A model generated the notes under the pieces. The model was not told where the DNA came from. It made no database searches and saw nothing but the letters and a program-made list of their open reading frames with translations. This document shows, piece after piece, positions 1-64,000 of a DNA stretch of 64,000 nucleotides. Each line of letters starts with the position of its first letter. Position 1 is the first letter of the stretch. Source of the DNA: Betaproteobacteria bacterium (GTDB lineage Bacteria > Pseudomonadota > Gammaproteobacteria > Burkholderiales > SG8-41); the NCBI GenBank assembly GCA_025363435.1, contig JANYDY010000051.1, forward strand, positions 1 through 64,000. The letters are read 5' to 3'. A program made the translations under genes and the position numbers.

Positions 1-157
1 CGATACGTGCCAATAGATGCTGAATGCTAATTTGGGGTATCAGATGCAAATGACGGTAAATCTGACGGTAGAAATGCTACTCACCGAAAAAAGTTCTATA
101 CGTGACAACGGTTTATCGGTGCCGTTGATGATCGAGTGGGAATGAACGAGGCCGGCC

Positions 158-994
<837 letters not shown>

Positions 995-995
<1 letters not shown>

Positions 996-1477
996 TGGCG
1001 CGCATCGACATCAATCTGGCCGCGCAGTCGGCCGAATTGCTGGATGCCGACGGCGCGCCGGTCAGTCGTTATGCGATATCTGCTGCGCGCAATGGCGCCG
1101 GTGAACGCAACGGCAGTTTTTGCACGCCGCGCGGGCTGCATCTGATCCGCGCCAGGATCGGCGCCGGCCAGCCGGTCAACAGCGTGTTCGTGCGGCGGCG
1201 CCCGACCGGTGAAATCTACAACGCGGACCTCGCAGCGCAATATCCCGACCGCGACTGGATACTGACGCGCATTTTGTGGTTGTCAGGCTGTGAGCCCGGT
1301 TTTAACCGTCTGGGTGACGTCGATACCATGCGACGCTACATATACATCCATGGCACGCCCGACAGCGTAGTGCTCGGCAAACCCGGGTCCATCGGTTGTA
1401 TACGCATGCATAACAACGACTTGCTTGAGTTGTTCGAGCGCGTAAAGACCGGCGATCACGTTTTGATTCACGAATAG
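995..1477 (+). CDS. L,D-transpeptidase (YkuD) domain protein
   Basis: 160-residue protein consisting of little more than a YkuD catalytic domain. The signature is HGTP (His119) followed by SIGCIRM, with nucleophile Cys135 and Arg137. Known members cross-link peptidoglycan by 3-3 bonds or attach lipoproteins to it. This one has no signal peptide or membrane segment in the reading used: it begins MARIDINLAAQ, directly in the fold. Its route to the periplasm is therefore unclear. The start codon overlaps the tadA stop by one base. Activity is inferred from the intact motif. Confidence 0.83.
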
Positions 1478-1664
1478 GCAGGCCTTTCGCGGACTCCTTG
1501 CAGCCTGCCGTGCAGGCCATTCTGCCACAATCACAGACTGAAAATGGTCTGTTGAAATTCCCCTACTTAACTGTTGCTTATCCATTGTGCGGTGCACTAG
1601 AATCACTGTAATGGTGCGTTGCAGCGTGATGTAAAACGCTTAAATATCAACGAGAGGGAAGGGC

Positions 1665-2405
1665 ATGAGACTAAAGGGCAAGGTTGCGATTATCACCGGC
1701 GCCGGACGCGGCATCGGGCAAGCCACTTCCGTCAAGTTTGCAAGCGAGGGGGCCAAGGTCGTGGTGTGCGATCTCAGTCCGGAATGGATCGAAGAAACCG
1801 TCAAGATGTGCAAAGAAGCCGGTGGCGAGGCCATGGGCTACGTCGCCGACGTGTGTAAGATGAAGTCGCTCCAGGACATGGTTGCGGCGACCGTCAAACA
1901 GTGGGGGCGCGTCGACTGTCTGGTCAACAACGCGGGCATCGTTGCCGACGCGCAACTGAAGAACATGAGCGAAGAACAGTTCGACCGCGTGATCGGCATC
2001 AATCTGAAGGGCGTTTTCAACTGCACCAAGGCAGTGGTCGATGTCATGCTGGCGCAGCAATCTGGCGTGATCCTCAACGCATCGTCGATCGTTGGTCTCT
2101 ATGGAAATTTCGGCCAGACCAATTACGCGGCGAGCAAATTCGGCGTCATCGGCATGATGAAGACCTGGGCGCGCGAACTCGGCCGCAAAGGCATACGCTC
2201 CAACGCGGTATGTCCGGGTTTTATTGCGACCAGCATTCTCGGCTCGATGCCGGAGCGCGTGTTGCGCGCGCTGGAAGAAAAAGTCCCGATGGGGCGTCTC
2301 GGCAAACCGGAAGAAGTCGCCAACACCTTTGCTTGGCTCGCCTCGGACGAAGCGAGCTACATCAACGGCGCAGTGATTGAGGTCAGCGGCGGGTTGGTGA
2401 TCTAA
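1665..2405 (+). CDS. SDR-family 3-oxoacyl-ACP / acetoacetyl-CoA reductase-like protein
   Basis: 246-residue classical short-chain dehydrogenase. The Rossmann motif TGAGRGIG is at residues 11-18, NNAG follows the fourth strand, and the catalytic set is Ser141, Tyr154 and Lys158 (YAASK). The C-terminus ending in SGGLVI resembles FabG and PhaB. Family knowledge: NADPH-dependent reduction of 3-oxoacyl-ACP or 3-oxoacyl-CoA. No fab or pha cluster is adjacent, so the substrate cannot be fixed. A good ribosome site (GAGGGAAGGGC) precedes the ATG. It stands alone between the LDT gene and the convergent mtnA, five bases away. Confidence 0.88.
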   Translation: MRLKGKVAIITGAGRGIGQATSVKFASEGAKVVVCDLSPEWIEETVKMCKEAGGEAMGYVADVCKMKSLQDMVAATVKQWGRVDCLVNNAGIVADAQLKNMSEEQFDRVIGINLKGVFNCTKAVVDVMLAQQSGVILNASSIVGLYGNFGQTNYAASKFGVIGMMKTWARELGRKGIRSNAVCPGFIATSILGSMPERVLRALEEKVPMGRLGKPEEVANTFAWLASDEASYINGAVIEVSGGLVI

Positions 2406-2410
2406 CGCCG

Positions 2411-3457
2411 CTAGTTAACGGCGAGGTGCGCTTTAAGCTTCGCCGTATCAGGCGCGTGCACCACGCCGCGCTCGGTAATCAACGCCGTTACCAGTTCCGC
2501 CGGCGTTACGTCAAACACCGGATTACGCACGGCGACACCGGCCGGCGCCCAGCGTATTGCGCCGTAACCGGTTACCTCATTCTCACTGCGTTCTTCAATC
2601 GGAATTTCCTTGCCGTTGGTGATGCTCGAATCGATTGTTGAAATCGGTGCGGCGACATAAAACGGAATGCCGTGGCGATTGGCAACCACGGCTACGCCAT
2701 AGGTGCCGATCTTGTTGGCGACATCGCCGTTTGCAGCAACACGATCCGCGCCGACAATTACGGCGTCGATTTCACCGCGGCTCATCAGAAACGCCGCAGC
2801 ATTGTCGGCAATCAAGGTGACGGGTATGCCGTCCTGCATCAGTTCCCACGCGGTCAACCGTGCACCCTGCAGAAAGGGCCGTGTTTCATCGGCAAACACG
2901 CTGATCGATTTGCCGGCTTCGACCGCCGAACGAATTACGCCCAGCGCGGTGCCGTGACCGGTGGTGGCAAGGGCACCCGCATTGCAGTGCGTCAGCACGC
3001 GCGCGCCATCACGCAACAACGCCGCGCCAAAACCGCCCATGCTGCGATTGGCGGCGATATCAGCGCTGTGAATATCCTGTGCAGTGGCAATCAGATGATT
3101 GGCGACTTGAGCCTGCGTGGAGGATGAAACGCTGCGCCAATGCTCGCGCATCCGTTCAAGCGCCCAGAACAGATTCACCGCGGTAGGGCGGCTGGCCGCG
3201 AGAATTTTGAATGCGGCATCCATGCTGGTTTTGAATTCATGCACGTTTGCCGCGCGCAGGCGGTGGGCTTCGAGCGCTACGCCGTAAGCCGCGGCGCAGC
3301 CGATCGCCGGTGCGCCGCGCACCACCATATCGCGAATGCCGGCAGCGACTTCCGCCGCCGATGTATATGTGAGGTAATTAACAACCGACGGAAGTGCGCG
3401 CTGGTCGAGCATTTCAAGCCGGCCGTCACGCCAGCGCAGGGTGTCGAAGCCGGCCAT
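2411..3457 (-). CDS. mtnA: S-methyl-5-thioribose-1-phosphate isomerase
   Basis: 348-residue sugar-phosphate isomerase related to the eIF2B family. It converts 5-methylthioribose-1-phosphate (or 5-deoxyribose-1-phosphate) to the ribulose-1-phosphate. Motifs: VRGAPAIG near the N-terminus, THCNAGALATTGHGTALG with the catalytic cysteine, and GADRVAANGDVANKIGTY with the catalytic aspartate. The start at 3457 gives MAGFDTLRW; a longer in-frame reading to 3529 runs 72 bases into the upstream gene. Start and upstream stop share one base (TGATG), so expression is coupled to the aldolase/SDR fusion. No mtnBCD or mtnK genes are nearby. Confidence 0.92.
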   Translation of the reverse strand: MAGFDTLRWRDGRLEMLDQRALPSVVNYLTYTSAAEVAAGIRDMVVRGAPAIGCAAAYGVALEAHRLRAANVHEFKTSMDAAFKILAASRPTAVNLFWALERMREHWRSVSSSTQAQVANHLIATAQDIHSADIAANRSMGGFGAALLRDGARVLTHCNAGALATTGHGTALGVIRSAVEAGKSISVFADETRPFLQGARLTAWELMQDGIPVTLIADNAAAFLMSRGEIDAVIVGADRVAANGDVANKIGTYGVAVVANRHGIPFYVAAPISTIDSSITNGKEIPIEERSENEVTGYGAIRWAPAGVAVRNPVFDVTPAELVTALITERGVVHAPDTAKLKAHLAVN

Positions 3458-5418
3458 CAGATCACCCGCTCGTTGCCGCCGTCGACCGGTACTTGTGCGC
3501 CGGTGGTTTTGGCGAACAACGGGCCGCACAGTTCGGCGGCGAGTTCGGCGACATCGCGGCTGCTGACTTCGGTTTTCAAAACGTTGCGCTGCTTGTATTG
3601 TTCGACGCTAAGGCCGTAATGCGCGGCACGTGCAGTAAGCACTTCTGCAGTCCACAAGCCGGTGTCGAACACCGCGTCGGGGTGCAGCGTGTTTACGCGG
3701 ATATTGTCGGTGCCCCACTCAAGTGCAGCCACGCGCGCAAGCTGCGTCAAAGCGGCTTTCGATGCGGAATAGGCGCCGGCGCCATGCCCCGGCGCCGGCA
3801 CATTCTTCGAGCCGATGACGGTCACGCGGCCGCCACGCGGCGCCAATTTCAGCAGCGGATGGCAACTGCGCAGCAAAGTCAGATTCGCATCGACATTCAC
3901 CTTCATCACGTCGCGCCATTGCGCGTCGTCAAGTTTCGAAATGGCGGTGCCGCCGGGGAAGATGCCGGCGTTCAATACCAGCATGTCGAGGCCGCCAAAC
4001 GTACGCACTGCGGCTTCCAGTGCGGCGGTGATATCTGTTGCCGATGTAACATCACAGCGCACGCCGAGAAAATCCGGCCGCTTGTGCATGTTGGCATGCA
4101 GATCAAGGCCGACAACCGCAGCGCCGCGCGCAAGCAACGAGTCAACGCAGGCTTTGCCGATGCCGGATGCCGCGCCAGTCACCAGCGCCACTTCACCGGC
4201 AAACATCAGTGGTTTGCCGGTCTTTTTCAGTTTGGCCTGTTCAAGGTCCCAGTATTCGACGTCGAAAATGTCCTGCGCCGGCAGGGCGATGAAGCCGCCG
4301 AGCAGGGTCGCGCGCTCGATCACATCCATCGTATGCATATATAGATCGGCGACGATATACGCGTCTTTCATACTGCGGCCGAGTGTGCACATGCCGATAC
4401 TCTTATCGAGCACCAGCCGCGGCGCTGCATCGAGTATGGCTTTCGGTTCTTTTGATTTGGCATTGTGCTGCGCGAAATAATCGCGGTAAGCGCCGGCATA
4501 GACATCGACGTTACGACCCGGCATGGGCAGGCGTTTGGTGCGTATCACGTGGTCGGGGGTGACGGGGCCTTGCTGCGAAATTGTTGCGATATCTTTGCGC
4601 GCAATGAAAGCGGCGGTGCGCGCGTCACGCTGGCTCGCCATGACCATAGGGAAGCCGGCAACGCGCGATATTTCGCTGCGCAGCAGGGCGACTTCGGCGA
4701 TCGATGCTGCGGGTGTTTTGACATCTGCATGCTTCAACGACCAGGCGTGTTGCTTGTCGAGATAGCGTTCGGCCAGATCGACCAGTGTAATCATGCGTTC
4801 ATACGATTCACGGGCATTCGCGCCGAAAGAGAAAATGCCATGCTTAAGCAGTACCATGCCGATGGTGTTGGCGCCGGCGTGTTTGGGGAATAGCTCCGCA
4901 CACAGGCGCGCCAGATCAAACCCCGGCATGATGTACGGGATGATGACGACCTGATCACCGTAGATTTCAGCGATGCGTTTTTCCCCATTAGCTGTATTGG
5001 TCACCGCGAGCACGGCATCGGCATGCGTGTGATCGACGAATTTATGCGGCAGCAGAGCATGCAAAATGGTTTCGACCGACGGCGCCGGCGCCGAGGCGCG
5101 CGTCATATTCGTCACCAGTTCGTTGACCATTTGCGGGTCGTTCAATGCTTCGAGCTTCGCAAGTTTGAGCAGATGTGCCATGCGCACCGGCGAGAAGCCG
5201 GCTTCTTCAATGAACTCGAGGTCCCAGCCGCTGCCTTTGACGTAGAGAATTTCTTCGTTCTCGCCGATCAGATTGCGCGTTGTCGCTTTTACCGAGGTAT
5301 TGCCGCCGCCGTGTAGTACAAGCGATTTATCGCGGCCGAGCAGGCGCGAGGTGTAGACGCGTTGCGCGAGCTCGCTTTTATATCCGGCAGCTTCCTGATC
5401 GTTCCACAGGCTTTTCAT
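3457..5418 (-). CDS. bifunctional class II aldolase / short-chain dehydrogenase
   Basis: 653-residue fusion. The N-terminal ~390 residues are a class II aldolase/adducin domain: LHGGGNTSVKA phosphate loop, VDHTHADAV zinc histidines, and LLKHGIFSFG with the third histidine. The C-terminal ~240 residues are a complete SDR (VTGAASGIGKA, LNAGIFPGG, YSASK). Family knowledge: such fusions include RhaD-type rhamnulose-1-phosphate aldolase/lactaldehyde dehydrogenases. No rhamnose genes are present here. Coupling to mtnA suggests the substrate is the MtnA product, 5-methylthioribulose-1-P or 5-deoxyribulose-1-P. Cleavage would give DHAP plus an aldehyde, which the SDR half could oxidise or reduce. This substrate is inferred. 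Confidence 0.88.
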   Translation of the reverse strand: MKSLWNDQEAAGYKSELAQRVYTSRLLGRDKSLVLHGGGNTSVKATTRNLIGENEEILYVKGSGWDLEFIEEAGFSPVRMAHLLKLAKLEALNDPQMVNELVTNMTRASAPAPSVETILHALLPHKFVDHTHADAVLAVTNTANGEKRIAEIYGDQVVIIPYIMPGFDLARLCAELFPKHAGANTIGMVLLKHGIFSFGANARESYERMITLVDLAERYLDKQHAWSLKHADVKTPAASIAEVALLRSEISRVAGFPMVMASQRDARTAAFIARKDIATISQQGPVTPDHVIRTKRLPMPGRNVDVYAGAYRDYFAQHNAKSKEPKAILDAAPRLVLDKSIGMCTLGRSMKDAYIVADLYMHTMDVIERATLLGGFIALPAQDIFDVEYWDLEQAKLKKTGKPLMFAGEVALVTGAASGIGKACVDSLLARGAAVVGLDLHANMHKRPDFLGVRCDVTSATDITAALEAAVRTFGGLDMLVLNAGIFPGGTAISKLDDAQWRDVMKVNVDANLTLLRSCHPLLKLAPRGGRVTVIGSKNVPAPGHGAGAYSASKAALTQLARVAALEWGTDNIRVNTLHPDAVFDTGLWTAEVLTARAAHYGLSVEQYKQRNVLKTEVSSRDVAELAAELCGPLFAKTTGAQVPVDGGNERVI

Positions 5419-5463
5419 GCTGAATTCGGTTTTGCCATGAAGCGGCCATTATAATTCACGCAC

Positions 5464-5916
5464 ATGTCGAAACCATTTGAATTTTCCGTGGCACGTGCAT
5501 TGTGGCCGCACGACGAAGCGGCGTTGCGCGCAGTGCGAGCGGCTGTTTTTATCGACGAACAACGGGTTCCAATTGAGCTGGAATGGGACGGCCGCGATCA
5601 TGCATCTCTGCATGTGCTGGCACGCAACGCCGATGGTGCAGCAATCGGCACCGGGCGGCTGTTGCCGGATGGAAAAATCGGCCGCATGGCGGTGTCGCGT
5701 GAGGCGCGTGGTAAAGGGGTAGGGTTGGCAATGCTGCGCGAATTGCTGGCTGCTGCGCGAGAACGCGGCTTTACTGAAGTTGAACTCAGCGCGCAGACGC
5801 ACGCGCTGGGCTTTTACGAAAAATCCGGTTTTATCGCCGTCAGCGGCGAATATCTTGATGCCGGAATTCCGCACCGGACGATGCGGCTGGCGATTGTTGC
5901 CCGCCCTGCGAAATAG
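5464..5916 (+). CDS. GNAT-family N-acetyltransferase
   Basis: 150-residue single-domain GNAT protein, ElaA-like in shape. The acetyl-CoA loop is visible as VSREARGKGVGLAML (R/Q-x-x-G-x-G/A), and the tail has LGFYEKSGF, the usual C-terminal GNAT motif. It acetylates an unidentified amine with acetyl-CoA. It is divergent from the aldolase/SDR gene with 45 bases between them, so the two promoters must lie close together. It is convergent with the CitE-like gene. No neighbour suggests a substrate. Confidence 0.87.
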   Translation: MSKPFEFSVARALWPHDEAALRAVRAAVFIDEQRVPIELEWDGRDHASLHVLARNADGAAIGTGRLLPDGKIGRMAVSREARGKGVGLAMLRELLAAARERGFTEVELSAQTHALGFYEKSGFIAVSGEYLDAGIPHRTMRLAIVARPAK

Positions 5917-5922
5917 CGGGCG

Positions 5923-6804
5923 TTACGCCTTCGGCAAAGCGTCCGCCCACGCGAGCACGCGTTTAGCCATGCCGACCATCGCGTAGTCGACCAGCTTGCC
6001 GTCTACCGTGGTTGCCGCGGAGCCGCGCGCCACTGCGGCATCGAATGCAGCGATCACACGATAGTAGTAATCGATTTCCCGTGCAGTCGGCGCAAAAATC
6101 CGGTTAATCGTGGCGATCTGATTCGGGTGTATCACCGACTTGCCGCGATAACCGAGTTTGCGCACGGCGTCGCAGCAGATGCGCAGGCCTTCGGGGTCGC
6201 GCACGTTCGAATACGCGCCGTCGAGCACGTGTTCAATGCCGGCGGCGCGCGCCGCAAGCAGCACGCGCGAACGCGCATAGAGAATTTCGTTGCCTTCGGC
6301 CGACCAGGTGTAGCCAAGATCGGTTTGCAGGTCGCCATCCTGCGCGGTACCCAGCATCACCGAATGCACGCGCGGCGAGGCGGAAAGTATCTCGTAGGCG
6401 AACCAGATGCCCTTGGCGGATTCGAGCCCGACGTCGATGCCGATGCTGCCGGCCGGCAGGCCGTTTCTGCGCTCAGCCTCGCCGAGCATCGCATCGACTG
6501 ATTTGATCATTGCCGGCGACTCGGTCTTCGGCAGCTTGATGCCGACCAGACCATCGATGGCGACCGCGTTGATGTCGTCGCCGGTCATGCCGGTTTCGAT
6601 GGCGTTGACGCGCACGTAGACGCTGGTAATTGTTTTGTGTTTGGTAATGTATTCGGCAGCGAGTGCGCGCGCCTTCGGTTTATCGGCAAGCGGCACAGAG
6701 TCTTCAAGATCGAAAACCAGCGCGTCAGCGCCGTAAGTTGGCGCCTTCGCCAGCATGTCCGCGCGATTAGCGGGGACGGTCATGATGCTGCGTGGGCCGC
6801 TCAT
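5923..6804 (-). CDS. HpcH/HpaI-family CoA-ester lyase (CitE-like)
   Basis: 293-residue TIM-barrel lyase of the CitE / malyl-CoA lyase family. The N-terminal RSIMTVPANRADMLAKA and LVFDLEDSVP are typical, with Mg-binding acids in the latter. IGIDVGLESAKG and the later LGTAQDGDLQTDLG supply the second acidic pair. Known members cleave or form (S)-citramalyl-, L-malyl- or citryl-CoA. The rest of a citrate lyase complex (CitD, CitF) is absent, so a free-standing CoA-ester lyase is more likely. It is followed on the same strand by no gene; the upstream neighbour ends 83 bases away. Confidence 0.85.
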   Translation of the reverse strand: MSGPRSIMTVPANRADMLAKAPTYGADALVFDLEDSVPLADKPKARALAAEYITKHKTITSVYVRVNAIETGMTGDDINAVAIDGLVGIKLPKTESPAMIKSVDAMLGEAERRNGLPAGSIGIDVGLESAKGIWFAYEILSASPRVHSVMLGTAQDGDLQTDLGYTWSAEGNEILYARSRVLLAARAAGIEHVLDGAYSNVRDPEGLRICCDAVRKLGYRGKSVIHPNQIATINRIFAPTAREIDYYYRVIAAFDAAVARGSAATTVDGKLVDYAMVGMAKRVLAWADALPKA

Positions 6805-6887
6805 AGCTTTATCGCGAACGAATTTGTGCCGGGGTGAATCCGCAACACGAAAAAAACGCGCCGGGCAGCGCGCGTGGCACCATGGCT

Positions 6888-7679
6888 TTATGCCGCCGCG
6901 GAGGCGGGCGCGCTTTCGAGCGAGAAGCGACCGGTCACGGAAGAGCCGGGTTTGCCGCGCTCGCCGAAGCTGCGTTCGACGAACACAACCTGGCCGTGAT
7001 TATTAACCAGCACCACCGACGACGAACGCGTGCCGTAACTGGGCGCCGCGATAAACGCTGGCGACAACGAACGTTCGCGCGGCAGGCCGACGCCGGTATC
7101 GGGCAAGTCTTCGTCGGCGGCGGTGGTGCGGTCGGTCAGAACAGTGAAAAGACCGTCGATCAGATCCTGCGTTTTCGCGCTCATTAGTGCGGCAACAGCC
7201 TCGCAACCGCGCGTGACCTTCGGCCACTGCGTATTGAGCAGGCTGTTGCTCAAGCCGTGCACGCCGGGTGCGACAGCCGTTACGCTACCGCTGCGGTTGG
7301 AGACATAAAACAGCTCATCAACATCGCCAAGCAGTAGATTAAAACCGTTGTAGTTGTGGCCGTCGCGCTTGATGCGGTTCGCATATTCGGCCGGGCCCTG
7401 GCTGCTGCGCAGAAAATTGCTGACGAGCTCGCCGCGCGTGCGTTGCGAGGTTTTCGCTGCATTGGCGTCACGGAAATTGGTCACCGCCGCGATGCGCCCG
7501 CTGCGGGCAATACCAAGCCAAGTACCGCCTTGATCAAGGTCGCGGCCGCCATAAACCTGCGGATAGTCGCGCCAGAACGACGCTGCCTGGGTCGGCCGCG
7601 AGTACGACTCGTCGCGGTTCGCCGCCAGCACCAGCGGGTAGTCGGGGTGAACTTTATGGGCAAATAGAATCAAGCACAT
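6888..7679 (-). CDS. NRDE-family (TANGO2-like) protein
   Basis: 263-residue protein with the family-naming tetrapeptide in LAANRDESYSRPT and a following GGRDLDQGGTWLGI. The Cys2 in MCLILFA is also conserved. Bacterial NRDE and eukaryotic TANGO2 proteins have been linked to haem handling and membrane lipid phenotypes, but no reaction is established. An Ntn-hydrolase-like fold with Cys2 as nucleophile is plausible for this family. It sits five bases downstream of ygfZ on the same strand, so co-transcription is likely. Confidence 0.88.
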   Translation of the reverse strand: MCLILFAHKVHPDYPLVLAANRDESYSRPTQAASFWRDYPQVYGGRDLDQGGTWLGIARSGRIAAVTNFRDANAAKTSQRTRGELVSNFLRSSQGPAEYANRIKRDGHNYNGFNLLLGDVDELFYVSNRSGSVTAVAPGVHGLSNSLLNTQWPKVTRGCEAVAALMSAKTQDLIDGLFTVLTDRTTAADEDLPDTGVGLPRERSLSPAFIAAPSYGTRSSSVVLVNNHGQVVFVERSFGERGKPGSSVTGRFSLESAPASAAA

Positions 7680-7684
7680 GGCGT

Positions 7685-8647
7685 TTAGTCCGGCTTCGTC
7701 TTGGGGAGTTCCTTCGCCTCGGAAGGGTACGGCAGGGGGAGCATCTGCAACGCCGGCCCGGTGAGGGACCCTAAGTGTAAACCATTGGTGCTAAAGGTGG
7801 AAGTCTGAGCCACCGCCAGAAGGTCAAAACCGCCCCCCGGCGCGGCGGCGGCATTGACTACCATACCGCTCGATTGTTCACCCGTTTCAGTCGCATAGAG
7901 CTTGTCGCCGGCCTGCGGCGGCGTGCCGGTTTCGACGTGCGCTAGCACCATGCGCTGCTTCAATTTGCCCAGATAATGCATGCGGGCAACGATTTCTTGC
8001 CCCGGATAGCAGCCCTTGCTGAAGCTGATGCCGCCGATCAGGTCCAAATTCGCCATCTGCGGCACGAATTCTTCCTGTGTGGGCAGGGTAATCACCGGAA
8101 TGCCGGCGCGGATGGTCGCCAGCGCCCAAACAGCCGCATCCGCGGACTCTGCCTCTTTTTTGAGCAGCAATTCAATTTGCGGCGCCTGATCAGCCGGCGC
8201 AACGATCTCAAGGCGCTCCGCATCCAGCCGCAACGACAGCACACCGCTGGTTTCCATCATCCTCAGCGGCGCATCGGCAATCTGCAAAGATGCCGCACGT
8301 ACGGCCGCCGCCGCGCCGCTGCCCGCAACACCCATCAGTGCAAACGCCTCGCTGACATCGGCCATCTGCACCTTTGAGCGCAGAACATACATCGACAACC
8401 GCTTGCGGATCGGCTCGCACAAGGCGCGCGGCAACTGCATAAAATAATCCACACCCGCGCGCCACAACAAAAAACTCGCCAGCATGCGGCCCTTCGGCGT
8501 GTTGTAACTGCCGTAGGTTGCCTGCAACGGATTCAGCGCGGCGACATCGCAGCTCAACTGGCCTTGCAGAAATGATTGCGCGTCGGCGCCGGAGAAGCGG
8601 AGGAGGCCGGTTTCCGGGAGTGTTGAAAATTTTGCTGTGGTGCTCAT
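7685..8647 (-). CDS. ygfZ: YgfZ/GcvT-like folate-binding protein
   Basis: 320-residue protein of the GcvT-like fold that supports iron-sulfur cluster enzymes, such as MiaB, with tetrahydrofolate as cofactor. The hallmark KGCYPGQEIVARMHYLG, with its conserved cysteine, is present. The first residues (LLRFSGADAQSFLQGQLSCDV) match family N-termini, so the ATG at 8647 is preferred over an extension to 8698 that would run into the doc relic. It forms a probable two-gene unit with the NRDE protein. The start is only seven bases from the end of the relic gene. Confidence 0.9.
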   Translation of the reverse strand: MSTTAKFSTLPETGLLRFSGADAQSFLQGQLSCDVAALNPLQATYGSYNTPKGRMLASFLLWRAGVDYFMQLPRALCEPIRKRLSMYVLRSKVQMADVSEAFALMGVAGSGAAAAVRAASLQIADAPLRMMETSGVLSLRLDAERLEIVAPADQAPQIELLLKKEAESADAAVWALATIRAGIPVITLPTQEEFVPQMANLDLIGGISFSKGCYPGQEIVARMHYLGKLKQRMVLAHVETGTPPQAGDKLYATETGEQSSGMVVNAAAAPGGGFDLLAVAQTSTFSTNGLHLGSLTGPALQMLPLPYPSEAKELPKTKPD

Positions 8648-8654
8648 CGTTTGT

Positions 8655-8900
8655 CTACTCGTTTTCCATTGGTGAACCGTACTGCGAATGCCGTTCAAAC
8701 CACACTTTTAAATCCGCCTCGCTGAGCTTGCCGGCGGCGAGGTCTTGAAACACGATGACAACATCGGTTTCAGGTGCCGTAAGTTCCCAGCCGTTCCATG
8801 CAAGGAACGATGCGCTTGCCAGAAATGCCGAACACTTGTTGCCGTCTATGAACGGATGATTTTGCGCGATTCCAAACGCATCCGCCAGATGTTTGGCGGT
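8655..8900 (-). pseudogene. truncated Fic/Doc-family (death-on-curing) toxin relic
   Basis: An 82-codon open stretch on the minus strand, bounded upstream by an in-frame TGA (8901-8903) and ending in TAG (8655-8657), without a start codon of its own. It reads LADAFGIAQNHPFIDGNK, the Fic-loop signature of Doc proteins, then WNGWELTAPETDVV and LAAGKLSEADLKVWFER, the usual Doc tail. The N-terminal ~45 residues of a Doc protein are missing, and no frame upstream resembles them. The loop has NKCSA where NKRTA is expected, so the conserved Arg is lost. No antitoxin gene is seen. I read it as an inactive remnant of a toxin-antitoxin module. Confidence 0.75.
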
Positions 8901-9001
8901 TCAGTCGGTAAATACGTGAAGCAAGAATAAAAACAGCTTCGAACGCGAAGGGGGCGCGCGTTGTCGAGCACCGTGTTGCAACTGGCAACAGAGACATTCC
9001 T

Positions 9002-9205
9002 GTGGGGCTGCAGGGAGTGTGTCATCTGCAACGTATTCCGTTTGCAGCGAACCTTGTTCTTCAACAGGTTCCGCCGCCGTACGATCTAACCTCGCTGCAG
9101 CTTGCCGCCGAGTCGCTCGGGCTGAAAACCGGCGTCAAGCAGGCAGGTATTGCTGAATTACGCGACCTTCCGTTGCCGTGCCTCGCTATTTACCGGAGAC
9201 ACTGA
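9002..9205 (+). pseudogene. fragment resembling the N-terminal C39-like domain of type I secretion ABC exporters
   Basis: A 67-codon open stretch with GTG as the only plausible start. The core, LVLQQVPPPYDLTSLQLAAE followed by SLGLKTGVKQAGIAELRDLP, resembles the degenerate peptidase-C39 domain at the N-terminus of HlyB/RtxB-type exporters. It stops at LPLPCLAIYRRH, where the family would continue into the core strands; no transmembrane or ATPase part follows. It is best read as a gene remnant. The assignment rests on my memory of the family and is moderate. Confidence 0.45.
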
Positions 9206-9345
9206 CTGGCAAGCTCGCGGTGCGCGTGGCGTTGCGTTATGACACACTTTCGGCTTTGCATCACCAATTAGGTCGGTTAGTCGCCGGGGTTAAGGCGCAG
9301 AGCACTGAAATGTCTGCGCTCTTGAAAAAAGAAAGAAAGCAGTAA
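9157..9345 (+). other. unassigned open fragment, possible degraded gene end
   Basis: An open frame without a start codon, in a different phase from the preceding fragment, containing PRYLPETLTGKLAVRVALRY and ending KKERKQ then TAA. The final ~25 codons read as a Lys/Gln-rich helix (MSALLKKERKQ). I do not recognise a family. It may be the C-terminus of a gene whose front was lost, possibly after a frameshift from the C39-like fragment. The surrounding 8.9-9.39 kb holds no other gene I can support. Confidence 0.3.
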
Positions 9346-9390
9346 CGATTTCGCTGCGCTTGAAGAAGGGGGGCTAACACCTCTCGAGTA

Positions 9391-11187
9391 TCAACTGTCT
9401 TTCGCGATCATTAGCAACGCCTCGCCATACCGTTCCAGCTTCGTCGCACCTATGCCGGAAATCCCGCGCAAGTCATCCAGCGTGCACGGCGGATTGGCGG
9501 CTATCGCTTCCAGCGTGCTGTCGTGAAATACCACATAGGCCGGGACATTGTGTTCGCGCGCAGTCGCGGCGCGCCAGGTGCGCAGGGCGTCGAGCAGCGG
9601 GCCTGATGCGGGATTGTTGAGGCTGTCAATAAACGAGGCCTTGCTGCTGCGGCGTTCGCGTTTACGTGGTTTTTCCGCTTCTTCGCGAAACGAAACGCTG
9701 GTTTCGCCCTTGAGTACCGCGCGTGCGTCGCCGGCGAGTTTGAGCGCGCCGTGCTGATCGGCCTCAAGGAAACCCATCGCAACCAGTTGGCGAAACACCG
9801 CGCGCCATTTTTTGTCGGTCAGATCGGTGCCGGTGTTGAAGGTCTTGATCTGATTGTGACCAAAGCGCTGCACGCGCTCGGTTTCGTTGCCGCGCAGGAT
9901 GTCGATCAAATGCCCGGCGCCGAAGCGCTGGTCAGTGCGGTAAACACAGGACAGCGCTTTCTGTGCGGCTTCGCTACCGTCCCACACGCGCGGCGGATTC
10001 AGACAGTTGTCGCAGTTGCCGCAGGGTGTGCTTGGTTCGCCGAAGTAATCGAGCAGGCGCACGCGGCGGCAACCGGCGGCTTCTGCAAGGCCGACCAGCG
10101 CATCGAGTTTGCGGTAGGAAACACGTTTGAAGGTTTCATTGGCTTCGGAGTCGTCAATCATGCGGCGCTGCTGCACGACGTCGCCGAGCCCATAGGCCAT
10201 CCACGCATCTGCGGGCAGGCCATCGCGGCCGGCGCGGCCGGTTTCCTGATAATAGGCTTCTATGCTTTTCGGCAAATCGAGATGGGTGACGAAGCGCACA
10301 TCCGGTTTGTCGATGCCCATGCCGAACGCAATGGTGGCGACGATGACGACACCGTCGTCGTTGACGAAACGGTCCTGATGCCGCGCGCGGGTCTGCTGAT
10401 CGAGGCCGGCGTGATAGGGCAGTGCGGGTATGCCCTGTTCAGTCAACCATGCTGCGGTTTCATCTACTTTGCGCCGTGACAGGCAGTAGACGATACCCGC
10501 TTCGCCGGCGTGTTCGGCACGGATGAAGGCAAGCAGTTGATCGCGCGCATTGTGTTTTTCGGCAATCGCGTAACGGATGTTGGGACGATCGAAGCTCGAA
10601 ATGAAGACGCGCGCTTCGCCGAGCTGCAGGCGGGTGAGGATTTCAGCGCGTGTTTGTTCGTCGGCGGTGGCGGTAAGCGCAATCCGCGGCACGTCCGGAA
10701 ACTGCTCGTGCAATATCGAGAGCTGTATATATTCGGGCCGGAAGTCGTGGCCCCATTGCGACACGCAATGCGCTTCGTCGATGGCGAACAGCGCGACTTT
10801 TGTCCGGCCGAGCAGATCGAGAAAACGCGAAGTGACGAGCCGCTCGGGCGCGACATACAAGAGATCGAGTTTGCCGGCGGCGAAATCGCGCTCGGTTTGT
10901 GCTGCGGTCTGCGCATCGAGCGAGGAGTTGAGTACTGCGGCATTGACGCCGGCTTCGCGCAAGGCGCCGACCTGATCCTGCATCAGCGCGATCAGCGGTG
11001 ACACCACGACCGCGCAACCGTCGCGCAGCAGCGCAGGGATCTGGTAGCACAGCGATTTGCCGCCGCCGGTCGGCATCAGCACCAGCGCATCGCCGCCGCC
11101 GGAGACATGGTCTATGATCTCGGCCTGCGCACCGCGGAACGCGGGGTAGCCGAAAACCGTTTTAAGCAGCGAGAGCGCGGTAGTCAA
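9391..11187 (-). CDS. recQ: ATP-dependent DNA helicase RecQ
   Basis: 598-residue 3'-5' superfamily 2 helicase acting in recombination and fork repair. Walker A is PTGGGKS (Lys44), Walker B is DEAH (137-140) and is followed by the aromatic-rich loop [13 protein letters not shown]. The zinc cluster of the RQC region is visible as [12 protein letters not shown] then CGNCDNC. A C-terminal HRDC domain ends in [20 protein letters not shown]. All three RecQ modules are therefore present at normal length. It lies six bases downstream of the unknown coiled-coil protein and is probably read from the same transcript. Confidence 0.96.
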
Positions 11188-11193
11188 ACGACT

Positions 11194-11562
11194 CTAACCG
11201 AGCAGATTGCGCTCTTCAAGATAACGCATGCCCTTGTGCAAAATTGTATAGGGCTTGCCGGCTGCCGCTGGTGCGCGCGCATAGTGATGCTCGGCCAGAA
11301 ACCGCAGATACAGCTCGGCGATTTGAATATTGACGCCGTTGGTTTTGGCGACTTCTTTCGGCACCGCGGTCTTGTGACGCGACAGGTAGATCAGCGCATC
11401 GACGGCGTCGCCATCCAGCGTTTCCCATTTTTCGATGTATTGATCGAGCTCGATTTTGAGTTCGGCGTTTTCGGCTTGCAAGGCGGCGATTTTTTGCTGC
11501 AGCTTCAGCATTACCGGATCTTGTTTCGAGGCCGGTGCTTTCCGGCTGACTGCTTTTGCCAT
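11194..11562 (-). CDS. conserved-looking protein of unknown function (coiled coil plus winged-helix-like domain)
   Basis: 122-residue protein. After a basic N-terminus (MAKAVSRKAPASKQ) comes a heptad stretch (LQQKIAALQAENAELKIEL, residues ~20-45), probably a coiled coil. The rest looks winged-helix-like: LSRHKTAVPKEVAKTNGVNI, then LRFLAEHHYAR and a YTILHKGMRYLEER wing. DNA binding is inferred from this shape only. I chose the ATG at 11562 because the longer frame runs through the tRNA-Ser gene. It sits between that tRNA and recQ, immediately upstream of recQ, so a link with recQ or DNA repair is possible but unproven. Confidence 0.7.
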   Translation of the reverse strand: MAKAVSRKAPASKQDPVMLKLQQKIAALQAENAELKIELDQYIEKWETLDGDAVDALIYLSRHKTAVPKEVAKTNGVNIQIAELYLRFLAEHHYARAPAAAGKPYTILHKGMRYLEERNLLG

Positions 11563-11578
11563 TTCGATTTCCTGTGTT

Positions 11579-11606
11579 TGAAACGGAAACGCCCCGCAGG
11601 GGGCGT
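11579..11606 (-). terminator. probable intrinsic terminator of tRNA-Ser
   Basis: On the minus strand ACGCCCC and GGGGCGT pair around a short loop (+ strand 11589-11606) and are followed by GTTTCCGTTTC. The hairpin is strong but the U-tract is interrupted, so termination may be partial. That would let some tRNA transcripts read into the downstream unknown gene and recQ. Confidence 0.5.
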
Positions 11607-11615
11607 TGCGACGGT

Positions 11616-11707
<92 letters not shown>

Positions 11708-11763
11708 GGGGAGGCGAATTCTATCAGATCACCGCAGTTGCCGACGTGGCCGGCGCTGGTGGC

Positions 11764-13737
<1,974 letters not shown>

Positions 13738-13866
13738 TTGCTCCTCCGGATGGTTTTGCTGCCGATTATTTGAAAAAATTGTATCACGCGCTTCCGCCGC
13801 ACCAGTCTGCGCTGGAAGTCCTCGCCGCGACCGTCGCCACAGGGCATAATGCTGCTTGTAACACCA

Positions 13867-13967
13867 TGGCGGGCCCCCCCGCATTGCAAGGTAGTGAATC
13901 TGGTCAGATCCGGAAGGAAGCAGCCACAGCTATTTATTGCAAGTGCCGGGGACAAGGCTCGCCTCCC
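13867..13967 (+). ncRNA. ffs: 4.5S signal recognition particle RNA
   Basis: The diagnostic SRP helix 8 core is present: GGTCAGATCCGGAAGGAAGC with the symmetric-loop partner AGTGCCGGGG further down. Outer ends pair as GGCGGGCC (from 13868) with GGCTCGCC (13956-13963), giving the ~100-nt rod of small bacterial SRP RNA. It binds Ffh and targets membrane proteins to FtsY. A CATAAT -10-like box lies at 13845-13850. A TTTCTTTT tract follows the 3' side. It lies between divergent acs and pagL and overlaps no real gene. Ends are accurate to a few bases. Confidence 0.93.
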
Positions 13968-14023
13968 CATTTCTTTTGCGATATCATCGCGCTATCGCAA
14001 TTACCTGCTGAATTGAGGAACAT

Positions 14024-14584
14024 ATGAACAAGTTCCGTCTGATGTTTGCCGCAGCGCTGCTGGCCGCCAGCCCGCTGGCCTTTGCAGTCGATAGCGTTTC
14101 CTTCGAATACGGCAAATCCGATTCCTCGAATTCCAGCGTGAAAATGTACCGTCTGGGCATGCAATGGGATTGGGAAAAGAAGCTGATCGAATTCGGCGGT
14201 TGGCATATCGGCGGTTTCTGGGATGTCAGCCTCGGCTATTGGGACAACAAAAGCCCGTTCCAGACTGCCGGTTATTCGACCGCCAATCTTGAGGAAATCG
14301 GCTTTACACCGACCTTCCGCTTGCAGCAGAACACGATTTCCGGTATTTCGCCTTACGCCGAACTGGCAGTCGGTTTTCATTTCCTGTCGCAAACCTATGT
14401 CGGCGCGCAACGCGTGTTCGGCAGCAGCTTTCAATTCGGCGATCATGTCGGCGCCGGCGTTCGTTTCGGTGACAAAGGCCAGTACGACATCGGTTATCGC
14501 TACCAGCATCTGTCGAACGGCGGTCTCAAGCAACCGAATCAGGGGATCAATTTCAACCAGATCCGCCTGCAGTACCATTTCTGA
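14024..14584 (+). CDS. pagL: lipid A 3-O-deacylase (PagL family)
   Basis: 186-residue outer-membrane beta-barrel. A signal peptide (MNKFRLMFAAALLAASPLAFA) precedes a chain of amphipathic strands ending in QYHF, the aromatic C-terminus recognised by BamA. The PagL active-site motif YRYQHLSNGG gives His162 and Ser164. Family members remove the 3-O-linked acyl chain of lipid A, softening TLR4 signalling and altering outer-membrane permeability. By my alignment the acidic member of the triad falls on Asn176 (QGIN), which may matter for activity. GAGGAAC precedes the ATG. It stands alone downstream of ffs. Confidence 0.85.
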   Translation: MNKFRLMFAAALLAASPLAFAVDSVSFEYGKSDSSNSSVKMYRLGMQWDWEKKLIEFGGWHIGGFWDVSLGYWDNKSPFQTAGYSTANLEEIGFTPTFRLQQNTISGISPYAELAVGFHFLSQTYVGAQRVFGSSFQFGDHVGAGVRFGDKGQYDIGYRYQHLSNGGLKQPNQGINFNQIRLQYHF

Positions 14585-14670
14585 TCCGGCGTGCATGAGG
14601 GTGATGCGCTCATTGCGCTGCGAAAAACGCGAACGCGCGATTTGACCGTTCAGCCGGAAACCGTTGCATC

Positions 14671-16236
14671 GTGACCCAAGTCCTTGCCCGCAAATGGCGG
14701 CCCAAATCGTTTGCCGAACTGGTCGGGCAGGAGCACGTCGTCAAAGCCTTGAGCAACGCGCTGACGCAACAGCGGCTGCATCATGCTTATCTGTTTACCG
14801 GGACCCGCGGTGTCGGTAAAACCACGCTGGCGCGCATTATTGCCAAAGCACTGAATTGCGAAACCGGCGTCACTGCCGAACCCTGTGGCAAATGCCGTGC
14901 GTGCACCGATATTGACGCCGGACGCTACATTGATCTGATCGAACTTGATGCCGCCTCGAACACCCAGGTCGACAACATGCGCGAACTGCTCGAAAACGCC
15001 ATGTATGCGCCGACTAGCGGACGTTTCAAGGTTTATATCATCGACGAAGTGCACATGCTGTCGCGCAATGCATTCAATGCGATGCTGAAAACACTTGAAG
15101 AACCGCCGGGGCATGTCAAATTTATCCTCGCCACCACAGATCCGCAGCGCATTCCGGTCACCGTGTTGTCGCGCTGCCTGCAATTCAATCTGAAGCAGAT
15201 TCCGCAGCCGCAGATCCGCGGTCAGCTTGCCAAGGTGCTGGAGCTCGAAAAAATTCAGTTCGAGGACGAGGCGCTGGGCCTGCTGGCGCGCGCCGCCCAC
15301 GGCAGCATGCGTGACAGTCTCTCGCTGCTTGATCAGGCGATCGCCCACGGCGGCGGCCGCGTTGAAACGGCAGGCGTGCGCGCCATGCTCGGTAGCGTCG
15401 AGCGTGAATATCTGCGCGATATTCTTGGAGCGCTGCGTGATGCCAATGGCGCCACGCTGATCGGCGTCGCCGACCGCATGGCCGAACGCAGCCTCTCGTT
15501 TGAAAACGCCTTGCAGGATATCGGCGCGCTGTTGCACCGTGTGGCGCTGGCGCAAGCGATTCCTGCGGCGATCGCGGATGATGATCCCGACCGCGCTCAT
15601 CTTATTGAACTGGCATCGGCGTTCAGCGCTGAAGAAATCCAGTTGCTCTACCAGATTGCGCTGCAGGGACGACAGGAAATCGGTTACGCGCCTGACGAAT
15701 ACGCTGGCTTTACGATGACGCTGATGCGTATGCTGGCGTTCGCGCCGTCCGCAGGCGGCGCGGTGCAACCGCGCGCGGCGGCGGCGACGACCTCACCGGC
15801 CCCGGTTGCAGCGCCGGCAGTTGCGGCCGCTGCAATCGCAAAAAAAAAGACCGCTATTGACGGCGACTGGACTGCCTTCGTCGGCGGTCTGCCGCTGGCC
15901 GGCATGGAACGCATGCTCGCGCATAATTGCGAACTGGTGTCATGGCAGGACGGCAAACTCGTGCTGCGCGTCGCCCATGCACAGCGGCATCTGAACAATC
16001 GCTCCTATCAGGAACGGCTGCAACAGGCGCTGGAACAACATATCGGGGCGAAGATCAAACTCGAGATCAACGTCGGCCAGGGTGACGGTAAAACCGTCGC
16101 TGCGATGCGCGACCGCGAACAGAAGGAGCAGATGAGCGAAGCTGCCAAGGCAATTGACGGTGACCCGTTCGTGCGCGATCTGATTGAAAACTTCGATGCG
16201 CGGGTGCTTCCCGCATCGATCAAACCCATGCAATAA
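14671..16236 (+). CDS. dnaX: DNA polymerase III subunits tau/gamma
   Basis: 521-residue clamp-loader ATPase (tau form). Walker A is [11 protein letters not shown], the zinc module is CGKCRAC, and Walker B is [10 protein letters not shown] with LLKTLEEPP-type sensor sequence (MLKTLEEPP). An Ala/Pro-rich linker around residues 365-390 leads to the tau-specific C-terminal region that contacts polymerase and helicase. The start is GTG. Inside the linker an A9G run at 15840-15849 can cause a -1 slip that stops after 396 codons, giving a gamma form. ybaB and recR follow, the standard dnaX-ybaB-recR order. Confidence 0.96.
15840..15860 (+). promoter_or_regulatory. dnaX programmed -1 frameshift / slippage site
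   Basis: Nine A residues and a G (15840-15849) contain the heptamer A AAA AAG in the zero frame, the same slippery sequence used in E. coli dnaX. After a -1 slip the ribosome reads GAC CGC TAT and then TGA at 15858-15860, adding Asp-Arg-Tyr to residue 393. The product would be a 396-residue gamma subunit without the tau domain. RNA-polymerase slippage on the A run is an alternative mechanism. Seen in the sequence; not shown to operate. Confidence 0.75.
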
Positions 16237-16250
16237 GCAAAGGAGTCGCA

Positions 16251-16580
16251 ATGAATATGAAAGGCGGTCTTGGCGGTCTGATGAAACAGGCCCAGCAGAT
16301 GCAGGAAAACATGAAGCGTATGCAGGAGCAACTGGCGACTGTCGAGGTTGAAGGGCAGGCCGGCGCCGGCATGACTAAGGTAGTGATGACCTGTCGTTAC
16401 GATGTCAAGCGCGTCATCATCGATGACAGCCTGCTCAAGGACGACAAGGAAATGCTCGAGGATCTGGTTGCAGCGGCGTTTAATGACGCGGTGCGTAAAG
16501 TCGAGGCCACCACACAGGAAAAACTCGGCGGCATGACAGCGGGCATGGGCTTGCCGCCCGGTTTCAAGATGCCGTTCTAG
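16251..16580 (+). CDS. ybaB: YbaB/EbfC nucleoid-associated protein
   Basis: 109-residue DNA-binding protein of the YbaB/EbfC family that coats the nucleoid and often affects gene expression. The glycine-rich start ([20 protein letters not shown]) and the central helix with [13 protein letters not shown] are typical, as is the [11 protein letters not shown]-like tail (here [15 protein letters not shown]). AAGGAG lies seven bases before the ATG. Position between dnaX and recR is the conserved arrangement and suggests co-transcription. Confidence 0.95.
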
Positions 16581-16635
16581 AAAAAAGCAGCGGTGCTGCG
16601 GACAGACCAGGCCTGTTCGCGCAATCCGACCCGAC

Positions 16636-17244
16636 ATGAAAAACCCTTCCAGTCTCGAAGAACTGATCGACGCTCTGCGCTGCCTGCCCAGCGTCGGGCC
16701 GAAATCCGCGCAGCGCATGGCCTATCATCTGCTGCAGCGCGACCACGCCGGCGCCGGCCGTCTGGCGCGCGCGCTCGGCGGCGCGCTGGAATTGATACGC
16801 CATTGCGAACGCTGCAATACATTCACCGAGGAAACCGTTTGCGCGCTGTGCCGCTCGCCGCGCCGCGACAGCCATCAGCTCTGCGTGGTGGAGACACCGG
16901 CAGACATGCTGATGATGGAACAGGCCGCCTGTTATCAAGGCCTGTATTTCGTGCTGATGGGGCGGCTGTCGCCGCTCGACGGCGTTGGGCCGAAGGATAT
17001 TCATCTCGACCGTTTGCTCGCACGTGCGACCGACGGCATCGTTACGGAGGTTATCGTCGCCACCAATTTCACCATCGAAGGCGAGGCGACTGCGCATTAC
17101 GCCGCCGAAATGCTGGTCGCGCGTGACATCAAAGTCAGCCGTATCGCGCGCGGACTGCCGGTCGGCGGCGAGTTGGAGCACGTTGATAGCGGCACGCTCG
17201 CGCAAGCTGTATTCGAACGCCGCGCCATCGGGCCCTCGGCATGA
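16636..17244 (+). CDS. recR: recombination protein RecR
   Basis: 202-residue recombination mediator of the RecFOR pathway, loading RecA on gapped DNA. An N-terminal helix-hairpin-helix ([17 protein letters not shown]), a four-cysteine zinc motif ([16 protein letters not shown]) and a Toprim domain ([26 protein letters not shown]) follow in the usual order and length. Its stop overlaps the next start by four bases (ATGA), so translation of the rluB gene is probably coupled. Confidence 0.96.
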
Positions 17245-18137
17245 AACGTTCAGACAACCGGCGACCGCACAGCAAGGTCGAACCGCCGCCGCGCAAACCG
17301 CGGCCGACCACGCACGCGCATCGCGATAAAGACAGCGACGATGACGCTGCCGGCAGCGGTACACAAAAACTGCAAAAAATACTCGCGCAATCGGGTCTCG
17401 GCTCGCGCCGTGGCATGGAAGAGTGGATCACTGACGGCCGCGTTACCGTTAACGGCAAACCGGCGACACTCGGCATGCGCGTCGGCGCCGGCGATCAGAT
17501 CAAGGTTGGTAATCGCACCATCCGCGCACGTCCTGAGAGCGGGCTGCCGCGCGTGCTGATTTATCACAAGCCAGAAGGCGAAATCACCAGCCGCAACGAT
17601 CCGCGCGGGCGCCCCAGCGTGTTCGATCATCTGCCGAAAATTTCCGGCGCGCGCTGGATTACCGTCGGCCGTCTCGACTTCAATTCCTGCGGCCTGCTGT
17701 TGTTCACGACTTCAGGCGAACTGGCGAACCGGCTGATGCATCCGCGCTTTGAGATTGAACGCGAATATGCGGTGCGTATATTGGGCAGCCTGCGCGAAGA
17801 CCAGATGGAACGCCTGACCGCCGGCATAGAACTCGAAGACGGCCTCGCGCATTGCGAATCGGTCGAAGCGCGCGGCGGCGAAGGCTCGAACCAGTGGTAT
17901 CACGTGGTTCTGCGCGAAGGGCGCAACCGCGAGATACGCCGTTTGTTTGAGAGCCTCGGCATCACGGTGAGCCGCCTGATGCGTGTTCGCTACGGCCCGG
18001 TTGAATTGCCGGCGCGCGTAAAACGCGGCCATAGCTACGAACTCTCCGCTGACGAAGCGCGGCGTTTTATTAAATGGCTGGACGCCGCACAGGCCGTCGC
18101 TGAAGCGCCCCTGGCGCCAAAAGGTCGGCGCGCGTAA
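17241..18137 (+). CDS. rluB: 23S rRNA pseudouridine2605 synthase RluB
   Basis: 298-residue RsuA/RluB-type pseudouridine synthase that modifies helix 89 of 23S rRNA. A basic, Pro-rich N-terminal extension (~40 residues) leads into an S4 RNA-binding domain ([20 protein letters not shown]). The catalytic aspartate is in [30 protein letters not shown] is the family signature near the C-terminus. Its last 68 bases overlap the convergent prmB gene. Assignment to RluB rather than RluE/RluF rests on length, the S4 domain and the recR context. Confidence 0.9.
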
Positions 18138-19020
18138 GCACGAATACGCAATCGTCGCCGCCGCTGGTCTCAGGCCAGGTAAACGGCAGGCGCGGGTAGG
18201 TCACTTCCAGACGGCGGCGATGGTGACCGATTTCGACAACCAGCGTGCCGCCGGGCGTCAGATGCTCCGCCGCCCGTTTTAGTATCAAATCCACCAGTTC
18301 GAATCCGTCGGCGCCGCCGGCCAGCGCCAGCGCTGGCTCGCGCCGGTATTCCGGCGGCAAACGGCGCATCGTCGCTGCCGTTACGTAGGGCGGATTGCTG
18401 ATAATTAAGTCATAACGTTTGGTGCCGAGCGCGGCGAACAAATCCGATTCCACCAGGCGTATGCGTTTGTTCAGGCGATAGCGATTGACGTTACGGCGCG
18501 CCACCGCCAGTGCCGGGGTCGACAGATCAACTGCATCGACGCGCGCGCGCGTAAACATTTTTGCGAGTATCACCGCAAGGCACGCCGAACCGGTACACAG
18601 ATCGAGTGCAGCGCGCACACCGGCAGGCCCGGCTATCCACGGCGCCAATTGTTCGCTCAGCAGTTCTGCGATGAAGGAGCGCGGCACGATCACACGCTCG
18701 TCAACATAAAAGCGCAAACCCTGCAGCCAGGCCTCATGCGTGAGATAGGCGGCAGGCAGGCGTTTTTCGATGCGTGTATTGATCAGATCGAGCGCGCGCC
18801 GGCAGTTAGCTGCCGCAACACGCTTCTTCAGCAGCGTCGCGTTTAAAGACGAAAACGGCAGCCGCAGTGCGTGCAATACAAGAACGGTGGCTTCTTCGCG
18901 CGCGTTGGCGGTGCTGTGGCCGTAACTGAGGCGGGCACGGCTGAGCGTGCGGCTGGCTTGCGCCAGCAGGGATTCGAGAGTGGCCGGGGATGAACGGCGC
19001 GGGCGCGGCGCAGCGCTCAC
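18070..19020 (-). CDS. prmB: ribosomal protein L3 N5-glutamine methyltransferase PrmB
   Basis: 316-residue SAM-dependent methyltransferase of the HemK/PrmB class. The NPPY active-site tetrapeptide appears in DLIISNPPYVTAATM, with SAM-binding LDLCTGSACLAVILAK before it. An N-terminal helical domain recognises the substrate. PrmB methylates Gln150 of L3 before ribosome assembly; PrmA/PrmC are the alternatives, but RDPH-like and length features (ADGFELVDLIL, no HemK partner prfA) favour PrmB. It starts at GTG, overlapping the pilU stop by four bases. The 3' end overlaps rluB. Confidence 0.88.
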   Translation of the reverse strand: MSAAPRPRRSSPATLESLLAQASRTLSRARLSYGHSTANAREEATVLVLHALRLPFSSLNATLLKKRVAAANCRRALDLINTRIEKRLPAAYLTHEAWLQGLRFYVDERVIVPRSFIAELLSEQLAPWIAGPAGVRAALDLCTGSACLAVILAKMFTRARVDAVDLSTPALAVARRNVNRYRLNKRIRLVESDLFAALGTKRYDLIISNPPYVTAATMRRLPPEYRREPALALAGGADGFELVDLILKRAAEHLTPGGTLVVEIGHHRRRLEVTYPRLPFTWPETSGGDDCVFVLTRADLLAPGALQRRPVRRPAI

Positions 19021-20186
19021 ACCATGTCGAGATTGAGTTTGATGCTGCTGAGATCGTCCGCCGGCGCACTCGGAACGCCGGTAGTCGCCGGCTCATCATT
19101 TTTACCCGCATCAGTCGGCGGTTTGCCGGCGTTGCTAATCAGCCAATGCAGATTGGTTGCCGAGTCCGCATTCGCCAGTGCGTTTTCAATCGTGATCTGG
19201 CCGCTGGCATAGAGTTGATACAGCGATTGCTCGAATGTCTGGCTGCCGGGCGCAAGGCTTTGCTCCATTGCATCCTTGATATCGTTGATCTGGCCTTTCT
19301 TGATCAACTCGGAAATGTGCGGCGTGTTCTGCATGATCTCAATCGCCGGCAGGCGGCCGCCATCCTTGCTGCGCACCAGGCGCTGCGAAATCACACAGCG
19401 CAGGCTGATGGCGAGATCGGCGAACAACGCATCGCGCGCCTCGCGCGGGAAGAAATTGATAATGCGGTTCAACGCGTGATAGCTGTTGTTGGCGTGCAGC
19501 GTAGACATGCACAAATGGCCGGTTTGCGCGAACAGCAATGCGCTTTGCAGGGTCGGCTTGTCGCGGATTTCGCCGATCATCAGCAGGTCAGGGGCTTCGC
19601 GCATGGCACTGATCAACGCATCGTCATAAGTATGTGTATCCATACCGACTTCGCGCTGATTGACGATCGATTTCTTGTGTTTGTAGGAAAACTCCATCGG
19701 GTCTTCGATGGTCAGGATGTGGCCGGTTTTGGTCGCATTGCGGTAATCGATCATCGCTGCCATGGATGATGACTTGCCCGACCCCGTTGAGCCCACAATG
19801 ACAATCATGCCCAGCTTTTCCATCACGATTTCTTTGAGCACGGAAGGCAGCTTCAGTTGCTCGATCGTGGGAATGTCCGGTTTGATAAAGCGGATGACCA
19901 TCGCCACCGCGCCGCGCTGGCGGAAGATGTTGACGCGAAAGCTGCCGAGTTCGGCACGGCCGACGGCGAAATTCATCTCCAGTTTTTCTTCAAAATCCTT
20001 GATCTGCACTTCCGACATCAGTTCGTAGCAGATTTTCTTGCAGGTCGGCGCATCGAGAACCTGCGGATTGACCGGCATCACAACGCCGTTGATTTTGATC
20101 TGGATAGGCGCGCCGACCGTAAAGAACATGTCCGACGCCTGTTTTTCAGACATCAGCTTGAACAACGGATCAACGAACATGGCCAT
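19017..20186 (-). CDS. pilU: type IV pilus retraction ATPase PilU
   Basis: 389-residue PilT/PilU secretion-type ATPase. Walker A is IVGSTGSGKSSS, with the Asp box LTIEDPMEFSY, Walker B LLMIGEIRD and the His box TGHLCMSTLHANNS. The N-terminal PAS-like region begins MAMFVDPLFKLMSEKQASDMF. A long C-terminal tail (DLSSIKLNLDMV) and the sequence SDMFFTVGAPIQIKINGVV point to PilU rather than PilT. PilU supports PilT-driven pilus retraction at the inner membrane. No pilT is next to it in this window. It is followed by prmB (GTGA overlap) and preceded by an unknown protein two bases away. Confidence 0.9.
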   Translation of the reverse strand: MAMFVDPLFKLMSEKQASDMFFTVGAPIQIKINGVVMPVNPQVLDAPTCKKICYELMSEVQIKDFEEKLEMNFAVGRAELGSFRVNIFRQRGAVAMVIRFIKPDIPTIEQLKLPSVLKEIVMEKLGMIVIVGSTGSGKSSSMAAMIDYRNATKTGHILTIEDPMEFSYKHKKSIVNQREVGMDTHTYDDALISAMREAPDLLMIGEIRDKPTLQSALLFAQTGHLCMSTLHANNSYHALNRIINFFPREARDALFADLAISLRCVISQRLVRSKDGGRLPAIEIMQNTPHISELIKKGQINDIKDAMEQSLAPGSQTFEQSLYQLYASGQITIENALANADSATNLHWLISNAGKPPTDAGKNDEPATTGVPSAPADDLSSIKLNLDMV

Positions 20187-20188
20187 GG

Positions 20189-21004
20189 TCAGCGTTTCAG
20201 TATCGACTTGATGCTGCCGAGAAAGCTCTTGGTCGGGTCGCTGACATCTTCCATCGGCGCCTGCTGTTGCGGCGCCTGCGGCGGCCGCGTTTCGGGTTCG
20301 AGCTCAGCGAGCGGGCGCGGCGGTCGTGTTGCGGTGGCGCGCATTGATTCCTGGTGACGGCCGACGCTGCGGAAGTTGTTGGGCTGGGCGATGATCACCT
20401 TGCCGAGTTCCTCCAGCAATTCCTTGTTGAATTCCTCGAAATCGTAAATATTGGTAAATTCACCGAATTTCTCGAGATTCTTGCAGACAATCTTGATGCG
20501 GCCGTTTTCGAGGTCGCCGATCATGGTCACCATCACCGGAACTTCACAATTCATGGTGAAAATGCCGCGTTCGACGTAACCGCGCTCGTTGCGCATTTCC
20601 TTCAGATCGAACTTCAGATTGTTGGTCCACAAGTGCTCGCGCATGCGCTGCACCAGCGGATCGGTCTGTTTTTCGATGGTCAGTTTTTGCTCCGAGGCGC
20701 AGCGGAAACGCAGCACGATCGCCTCGATGTAGTCCTTGTGATCAAGGGTCAGTCGCCGCCCGTTGACGTTATAGTCGGATTGGCGCAGGTTCTCCATGCG
20801 CGTCGCGCCGCCTTCAAGATAATAGACTCGGGCGATCGTCGGCTTGATCACGTTGAGCGAATTGAACAGCTCTACCCAGTAATGCAGCGCATCCTTCAGC
20901 TTGGCATGCGTCAGCAGCAGATTCTGGCTGATTTCTTCCTGAGAAACCTGCTCCTTCTGCCTGAGGGTATCGGCCTGCTGTTTTAAATCGTCAAGTAAGC
21001 CCAT
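20189..21004 (-). CDS. protein of unknown function, co-transcribed with pilU
   Basis: 271-residue soluble protein I do not recognise. It starts MGLLDDLKQQADTLRQKEQ, a charged helical region, followed by a central domain rich in beta strands (IVLRFRCASEQ, GIFTMNCEVPVMVTMIGDLE, GRIKIVCKNLEKFGE). A Pro/Gln-rich linker at roughly 225-250 leads to a short basic tail, SFLGSIKSILKR. No signal peptide, membrane segment or catalytic motif is evident. It ends two bases before pilU on the same strand, with a 97-base gap upstream. A role with PilU is suggested by position only. Confidence 0.75.
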   Translation of the reverse strand: MGLLDDLKQQADTLRQKEQVSQEEISQNLLLTHAKLKDALHYWVELFNSLNVIKPTIARVYYLEGGATRMENLRQSDYNVNGRRLTLDHKDYIEAIVLRFRCASEQKLTIEKQTDPLVQRMREHLWTNNLKFDLKEMRNERGYVERGIFTMNCEVPVMVTMIGDLENGRIKIVCKNLEKFGEFTNIYDFEEFNKELLEELGKVIIAQPNNFRSVGRHQESMRATATRPPRPLAELEPETRPPQAPQQQAPMEDVSDPTKSFLGSIKSILKR

Positions 21005-21101
21005 TGCAGCTAGTAACTCCTGTCAAATCAACGGGTATTGTGCCGCCTTTTAGCCAACTTGGAAAGTGCAAAGGTCACGCCGCCGCACCGGTCGCGGCCC
21101 G

Positions 21102-21923
21102 CTAATCGCTGCGCAAGAGCTCGTTAATACTGGTTTTTGCGCGCGTCTTCGCATCGACGCGTTTAACGATCACCGCGCAGTAGAGCTGGCATTTGCCGTC
21201 GCCCGACGGCAGCGAACCGGAAACCACCACCGACCCGGCCGGAACACGCCCGTAAATGACCTCGCCGCTGGTGCGGTCGAATATCTTGGTGCTTTGCCCG
21301 ATAAACACGCCCATCGAGATCACCGAGCCGGCCTCAACCACCACGCCTTCAACGATTTCCGAGCGTGCGCCGATGAAACAATTGTCTTCGATGATGGTCG
21401 GGTTGGCTTGCAGGGGCTCAAGTACACCGCCGATGCCGACACCGCCGGAGAGGTGGACGTTTTTGCCGATCTGCGCGCAGGAGCCGACGGTCGCCCAGGT
21501 ATCAACCATGGTTCCTTCATCAACGTATGCGCCGATATTCACGTATGACGGCATCAGAATGGCGTTTTTCGCAATAAATACGCCGCGGCGTACCATCGCC
21601 GGCGGCACTACGCGAAAACCGCCGCGCACAAAATCTTCGCGCGAGTAATTGGCGAATTTGCCCGGCACCTTGTCGAAGTACTGGGTGGCGGCGCCGGCCA
21701 GCGGCACATTGTCTTCGATGCGAAACGACAGCAATACCGCCTGCTTGATCCATTGATGCACGGTCCACGCGCCGTTGATTTTCTCGGCAACGCGCAGCTT
21801 GCCTGAGTCGAGACCGTCAATCACTTCCTTGACTGCCTCGCCGATGCGCGCCGGTGTCGTGCCGGGCGAGAGTTCGGTGCGCTTTTCCCAGGCTTGTTCG
21901 ATGATATTTTGCAGGTCGCTCAT
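21102..21923 (-). CDS. dapD: 2,3,4,5-tetrahydropyridine-2,6-dicarboxylate N-succinyltransferase
   Basis: 273-residue left-handed beta-helix acyltransferase of the lysine/diaminopimelate pathway; it succinylates tetrahydrodipicolinate with succinyl-CoA. Hexapeptide repeats are clear ([20 protein letters not shown], then [20 protein letters not shown]). The N-terminal helical domain ([12 protein letters not shown]) and length agree with family members. It is followed upstream by dapC 21 bases away on the same strand, so two consecutive pathway enzymes are encoded together. The pathway product feeds peptidoglycan and lysine. Confidence 0.97.
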
Positions 21924-21944
21924 GATGAATAATCCGTATTGTCG

Positions 21945-23138
21945 TTAATTGCGGGCAATAAAATCGGCGATGCGCTGTGCCGCCTCGGTGCACTCAGTCG
22001 TCGAGGCGACCAGCGCAACACGCACAAAATTGCGTCCTGGATTGACGCCGCGGGCTTCGCGCGCGAGGTAGCTGCCGGGCAGGGCGGTGACGTTGAATTG
22101 CTCATACAGTTCGCGCGTAAATTTCGTGTCGTCGCGGCGCGCATCTATCCACAGGTAAAAACCCGCATCCGGCATCCGCACGCCCGGCGTGTTGCCGAGT
22201 ATTTTCATGGCAGTGGCAAATTTGTCGCGGTACAGGCGGCGATTTTCGACGACATGAGCCTCGTCGCGCCACGCCGCTATGCTCGCCGCATGAATCGGCG
22301 GACTCATCGCGCAGCCCTGATAAGTGCGGTAGAGCAGGTATTTTTTCAAGATCTGCGCGTCGCCGGCGACAAAACCGGAACGCATGCCCGGCGAATTCGA
22401 GCGCTTCGACAAGCTGGAAAACACCACTAGCCGCGGGTAGCCGCTGCGCCCGAAATGCTGCGCCGCCTGCAATGCGCCGATCGGCGGTTTTTTTTCGTCG
22501 AAATAAATTTCCGAATAACATTCGTCCGAAGCGATGACAAATCCGTAACGGTCGGAAAGATCAAACAGCGCCTTCCATTCGTCCATGTCCATCACGCGGC
22601 CGGTCGGATTGCCTGGCGAGCAGACGTAAATCAGTTGCGTGCGGCGCCAGACTTCATCGGGCAATTGCGTGTAGTCTGCGGCAAAATTGTTCGCCGGCAG
22701 ATTGTGCAGAAACTGCGCTTCGGCGCCGGACAGCAGTGCCGCGCCTTCATAGATTTGATAAAACGGGTTCGGCACCACAACCGCCGGCTTCGCTTTGCTG
22801 CGATCGATGATAGTGTGCGCAAACGCATATAGGGCCTCGCGGCTGCCGTTGACCGGTATGATTTCCGTCTGCGCGCTGATTTCCTTCAAGCCGTAACGCT
22901 GTTTGAGCCAATCGGCAATCGCAATCCGCAAACCTTCGGCGCCCAGCGTAGTGGGATAGACGGCGAGGCCGTCGAGGTTATCGGTAATCGCCTGACGAAT
23001 GAACTGCGGCGTCGGGTGCTTAGGTTCACCGATGTACAGGCTGACCGGCTTGAACTGCGGATTAGGCACAGCCCCCGCCAGCAGATCATTCAGCTTTTGA
23101 AAGGGATAGCTCTGCAGGCGGTCGAGATCGGGATTCAT
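21945..23138 (-). CDS. dapC: succinyldiaminopimelate aminotransferase
   Basis: 397-residue PLP-dependent class I/II aminotransferase. VFSSLSKRSNSPGMRSGF contains the PLP lysine, and SPGNPTGRVMD the asparagine loop; SDECYSEIYFD is the Asp/Tyr pair. Start MNPDLDRLQSYPFQKL is typical of betaproteobacterial DapC, so the ATG at 23138 is preferred to one at 23153. It converts N-succinyl-2-amino-6-ketopimelate using glutamate. Adjacency to dapD supports the assignment over other class I aminotransferases. Confidence 0.92.
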   Translation of the reverse strand: MNPDLDRLQSYPFQKLNDLLAGAVPNPQFKPVSLYIGEPKHPTPQFIRQAITDNLDGLAVYPTTLGAEGLRIAIADWLKQRYGLKEISAQTEIIPVNGSREALYAFAHTIIDRSKAKPAVVVPNPFYQIYEGAALLSGAEAQFLHNLPANNFAADYTQLPDEVWRRTQLIYVCSPGNPTGRVMDMDEWKALFDLSDRYGFVIASDECYSEIYFDEKKPPIGALQAAQHFGRSGYPRLVVFSSLSKRSNSPGMRSGFVAGDAQILKKYLLYRTYQGCAMSPPIHAASIAAWRDEAHVVENRRLYRDKFATAMKILGNTPGVRMPDAGFYLWIDARRDDTKFTRELYEQFNVTALPGSYLAREARGVNPGRNFVRVALVASTTECTEAAQRIADFIARN

Positions 23139-23213
23139 GCGCGCTTCTGGCAAAGCATTAATTATACGGGGATTGCTGTTACGCTCACAGCCGGCAAGCC
23201 GCGCTGCGCCGTG

Positions 23214-23630
23214 TCAGCGTGTGCTCGATTGCCCGCTCATCGAATCCAGATCGACCTTTTGCGGCGCGTGCCAGCCGCGCTTGCAGGTTTCCGCAACCAC
23301 CGTGGTGAAAATGCCGCCGCGTACATAAAACCGCGCGGTCAGACGCATGAAACGCGGCCGTGTTGTGGCTGCCAGATCATCCAGTATCCGGTTGGTGACC
23401 GCCTCATGAAATGCGCCCTCATTGCGATACGACCAGACATAGAGTTTCAGGCTTTTCAGTTCAATGCATTTGCGGTCCGGCACGTAATCCAGATAAAGCG
23501 TGGCGAAATCCGGCTGCCCGGTCTTCGGACACAGGCAGGTAAACTCCGGTATTTCCATGTGAATCCGATAGTCGCGTTGCGGCTGCGGATTCGGGAAGGT
23601 GTCAAGGTGTTTTTTTGGTTTGCTGGGCAT
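23214..23630 (-). CDS. queF: NADPH-dependent preQ0 reductase QueF (single-domain type)
   Basis: 138-residue tunnel-fold enzyme that reduces 7-cyano-7-deazaguanine (preQ0) to preQ1 for queuosine synthesis. The catalytic cysteine lies in [11 protein letters not shown] (Cys34) with Asp41 nearby, and [20 protein letters not shown] is the QueF substrate-binding signature. This is the short, YkvM-type form, not the two-domain E. coli form. It is divergent from smc across 76 bases and is not in an operon with other queuosine genes. Confidence 0.93.
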
Positions 23631-23706
23631 AGTGGCGGGCGCGACAATTCAGTTAAAATGGCGAGCGAAATTCGTCCTGAATTATAACTCTGCATAGAAG
23701 AATAAA

Positions 23707-26700
23707 TTGCGCCTCACTGAAATCAAGCTGGCCGGATTCAAATCGTTCGTAGATCCGACGCATATTCCCGTTCCCGGACAACTCGTCGGCATCGTGGGTC
23801 CCAATGGTTGTGGCAAATCCAACATCATCGATGCGGTGCGCTGGGTGCTCGGCGAATCGTCGGCAAAGCACCTGCGCGGCGAAACCATGCAGGACGTGCT
23901 GTTCAACGGCTCGGGCAACCGCCAGCCGGTCAATCGCGCCAGCGTCGAACTGATTTTCGACAACAGTCTGGGCAAGGCGGGTGGGCAGTGGGCCAGTTTC
24001 GCGGAGATTTCAGTAAAACGGCTGCTCGAACGCGACGGCGACTCTGCATACTATATAAACAATATTCATGTACGACGCCGCGATATCGCTGACATATTTC
24101 TCGGTACCGGCGTCGGCGCGCGCGCCTACGCGATCATCGAGCAGGGCATGATTTCGCGCATCATCGAAGCGAAGCCCGAAGAATTGCGGATTTTTCTCGA
24201 AGAAGCGGCCGGCGTTTCAAAATACCGCGAACGCCGCAAAGAAACCGAAGCGCGGCTTGCCGATACGCGCGAAAACCTGTTGCGTGTTGACGACATCCGC
24301 ACTGAACTCGAAAAACAGGTCGAGCATTTGAGCGCGCAGGCCGAGGTGGCGAGCAAGTATCACACGCTGCAGGACGAACTGCGGTTCTCGCAAAACCTGC
24401 TGTGGCTACGCAAGAAGCGCGACGCAAGTGCGACGCGCGAACGCTGTGTGCGCGACATCGAGAAGCTGGGCGTCGAGCTCGAAGCGCAAACCGCGCGTCT
24501 GCGCGAAACCGAAAGCGCGCTGGAAGAACTGCGCCAGCGTCATCACGCAGCCGGCGATGCCGTGCACGATGCGCAGGGCCATCTCTACGAAACCAATGCC
24601 GAGTTTGCGCGCGTGGAGCAGCAGATTCAGCACGTTCGCGAGAACCGTCATCGCGTCGAGTCACGCCTGGCGGATTTGCGCGCCCAGTTGCAGCAGGGCG
24701 AAGCACAACTCGAAGCCCAGCAGACCAGTCTTGACGATTGGCACCAGGAACAGGCGCGCGCCCAGGCCGCAGCAGAAACGAGCCGCCTCGAACATGTGGC
24801 TGAATGCGATCGGCTGCCGGTTGCTGAACAGGCGTTTCGCGACGCGCTGGCCGGTCGTGACGTTCTGCAGCACGCAACTTCGGAAAATGCGCAGGAATTG
24901 CAGCTCGAACAAACGCGCTGCGAACATGCGCTGAAGATACTGGCGCAGCTGGCGCAGCGCGAACAGCGCTTGCGCGAGGAAAAAACCGCATTGCCGGTGC
25001 CGGACGATGCCGAGCACCAGCGTTTGAGCGCCGTGCACGGTGAACTCGAGTCGCGCCAACAAACCCAGCGCAGCAATCTGGAAACGCAGGAAGCGCGCGT
25101 GCCGGAACTCGACACCGCGCTGCGCGAATGTGCGGCATCGGTTGAAACCGCCGCGCAGCAGGTGGCATCGCTGGAAGCACGCGTCAGCGCATTGCGCCAG
25201 ATTCAGGATCGCATCGGCCGCAGCGAAGGCATGGAGGGCTGGCTGACTTCGCATCAGCTCGATACATCGCGCCGCCTCTGGCAGGACGTCGAGATTGAAG
25301 GCGGCTGGGAAGACGCGCTGGAAGCGGTGTTGCGCGAACGGCTCAACGGCATTTCGCTGGGCAATCTCGAAGACGCCGCGCGCTGGGTTGGCGAACTGCC
25401 GCCCGGCAAGATGACCGTTTATGCAGGCGACGGCGATAGTTCACCGGCGCCTGTTGCCAATGGCGACCTGCGGCCGCTGGCGTCTTATGTGCGCGGTAAA
25501 AATCCGGCGGCAACTGCCGCCCTGCATGACTGGCTGCATCAGGTCTACGTCGTCGCCGACCGCCACGCCGGTCTGGCGCAGCGGCATCAATTACCGGCCG
25601 GCGCGCTGCTGGTTTCAGCTGATGGCCATGTCTTCACGCGCCACAGCGTGAGTTTTCATGCGCCGGATTCGGATTTGCATGGCGTGCTGTCGCGTGAACG
25701 CGAGCTTGAGCAACTGAGCGGGCAACTGGCAGCTGAACAGCAGCAACTCGCGGTACAGCGGGCGCGTCATGCCGCCGCCGATACAGCCTTCGAGGAACAT
25801 CAGGCGATGCTGGCCAGCATGCGTCTGGAGCTTGATCAAACGCGGCGGCGTTGCCACGAAGCCGAACTGGAGATCACGCGTTTTTCCGAACAGGTGCAGC
25901 GCATCACGCAGCGTGGCGAACAAATTACCGCCGAGCTTGCGGAAATCGATGCGCAGACCGGGCAAGAACGCGCTCAACACGATTCCGCGCAGTCGAATGC
26001 AGTGCAAAGGGACAAGCAGCGCATTGAATTGCAGACGCAACTTGCCGCCGCGCAGACGGCCTACGCGGCAGCCGACGCCGCACTGGAGCTGCAGCGCCAG
26101 GCCATTTCGCAGGCTGATCGTCATGCCCAGGAAGCGGCTTTCCATCTGAAAACCTGCAGCAACAAAATTGCTGAAATCGACAATGCAATGCGGCTGGTGC
26201 GCGAAAACGTCGGCACTGTTCAGGCCGGCATAAGCAAACATGAAGCCGAGCTTGCTGAACTCGATGAAACACCGCTGACCGCCGAACTCGACCGTGTGCT
26301 GCAAATCCGCACGCAAAAAGAGCAGGCGGTTGCCGCCGCCCGCGATGCGCTGGAAGCCGCCGAAACAGCCTTGCGCCAGACCGAACAGGATCGTCTGGTG
26401 ATCGAGCAGGGGCTCAACCCGATCCGTGAGCGCATCAATGATGCGAAACTGAAGGAACAGGAAGCGCGCCTGACCGAGGAACAATTCTCGCAACAATTAT
26501 TCGAAGTCAGCGCCAATGAAACGGAACTCGAACCGCATCTTGAAAAAGGCAAGCGCTCAAGTGCGTTGCAGGCCGATATCACGCGACTCTCCAACGAGAT
26601 TGCAACCCTCGGCGCCGTCAATCTTGCCGCGCTCGACGAACTCGAGACCTCGCAGCAACGCAAGGAATACCTCGATTCACAGTCACTGGATCTGAATACC

Positions 26701-27225
26701 GCCTTGTCAACGCTGGAAGACGCAATCCATCGCATCGACCGCGAAACCCGCGAACGCCTGCAGCACACGTTCGACGTTGTAAACGGTCATTTCGGCGAAT
26801 TGTTCCCGTCGCTGTTTGGCGGCGGTCAGGCTAAACTGGTGCTCAGCGGCGAGGAGATCCTCGACGCCGGTGTGCAGGTCATCGCACAACCGCCGGGCAA
26901 GAAGAACAGTTCGATCCACCTGTTGTCGGGGGGGGAAAAGGCTTTGACCGCATTGTCACTGGTGTTTGCGATGTTCCAGCTCAATCCGGCGCCGTTTTGC
27001 CTGCTTGATGAGGTCGATGCACCGCTCGACGACTCTAATACAGAGCGCTTCTGCAAACTGGTGCAGAAAATGTCGGGTAATTCGCAGTTCATGTTTATCA
27101 GTCACAACAAGATCACCATGGAAATTGCCAATCAGCTGATCGGTATCACCATGCAAGAGGCCGGTGTCTCGCGAGTGGTCGCGGTGGACATCGAAGAGGC
27201 CATGAAACTCGCCGAAGTCGCCTAG
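23707..27225 (+). CDS. smc: chromosome segregation protein SMC
   Basis: 1172-residue condensin ATPase. It has the N-terminal Walker A GPNGCGKSN, followed by long coiled coils from ~170 to ~500. A hinge domain lies around 510-650 (SEGMEGWLTSHQLDTSRRLW), and a second coil leads to the C-terminal signature LLSGGEKALTALSL with Walker B CLLDEVDAPLDD. The start is TTG, the only start that keeps MRLTEIKLAGFKSF. This is canonical SMC, not MukB. ScpA/ScpB are not in the window. It is followed by the zipA-like gene four bases on, and ligA, forming a likely operon. Confidence 0.96.
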   Translation: MRLTEIKLAGFKSFVDPTHIPVPGQLVGIVGPNGCGKSNIIDAVRWVLGESSAKHLRGETMQDVLFNGSGNRQPVNRASVELIFDNSLGKAGGQWASFAEISVKRLLERDGDSAYYINNIHVRRRDIADIFLGTGVGARAYAIIEQGMISRIIEAKPEELRIFLEEAAGVSKYRERRKETEARLADTRENLLRVDDIRTELEKQVEHLSAQAEVASKYHTLQDELRFSQNLLWLRKKRDASATRERCVRDIEKLGVELEAQTARLRETESALEELRQRHHAAGDAVHDAQGHLYETNAEFARVEQQIQHVRENRHRVESRLADLRAQLQQGEAQLEAQQTSLDDWHQEQARAQAAAETSRLEHVAECDRLPVAEQAFRDALAGRDVLQHATSENAQELQLEQTRCEHALKILAQLAQREQRLREEKTALPVPDDAEHQRLSAVHGELESRQQTQRSNLETQEARVPELDTALRECAASVETAAQQVASLEARVSALRQIQDRIGRSEGMEGWLTSHQLDTSRRLWQDVEIEGGWEDALEAVLRERLNGISLGNLEDAARWVGELPPGKMTVYAGDGDSSPAPVANGDLRPLASYVRGKNPAATAALHDWLHQVYVVADRHAGLAQRHQLPAGALLVSADGHVFTRHSVSFHAPDSDLHGVLSRERELEQLSGQLAAEQQQLAVQRARHAAADTAFEEHQAMLASMRLELDQTRRRCHEAELEITRFSEQVQRITQRGEQITAELAEIDAQTGQERAQHDSAQSNAVQRDKQRIELQTQLAAAQTAYAAADAALELQRQAISQADRHAQEAAFHLKTCSNKIAEIDNAMRLVRENVGTVQAGISKHEAELAELDETPLTAELDRVLQIRTQKEQAVAAARDALEAAETALRQTEQDRLVIEQGLNPIRERINDAKLKEQEARLTEEQFSQQLFEVSANETELEPHLEKGKRSSALQADITRLSNEIATLGAVNLAALDELETSQQRKEYLDSQSLDLNTALSTLEDAIHRIDRETRERLQHTFDVVNGHFGELFPSLFGGGQAKLVLSGEEILDAGVQVIAQPPGKKNSSIHLLSGGEKALTALSLVFAMFQLNPAPFCLLDEVDAPLDDSNTERFCKLVQKMSGNSQFMFISHNKITMEIANQLIGITMQEAGVSRVVAVDIEEAMKLAEVA

Positions 27226-27229
27226 CGCC

Positions 27230-28288
27230 ATGAGCGACCTGCAAATCAGCCTGCTTGCAATCGGCGCGCTGGTCGTTGCCGGAGTGTGGCTGTTCAACGG
27301 CTGGCAGGAGCGCCAGCTGCGCCGGCGCACCGAGCAGGCGTTCGCGCGGGAGCATCCTGATGTATTGCTGGGCGGCGATGCCGGCACTGGCGAACAACGC
27401 GTCGAACCGACCATCAATGCCGACCAGCCGGCAAAACCGCATGTAAATAAACCGCCGGCGGTCGCATCGTTGATCGCGATCGATCCGGTTATCGACTTTG
27501 TGGTCGAAGTAACCCTCGCCGCGCCTGCCGACGGCGCAGCTTTGCGCGATGAACTGCGCGCATTGATGGTGGAAACCGGCAAAAGCGTGCTCGCTGAAGC
27601 TTATGAAGAAAGCAGCGGCGATTGGGTCGATGCCGGCGGCGGCAGCGGCTATGCGCGTCTGCGTTATGCGCTGCAAATCTCCAACCGCTCCGGCTGCGTC
27701 ACGCTGAACAATCTCGCCGCCTTCAGGGATGCGGTTGCCGTCTGGGCCGAAACGCACGGCGGCGAAATCAAATGTCTCGACATCGAAGCCGTGCATGCGA
27801 TGGCGGTGCAACTCGACCGTTTTTGCGCTGACGTCGATATTGCGATCGGCATCAACGTAATCACCGCCGACGGCAGCCCGTTCACCGGCGCGCGTATCCG
27901 CTCAATGGCGGAAAAAATCGGTTTCCGCCTTGAACCCGAAGGCGTGTTCTATGCGCGCGCCGATTCCGGCGAAGTGCTGTACACGCTGGACAACCACGAG
28001 CCGATGCCTTTCGTGCCGGAGCAAATGCGCGCACTGCATACCCGCGGCGTGACTTTTTTGCTCGATGTGCCGCGGGTAACCGCCGCGCTGGCGGCGTTTG
28101 ACGCGATGCTTGCCAATGCGCGCACCTTTGCGGGCGAGATGGACGGCACCCTGGTCGATGACAATCGCGCCCAGCTGTCGGACAACGCCATCGCCGCGAT
28201 CCGCAGACAGCTCGAAGGCATTCTGACCAAGATGGAGGCGGGCCGCATCGCCGCCGGCGGCGTGCGGGCGCTGCGCCTGTTCGGTTAA
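27230..28288 (+). CDS. zipA: ZipA-like cell-division protein
   Basis: 352-residue protein with one N-terminal membrane helix (LQISLLAIGALVVAGVWLF), a basic stretch and a variable linker. The C-terminal ~230 residues resemble the FtsZ-binding ZipA_C domain (QISNRSGCVTLNNLAAFRDA, FCADVDIAIGINVIT). Known ZipA tethers FtsZ to the membrane. Betaproteobacterial versions are divergent, so function is inferred from architecture and the smc/ligA position. The next gene, ligA, starts at the base after this stop. Confidence 0.78.
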   Translation: MSDLQISLLAIGALVVAGVWLFNGWQERQLRRRTEQAFAREHPDVLLGGDAGTGEQRVEPTINADQPAKPHVNKPPAVASLIAIDPVIDFVVEVTLAAPADGAALRDELRALMVETGKSVLAEAYEESSGDWVDAGGGSGYARLRYALQISNRSGCVTLNNLAAFRDAVAVWAETHGGEIKCLDIEAVHAMAVQLDRFCADVDIAIGINVITADGSPFTGARIRSMAEKIGFRLEPEGVFYARADSGEVLYTLDNHEPMPFVPEQMRALHTRGVTFLLDVPRVTAALAAFDAMLANARTFAGEMDGTLVDDNRAQLSDNAIAAIRRQLEGILTKMEAGRIAAGGVRALRLFG

Positions 28289-31185
<2,897 letters not shown>

Positions 31186-31195
31186 GTTCGTTCGC

Positions 31196-31753
31196 ATGTT
31201 GTCACCGGCGCAGGCCACGGACGTTTTGCAGAATGCCGATATGATTTGCACGGCGACAGCTGTGCAAAATGCGGTAGAGCGCCTTGCCGGCGAAATCTCG
31301 GGTGAGCTGGCGGCGCAAAATCCGCTGCTGCTTTGCGTGATGGGCGGCGCAGTGGTTTTCAGCGGGCAATTGCTGACCAGACTGGAATTCCCGCTCGATT
31401 TCGACTATCTGCACGTCACCCGCTATGGGGGTGCAACCGTCGGCGGCGGCATTGAATGGAAGGTTTTTCCGCTGACGCCGCTAGCCGGCCGCGTCATACT
31501 GGTGCTCGATGATGTGCTTGACGAAGGACATACCATGGCAGCAATACGCGAGCGTGTGCTGGCCGCCGGCGCCAGCCGCTTCCTCTGCGCCGTTTTCGCC
31601 GACAAGGATATCGGCCGCAAAAAACCCCTGGCGGCTGATTTTGTCGGCATGCAATTGCCTAATCGCTATGTATTCGGTTACGGCATGGACGTCAAAGGCG
31701 CGTGGCGTAATCTGCCGGCAATCTATGCGTTGAAACCGAACCAGGTCCTGTAA
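31196..31753 (+). CDS. hpt: hypoxanthine-guanine phosphoribosyltransferase
   Basis: 185-residue type I PRTase. The PRPP loop VILVLDDVLDEGHTMAAI contains the acidic pair, and FPLDFDYLHVTRYGG resembles the flexible-loop region of purine PRTases. It salvages hypoxanthine or guanine to IMP/GMP. The methylthioinosine phosphorylase gene follows 34 bases later; its product would be hypoxanthine, the substrate here. This makes the pair a sensible salvage unit. Substrate preference is not visible from the sequence. Confidence 0.85.
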   Translation: MLSPAQATDVLQNADMICTATAVQNAVERLAGEISGELAAQNPLLLCVMGGAVVFSGQLLTRLEFPLDFDYLHVTRYGGATVGGGIEWKVFPLTPLAGRVILVLDDVLDEGHTMAAIRERVLAAGASRFLCAVFADKDIGRKKPLAADFVGMQLPNRYVFGYGMDVKGAWRNLPAIYALKPNQVL

Positions 31754-31787
31754 CGCGTTGAACAGTTTGAACTGAAGAGAAATCACC

Positions 31788-32534
31788 TTGCTTGCAATCA
31801 TCGGCGGCAGCGGCCTCACGCAACTGGCCAATTTAACGGTCTCGCGCAGGATCGCGGTGCGTACCCCGTACGGCGAACCGTCCGGCCCGCTGACCATCGG
31901 CGAAATCGCCGGCAGGGAGATCGTTTTCCTGGCACGTCACGGTTACGGCCACACCATACCGCCGCATCAGGTTAACTATCGCGCAAATATCTGGGCTCTA
32001 CATGAGCAGGGCGTAAAAGAAGTTATCGGCGTTGCCTCGGTCGGTGGCATACGCGCGGATATGCAGCCGGGTGTATTGGCTTTACCCGATCAAATCATCG
32101 ATTACACCCACGACCGCGCCGCCACCTTGTACACGCTTGAGGATCGCGGCGTGCAACACGTCGATTTCACCTGGCCGTACAGCCGTGATCTTCGCACGCG
32201 CTGTCTACAGGCGGCAAAGCAGGCCGGCGTGCCGATCATAGATGGCGGCGTGTACGCCGCAACGCAGGGGCCGCGCCTCGAAACCGCCGCGGAAATCAAC
32301 CGGCTTGAGCGCGATGGCGCCGCCATGGTCGGCATGACCGGCATGCCGGAGGCGATACTTGCGCGCGAAATCGGTTTGTCGTACGCGGCAATCACCGTGG
32401 TCGCGAATCACGCTGCCGGCCGCGGCGGCAGTGCCGAGGCAATATCGATGCCGCATATTGCCGCCATCCTTGACGGCGGCATGGTCAAGGTGCGCTCAAT
32501 CATTGAACAGATAGCAGGGACCAATGGCCGTTAG
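31788..32534 (+). CDS. S-methyl-5'-thioinosine phosphorylase (MTAP/PNP family)
   Basis: 248-residue trimeric-type nucleoside phosphorylase starting at TTG. The phosphate site is IIGGSGL, and [20 protein letters not shown] and [20 protein letters not shown] are family signatures. At the base-recognition site it has ANHAAGRGG, with Asn instead of the DYD of methylthioadenosine phosphorylases. That fits a 6-oxopurine, as in the Pseudomonas methylthioinosine enzyme. It cleaves MTI to hypoxanthine and 5-methylthioribose-1-phosphate, which MtnA accepts. A true MTA phosphorylase or purine nucleoside phosphorylase is the alternative. Confidence 0.8.
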
Positions 32535-33057
32535 AGAGGTTTTGCGGATGGGCGATGCGCGGCTGCTCGAAGAAGCGCATGCGGTCGAACAGTTCGATAC
32601 ACCCGAGCTGCATGCGCTGATCAAGGACATGCGCGATACGATGGAAGACCTCGACGGGGCAGGGCTGGCGGCGCCGCAAATCGGCGTCGGACTGCAGTTG
32701 GTGATCTTCGGTGTCGAAGAAAATCCGCGCTACCCGGATGCGGAACCGGTGCCGCAAACGGTGTTGATCAATCCGAAGCTGCTGAAGGTTGACGACGTGA
32801 TGGAAGACGGCTGGGAAGGCTGCCTGTCGGTGCCCGGCATGCGCGGACTGGTGCCGCGTTTTGTGCGATTGCAATATAGCGGCTTCGATGAATACGGCAA
32901 ACCGATTGAGCGGACAGCAGAAGGTTTTCACGCCCGCGTAGTCCAGCACGAGTGCGATCACTTGATCGGTGTGCTGTATCCGATGCGCATCCGCGACATG
33001 CGCCAGTTCGGATTTACCGAGGAATTATTTCCCGGAGAAGACCCGGGCGACGACTGA
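32524..33057 (+). CDS. def: peptide deformylase
   Basis: 177-residue metalloenzyme that removes the N-formyl group from new proteins. All three motifs are present: [18 protein letters not shown] (metal Cys) and QHECDHLIG (metal His and catalytic Glu). Start ATG at 32524 overlaps the preceding gene by 11 bases. It is not next to fmt, the usual partner, so this may be a second or relocated copy. It is convergent with glnD, seven bases between stops. Confidence 0.94.
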
Positions 33058-33064
33058 GCCGTCC

Positions 33065-35656
33065 TCAGCTCTGCAACTGCCGCAGCAACTCGCTTTCGAA
33101 ACGCACGACATTCTTCGGATCGTTTAACGCGTCGCCGTTGACCAGAAAAATGTCCTCGGCGCGGTCACCCAGCGTATTGATCTTTGCGGTGTTCAGATTG
33201 ATCTGGAATTCAACCAGGCAGCGCGCGACCCGCGACAATAAACCGGGACGGTCGCCGGCAATCACTGACAGCACTTTATAGAGACCACGCTCGTCCGGCA
33301 CTATCGTGACTTCGGGCGTAATAGGGAAATGTTTGAGCAAACGGCTGACGCGCCCCTGTGCCAGCGGCTCGAGCGGCGCCTCGCCGGCCAGACGTTGCGC
33401 CAGTTCGTATTCGATATAGCCGATTAAATCACGGTACTGCGGATGTTTATTGTTGGGGTCGAGAATTTCAAAGCTGTCCAGCGCGTAGCCGTGGCGCGTG
33501 GTGTAAATCTTGGCTTCCACAATGGTGTAGCTGATGCGCTCGAAAAAGCTGCAGATATGCGCAAACAAATCCTTGCGGTCGCGCGAGTAGATCATCACCT
33601 GCAGTCCTTCGCCGACCGGTGAAGGGCGCGCCTTGACCACCGGCTCAGTCGCGTCGACCCGGTAATTGAGCAGACGCGTATGCCATGCGATTTCGTCAAC
33701 GTCGTGGCGCAGAAAATAAGCGGTATCGAGTTGCGACCAGAATTTATCCGACGCTTCTTCCTTGATCGCATAGAGCAGCAGTTTTGCTTTTGCTGCATCC
33801 TGGCGCTGCTGCATGCTCGATTCGAGGCTGCGCATATCGCCGCCCAGACGCCGGCGCGTGATGCGGAACAGGTCTTCCAGCAGCTTGGCCTTCCAGGCAT
33901 TCCAGACCTTGGGGCTGGTGCCGCGTATATCGGCGACCGTTAGCAGGTATAGCGCAATCAGGTTGCGTTCATCGCCGACGTGCGCCGCGAAAGTATCAAT
34001 AACATCGGGATCGGTCAGGTCCTGTTTTTGCGCGGTTGCCGACATCATCAGATGGCTTTCGACCAGCCAGACCACCAGCTTGACGTCCTCGGCTTGCAGA
34101 CCGTGCTCGCGGCAGAAGCGCTGCGCATCCGCCTTGCCGAGCGTTGAATGGTCGCCGCCGCGGCCTTTGGCAATATCGTGAAACAGCCCGGCCAGATACA
34201 ACACTTCAGGGCGCGCGAACTCGCTCATCAAACGGCTGCACAAGGGAAATTCGTGGGCGAGTTCCGGCACCGCAAAGCGGCGCAGATTGCGCACCACCTT
34301 GAGTATATGTTCGTCAACGGTATAGACGTGATAAAGGTCGTGCTGCATCTGCCCGACGATGCGACCGAAGGCGGGAATGTAGCGGCCCAGCACGCCGTAT
34401 TGATTCATGCGGCGCAATTCGCGGATAACACGCTCGGGACTGCGCAGTATGCGCAGAAACATTTCGCGGTTTTCCGGATTGCGCCGGAACGCCGGATTGA
34501 TCTGGTCGCCGGCGCGCCACATCGCGCGCAGCGTTTGCGCCGTCATGCCTTTCAACTGCGGATGCTGCTGCAAAAGATTGAAGGCTTCAAGAATGGCGCC
34601 GGGAACGCGCCGGAACAAACCTTCGTCTACCGCTTCAAGACGTTCGTTATGCGCGCTGAAGCGCTCGTTGATCGGTTTTGCCGAACGTTCACGCTGCGGC
34701 GAAACCAGCGCATTGAGGTTTTGCAATACGATCGTATTGATCTGGCCGATTTCCAGCGCCGTGCGGTAAAAACGCTGCATCAGATGTTCGCTGGCGCGGC
34801 GATGCGCGGTATCGCGAAACCCCATTTGCGCCGCCAGCGCCGTCTGCACGTCGAACACCAGCCGTTCTTCACGGCGATTCGCAACATAGTGCAGATGAAT
34901 ACGCAGATTCTGCAAAAAAGTTTCATGTTTGCGCAGCAATGCCGCCTCGCGACGCAAAATTACTTCGGCTTTGACGAGTGCAGTCCAGCTCGCACCAATA
35001 GCGGCCGCCTTGCTGATCCACAAAATATTGTGCAGATCGCGCAAACCGCCGGCTACCTCTTTGACGTTGGGCTCCAGATTGGTATCGTGAAAGCGCGCGT
35101 GACGCTGTTCCTGTTCGAGTCGCTTGGCTTTTGCAAACTGCGGCGCATCAATAGCGCGCGCAAACTGTTTTTCGAACTGCAGGAACAACGGACGTTTGCC
35201 GGCGATATAACGCGCCTCGAGCAAACTTGTCTGCACCGTGATGTCCTGCGCCGAGAGCTCAATACATTCGGCGAGTGTGCGTACGCTATGGCCGATTTCG
35301 AGACCGATGTCCCAGAGAACGCCGACAAACTGTTCGAGTTTGGCGCCGAGCGCATCGCTGGTTGCGGCCGGCAGCAGTATCAGCAGATCAATATCCGAAT
35401 AGGGGAACAGCTGGCCGCGCCCGTAGCCGCCAACCGCGACCAGCGTGATATCGGCCGGCATTTCCAGCTGTCGCCATACCGCCTGCAATTGCTGATCAAT
35501 CAAGCGGCAATGCCGGCGCAACATTTGCGTGGCCGATTGTTTGTCGAGAAAACGCTCGCGTAACTGGGTGCGTTGTTCGGCGAGGCGCGCTTTCCAGCGC
35601 GCGGTTTGAGTCGCCGATGCGGGCGCAGCTTCGGCTGCCGGCTGCAAATCAGGCAT
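33065..35656 (-). CDS. glnD: [protein-PII] uridylyltransferase / uridylyl-removing enzyme
   Basis: 863-residue nitrogen sensor that adds or removes UMP from PII according to glutamine. N-terminal nucleotidyltransferase motif VAVGGYGRGQLFPYSDIDLL, central HD hydrolase motif AGLFHDIAKGRGGDHS, and two C-terminal ACT domains for glutamine sensing (VMIYSRDRKDLFAHICSFFE; YKVLSVIAGDRPGLLSRVAR). Length is normal. It overlaps map by eight bases, the common map-glnD pairing of betaproteobacteria. Output acts on glutamine synthetase regulation. Confidence 0.96.
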   Translation of the reverse strand: MPDLQPAAEAAPASATQTARWKARLAEQRTQLRERFLDKQSATQMLRRHCRLIDQQLQAVWRQLEMPADITLVAVGGYGRGQLFPYSDIDLLILLPAATSDALGAKLEQFVGVLWDIGLEIGHSVRTLAECIELSAQDITVQTSLLEARYIAGKRPLFLQFEKQFARAIDAPQFAKAKRLEQEQRHARFHDTNLEPNVKEVAGGLRDLHNILWISKAAAIGASWTALVKAEVILRREAALLRKHETFLQNLRIHLHYVANRREERLVFDVQTALAAQMGFRDTAHRRASEHLMQRFYRTALEIGQINTIVLQNLNALVSPQRERSAKPINERFSAHNERLEAVDEGLFRRVPGAILEAFNLLQQHPQLKGMTAQTLRAMWRAGDQINPAFRRNPENREMFLRILRSPERVIRELRRMNQYGVLGRYIPAFGRIVGQMQHDLYHVYTVDEHILKVVRNLRRFAVPELAHEFPLCSRLMSEFARPEVLYLAGLFHDIAKGRGGDHSTLGKADAQRFCREHGLQAEDVKLVVWLVESHLMMSATAQKQDLTDPDVIDTFAAHVGDERNLIALYLLTVADIRGTSPKVWNAWKAKLLEDLFRITRRRLGGDMRSLESSMQQRQDAAKAKLLLYAIKEEASDKFWSQLDTAYFLRHDVDEIAWHTRLLNYRVDATEPVVKARPSPVGEGLQVMIYSRDRKDLFAHICSFFERISYTIVEAKIYTTRHGYALDSFEILDPNNKHPQYRDLIGYIEYELAQRLAGEAPLEPLAQGRVSRLLKHFPITPEVTIVPDERGLYKVLSVIAGDRPGLLSRVARCLVEFQINLNTAKINTLGDRAEDIFLVNGDALNDPKNVVRFESELLRQLQS

Positions 35657-36461
35657 GCGGTAGCGCGGCGAAAGCGGGCGGCGCCGGTGTACCTGCCGAA
35701 ACCGTCATGATTTCGTAGCCCCGGTCGGTGACGAGCACCGTATGCTCCCATTGCGCCGACAGGCTGTGGTCCTTGGTGACGATGGTCCAGCCATCGGCCA
35801 GCGCGCGAATATCCGCGCGCCCGGCGTTGATCATCGGTTCGATCGTGAAGGTCATGCCGGCTTCGAGCACCCAGCCGGTGCCGGGGCGTCCGTAGTGCAG
35901 CACTTGCGGCTCTTCATGAAATTTGCGGCCGATGCCATGGCCGCAGAATTCGCGCACCACGCTGAAACCGTTGCTTTCGGCGTACGTCTGGATTGCATGA
36001 CCGACGTCGCCGAGGCGTGCCCCGGGTTTGACCATGGCGATGCCGTGCCACATGCATTCGTAGGTCATTTCGCATAGGCGGCGCGCCTGCACGGACGGCG
36101 GTCCGACATAGAACATGCGGCTGGTATCGCCGTGAAAACCGTCTTTGATTACCGTGATATCAATATTGACGATATCGCCGGTCTTTAGCTTGCGTTCGCC
36201 GGGAACGCCGTGACAGACCACATGATTGACCGAGGTGCAAATCGACTTGGGGTAGGGCGAGTAGCCCGGCGGCGCGTAATTAAGCGGCGCCGGCACTGTC
36301 TGCTGCACATTGACCATGTAGTCATGGCAAAGACGGTCGATTTCGTCGGTTGCCATGCCGGCCTTGATATGCGGGCCGATGAAGTCAAGAACCTCGGACG
36401 CCAGCCTGCCGGCAACGCGCATTTTGACGATGTCTTCAGGGGACTTGGTGGCAATGCTCAT
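35649..36461 (-). CDS. map: methionine aminopeptidase type I
   Basis: 270-residue pita-bread metalloprotease that removes initiator methionine. Metal ligands are visible around DIVNIDITVIKDGFHGDTSRMF (two Asp), GHGIGRKFHEEPQVLHYG (His), FTIEPMINAG (Glu) and WEHTVLVT (Glu). The ATG at 36461 gives MSIATKSPEDIV and is preferred to a GTG 21 bases upstream, which lacks a better ribosome site; neither is strong. It is divergent from the rpsB operon across about 300 bases and overlaps glnD by eight bases. Confidence 0.94.
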   Translation of the reverse strand: MSIATKSPEDIVKMRVAGRLASEVLDFIGPHIKAGMATDEIDRLCHDYMVNVQQTVPAPLNYAPPGYSPYPKSICTSVNHVVCHGVPGERKLKTGDIVNIDITVIKDGFHGDTSRMFYVGPPSVQARRLCEMTYECMWHGIAMVKPGARLGDVGHAIQTYAESNGFSVVREFCGHGIGRKFHEEPQVLHYGRPGTGWVLEAGMTFTIEPMINAGRADIRALADGWTIVTKDHSLSAQWEHTVLVTDRGYEIMTVSAGTPAPPAFAALPHA

Positions 36462-36580
36462 GTCAGGGGGACGACGATACACGGGGTAACCATCCGAAAT
36501 GCGAAAAAGGGCTGCATTCTAAGCCAGATTGAGCGGAGGCGGCGTCTGACCGCAGGCCAAGCCGGGAACCACACCGCCCA

Positions 36581-36610
36581 TTGAGTAAAATCCATTTAAG
36601 ATGATATAAT
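36581..36610 (+). promoter_or_regulatory. sigma-70 promoter of the rpsB-tsf operon
   Basis: TTGAGT at 36581-36586 and a consensus TATAAT at 36605-36610, spaced 18 bases. It is the strongest promoter-like element in the window and sits about 145 bases before the rpsB ATG, leaving a long leader. It agrees with the high expression expected for a ribosomal protein operon. Predicted from sequence only. Confidence 0.7.
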
Positions 36611-36616
36611 TACAGA

Positions 36617-36755
36617 CTGGTCAGAAACAAGGTCCGCGGGCTTTTCCGGGGACGATTCGGGCCAGAATACACACATCCGCGATAGTCAGGGTGCGCTCCG
36701 GCAAATGCCGGCGTGTCATTGCGTGGATGGCGGTTTAACCCTAACTGGAGATTTT
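36617..36755 (+). promoter_or_regulatory. rpsB 5' leader, candidate S2 autoregulatory RNA
   Basis: About 140 bases lie between the predicted transcription start and the rpsB ATG. They contain a compact hairpin CCGGC-AAAT-GCCGG (36698-36711) and GC-rich pairing upstream (CCGCGGGCTTTTCCGGGG). In several proteobacteria S2 represses its own mRNA through a leader structure. I see the length and hairpin here but cannot confirm that this matches a known rpsB leader family. No other gene is visible in this 300-base map-rpsB interval. Confidence 0.4.
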
Positions 36756-37508
36756 ATGGCAACAACCATGCGTGAAATGCTGGAATGCGGCGTCCATTTC
36801 GGGCATCAGACCCGATACTGGAACCCCAAAATGGCCCAGTATATTTTTGGCCATCGCAACAAGATACACATCATCAATCTCGAGAAGACTCTGGCGTTGT
36901 ACCTCGACGCATTGAAGTTCGTGCGTCAATTGTCGACCAACAAGGGCTCAATCCTGTTTGTCGGCACCAAACGCCAGGCGCGCGAGATCATCAACGAAGA
37001 AGCGCAGCGCAGCGGTTCGCCGTTTGTCGACCATCGCTGGCTGGGCGGCATGCTGACCAATTACAAGACGGTCAAGCAGTCGATCAAGCGCCTGAAAGAT
37101 CTCGAGACCATGGCGCAAGACGGCACGCTTGAGAAGATGACGAAAAAAGAAGGTCTCAATTTTCAGCGCGAAACCGAAAAACTGCAGCGCAGCCTCGGTG
37201 GCATCAAGGACATGGGCAGCCTGCCGGATGCGTTGTTCGTGATCGACGTCGGTTATCACAAGGGCGCGATTGCCGAAGCGCGCAAGCTCGGCATTCCGGT
37301 TATCGCGGTGGTGGATACCAATCACAATCCGGAAGATATCGATTACGTGATCCCGGGCAACGACGATTCGAGCCGGGCGATTCGCCTGTATGCGCGTGGC
37401 GTCGCCGATGCAATTCTGGAAGGTCGCAGCCAGGTTATTCAGGAGATCGTCGGCAACGAAGAAGAATTCGTTGAAGTCGAGGAGGATCGCGCCGCGCGAG
37501 CGGCTTGA
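36756..37508 (+). CDS. rpsB: 30S ribosomal protein S2
   Basis: 250-residue S2 protein bridging the head and body of the 30S subunit and needed for S1 binding. [19 protein letters not shown] and [16 protein letters not shown] are S2 signatures, and [20 protein letters not shown] is near the C-terminal third. GGAG precedes the ATG; the open frame extends upstream but only this start gives the S2 N-terminus. The acidic tail ([16 protein letters not shown]) is typical. tsf follows after a hairpin terminator. Confidence 0.97.
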
Positions 37509-37522
37509 TACAGAGCCTGATC

Positions 37523-37550
37523 AAAAAAGGGGCTAACGCCCCTTTTTTTT
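37523..37550 (+). terminator. intrinsic terminator/attenuator between rpsB and tsf
   Basis: AGGGGC and GCCCCT form a stem around TAAC, followed by eight T residues and preceded by six A residues. Because tsf follows in the same operon and has no obvious strong promoter of its own, this probably acts as an attenuator that lowers tsf relative to rpsB. A tsf promoter downstream of the hairpin is the alternative. Confidence 0.85.
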
Positions 37551-37588
37551 AAGCAACGTTTCACTCACAGATTACAGTTGGAGCACAA

Positions 37589-38467
37589 ATGGCGGAAATT
37601 ACCGCAGGAATGGTCAAAGAGCTGCGCGAGGCGACAGGCCTCGGCATGATGGAATGCAAAAAGGCGCTGTCTGAATCCGCCGGCGATATGAAAAAGGCCG
37701 AGGAATTGCTGCGCATCAAAAGCGGCGCCAAGGCGAGCAAGGTTGCCGGTCGGGTCGCTGCTGAAGGCGCAGTCGGCGTGCACATTGCGGCAGACGGCAA
37801 GGCCGGCGCAATGGTTGAAGTCAATTGCGAAACCGACTTCGTCGCCAAAGACGCCAATTTCACGGCCTTTGTTGCTGCAGTTGCCGCAGTCGCTGCAAAA
37901 AGCGGTGCGAACGATGTCGAAGCTTTAGCGAAAAGCAGCGTCGGCGCCGATACCGTCGCCGCGGTGCGCGAAGGCCTGGTCATGAAACTGGGCGAAAACA
38001 TCAGCGTTCGCAGGTTCGTGTGTATCGCTGCCAAAGGGCGGCTCGCGCACTATCTGCACGGCAGCAAGATCGGTGTTTTGCTCGACCTCGAAGGCGGCGA
38101 CGAGCAGCTCGGCAAGGATCTCGCCATGCATATCGCCGCAAGCAAACCGATTTGCGTCGACAGGACCGAGGTGCCGGCGGAAACCATTGCGAAAGAACGC
38201 GAGATTTATTCGGCGCAGGCCAAAGAAAGCGGCAAACCCGATAATATCGTCGCCAAGATGGTGGACGGGCGTATTGCCAAATTTCTCGCCGAGGTCACGC
38301 TGCTCGGCCAGCCCTTCGTCAAAAATCCCGACGAAACGGTCGAAAAGCTGCTCGCTGCCAAGCAGGCTAAAGTACATGCGTTTTCCATGTATGTCGTCGG
38401 TGAAGGCATCGAGAAGAAAAAAGACGACTTTGTCGCCGAGGTGATGGCAGCGGTCGGGAGCGCGTAA
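37589..38467 (+). CDS. tsf: elongation factor Ts
   Basis: 292-residue guanine-nucleotide exchange factor for EF-Tu. The N-terminal [19 protein letters not shown] is the EF-Tu-binding signature, followed by a core domain with [16 protein letters not shown] and a C-terminal helical part. GGAG precedes the ATG. It is one base from pyrH. The protein length matches E. coli EF-Ts (283) closely. Confidence 0.97.
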
Positions 38468-39187
38468 ATGGCGCAGGTGCCGGCCTACAAACGCGTTCTA
38501 CTCAAGCTCAGCGGTGAAGCGCTGATGGGTGAGGACGCCTACGGCATCAATCGCACCATCATCGAGCGCATCATTTCTGAAATTGCGGAAGTGGTGGCCC
38601 TGGGCGTCGAAGTCGCGGTGGTCATCGGCGGCGGCAATATTTTCCGCGGCATGGCGCCGGCGGCGGCAGGCATGGATCGCGCGACCGCCGATTACATGGG
38701 CATGCTGGCGACCGTGATGAACGCCCTGGCGCTGCAGGATGCGATGCGCCGCATGAATCTGGTCAGCCGCGTGCAGTCGGCGCTGAATATCGAACAGGTG
38801 GTCGAGCCTTATATTCGAGGCAAGGCGATGCGTTACCTCGAAGAAGGCAAGGTCGTGATCTTTGCGGCCGGCACAGGCAACCCGTTTTTTACGACCGATA
38901 CCGCAGCCGCATTGCGCGGCATGGAAATGAATGTCGGCCTGGTGCTCAAAGCGACCAAGGTCGACGGCGTCTATACCGAAGACCCGAAAACGCATGCCGA
39001 CGCGATGCGTTACAAAAGTATTACCTTCGACGAAGCGATCGTTAAAAATCTGAAAGTCATGGACGCGACCGCGCTGACCCTATGCCGCGACCAGAAACTG
39101 CCGATCAATGTGTTCAGCATATTCACGCCGGGGGCGTTCAAACGCGTGGTGGTCGGCGAGGACGAAGGTACACTGGTACATTGCTAG
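38468..39187 (+). CDS. pyrH: uridylate kinase
   Basis: 239-residue hexameric UMP kinase of the amino-acid-kinase fold; makes UDP and is regulated by [17 protein letters not shown] binds phosphate, and [10 protein letters not shown] and [12 protein letters not shown] are characteristic. Starts directly at the base after the tsf stop. Conserved tsf-pyrH-frr order links nucleotide supply with translation genes. Confidence 0.97.
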
Positions 39188-39249
39188 ATGGCATTGCTGG
39201 AAAATTTTGACCGGCGTGATTGTTCGATGAGTTTTTGCGGAGGTGGTGC

Positions 39250-39807
39250 ATGATCCCTGAAATCAAAAAATCCGCTGAAGAAAAGATGAAAAAAACATTC
39301 GAGACGCTGAAAGCGGATCTCGGCAAAGTGCGCACTGGGCGCGCGCATACCGGCCTGCTCGACCATATAACAGTCGATTATTACGGCACGCCCACACCTC
39401 TGAGCGGTGTCGCCAACGTAACGCTGCTCGACGCCCGCACCATCGGAGTCGCGCCGTGGGAAAAGAAACTGGTGGGCGTGATCGAAAAAGCGATCCGTGA
39501 TGCCAATCTCGGCCTCAATCCCGCCACCGTCGGCGAAATGGTACGCGTACCGATGCCGGCGCTGACCGAAGAACGGCGGCGCGATCTGGTCAAAGTTGTG
39601 CATAAAGAAGCTGAGAGCGGCCGTGTCGCGGTGCGCAATATCCGTCGCGACGCCAACAATCACCTCAAAGACCTGCTCAAGCAGAAAAAAGTCGCCGAAG
39701 ACGACGAACGCCGCGCGCAGGAAGACGTGCAAAAGCTGACTGACCGCTTCATCGCCGAAATCGACAAGGCGCTGGCGGCCAAGGAAGCGGAACTGATCGC
39801 CGTCTAG
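39250..39807 (+). CDS. frr: ribosome recycling factor
   Basis: 185-residue RRF, the exact length of E. coli. It splits post-termination ribosomes with [23 protein letters not shown] and [18 protein letters not shown] are the conserved segments, with a long three-helix bundle around a small beta domain. The ATG at 39250 is fixed by GGAGGTGGTGC; an upstream in-frame ATG would add ten residues not found in the family. Confidence 0.96.
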
Positions 39808-39816
39808 CGAACCGAC

Positions 39817-40596
39817 GTGGGGGAATCCGCATCCAGCGTTGCGATAGCTGAACCGCGCCTGATCCCGCGTCACGTTGCCATCATCATGGATGGCAACGGA
39901 CGCTGGGCCAAGCAGCGTTTTCTGCCGCGTATCGCCGGCCACCGGCGCGGCGTCGAGAATGTGCGCAGCACAGTGCGCGCCTGTGTTGAAAAAGGCGTCG
40001 AACACCTGACCTTGTTTGCGTTCAGCAGCGAGAACTGGCGCCGGCCGGCGGATGAAGTGTCGCTGCTGATGCAGTTGTTTTCAGTTGCTCTCGAACACGA
40101 AGTAGCGAAATTGCACGAAGCAGGGATACGTTTTCGCGCCATCGGTGATCTGTCGCGCTTCGATGCCGGTCTGCGCCAGTTGATCGTGAACGCCGAGAAA
40201 CTGACGGCCGGCAATCACAGTCTGACGCTGACAGTCGCAGTGAATTACGGCGGGCGCTGGGACATCATGCAGGCGGTCAACCGCATGATTGCAGCCAATC
40301 CCGGCAAAACGTATAGCGAGACCGATCTGCCGCAATATCTGTCGATGGCCTACGCGCCGGAACCCGACCTGTTCATTCGCACCGGCGGCGAACAACGCAT
40401 CAGTAATTTCCTGCTCTGGCAGCTTGCCTACACAGAAATGTATTTCACTGACACCCTGTGGCCCGATTTCGACAGCGCGGCCTTCGATCATGCCATCAGT
40501 TCATTCCAGAGCCGGGAACGCCGCTTCGGCCGCACCAGCGAGCAGGTAAAACTGGCTGATGCCGAACTACGCGAGCCGCTCGCGCAGGATCGCTAG
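39817..40596 (+). CDS. uppS: undecaprenyl diphosphate synthase
   Basis: 259-residue cis-prenyltransferase making the C55 lipid carrier for peptidoglycan and O-antigen. The [11 protein letters not shown] motif has catalytic Asp25, and [13 protein letters not shown] and [11 protein letters not shown] follow; [15 protein letters not shown] is the substrate loop. The start is GTG with only a weak ribosome site, nine bases after frr, so translation may rely on coupling. The end lies close to cdsA. Confidence 0.95.
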
Positions 40597-40603
40597 GCGC
40601 AGC

Positions 40604-41380
40604 GTGCTCAAGCTGCGCGTATTAACCGTCGCCGTATTGTTGCCGGCATTCGCTGCCTGCGCTTTTTTCCTGCCTGCGCTGTGGTGGGCGGTGGTGATGT
40701 TTGGCGCGGTACTGCTCGCCGCTGCAGAGTGGGCGCGCCTCGCTGGTTTCGGCGCCATGCTGTCGGCGTTTTTTTATGCCGGCCTCGCGCTGGCTGGTTT
40801 TTTACTCTGGGATAACCGCGCTCTAGATATTCCAGTGTTTGCCGCCAGCGCAGCCTTCTGGAGCCTCGCCGTTCCGCTGGCGCTTTGGCGCAAGCCCGTC
40901 TTTCGCGCCAATGCAACGGGTGTGCTGGCCGGTTTCTGCGTGCTGTTGCCGATGTGGCTGGCGGCACTTCGCCTGCAGACCGATCCGGCGCTGCTGCTGG
41001 CCTTGCTGGCAATCGTGTGGATTTCCGACAGCGCCGCATACGGCGCCGGGCACGCGCTGGGACGCCGCAAACTTGCACCGTCGATCAGTCCGGGCAAAAC
41101 GTGGGAAGGAGTCGGCGGTGCATTTGCCGCGGTCGCAGTGTATGCTGCGATTTTCCACTACTGGTGGTTTCCGGCAACGGATTTCATGTTTGTGCTTGCC
41201 GCATTTTTTGCAATGACGGTATTCGGAATACTCGGCGATCTATTTGAATCCCTGCTCAAACGCGGCGCCAACGCGAAAGACAGCGGAACATTGTTGCCGG
41301 GCCACGGCGGCATTCTCGACCGGATTGATGCGATAACCGCGGCATTGCCGCTGGCGGCACTGTTGTTTACAAAAACATGA
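40604..41380 (+). CDS. cdsA: phosphatidate cytidylyltransferase
   Basis: 258-residue polytopic inner-membrane enzyme making CDP-diacylglycerol for phospholipid synthesis. About seven hydrophobic helices are visible, and the signature is [20 protein letters not shown] followed by DRIDA. I start at GTG 40604, giving [16 protein letters not shown] like other CdsA proteins; an ATG at 40559 would overlap uppS by 38 bases and add a basic stretch. The stop overlaps dxr by four bases. Confidence 0.92.
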
Positions 41381-42600
41381 CATCAATTCGCAACGTCGTC
41401 ATTCTCGGCTCAACCGGCAGCATCGGCGTAAACACGCTTGATGTGATTGCTCGACATCCTGAAAATTTCAAGGTGCTGGCGTTGACCGCGCACCGGAAAA
41501 TTGATCTGCTGTTTGATCAAGTCATGAAATTTACACCGCGGTTTGCAGTGATCGATGAGGCGGCGGCGGCGAAACAGTTGTCGACGCGCCTGCAACAGGC
41601 CGGCAGCGCGACAACGGTTTTGCATGGCGCAAAAAACCTCGAAGAAGTTGCAGCACATGCGCAAACCGATACGGTGATGGCGGCAATTGTCGGCATTGCC
41701 GGACTGCGCGCCACGCTCGCCGCGGTAAATGCCGGCAAACAGGTACTCCTCGCCAACAAGGAAGCGCTGGTTACCGCCGGGCCGGTCTTTATGGAAGCGG
41801 TTCGCGCCCATCGCGCAGCATTGATTCCGATCGACAGCGAACACAACGCAATTTTTCAGTCGCTGCCCGCTGCATTCGGCGGCGACCTCAAAGCCGCCGG
41901 TGTGCGCCGGATATTGCTGACCGCGTCCGGCGGACCGTTTCGCGAAATGCCGCTTGAAAAACTTGGCGATGTAACGCCCGACCAGGCTTGCGCGCATCCG
42001 AATTGGGTCATGGGGCGCAAAATATCCGTCGATTCGGCGACGATGATGAACAAGGGACTCGAAATTATCGAGGCGAGCTGGTTGTTCAATGCCACCGAGC
42101 AGCAGATTCAAGTCGTTATTCATCCGGAAAGCGTCATTCATTCAATGGTCGAATACATCGATGGCTCGGTCATTGCGCAACTCGGTAATCCGGATATGCG
42201 CACGCCGATCGCACACGCGCTGGGTTTTCCGCTGCGCATCGAAGCCGGCGTCAGCTATCTTGATCTGGCGGCAACCGGCCGGCTGAATTTTTTAGAACCC
42301 GATGAGCGCCGCTTCCCTTGTTTGCGTCTGGCGCGCGAGGCATTGCGCGCCGGCGGCTGTGCGCCGGCGGTGCTCAATGCGGCGAACGAGATCGCAGTTG
42401 CGGCGTTTTTGAATTCACAGATGCGTTTTAACCAGATACCGCAGTTGCTCGAAGGCGTACTGGAATCGACCGTCAATACGCCGCTGCGCGAGCTGGCGGA
42501 TGTTTTCGATGCAGACCGCCGTGGACGTTACGGCGCCGAACAATGGCTGATGCACCATGCGCACGCCGGCAATGCCGTGCAATCACGCCTTACCGCCTGA
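41377..42600 (+). CDS. dxr: 1-deoxy-D-xylulose-5-phosphate reductoisomerase
   Basis: 407-residue first committed enzyme of the MEP isoprenoid pathway, the target of fosmidomycin. NADPH loop [15 protein letters not shown], metal/substrate residues in [27 protein letters not shown] and [18 protein letters not shown]. Length is standard. It starts within the cdsA stop (ATGA). Its product feeds uppS encoded two genes upstream. Confidence 0.97.
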
Positions 42601-42607
42601 AAAATAT

Positions 42608-43972
42608 ATGAACCTGCTTACCACAATTGCGGCTTTTGTTTTCGCGCTCGGAACCTTGATCGTCATCCACGAGTTCGGTCATTACCTGGTGGCTCGCTGG
42701 TGCGGTGTCAAAGTGCTGCGGTTTTCGCTCGGTTTCGGCCGTCCTTTGTTGTGCGTGACGCGCGGGCGTGATCGTACCGAATGGGTGATCGCGGCATTCC
42801 CGCTAGGCGGCTACGTCAAAATGCTCGATGAACGGGAAGGCGAGGTCGCGCCGGAAGATCTGCCGCGCGCATTTAACCGGCAATCAGTAACACGACGTTT
42901 CCTGATTGTGCTGGCGGGGCCGGTGGCAAATTTCCTGCTCGCGATCGCGCTTTACTGGGTTGTTTTTGTCAGCGGCATACCCGGCATCCGGCCGGTCATC
43001 GGCGCGATCGTGCCGGATTCGCCTGCGGCGCACGCGCAGCTGGCCAGCGGCGACATCATCGTCAAAATCGGCTCGCAGCCGGTGGCTACGTGGCAGGATG
43101 CACGCTGGCATCTGCTCAAATTCGCCGTTGACCGCCGGCCGGTCTCGCTGGAAGTGCATAACGAGCGCGGTGAAATCTACTGGCGAAATCTGGATTTGTC
43201 CGGCCTTAAACCCGAGGCGTTCGACGGTGATTTTCTGCGCGCGCTGGGATTTGCACGAATGCAGCCGCCGCTGCCGCCAATGATTGGCCGCCTGCTTCCG
43301 GGCGGTGCCGGTGAACGCGCGGGATTGCTAGCGGAAGATCTGGTCATCGCCGTTGACCGGGTTGCAATCGCGCGCTGGGATCAACTGGTGAGTGTTATCT
43401 ATTCGAGTCCGGGAAAACGCCTCTCGTTTGAAATAAAACGCGGCGAACAGATACTCGAAATAGCGGTGACCCCCGACCCGATACTGGAAAAGTCGGTCAG
43501 CATCGGGCGCATAGGCGCAACACCGCATATCGACCGCAATGCGATGCAAAAATACATGGTCGAAGTTCGTTATGGCGTGCTGGAAAGTGTGCCCAAGGCG
43601 CTCGAGCGCACCTGGGATACGTCAGTATTCAGCCTGCAAATGCTCGGTAAAATGATGGTCGGCGAAATCTCGTTGAAGAACCTGAGCGGGCCGATTACGA
43701 TTGCCGACTACGCCGGACAATCCGCCCAGGTCGGCTGGATTTCCTATGTCGTATTTCTGGCCCTCATCAGCATCAGTCTGGGCGTGCTAAACCTGCTGCC
43801 CATCCCCTTATTGGATGGGGGGCATTTGATGTATTATATGCTTGAAATTTTTAAGGGAAGTCCGCTTTCCGAGAAGACGATGGCGATCGGCCAGCAGATC
43901 GGAATGGCGCTGCTGCTGGTATTGATGGTGTTTGCGATCTACAACGACATTACGCGACTGGTGAACGGCTGA
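42608..43972 (+). CDS. rseP: RIP metalloprotease RseP
   Basis: 454-residue site-2 protease in the inner membrane. The zinc motif HEFGH lies in the first helix (TLIVIHEFGHYLVA), two PDZ domains follow in the periplasm (around 115-290), and LLDGGH (LNLLPIPLLDGGHLMYY) forms the third metal site. It cleaves the anti-sigma factor RseA to release sigma-E. The ATG at 42608 gives the usual MNLLTTIAAFV start; the longer frame lies in dxr. Neighbour bamA encodes a protein whose misassembly sigma-E reports. Confidence 0.95.
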   Translation: MNLLTTIAAFVFALGTLIVIHEFGHYLVARWCGVKVLRFSLGFGRPLLCVTRGRDRTEWVIAAFPLGGYVKMLDEREGEVAPEDLPRAFNRQSVTRRFLIVLAGPVANFLLAIALYWVVFVSGIPGIRPVIGAIVPDSPAAHAQLASGDIIVKIGSQPVATWQDARWHLLKFAVDRRPVSLEVHNERGEIYWRNLDLSGLKPEAFDGDFLRALGFARMQPPLPPMIGRLLPGGAGERAGLLAEDLVIAVDRVAIARWDQLVSVIYSSPGKRLSFEIKRGEQILEIAVTPDPILEKSVSIGRIGATPHIDRNAMQKYMVEVRYGVLESVPKALERTWDTSVFSLQMLGKMMVGEISLKNLSGPITIADYAGQSAQVGWISYVVFLALISISLGVLNLLPIPLLDGGHLMYYMLEIFKGSPLSEKTMAIGQQIGMALLLVLMVFAIYNDITRLVNG

Positions 43973-43973
43973 C

Positions 43974-46250
43974 ATGAACTTGGGCAAGCGACTGGCGGTA
44001 CTCATAATCGGCTTGATAGCGGCGCTGAACGCCTGCGCTTTTGACCCGTTTGTCGTCAAGGACATCAGGGTCGAAGGCATTCAGCGCGTCGAGGCCGGTA
44101 CCGTGTTCAGCTACCTTCCGGTGAAGGTCGGCGACACCATGACCGATGAAAAAGCCTCGCAGGCAATTCGTTCGTTGTTCGCTACCGGTTTTTTCAAAGA
44201 CGTCAGCCTCGAAGTCGACAGCGGGGTTCTGATCATCATTATTCAGGAGCGGCCTTCGGTCGCCCAGATTGATATCAACGGGGCCAAAGAATTCAACAAA
44301 ACCGACCTGTTGAAGGGTTTGCGCGCCATGGGGCTTGCTGAAGGCCTGATTTTTGACCGCGGGTTGCTCGACAAGGCAGAACAGGAACTCAAACGTCAGT
44401 ACGTAAGCCGTGGCAAGTATGCAGCGCAAATTACGACCACGGCGACGCCGCTGGAACGAAATCGTGTGGCCGTGCGCTTCGATATCGTCGAGGGCGATGT
44501 TGCGAAAATCCGCCAGATCAGCATTATTGGCAACAAATTATTCAAGGAATCGGACTTGCTTGGCAATTTCAAGCTGCGCACACCCGGATTAATGACTTGG
44601 TACACCAAGGACGACCAGTACTCCAAACAGAAGCTGGCGGGTGATATCGAGGCGTTGAAATCCTATTATCTCGATCGCGGTTACCTCGAATTCAACGTTG
44701 ACTCGACCCAGGTCTCGATCACGCCCGACAAAAAGGACGTTTATATTTCAATCGGTGTTACGGAAGGTCCGCAGTTTTCCGTGTCGAATGTGAATGTGTC
44801 CGGCGACATGCTGCTGCTGCCGCGCGAAGAAGCGCTGAAGCTGGTGCAACTCAAGGCAGGGGACATTTTCTCGCGCGCCAAATTGACTGAATCGACCAAA
44901 GCGATCAGCGACCGTCTCGGCAACGATGGTTATGCTTTTGCCAACGTTAATGCGGTGCCGGATATAGACCGCGAAAAGCGCAGCGTTTCGTTTACTTTGG
45001 TCATCGATCCGGGTCGTCGTGTTTACGTACGAAGAATCAACGTCGCCGGCAATACCAAAACGCGCGACGAGGTAATTCGGCGCGAAATGCGGCAACTCGA
45101 AGGCGGCTGGTATTCGGCGGATAAAATTACGAAATCGAAACAGCGCGTAGACCGGCTTGGATACTTCAACGATGTGAGTGTTGAAACGCCTTCGGTCGCC
45201 GGCACTGCGGACCAGGTCGATGTCAATCTGAGCGTCGTCGAAAAGCCGACCGGCAACATCATGCTGGGCGCCGGTTATGGCAGCACGGAAGGCTTGGTGC
45301 TTAGCGGCGGCGTTGCGCAGCAAAACGTGTTCGGCACCGGAAATTATCTTGGCGTGCAGGTCAATACCAGCAAGGTCAACACGGTTTATTCGCTGTCCTT
45401 TACCCAACCGTACTGGACCGTCGACGGAGTAAGCCGCGGTTTCGACATCTACAAGCGCAATTCCGATCCGTCAGCGATCGGCGCGGGTTTGTACCGCACA
45501 AAAACTCTTGGCGCCAATGGCAGAATAGGCGTGCCGTTTACCGATATCGACAATCTCACGCTCGGCCTGGGCTACGAAGAAACGAACATCACGACTTTCG
45601 TCGACAGCCCGGCGCGTATCCTGGCCTATGTAACGACATTTGGCAGCGCCAATACGACGATACCGGCGACACTTTCCTGGAACCGCGATACGCGCGACAG
45701 TGCCATCTATACAACCAAGGGCGGCACCCAGCGCGGCATACTGGAGACAGGAATACCCGGTGGCTCGCTGCGCTACTACAAACTCGGCTACCAGAATCAA
45801 CGCTACTTCCCGCTCAGTTCCAAATTTACGCTTTATCTGAATGGAGAAGCCGGCTACGGCGCCGGACTGGATGGTCGGCCGTTGCCGTTTTTCAAGAATT
45901 ACTATCTGGGCGGCGTCACATCGGTGCGGGGCTTTTCGACCTCAACGATCGGCCCGAAATACAGCGACGGTTCAGCCGTTGGCGGCAGCAAAAAAATTCT
46001 GGGTAATGCCGAGATATTGTTCCCGGTACCCGGCATGACAAATGACAAATCAATTCGGCTGAGCGCGTTTGTCGACACCGGCCTGGTAGGCGAGTCATAT
46101 ACATTTGCCGACCTTCGCGCATCGGCCGGTCTGGGCATAACCTGGGTCTCGCCGTTCGGTCCGATCAAGATCAGCGTCGCCAATGCGTTTCGCAAGCAGC
46201 CCGGCGATTCCACACAGAAACTCCAGTTTACTTTCGGACAACAGTTTTAA
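43974..46250 (+). CDS. bamA: outer membrane protein assembly factor BamA
   Basis: 758-residue Omp85 protein that folds beta-barrels into the outer membrane. A signal peptide (first ~22 residues) is followed by five POTRA domains (FVVKDIRVEGIQRVEAGTVF is the first) and a C-terminal 16-strand barrel from ~430. VRGFSTSTIGPK is the VRGF loop motif in the barrel, and FTFGQQF ends in the aromatic residue typical of outer-membrane proteins. It starts one base after rseP and is followed by skp. Confidence 0.97.
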   Translation: MNLGKRLAVLIIGLIAALNACAFDPFVVKDIRVEGIQRVEAGTVFSYLPVKVGDTMTDEKASQAIRSLFATGFFKDVSLEVDSGVLIIIIQERPSVAQIDINGAKEFNKTDLLKGLRAMGLAEGLIFDRGLLDKAEQELKRQYVSRGKYAAQITTTATPLERNRVAVRFDIVEGDVAKIRQISIIGNKLFKESDLLGNFKLRTPGLMTWYTKDDQYSKQKLAGDIEALKSYYLDRGYLEFNVDSTQVSITPDKKDVYISIGVTEGPQFSVSNVNVSGDMLLLPREEALKLVQLKAGDIFSRAKLTESTKAISDRLGNDGYAFANVNAVPDIDREKRSVSFTLVIDPGRRVYVRRINVAGNTKTRDEVIRREMRQLEGGWYSADKITKSKQRVDRLGYFNDVSVETPSVAGTADQVDVNLSVVEKPTGNIMLGAGYGSTEGLVLSGGVAQQNVFGTGNYLGVQVNTSKVNTVYSLSFTQPYWTVDGVSRGFDIYKRNSDPSAIGAGLYRTKTLGANGRIGVPFTDIDNLTLGLGYEETNITTFVDSPARILAYVTTFGSANTTIPATLSWNRDTRDSAIYTTKGGTQRGILETGIPGGSLRYYKLGYQNQRYFPLSSKFTLYLNGEAGYGAGLDGRPLPFFKNYYLGGVTSVRGFSTSTIGPKYSDGSAVGGSKKILGNAEILFPVPGMTNDKSIRLSAFVDTGLVGESYTFADLRASAGLGITWVSPFGPIKISVANAFRKQPGDSTQKLQFTFGQQF

Positions 46251-46304
46251 TACCGCGCCAGACAAATACTGGCGGCACGACAGAACCAAAGCAAGGAGAG
46301 CAAC

Positions 46305-46814
46305 TTGAATAAACCGGCTATCTGGGCACTTTTTAGTCTGCTAGTTGGCATTCTTGTCAGCACGGCAGGCTCGGCGGCTGATTTGAAAGTCGGATTTATC
46401 GATGCGGAACGGATCAACCGTGAGTCGGTTCCGGCTGAGCGCGCAACCAAGAAGCTGGAAAAAGAATTTGCGCCGCGTGAGCAGGAATTGCGCAAGCTGG
46501 AACAGCAGATCAAGGCGCTGCAGGGACAGATCGAAAAAGACGGACTGACCATGAGCGAATCCGACCGGCGCAACAAGGAAACAGAGCTGGGCCGTCAGAC
46601 CCGTGAATTTCAACGCCTGCAAAGAGAATTCCGCGAAGATCTGAATTTGCGTCGTAACGAAGAGCTTGCTGCGTTGTTTGAACGCGCCAACAAAGTCATT
46701 AAACAGATTGCCGAAGCGGAGAAATTCGATTTGATCATTCAGGAAGCGGTCTACCGCAGCCCGCGGATCGACATTACGGAAAAGGTGTTGAAAGCGCTTG
46801 CCTCGGACAAATAA
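46305..46814 (+). CDS. skp: periplasmic chaperone Skp (OmpH family)
   Basis: 169-residue trimeric jellyfish chaperone. Signal peptide (residues 1-24), then VGFIDAERINRESVPAERAT and a long charged coiled coil (LRKLEQQIKALQGQIEKDGL) forming the tentacles. It holds unfolded outer-membrane proteins for BamA. The start is TTG, preceded by AAGGAG six bases away. The last 17 bases run close to the lpxD ribosome site. Confidence 0.9.
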   Translation: MNKPAIWALFSLLVGILVSTAGSAADLKVGFIDAERINRESVPAERATKKLEKEFAPREQELRKLEQQIKALQGQIEKDGLTMSESDRRNKETELGRQTREFQRLQREFREDLNLRRNEELAALFERANKVIKQIAEAEKFDLIIQEAVYRSPRIDITEKVLKALASDK

Positions 46815-46878
46815 GTCTCCGTCCGGAAACGTATCGGTCAAACGGAGCGCCGGCGTCAGCGCGCTGCCGGAGCAAATT

Positions 46879-47925
46879 TTGGAAAAGCGCAAAGCATATA
46901 CTCTCGGTCAGATTGTCCGGCAGCTCGGCGGAGAGTTAATCGGCGACGCCCGCATCCGCATTCACCAGGTCGCCGCACTCGAATCAGCGCAGGCCGGAAA
47001 CATTTCCTTTCTGGTGCAGGCGCGCTATATCGCGCAACTCAAAAACACCGCCGCATCGGCAGTCATAATGGGGTTGGAATCACGGGATGCCACGGCGCTG
47101 CCGCGTATCCTGTGCAAAAACCCCCATGCGTATTACGCAGCAGTGGCCGGCTTGTTGAATCCCCCCGCGCAGGAACGGCCCGGCATACATAAATCGGCGG
47201 TCGTCGACAAATCTGCGCGCGTCGCAAAAACCGCCCATGTCGGCCCCTGCGCGGTCATCGCGAAGGGCGCGCGCATCGGTGCCAATTGCATCGTCGGCGC
47301 CGGTTGTTTCGTCGGCAAAGACAGCAGCATAGGCGCAGATACGCGCCTCTATGCCAACGTCACGATTTATCAGAATTGCCGGCTTGGCGATCGCTGCATC
47401 GTGCACGCCGGCGTGGTTATCGGTGCCGATGGATTCGGCATCGCCAAAGACGGTGCGATCTGGAAGAAGATACCGCAGATCGGCGGTGTCACGATCGGTG
47501 ACGACGTTGAGGTCGGCGCTAATACCACGATTGATCGCGGCGCGCTCGACGACACGTTGATCGGCAACGGTGTCAAACTGGATAATCAGATTCAGATCGC
47601 TCACAACGTGTCGATCGGCGACAATACCGCCATCGCCGCCTGCGTCGGCATTGCCGGCAGCGCAAAAATCGGCAAAAACTGTGCGTTGGGCGGCGCTTCG
47701 ATGATTTACGGCCACATCACGATTGCCGATAATGTCAGCGTATCGGCCGGCACGCTGATCATGAAGTCGCTCGAGGAACCCGGTACTTACACCGGCGTAT
47801 TTCCGTTCTCGAGTCATCAACGCTGGCTCAAGAACGCAACACATTTGCGCCAGCTCGACGAATTGGTCAAACGGGTGCGGGTACTCGAAAGCCGGTCGGG
47901 AAAAACAGGGAAAGAACAGCCATGA
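46879..47925 (+). CDS. lpxD: UDP-3-O-acylglucosamine N-acyltransferase
   Basis: 348-residue left-handed beta-helix enzyme adding the second 3-hydroxyacyl chain in lipid A synthesis. An N-terminal uridine-binding domain ([17 protein letters not shown]) is followed by hexapeptide repeats ([20 protein letters not shown]). Catalytic His is in [12 protein letters not shown] choose the TTG at 46879 with GGAG six bases upstream, because an earlier TTG at 46798 overlaps skp and adds 27 atypical residues. It overlaps fabZ by four bases. Confidence 0.92.
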
Positions 47926-48380
47926 GCGGTATGGACATACATCAGATACTGCAGTTTCTGCCGCATCGCTACCCGTTTCTGCTGGTAGACCGCGTGCTTT
48001 CGTACGAGCCCGGCAAAAAAATCGTTGCCTTGAAAAATGTGACGATAAACGAACATTTTTTTGCCGGTCACTTTCCGCACCACCCGGTGATGCCCGGCGT
48101 CTTGATTATTGAAGCGCTCGCGCAAGCCGCCGCTATCCTGACCTTCAAAACCCATGATCGCAAGGCCGACGATAATTCGGTCTATTATTTTGTTGGCATT
48201 GACAAAGCGCGATTCAAACGCCCGGTAACGCCCGGTGACGCGCTCGAACTGCATGTCGAGATCAAGCGTTTCGCCCGCGGTATCTGGTGGTTTTCGGCGC
48301 AGGCGATGGTCGGCGACCAGCTAGCTACCGAAGCAGAGCTGATGTGCACCTTGCGCACCATCGAAAACAAAGCGGAATAG
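47922..48380 (+). CDS. fabZ: 3-hydroxyacyl-[ACP] dehydratase FabZ
   Basis: 152-residue hot-dog dehydratase of fatty acid elongation. The catalytic His is in [20 protein letters not shown] and Glu in the following helix; [14 protein letters not shown] is the N-terminal signature. It competes with LpxA/LpxD for 3-hydroxyacyl-ACP, which explains the conserved lpxD-fabZ-lpxA-lpxB order. Translational coupling with lpxD is likely. Confidence 0.97.
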
Positions 48381-48386
48381 CGGCGC

Positions 48387-49169
48387 ATGTCTGTCACCAG
48401 AATTCACTCGACCGCGATCGTCGAGCCCGGCGCCAAGTTGGCTGCAGACGTGGAGATCGGCCCATATGCGGTGATAGGCGCCAATGTCGAAATCGGCGCC
48501 GGCACCCGCATCGGCGCGCATACCGTGATTGCCGGCCACACCAGCATCGGTAAAAATAACGAAATTTTCCAGTTCGCATCCCTCGGCGCAGCGCCGCAGG
48601 ACAAGAAATATGCGGGAGAACCGACGCGTCTTGAAATAGGCGACCACAATACCATACGTGAATTCTGCACCTTCAATGTCGGCACCGTGCAGGATGCGGG
48701 CGCAACGCGCCTCGGCAATGACAACTGGATGATGGCATACGTGCATCTGGCCCACGATTGCCAGATCGGCAACCACACGATCTTTGCCAACAATTCACAA
48801 CTGGCAGGGCATGTGCATGTCGCCGACCATGCGATTCTTGGCGGTTTCACGGCAGTGCATCAATTCTGTCGTATCGGCTCGCACAGCATTACCGCCATCG
48901 GCACTGTTGTTCTGCAGGATATCCCGCCGTTCGTCACCGCCTCGGGCAATACCGCGCAACCCTATGGCATTAACAGCGAAGGGCTCAAGCGTCGCGGATT
49001 TTCCGCTGATGCGATTATAAGAATTAAAAGAGCTTATAAAACATTATACAAATCCGGCCTCGGCCTCGACGACGCCCGGCGCGAAATTACCGCAATGGTT
49101 GGCGAATGTCCGCAACTGCAACTGCTGATCGATTTTCTAGGCGCCTCCACTCGTGGCATCATCCGCTGA
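48387..49169 (+). CDS. lpxA: UDP-N-acetylglucosamine acyltransferase
   Basis: 260-residue homotrimeric beta-helix enzyme, the first step of lipid A synthesis. Hexapeptide repeats fill residues 1-180 (IHSTAIVEPGAKLAADVEIG), with catalytic His in YVHLAHDCQIGNH and substrate loops near GGFTAVHQFCRIG. A C-terminal helical domain follows. It begins six bases after fabZ and its end overlaps lpxB by 17 bases. Confidence 0.97.
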   Translation: MSVTRIHSTAIVEPGAKLAADVEIGPYAVIGANVEIGAGTRIGAHTVIAGHTSIGKNNEIFQFASLGAAPQDKKYAGEPTRLEIGDHNTIREFCTFNVGTVQDAGATRLGNDNWMMAYVHLAHDCQIGNHTIFANNSQLAGHVHVADHAILGGFTAVHQFCRIGSHSITAIGTVVLQDIPPFVTASGNTAQPYGINSEGLKRRGFSADAIIRIKRAYKTLYKSGLGLDDARREITAMVGECPQLQLLIDFLGASTRGIIR

Positions 49170-50337
49170 AGGGCCGGCGCCAACTACGATCGGCATCGTC
49201 GCCGGCGAAACCTCAGGTGACCTGCTCGGCAGCCAGTTGATAGCGGCGCTGCGCCGGCTCATCCCTGCAGTCCAGTTCCAGGGAATCGGCGGTCCGCGCA
49301 TGGAAGCCGCCGGCATGGACGTCTGGTATCCGCTGGAAAAACTTGCGGTGCGCGGTTATGTCGAGGTGCTGCGCAACTTTGCCGAGATCATCGGCATTCG
49401 GCGCAAGCTGAAGCAGCGTTTTTCCCGTCGGCCGCCCGAGCTGTTCATCGGCATAGACGCACCGGATTTCAATCTGTCGCTGGAGGCGCATCTCAAGCGT
49501 ATCGGTGTGCCGACCGTGCATTACGTCAGCCCTGCGATCTGGATGTGGCGCCGCGAACGCCTGCCGAAAATAAAACGGGCGGTCAGCAAAATCCTCACGC
49601 TCTTTCCGTTTGAAGCCAGGCTATATGAAAACGCGGGCGTCGCTGCCGACTTTGTCGGTCATCCGCTGAACGATATGCTCGATGCCGTACCGCGCGGCAA
49701 GGCGGCGCGCGAGCAATTAAAACTGCCGCTGGAAATTCCCATTTTCACCCTGATGCCGGGCAGCCGCCGGAGTGAAATCGAGCACATGGCGGCCCTGTTC
49801 ATAGAAACCGCAAGGGCGATTTCACGCCAGTTGCCGAAAGCGCAATTTCTGGTGCCGCTGGCAACGCGGGAAACGCGCGATATGTTCGAGACGGCGCTGT
49901 ACCGCAACGACGCGGCCGAACTGCCGCTGACCATCATGTTCGGCCACGCGCACGAGGCGATGGCAGCCAGCGACGTGGTACTGCTTGCATCCGGTACTGC
50001 GACACTGGAAGCAGCGCTATTGGGCAAACCGATGGTGATTGCCTACCGCATGCCGGCCGCAAGTTACTGGCTGTTGAAGGGCAGGGGTTACCTGCCTTAT
50101 TACGGGTTGCCGAATATTCTATGCGAAAAATTTGTCGTGCCGGAATTCATTCAGGATGACGCGACCACCGGCAATCTGTCACAGGCCATGCTAAACCTCT
50201 ATCGCGACGCTGTCGTGCGCGAACGGCTCGAACACAAATTTGAAGAGCTGCGCGCGAGTCTAGGTCATGGCGCCGCCGAGCAGGCGGCCCGCGCGGTCGT
50301 CGCCGTGCTTGAGAAAAATCGTGATCTGCGGCGTTGA
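49153..50337 (+). CDS. lpxB: lipid-A-disaccharide synthase
   Basis: 394-residue GT-B glycosyltransferase joining UDP-2,3-diacylglucosamine with lipid [19 protein letters not shown] is the N-terminal signature, with [21 protein letters not shown] and [14 protein letters not shown] further along. The start is GTG inside the lpxA 3' end. With lpxA and lpxD it completes early lipid A synthesis; lpxC, lpxH and lpxK are outside the window. Confidence 0.96.
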
Positions 50338-50893
50338 CGAGGCCGGGCGCGGTCCGCTCGCCGGGCCGGTATACGCAGCGGCGGTGGTGCTGGGCAATTG
50401 GCATGGCATCAGCGGCCTTGCCGACTCGAAGAAGCTCAGTGCCAAACGCCGCGAAACGCTTGCTGCACAAATAAAAATGCACGCCACCGCGTGGTTTGTC
50501 GCCAGCGCCACTGTTGAAGAAATCGACGAGATCAATATTTTGCAGGCAACCTTGCTTGCCATGCGGCGCGCGGTTGAAGGTCTGACCATCAAGCCGGATG
50601 AAGTGCTGGTCGATGGTCTGTTCGTGCCGAAAGTTAGCATGCGCGCACGCGCTATCGTACGCGGCGATGACAGCGTTGCAGAAATTTCCGCGGCATCAAT
50701 TCTTGCCAAAACCTCCCGCGATGCGCATATGCTCGAATTGCATCAGCGCTTTCCGCAATACGGTTTCGACCGCCACAAAGGCTATCCGACCGCGGCGCAT
50801 CTGGCAGCGTTGCGCGAAAACGGCGTTTCTATCGTGCACCGGCGTTCGTTCGCGCCGGTGCGGGCGCTCATGCGTGCCGGAAGTGCGCAGTGA
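50321..50893 (+). CDS. rnhB: ribonuclease HII
   Basis: 190-residue nuclease that cuts RNA in RNA-DNA hybrids and single ribonucleotides in DNA. The catalytic motif [13 protein letters not shown] carries Asp/Glu; a further Asp is in VDGLFVP, and [14 protein letters not shown] holds the last acidic positions. I prefer the GTG at 50321, giving [11 protein letters not shown], over an ATG at 50267 that would overlap lpxB by 71 bases and add an atypical basic N-terminus. It overlaps the next gene by four bases (GTGA). Confidence 0.9.
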
Positions 50894-51678
50894 AGCACAT
50901 CAGTTCAGCGGATAACGCGCAATACCGCAACCTGCTGAAGCTCGCGCAATCGTCACGCGAGCGGCGCAAGGCCGGTTTGTCGCTGCTGGACGGCGTGCAT
51001 CTGGTTTCTGCCTACGGCGAACGCTTTGGCGCACCGATGGAGGTCGCGATCAGCGAATCGGCATTAGCGAATGCGGAAATCAGCGCGTTGCTCAAGTCTC
51101 TGCAGCCACTCTCGCCGCTGGTATTGCCGGATGGGTTGTTCGCGGCGATTTCGACCGTCGCAACGCCGACCGGCATCATCGCCTCGATCGCAACACCACG
51201 CGCACCGGCGCTGCCAGCCAGCCTCGAAACCTGCCTGCTGCTCGAAGACATCCAGGACCCCGGCAATCTCGGTTCGATTTTGCGCAGCGCCGCCGGCGCC
51301 GGCATCAAACATATCTGCCTGTCAAAAACCTCGGTGCACAGCTGGTCGCCACGCGTTCTGCGTGCGGGCATGGGCGCGCACTTCATGCTCGACATCCACG
51401 AGCAGTGCGACCTGGTTGAAATCGCGCGCGGTTTCTCCGGTCGCGTCATCGTCACGGTAAAAAACGCGCAGAAAAGCGTGTTCGAAACCGACCTGACCGG
51501 CACGCTTGCAATGGTATTCGGCAATGAAGGCGCGGGCGTCTCGCCGGAATTGCAGGCGATTGCGCATGCAGCGGTAACGATCCCGATGCCGGGTGCTGTC
51601 GAATCGCTCAACGTTGCCGCGGCGGCGGCGATCTGCCTGTTCGAGCGAGTGCGTCAGATCAAGAGCAGCGGCAACTGA
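50890..51678 (+). CDS. TrmH/SpoU-family RNA 2'-O-methyltransferase
   Basis: 262-residue SPOUT methyltransferase. An N-terminal substrate-binding domain ([19 protein letters not shown]) is followed by the knotted catalytic domain with motif [21 protein letters not shown], motif [15 protein letters not shown], and motif [23 protein letters not shown]. It uses SAM to methylate a 2'-hydroxyl in rRNA or tRNA; the target cannot be fixed, with 23S rRNA likely. GTG start overlaps rnhB. Confidence 0.88.
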
Positions 51679-51681
51679 AAA

Positions 51682-52506
51682 TCAGTAAATCCGCCGCACT
51701 AGTTTCGCTTCCTGCAATATAGTTGTCGCCAGTTCTTCCACCGACTTGCTGGTGGCATCGAGAAACGGAATGTTTTCCCGCCGCATCATCGCTTCGGCCT
51801 CGCGCACCTCGAATTCGCAATTGCTCAGCGTCGCGTAAGTGCTGCCGGGGCGACGCTCATTGCGGATCTGCTGCAGGCGCTCCGGCTTGATGGTCAGACC
51901 GTAAAGCTTCGCGCGCAGATTCTTCACCTGTCCCGGCAGCTGCTGGTTGGCGAAATCCTCGGGGATCAGCGGATAATTTGCCGCACGAATGCCGAACTGC
52001 ATGGCGAGATACAAACAGGTGGGTGTTTTGCCGCAACGTGATACGCCGACCAGTATCACATCCGCCTCGCTTATTTCCCGTGTGCTCGCGCCGTCGTCGT
52101 GGCCGAGCGAATAATTCACCGCCTCGATGCGGTGATGGTAATTGGCAAAATCGTTGGCGCTGTGGGATTTTCCGACCGCGTGCAGGGCGGCTACGCCGAG
52201 TTCTTTTTCCATTGGTTTAATGAAAATTTCAAAACAATCGAGAAACAGGGCATTGGCCCTGGACACGACCACCGCAATGTCGGAATTGACCAGCGTGCTG
52301 AAGATGAGCGGGCGCACGCCGTCGCCAGCGCCCTGGTCGTTGATTTGACGAATCGTCGCCTCGGCCTTGGCGACGGTATCGATAAAGGGCAGGGTGACCT
52401 CATTAAACGCCACCATTTCGAACTGCGTCAGCAGGCTGTGGCCGAGCATCTCCGCGGTAATGCCGGTACGATCGGAAATAAAAAAGGCGCTGCGTTTTTG
52501 CGGCAT
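51682..52506 (-). CDS. ppsR: phosphoenolpyruvate synthase regulatory protein
   Basis: 274-residue bifunctional kinase/pyrophosphorylase (DUF299) that inactivates PEP synthase by ADP-dependent threonine phosphorylation and reactivates it with phosphate. It begins [20 protein letters not shown]; the P-loop-like [16 protein letters not shown] is intact. The ATG at 52506 gives MPQKRSAFF; a longer frame to 52563 lies in the promoter region. It is divergent from its target ppsA, 71 bases apart. Confidence 0.95.
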
Positions 52507-52534
52507 CGCAATGTTCCGTGGAGAGATAATCGGT

Positions 52535-52563
52535 AAAATAGCCGCTTTTGGTGCTTTGCACAA
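52535..52563 (-). promoter_or_regulatory. candidate ppsR promoter
   Basis: On the minus strand TTGTGC (52558-52563) and TATTTT (52535-52540) are spaced 17 bases, about 28 bases before the ppsR ATG. The same short interval must also hold the ppsA promoter, so the two may interfere with each other. Moderate fit to consensus. Confidence 0.35.
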
Positions 52564-52577
52564 TCGGTGGCCACAGG

Positions 52578-54965
<2,388 letters not shown>

Positions 54966-54989
54966 GTTGCCGCCGGCGGCCGATTTTCA

Positions 54990-55018
54990 TTGAGCCGCGC
55001 AGTTGTTTGGGCTAGAAT
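54990..55018 (+). promoter_or_regulatory. sigma-70 promoter of pyrG
   Basis: TTGAGC (54990-54995) and TAGAAT (55013-55018), 17-base spacing, ending 21 bases before the pyrG ATG. This implies a very short mRNA leader of about 14-16 bases. No run of initially transcribed G residues of the Bacillus pyrG attenuation type is present. Confidence 0.6.
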
Positions 55019-55033
55019 ACGAAAACGGTATGA

Positions 55034-56710
<1,677 letters not shown>

Positions 56711-56718
56711 GCCTTGCC

Positions 56719-58859
<2,141 letters not shown>

Positions 58860-58870
58860 CGATTGCGGAC

Positions 58871-59170
58871 GTGAAATATCTGACGCTGGCGCTGGCAGCC
58901 TTGATTGCACTGCTGCAATATCCGATGTGGCTCGGCAAGGGCGGCTGGTTGCGCGTCTGGGATACCGATCAGCAATTGCAGGCGCAATATGAAAAAAACC
59001 GCAAACTACAAGTACGCAATGTCGCACTCGATGCCGAAGTGCGCGACCTCAAGCAAGGCCTCGATGCAGTTGAAGAACGCGCGCGCAGCGAACTCGGCAT
59101 GATCCGCCAGGACGAAATGTTTTTTCAGGTCATGGACGAACGACGCAACAACGCGCCGCCGGCCAAATAA
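58871..59170 (+). CDS. ftsB: cell division protein FtsB
   Basis: 99-residue bitopic membrane protein of the FtsQLB complex. A single N-terminal membrane helix ([20 protein letters not shown]) is followed by a leucine-zipper-like coiled coil ([20 protein letters not shown]) in the periplasm and [17 protein letters not shown], the FtsQ-binding tail. GTG is the start that places the helix first; an upstream frame overlaps eno. The eno-ftsB order is conserved in proteobacteria. Confidence 0.93.
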
Positions 59171-59178
59171 AATCCACG

Positions 59179-60039
59179 ATGACAGCATTACTGATCGACG
59201 GCGCGCTGATTGCGCGCAAACTGCTTGAAGAGCTGCGGCCGCGCGTAGCCGCCTTGACTGCCGGCGGCACGAAACCCGGGCTAGCGGCGATACTCGTCGG
59301 CGACAATGCAGCCTCCGAAGTCTATGTGCGCAACAAGATTCGCGCCTGTTCCGATCTCGGCCTCAAATCCGACGTACATCGCCTCGCTGCAAATTGCAGC
59401 GAAGACGAATTGATTGCATTGATTGAAAAGCTCAACCGCACCCCCGACATACACGGAATATTGCTGCAGCTGCCGTTGCCGACGCATCTCGATGCGGAGC
59501 GTACCACACGTCACATCAACGCCGCTAAGGATGTCGACGGCTTTAGCTGGGAAAATCTGGGCGCGCTGGTGGCAGGGCATCCACAGCTTGCGCCGTGCAC
59601 CGCGCTGGGCGTGATGGCGATGATCGATCACGAAGGACTCAAGGTCGAAGGCGCCGATGCGGTGGTGGTCGGACGCAGCGTTGCGGTCGGCAAACCTACC
59701 GCGTTGATGCTGATTGCGCGCGGCGCCACCGTTACAGTCTGCACGTCAAAAACACGCGATCTCGCGCGCCATACACGTAATGCCGATATTGTTGTGGTCG
59801 CCGTCGGCAAACCCGGCACGGTGAATGGCGGCATGCTCAAACCCGGTGCCGCGGTCTTCGATGTCGGCATCAACCGGCTGGCCGATGGAAAAATTACCGG
59901 TGACGTCGATTTCGCGTCGGCCAGCGCCGTGGCCTCGCGCATCACGCCGGTGCCGGGCGGGGTCGGCCGCATGACCGTGGCGACACTCATTGCCAATACG
60001 GTGAGTGCAGCCGAAAACTTCGTTAAAGCGAAAGTCTGA
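59179..60039 (+). CDS. folD: methylenetetrahydrofolate dehydrogenase/cyclohydrolase FolD
   Basis: 286-residue bifunctional enzyme of one-carbon metabolism, interconverting methylene-, methenyl- and 10-formyl-THF. VGDNAASEVYVRNKIRACSD contains the catalytic Lys/Tyr region, ILLQLPLPTHLDAER the substrate loop, and VVVGRSVAVGKPTALML the Rossmann loop; PGGVGRMTVATLIANT is near the end. Length is normal. It is convergent with the small membrane ORF that follows. Confidence 0.97.
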   Translation: MTALLIDGALIARKLLEELRPRVAALTAGGTKPGLAAILVGDNAASEVYVRNKIRACSDLGLKSDVHRLAANCSEDELIALIEKLNRTPDIHGILLQLPLPTHLDAERTTRHINAAKDVDGFSWENLGALVAGHPQLAPCTALGVMAMIDHEGLKVEGADAVVVGRSVAVGKPTALMLIARGATVTVCTSKTRDLARHTRNADIVVVAVGKPGTVNGGMLKPGAAVFDVGINRLADGKITGDVDFASASAVASRITPVPGGVGRMTVATLIANTVSAAENFVKAKV

Positions 60040-60046
60040 GCGCCGC

Positions 60047-60184
60047 CTAGCAAACGAACAGGTTGGCGAAGCCGATCAGAAAATCGGCGCCGAAGTAGCC
60101 GCGAAAAGCGGCATAGAGCAACAGTGCGGTCAGCGTCACCGCTACCATCCACTGCAAAGCTTTCGTCAACGGCAACGGGTTCAT
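60047..60184 (-). CDS. small hydrophobic protein, 45 residues (unknown)
   Basis: Short frame on the minus strand from ATG (60184) to TAG (60047). It begins MNPLPLTKALQWMVAVTLTA and continues into a hydrophobic run to about residue 26 (LLLYAAF), then RGYFGADFLIGFANLFVC. One membrane helix, and perhaps a second hydrophobic patch, are predicted. An AGAAG sequence lies eight bases before the ATG. Short single-helix proteins of this kind are common near housekeeping genes. I do not recognise a family. The clean membrane-protein composition is the main evidence that it is real. Confidence 0.5.
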   Translation of the reverse strand: MNPLPLTKALQWMVAVTLTALLLYAAFRGYFGADFLIGFANLFVC

Positions 60185-60314
60185 CCGGCATCTTCTGGAT
60201 AATTCGTCGACAGTGTACAACAACCCCTCGGCAACCCCCGGTTATAGGTTTGGCATCAGACACATAGCTGCGCGCGGATGCACGTTTCCGAGGTTCAGCG
60301 CGGCGCCATCCAAC

Positions 60315-60393
60315 GGCGGCCATTGCCGCCCCGCACTGACGCCAACTTGTATTAGTTAACGATCCCCGTCACGCGCTGACATAGCGCGTGACG
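60315..60393. repeat. two inverted repeats in the folD-ABC importer interval
   Basis: GGCGGC-CATT-GCCGCC (60315-60330), and a perfect 11-base inverted repeat CGTCACGCGCT / AGCGCGTGACG around GACAT (60367-60393). Neither is followed by a T-run on either strand, so a classical terminator is unlikely. The second could be an operator or a Rho-independent-like RNA hairpin. The remaining bases from 60185 to 60556 (about 370) hold no gene I can support apart from the promoter-like element noted separately. Confidence 0.65.
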
Positions 60394-60484
60394 CACTCTT
60401 ATCGGGCAAAACCGGCTTCTTCGGCCGCTACACGAATCTACGCTAACTACCAGAATTCGCTGGAATTTCTTGTTTCCGCCAACC

Positions 60485-60502
60485 CCTGGCACGCAAAGTG
60501 CC
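60485..60502 (+). promoter_or_regulatory. -24/-12-like element or palindromic operator upstream of the ABC importer
   Basis: CTGGCACGCAAAGTGCC has GG (60488-60489) and GC (60500-60501) ten bases apart, the spacing of sigma-54 promoters, with a good -24 half (TGGCAC) and a weaker -12 half. The same bases form a GGCAC/GTGCC palindrome, so an operator is an equal possibility. It ends about 55 bases before the start of the binding-protein gene. Confidence 0.35.
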
Positions 60503-60556
60503 TCTATAGCTTGGCATGCAATATCACGATGTTACATGTTAAGACAGGAGATCAAT

Positions 60557-61993
60557 GTGAATAAGACAGGATGGGCGAAAGCGTTTTTCTTATTGGGCGG
60601 AATGGCGGCGACCGCGCTCATACCGGTTTTTGCGCAAGCCGAAACCATCGAGATCGGCATCGGCACGCAAAACACAACGACCAACACGGTGACCGGCGGC
60701 ATCGTCATCAAGGAGCTCAAGCTGCTTGAAAAGCATTTGCCGAGGACCGGCAAATACCAGGGCGTTGAATACAAAATTGACTGGCAGAACTTCACCTCCG
60801 GACCGCCGGTAACCAACGGCATGATGGCGAATCGTATCCAGATCGGCATGATGGGGGATTACCCTTTGATGGTGAATGGCTCGACCGGTCAGGAGACGAA
60901 GAACGAAACGCAGCTCATCGCCGTAATCGCCTACAACGCTTTTGGCTCCGGCAACGGCATGGTGGTGCATAAAGACTCGCCGTACTACGCACTTGAAGAT
61001 CTCAAAGGCAAGAACGTATCGGTACCGTTCGGATCGGCTGCCCACGGCATGCTGCTCAACGCGATGAAAACCCGCGGCTGGCCTGAGAACTACTGGAATC
61101 TGGCCAACCAGAGTCCGGAGGTCGGCACCACGAATCTGCAGGAAAAACGGCTCGATGGGCACGCTGACTTTGTGCCTTTTGCCGATTTGCTGCCTTATCG
61201 CGGTTTCGCACGCAAAATCTTTGACGGCGCCGAGACCAAGATTGCGACTTTTCACGGTGTCGTCGTGCGCAAGGATTTTGCCGAAAAATATCCCGAGATC
61301 GCAGTCGCGTACATCAAGGCCTTGATGGAAGCAAACGACTGGTTCCGCAAGAATCCGAAGCAGGCCGCGGAAAAAATCGAAGAGTGGACCAAGATCGAGA
61401 AGGAAGTCGTCTATATATTTCTTGGACCAGGTGGAATTCATACGCTGGATCCGACCATCAAGCCGAAATGGCTGGAAACCATCGCCATTGGCGCGGGCGT
61501 ATTGCGCGGCCTGGGGCGTTTGAAGGAATTCAATATTCCAGCCTGGGTCAACGACAAATACGTGCGCCAGGCCTTCAAGGAACGCGGGCTGGATTACGAG
61601 CGTCAACTCGCTTCGCTGTCGAACTATGAAGTCACCGGCAAGGATCCGGTTTGCAATGCTGCAATCACCAAACCGCGTGACGGCGGCGAGATCTGGATCG
61701 AAGGCGGCGACATCGTGCCGTTCAGCAGCCAGGGTTGCACCCTGCTGGGTGTGCGTAAATTTACCGGCGAAGGCAAGAAGTTGCGCGCGGTCTATCTCTA
61801 TGATCGCGGGCTCGGTATCAAGTTGCTTGCCGACAAGGCCTACTATTCCTTCAGCGACAAGGCCGGCAAGAGCGCCGAGGCAATTCCCTTTCTGCTGAAG
61901 AAAGACGCACAAGCCCAGGCAACCAAAAGCGGCGGCAGCGTGCTCACCTATGCCGAAGTGCTGGGTTCGTCGAACACAACCGCCGGCCGTTGA
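60557..61993 (+). CDS. ABC transporter substrate-binding protein with C-terminal NosL-like domain
   Basis: 478-residue periplasmic protein. GTG start with ACAGGAG six bases upstream; signal peptide to about residue 30 (LIPVFAQA). Residues ~33-340 are a NrtA/SsuA/TauA-type binding fold (GIGTQNTTTNTVTGGIVIKE, IQIGMMGDYPLMVNG, FHGVVVRKDFAEKYPEIAVA). From ~360 to the end a second domain resembles NosL, the copper-binding accessory of nitrous oxide reductase: DPVC (Cys366), FSSQGCTLL (Cys394), LLADKAYYSFS, and a GGSVLTYAEVLG ending. Ligand unknown. The fusion is unusual to my knowledge; permease and ATPase follow with four-base overlaps. Confidence 0.8.
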   Translation: MNKTGWAKAFFLLGGMAATALIPVFAQAETIEIGIGTQNTTTNTVTGGIVIKELKLLEKHLPRTGKYQGVEYKIDWQNFTSGPPVTNGMMANRIQIGMMGDYPLMVNGSTGQETKNETQLIAVIAYNAFGSGNGMVVHKDSPYYALEDLKGKNVSVPFGSAAHGMLLNAMKTRGWPENYWNLANQSPEVGTTNLQEKRLDGHADFVPFADLLPYRGFARKIFDGAETKIATFHGVVVRKDFAEKYPEIAVAYIKALMEANDWFRKNPKQAAEKIEEWTKIEKEVVYIFLGPGGIHTLDPTIKPKWLETIAIGAGVLRGLGRLKEFNIPAWVNDKYVRQAFKERGLDYERQLASLSNYEVTGKDPVCNAAITKPRDGGEIWIEGGDIVPFSSQGCTLLGVRKFTGEGKKLRAVYLYDRGLGIKLLADKAYYSFSDKAGKSAEAIPFLLKKDAQAQATKSGGSVLTYAEVLGSSNTTAGR

Positions 61994-62901
61994 GCAAGAA
62001 CATGGGCGAAGCAATTTCCCTATCGCAGAAGCCGTCCGCGCCCGGTGCGGCGGGTGCTGCGCCGCTGCCGAAAAAATCACCTGAGCCGACGCCGGCTCAA
62101 TTGATGGCGGCGTGGCTATCGCGCAATTATCTGAGCATATTGCTCTGGTGCGCGTCGCTGGGTTTGTTGTTTGCGATCTGGTATTTCGGCACCAAGTACC
62201 GCTTCGTTTTTTTCATCCGCTTTACCAATATTCCTACCCCGGCAGAGGTATTCGACAAGATATTCGAGGTCAACAAGTCGGGCAAATATCTGCTGAATAT
62301 CGGCATCAGTGTGCGTCGCATATTGGCCGGATTCGGCATTGCAATAATGGTTGCAGTGCCGATGGGGTTGTTGATCGGCCGTTATCGTGCCGCACGCGAT
62401 CTGCTGTTGCCCGCGTGTGAGGTGCTGCGTCCGATACCCGCCATTGCGTGGGTGCCGCTGTCCATCATGCTGTGGCCGAGCAACGAAATCAGCATCGTGT
62501 TTATTACCTTCCTCGGCGCATTCTTTCCAATCCTGCTGAACACGGTGCACGGTGTAACGGCGATCGATCCGGTATTGCTGCGCGCCGGCAGATGCCTCGG
62601 GGCTCACGAAGGGCGGATGTTCTGGCATGTAATTTTGCCCGGTGCCTTGCCGCATATTTTTACCGGGTTCGCGGTCGGCATGGGCGTGGCCTGGGTGTCG
62701 CTGATCGCCGCGGAAATGATTTCAGGGCAATTCGGCGTCGGCTACTTTACGTGGGAAGCGTATTCCCTGATCAGTTACTCCGAGATCGCACTCGGCATGC
62801 TGACGATAGGTGTGCTGGGCCTGGTATGCAGCGGCTCGATACGTTTTGTCGGCAAACTTGCGATGCCATGGGTGAGCTATTCCAGCGGGAGCAATAAATG
62901 A
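61990..62901 (+). CDS. ABC transporter permease (nitrate/sulfonate/taurine type)
   Basis: 303-residue inner-membrane protein of the SsuC/TauC/NrtB class. After a Pro/Ala-rich cytoplasmic N-terminus (~50 residues) come about six membrane helices, with the ATPase-contact EAA loop visible as LLRAGRCLGAHEGRMFWHVI. Start TTG overlaps the preceding stop by three bases; an ATG at 62002 is an alternative. It is followed by the ATPase with a four-base overlap. Substrate unknown. Confidence 0.9.
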   Translation: MSKNMGEAISLSQKPSAPGAAGAAPLPKKSPEPTPAQLMAAWLSRNYLSILLWCASLGLLFAIWYFGTKYRFVFFIRFTNIPTPAEVFDKIFEVNKSGKYLLNIGISVRRILAGFGIAIMVAVPMGLLIGRYRAARDLLLPACEVLRPIPAIAWVPLSIMLWPSNEISIVFITFLGAFFPILLNTVHGVTAIDPVLLRAGRCLGAHEGRMFWHVILPGALPHIFTGFAVGMGVAWVSLIAAEMISGQFGVGYFTWEAYSLISYSEIALGMLTIGVLGLVCSGSIRFVGKLAMPWVSYSSGSNK

Positions 62902-63758
62902 GCAGCCAGCCCAAAGGCGCCATCGACATTCATAACCTGCGCGTCGTCTTCGGCAGCAAAGGTTCAGAAGTCGAAGCAGTCAGCAATGTATCGGTCAACG
63001 TCAAGCCCGGCGAGTTTGTATCGCTGATCGGGCCCTCCGGTTGCGGCAAATCGACACTGCTCAATATCGTTGCCGGGTTTGTCAACGCAACCAGCGGCAC
63101 CGTCGAAGTGGACGGTGTGCCGGTGCGCGGGCCGAGCGCGAACCGCGGCGTCGTCTTCCAGCAGTATTCGCTGTTTCCGTGGCTTAGCGTGCGCCAGAAC
63201 GTCGAGTTCGGTTTGCGCATGCAGGGTATGGCCAGCGGGCAGCGCCAGACCAAGGCGCGTACCTTGCTGGGACTCGCCGGCTTGCTCGCGTTTGAGAACC
63301 ACTTTCCGGATCAGCTGTCCGGCGGTATGAAACAACGCGTCGGCATCGTGCGCGCTCTGGCCACCAGCCCGCAGGTGTTATTGATGGACGAACCCTTCGG
63401 TGCGCTTGATTCACAGACGCGCGTAGTGATGCAGCAGATTTTGACCAATATGTGGCAGCAATTCCGCATCTCGGTGCTGTTTATCACCCACGACATTGAA
63501 GAATCAATATTTCTCTCCGATCGCATCTTCGTCATGACCGCGCGGCCGGGCCGCATCAAGGCGGAGATTGCAGTGCCGCTGCCGCGCCCGCGTACGCCGG
63601 AAATGACGGCATCGACCGAATTCATCAGCTTGGTGCAGCGGCTGAAAGTGCTGATACGCGAAGAATCGCTGGCAGCCATGGGCTCCGAGTTGAAGGATGG
63701 CGGTTTAACGGGTTTCAGCATGGAAGTCGGTCCGCAGGGGATTGGAGAGATGTTGTGA
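62898..63758 (+). CDS. ABC transporter ATP-binding protein (nitrate/sulfonate/taurine type)
   Basis: 286-residue nucleotide-binding subunit. Walker A GPSGCGKST, Q-loop VVFQQYSLFPWL, signature LSGGMKQRVGIVRAL, Walker B LLMDEPFGALD and the switch His in FITHDIEESIFLSD. The C-terminal ~30 residues (LKDGGLTGFSMEVG) go beyond the usual SsuB/TauB end. It drives import through the permease just upstream. Overlap with the permease stop suggests one operon. Confidence 0.95.
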   Translation: MSSQPKGAIDIHNLRVVFGSKGSEVEAVSNVSVNVKPGEFVSLIGPSGCGKSTLLNIVAGFVNATSGTVEVDGVPVRGPSANRGVVFQQYSLFPWLSVRQNVEFGLRMQGMASGQRQTKARTLLGLAGLLAFENHFPDQLSGGMKQRVGIVRALATSPQVLLMDEPFGALDSQTRVVMQQILTNMWQQFRISVLFITHDIEESIFLSDRIFVMTARPGRIKAEIAVPLPRPRTPEMTASTEFISLVQRLKVLIREESLAAMGSELKDGGLTGFSMEVGPQGIGEML

Positions 63759-63840
63759 TGCTTTCGGCCATTGCCGCAATCACCATGATTGCCGTGTCAT
63801 TTGATGCGGCAAAACCTGTCATGACCGGAAGCAACAGGTG

Positions 63841-64000
63841 ATGGCGGTGATGGTACGCGAGACTCCCGCGCCGCGCGCCCAGGGCCCCGCTTATCGGCGC
63901 ATTCGCGACGAAATACGCGAACTCATACAGTGCGGCACCTATAAGCCGTATGACCGGCTGCCGAGCGAAATGGATCTGGTGCGCCGCTTCGGTGTCAGCC
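63841..64000 (+). CDS. GntR-family transcriptional regulator, 5' part (cut by window end)
   Basis: The first 53 codons of a regulator. The winged helix-turn-helix reads YRRIRDEIRELIQCGTYKPY then DRLPSEMDLVRRFGVS, the GntR signature (LPSE-x-x-L). The start is ATG at 63841 or the in-frame ATG at 63850. The C-terminal effector domain is outside the window, so the subfamily (HutC- or FadR-like) cannot be set. It lies 82 bases after the importer ATPase on the same strand, so it may control that operon. Confidence 0.85.
   Translation, partial: MAVMVRETPAPRAQGPAYRRIRDEIRELIQCGTYKPYDRLPSEMDLVRRFGVS

Follow-up and report, generated by a model that had tools for sequence, protein, structure and literature searches.

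Does the run of nine A's inside the dnaX gene of this betaproteobacterial genome serve to produce a second, shorter clamp-loader protein, and would it be RNA polymerase or the ribosome that slips on it? The gene lies in the window, i.e. the whole stretch of 64,000 nucleotides that was analysed. It matches the gamma/tau family profile TIGR02397 with 440 bits (cut-off 250) and provides a single open frame for tau, with no zero-frame stop at the site. The locus contains the following features:

14671 to 16236, + strand: dnaX, with a GTG start and a TIGR02397 match, encoding a 521-residue tau as its zero-frame product
15806 to 15994, + strand: open +1 frame with its stop ending at 15994; a form of 440 or 441 residues is predicted if mRNAs with A8 or A11 are made
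15840 to 15848, + strand: run of nine A's, read directly, the conserved core of the site (the next base is G at 15849)
15843 to 15849, + strand: in-frame heptamer A_AAA_AAG, a possible ribosomal -1 slip site, the same as in E. coli dnaX
15849 to 15860, + strand: tail of the -1 frame, GAC CGC TAT TGA (Asp-Arg-Tyr-stop), the end of the predicted gamma

Around the run, the dnaX frame reads GCA AAA AAA AAG ACC GCT ATT GAC. The -1 frame meets its stop (15858-15860) after three codons, so that the shifted product would have 396 residues and the C-terminus KKKDRY, whereas the +1 frame stops after 47 codons. A sequence-only reading of this DNA had named the A9G, the in-frame A AAA AAG, the -1 tail Asp-Arg-Tyr-TGA, the 521-residue tau and the 396-residue gamma, all of which proved exact to the base. 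It had also placed the site in the middle of an Ala/Pro linker, which has to be corrected: Pfam assigns residues 232-356 to domain III and 395-516 to tau domain V, leaving a linker of about 38 residues with the site at its C-terminal end, directly before domain V. On the 3' side, dnaX is followed by two genes that we take, from their translations, to be ybaB-like (16251-16580, +) and recR-like (16636-17244, +), the usual neighbours of dnaX. Just 5' of dnaX (14024-14584, +) lies what is presumably the gene of a small, secreted, beta-barrel-like protein resembling the PagL lipid A deacylase family.

An A9 run by itself is insignificant. Dinucleotide shuffles of the window contain 0.92 A9/T9 runs on average, with at least one in 51 of 100 shuffles, and since a shuffled window is expected to hold about one such run, its presence alone proves nothing; on the comparative data, it is conservation that lifts the dnaX site above chance. 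The source genome assembly (2.97 Mb, 91.7% complete) has six A9/T9 runs, and those located inside open frames of more than 200 codons are sense A9 runs in dnaX and in a gene that we take from its translation to be RmuC-like, and a sense T9 in a gene likewise presumed to be Kelch-repeat-like. The latter appears as an A9 on the + strand (L115, G000:C51:4867-4875) and falls into the signal-peptide-like start of the - strand gene. Other A/T runs of at least eight in the window amount to only two T8, at 22488-22495 and 37543-37550. The RmuC-like A9 (L117, G000:C85:58955-58963; GCG CAA AAA AAA ATC) provides a control: it is kept in none of 13 other genus genomes, despite the retention of the QKK residues in 14 of 14 further rows (13 genomes, one with two rows; the fragment from G007 misses the site).

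For dnaX, 15 genomes of the genus were compared, including the window's own, and the region is present in 13 of them (G003 gave no dnaX match and G004 a fragment only). In all 13, a slippery A run stands in frame, its codon phase unchanged, and a -1 stop follows two to four codons on. A9G is found in 11, and the exceptions, L008 with A6G and L013 with A7C, both retain an in-frame heptamer and the -1 stop; A_AAA_AAG stands in frame in 12 of the 13. The linker around the run varies freely, and the codon preceding it is GCA, GTA, TTA, TCA or ACA. The sequence-only reading had staked its claim on the run being conserved in close relatives, and here the run and the near -1 stop are indeed kept together throughout.

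Beyond the genus, the comparison took in 246 distinct dnaX loci (counting fragments), which came from a family search (74 genomes), from order genomes, from 80 named matches and from E. coli K-12. The order sample outside the family (loci from 102 of 291 genomes) consists mainly of top-scoring matches and is therefore biased to near relatives. A FastTree tree was built from E. coli and the 165 loci whose linker was covered and whose identity reached 53% or more. Loci were flagged as carriers if they had a heptamer in frame and, within eight codons, a -1 stop (45 of 165 tree rows). Seven were removed by hand, namely the E. coli control (L200) as well as L110, L076, L230, L247, L125 and L231, whose runs are A7-A8, AT-rich or located elsewhere, leaving 38 carriers that span five family codes.

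The window's family is represented by 58 of 74 genomes, and the signal occurs in 25 of these 58, as A9 in 23. By genus code, carriers make up 13 of 13 in g1, 2 of 3 in g2, 3 of 5 in g4, 1 of 1 in g6 and 6 of 7 in g8, and the signal is found in 0 of 29 in g3, g5, g7 and g9, with one A7 run elsewhere set aside. Outside the family, it is carried by f37 (3/3), f15-g23 (2/5, one of them A8), f29 (1/1, A8) and f50 (7/7), while f15-g81 has it in none of three and most other families read are without any. On the tree, presence and absence change 17 times, a count that includes AT-rich rows later set aside and in which gain and loss are indistinguishable; the dnaX loci of the order interleave with named Nitrosomonas, Neisseria and Tepidiphilus loci, in view of which the window probably comes from an uncultured betaproteobacterium. 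In f50 (L090, L100, L106, L108, L201, L214, L259), the nine A's stand in phase 1 (CAA AAA AAA ACT), well upstream of domain V, and TGA or TAA follows the run immediately in the -1 frame; this is apparently an independent gamma site.

Three distant, lower-GC dnaX genes (L150, L142, L169) also have a linker A9 with a -1 stop within one or two codons, where the low GC makes chance likelier. An apparent two-ORF dnaX at L083 (G053) carries A9C, its frame breaking upstream of the run; it probably reflects an indel or assembly error and was not counted. In a separate pattern survey (A9 followed by G-[DN]-W), matches came from 13 of the 399 genomes of the order and from 12 of the 369 of the class (3 and 5 for the reversed control pattern). 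Given that this pattern misses phase-1 and other types, the survey is no measure of prevalence; dnaX coordinates account for six of the 13 matches in the order.

By sequence comparison, the conserved trait is the length of the run and not the identity of the heptamer. Nine A's are present in 34 of the 38 carriers, eight in two, seven in one and six in one; none is longer. The A8 phase-0 form, which would keep A_AAA_AAG without the first A, is found in 0 of 38. The 27 phase-2 A9 runs are followed by C in 14 cases (these sites ending in AAC), by G in 12 and by T in one, and the codon before phase-2 runs is TCA, TTA, GCA, GTA, ACA, ATA or CCA. Only 2.8% of the codons in the carriers' linkers begin with AA and 15.5% end in A, yet 27 of 31 phase-2 runs reach nine, and the run persists while the flanking residues change.

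The -1 stop tells a similar story. In 141 dnaX genes with GC3 of at least 0.6, the linkers (38,850 nt) contain 33 runs of eight or more A's, and the remainder of the genes (187,788 nt) contains none. For these 33 runs, to which no stop criterion was applied, a -1 stop follows within three codons in 31 and within eight codons in all, compared to 6.5% within three codons for 16,602 control codons drawn from these genes. Stops in the +1 frame lie within three codons of 8 of the 33 runs (control 10.7%) and within 12 codons of 17. An alternative count, 36 of 38 carriers, is partly circular, since a -1 stop was part of the carrier rule; L237 (AT-rich, A8) has no near stop. The -1 stop appears to be held in part by synonymous choice: Phe before Asp/Asn-Gly is encoded by TTT in 9 of 9 phase-2 carriers versus 9 of 31 others (p = 0.0002), or in 10 of 10 versus 8 of 30 (p = 5e-5) when L230 is counted as a carrier. 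Comparative evidence shows the A run and the close -1 stop to be under selection together.

The sequence-only reading held that the site mirrors E. coli dnaX, which is borne out for the heptamer. The likeness does not extend to a Shine-Dalgarno stimulator, to a covarying hairpin or to the position of the site, which stands at the end of the linker. A Shine-Dalgarno-like element, which that reading had suggested looking for upstream, is absent 5' of the window's site (-2.3 kcal/mol, z +0.9), whereas the E. coli control scores -7.4 (z -1.45) at 9 nt from its run; nor is there any excess over the 38 carriers (mean z +0.17, se 0.21). It had likewise pointed to conservation of a downstream hairpin, and folding does predict a stem:

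15861 to 15897, + strand: candidate stem 3' of the site, with weak support as a stimulator, predicted by folding and without covariation in the genus

The segment 15855-15930 folds with z -2.49 (1 of 200 shuffles as stable), but compensatory changes are found at 0 of 11 pairs among 12 of the 13 genus sequences, the thirteenth (L014) being identical to L010 there. Measured against synonymous shuffles, downstream structure in the 38 carriers has a mean z of -0.56 (se 0.20) in the third of three scoring windows, with 6 of 38 at or below -2, and the structure at our own site (z -2.0 to -2.5) ranks among the better carriers. Within the family, carriers exceed non-carriers in downstream structure in one of four scoring windows (p = 0.0045, uncorrected and not phylogenetic). 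The proven E. coli stem reaches only -0.8 to -1.3 where scored (-1.2 and -0.8 in two of the scoring windows used for the carriers), so the structure test is low in power. A search of 15500-16300 against Rfam returned three unrelated matches, all under the gathering score. ARAGORN, run on 33 tRNA places, called one tRNA-Lys (UUU) and no CUU, with two places uncalled and the genome incomplete.

Production of gamma from dnaX by slippage or frameshifting is already established, and by slipping, the window's dnaX very probably yields a shorter clamp-loader protein next to tau, as in E. coli and Thermus; that a gamma-making site exists in this gene is a claim we make with high confidence. The A9 would act as a programmed frame-change site, through which dnaX would give both tau (521 residues, by plain reading) and gamma (396 residues, ending in KKKDRY), the latter keeping domains I-III and lacking domain V. 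We propose that RNA polymerase slips on the nine A's and adds one A, and that the resulting A10 mRNAs would be read normally into the -1 stop. The runs of the genus mostly end in A_AAA_AAG, and ribosomal -1 slipping could add to the same gamma. The mass spectrometry of the gamma end that the sequence-only reading had suggested cannot separate the two mechanisms, since a ribosomal -1 slip on A_AAA_AAG and an A10 mRNA both give KKKDRY. However, as the +1 frame meets no stop for 47 codons, slippage also predicts a form of about 440 residues: mRNAs with A8 or A11 would give proteins of 440 and 441 residues, which simple -1 ribosomal shifting would not.

We assign a probability of roughly 0.55 to RNA polymerase slippage being the main driver of gamma production from the window's dnaX, and thus lean to the transcriptional side of the mixed mechanism that the sequence-only reading had put forward. 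Slippage is favoured because it is run length that is conserved rather than heptamer identity: at either end, the conserved run exceeds what one heptamer would need, nine A's recur in two phases, and the next base is free. Nine nucleotides is about the length of the RNA:DNA hybrid of RNA polymerase. According to the accessible text of Baranov et al. (PMC1088944), many genomes also bear signs of selection against A/T runs at a length of nine. The strongest competitor is ribosomal -1 frameshifting as in E. coli, acting on the tandem heptamers A_AAA_AAA and A_AAA_AAG/C, with polymerase slippage being incidental; we consider this possible, if doubtful. It would account for the in-frame heptamer of all 38 carriers (which the selection rule required), L008 and L013 with their shorter runs included, and for the stop kept in a single direction, which Antonov et al. 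(PMC3711429) describe, in the text accessible, as a mark of ribosomal shifting. The weak excess of downstream structure and the one tRNA-Lys (UUU) suit ribosomal slipping too; together with the two genus exceptions and the one-way stop, they count against slippage. Heptamers alone, on the other hand, would not call for phase-2 runs to extend to nine where AA-initial codons are so rare, nor for the lack of A8 phase-0 carriers, and the phase-1 A9 likewise runs past its heptamer. Neither a Shine-Dalgarno stimulator nor a covarying stem was found, and about half of the phase-2 A9 sites end in AAC. A_AAA_AAC is a weak ribosomal slip site in E. coli as far as described in PMC5009743, so that A9C lineages would be poor ribosomal sites, although IS elements are believed to make use of it (PMC4066793, accessible text).

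Two further explanations dispense with a purposeful gamma. Ribosomes sliding on iterated AAA might cut tau output or trigger loss of the mRNA, which we regard as improbable: robust truncation has been described for A11, and a single frame keeps the stop, which comes after complete domains I-III, as in known gamma. Least probable of all is chance, with a lysine-rich linker or AT drift and no programmed event. Shuffling does lead one to expect about one A9 per window, and several families and genera have none, but chance sits poorly with the confinement of the 33 runs in GC3-rich genes to the linker, with the co-conserved -1 stop, with the loss of the RmuC-like control A9 and with a run that stays as its flanking residues change. 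Returning to polymerase slippage, a broader version can be offered more tentatively, and we place it somewhat below even odds: slippage at a run of exactly nine A's may be the main gamma route in a number of betaproteobacterial lineages, with many gains or losses and at least one new origin in another phase and at another place in the linker, and may yield three DnaX proteins (about 521, 440 and 396 residues here). Three proteins would be expected in that case since the insertion frame alone has its stop close by.

Our literature search, which covered titles and the openings of abstracts and left most subscription papers outside its scope, returned no treatment of an A9 site in a betaproteobacterial dnaX. 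The importance of the short gamma for bacteria has long been argued. Here, selection keeps a nine-A run, of a kind that many bacteria avoid in their genes, together with an out-of-frame stop inside a drifting linker, and relatives from the same family without the run offer natural presence/absence pairs to ask for the role of gamma. Likewise, the A9G, A9C and phase-1 lineages provide a ready comparison of transcriptional and ribosomal slippage within one gene.

How does the site relate to known dnaX systems, as these are described in the accessible text of the papers cited? The two-ORF dnaX genes of Chlorobium and others share a poly-A run (7-10 A's), for which transcriptional realignment has been proposed; in these genes, however, recoding makes tau (PMC3711429), whereas in the window tau results from plain reading and recoding would make gamma. 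E. coli dnaX (PMC5009743, PMC3711429; K-12 gene, L200), whose type includes Neisseria (PMC3711429), has in common with the window the in-frame A_AAA_AAG, a near -1 stop and tau by plain reading. It differs in having A6G only, a 5' Shine-Dalgarno-like AGGGAG and a proven stem, while the window has its A9 directly before domain V and shows neither such a 5' element nor a covarying stem. In Thermus thermophilus, transcriptional slippage in dnaX uses nine A's (Larsen et al., 2000, as described in PMC1088944 and PMC5009743), and the resemblance comprises a sense-strand A9 after the clamp-loader domains, tau by plain reading and a shorter gamma from a changed frame. Near stops close both other frames in Thermus, whereas in the window a close stop is found in the -1 frame alone and the +1 frame runs for 47 codons; moreover, slippage has been shown in Thermus and is inferred for the window. 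We took as the hallmark of a Thermus-type site that length is kept whatever the phase or the next base, and this is what the carriers display: 34 of 38 have exactly nine A's, in two phases and followed by C, G or T.
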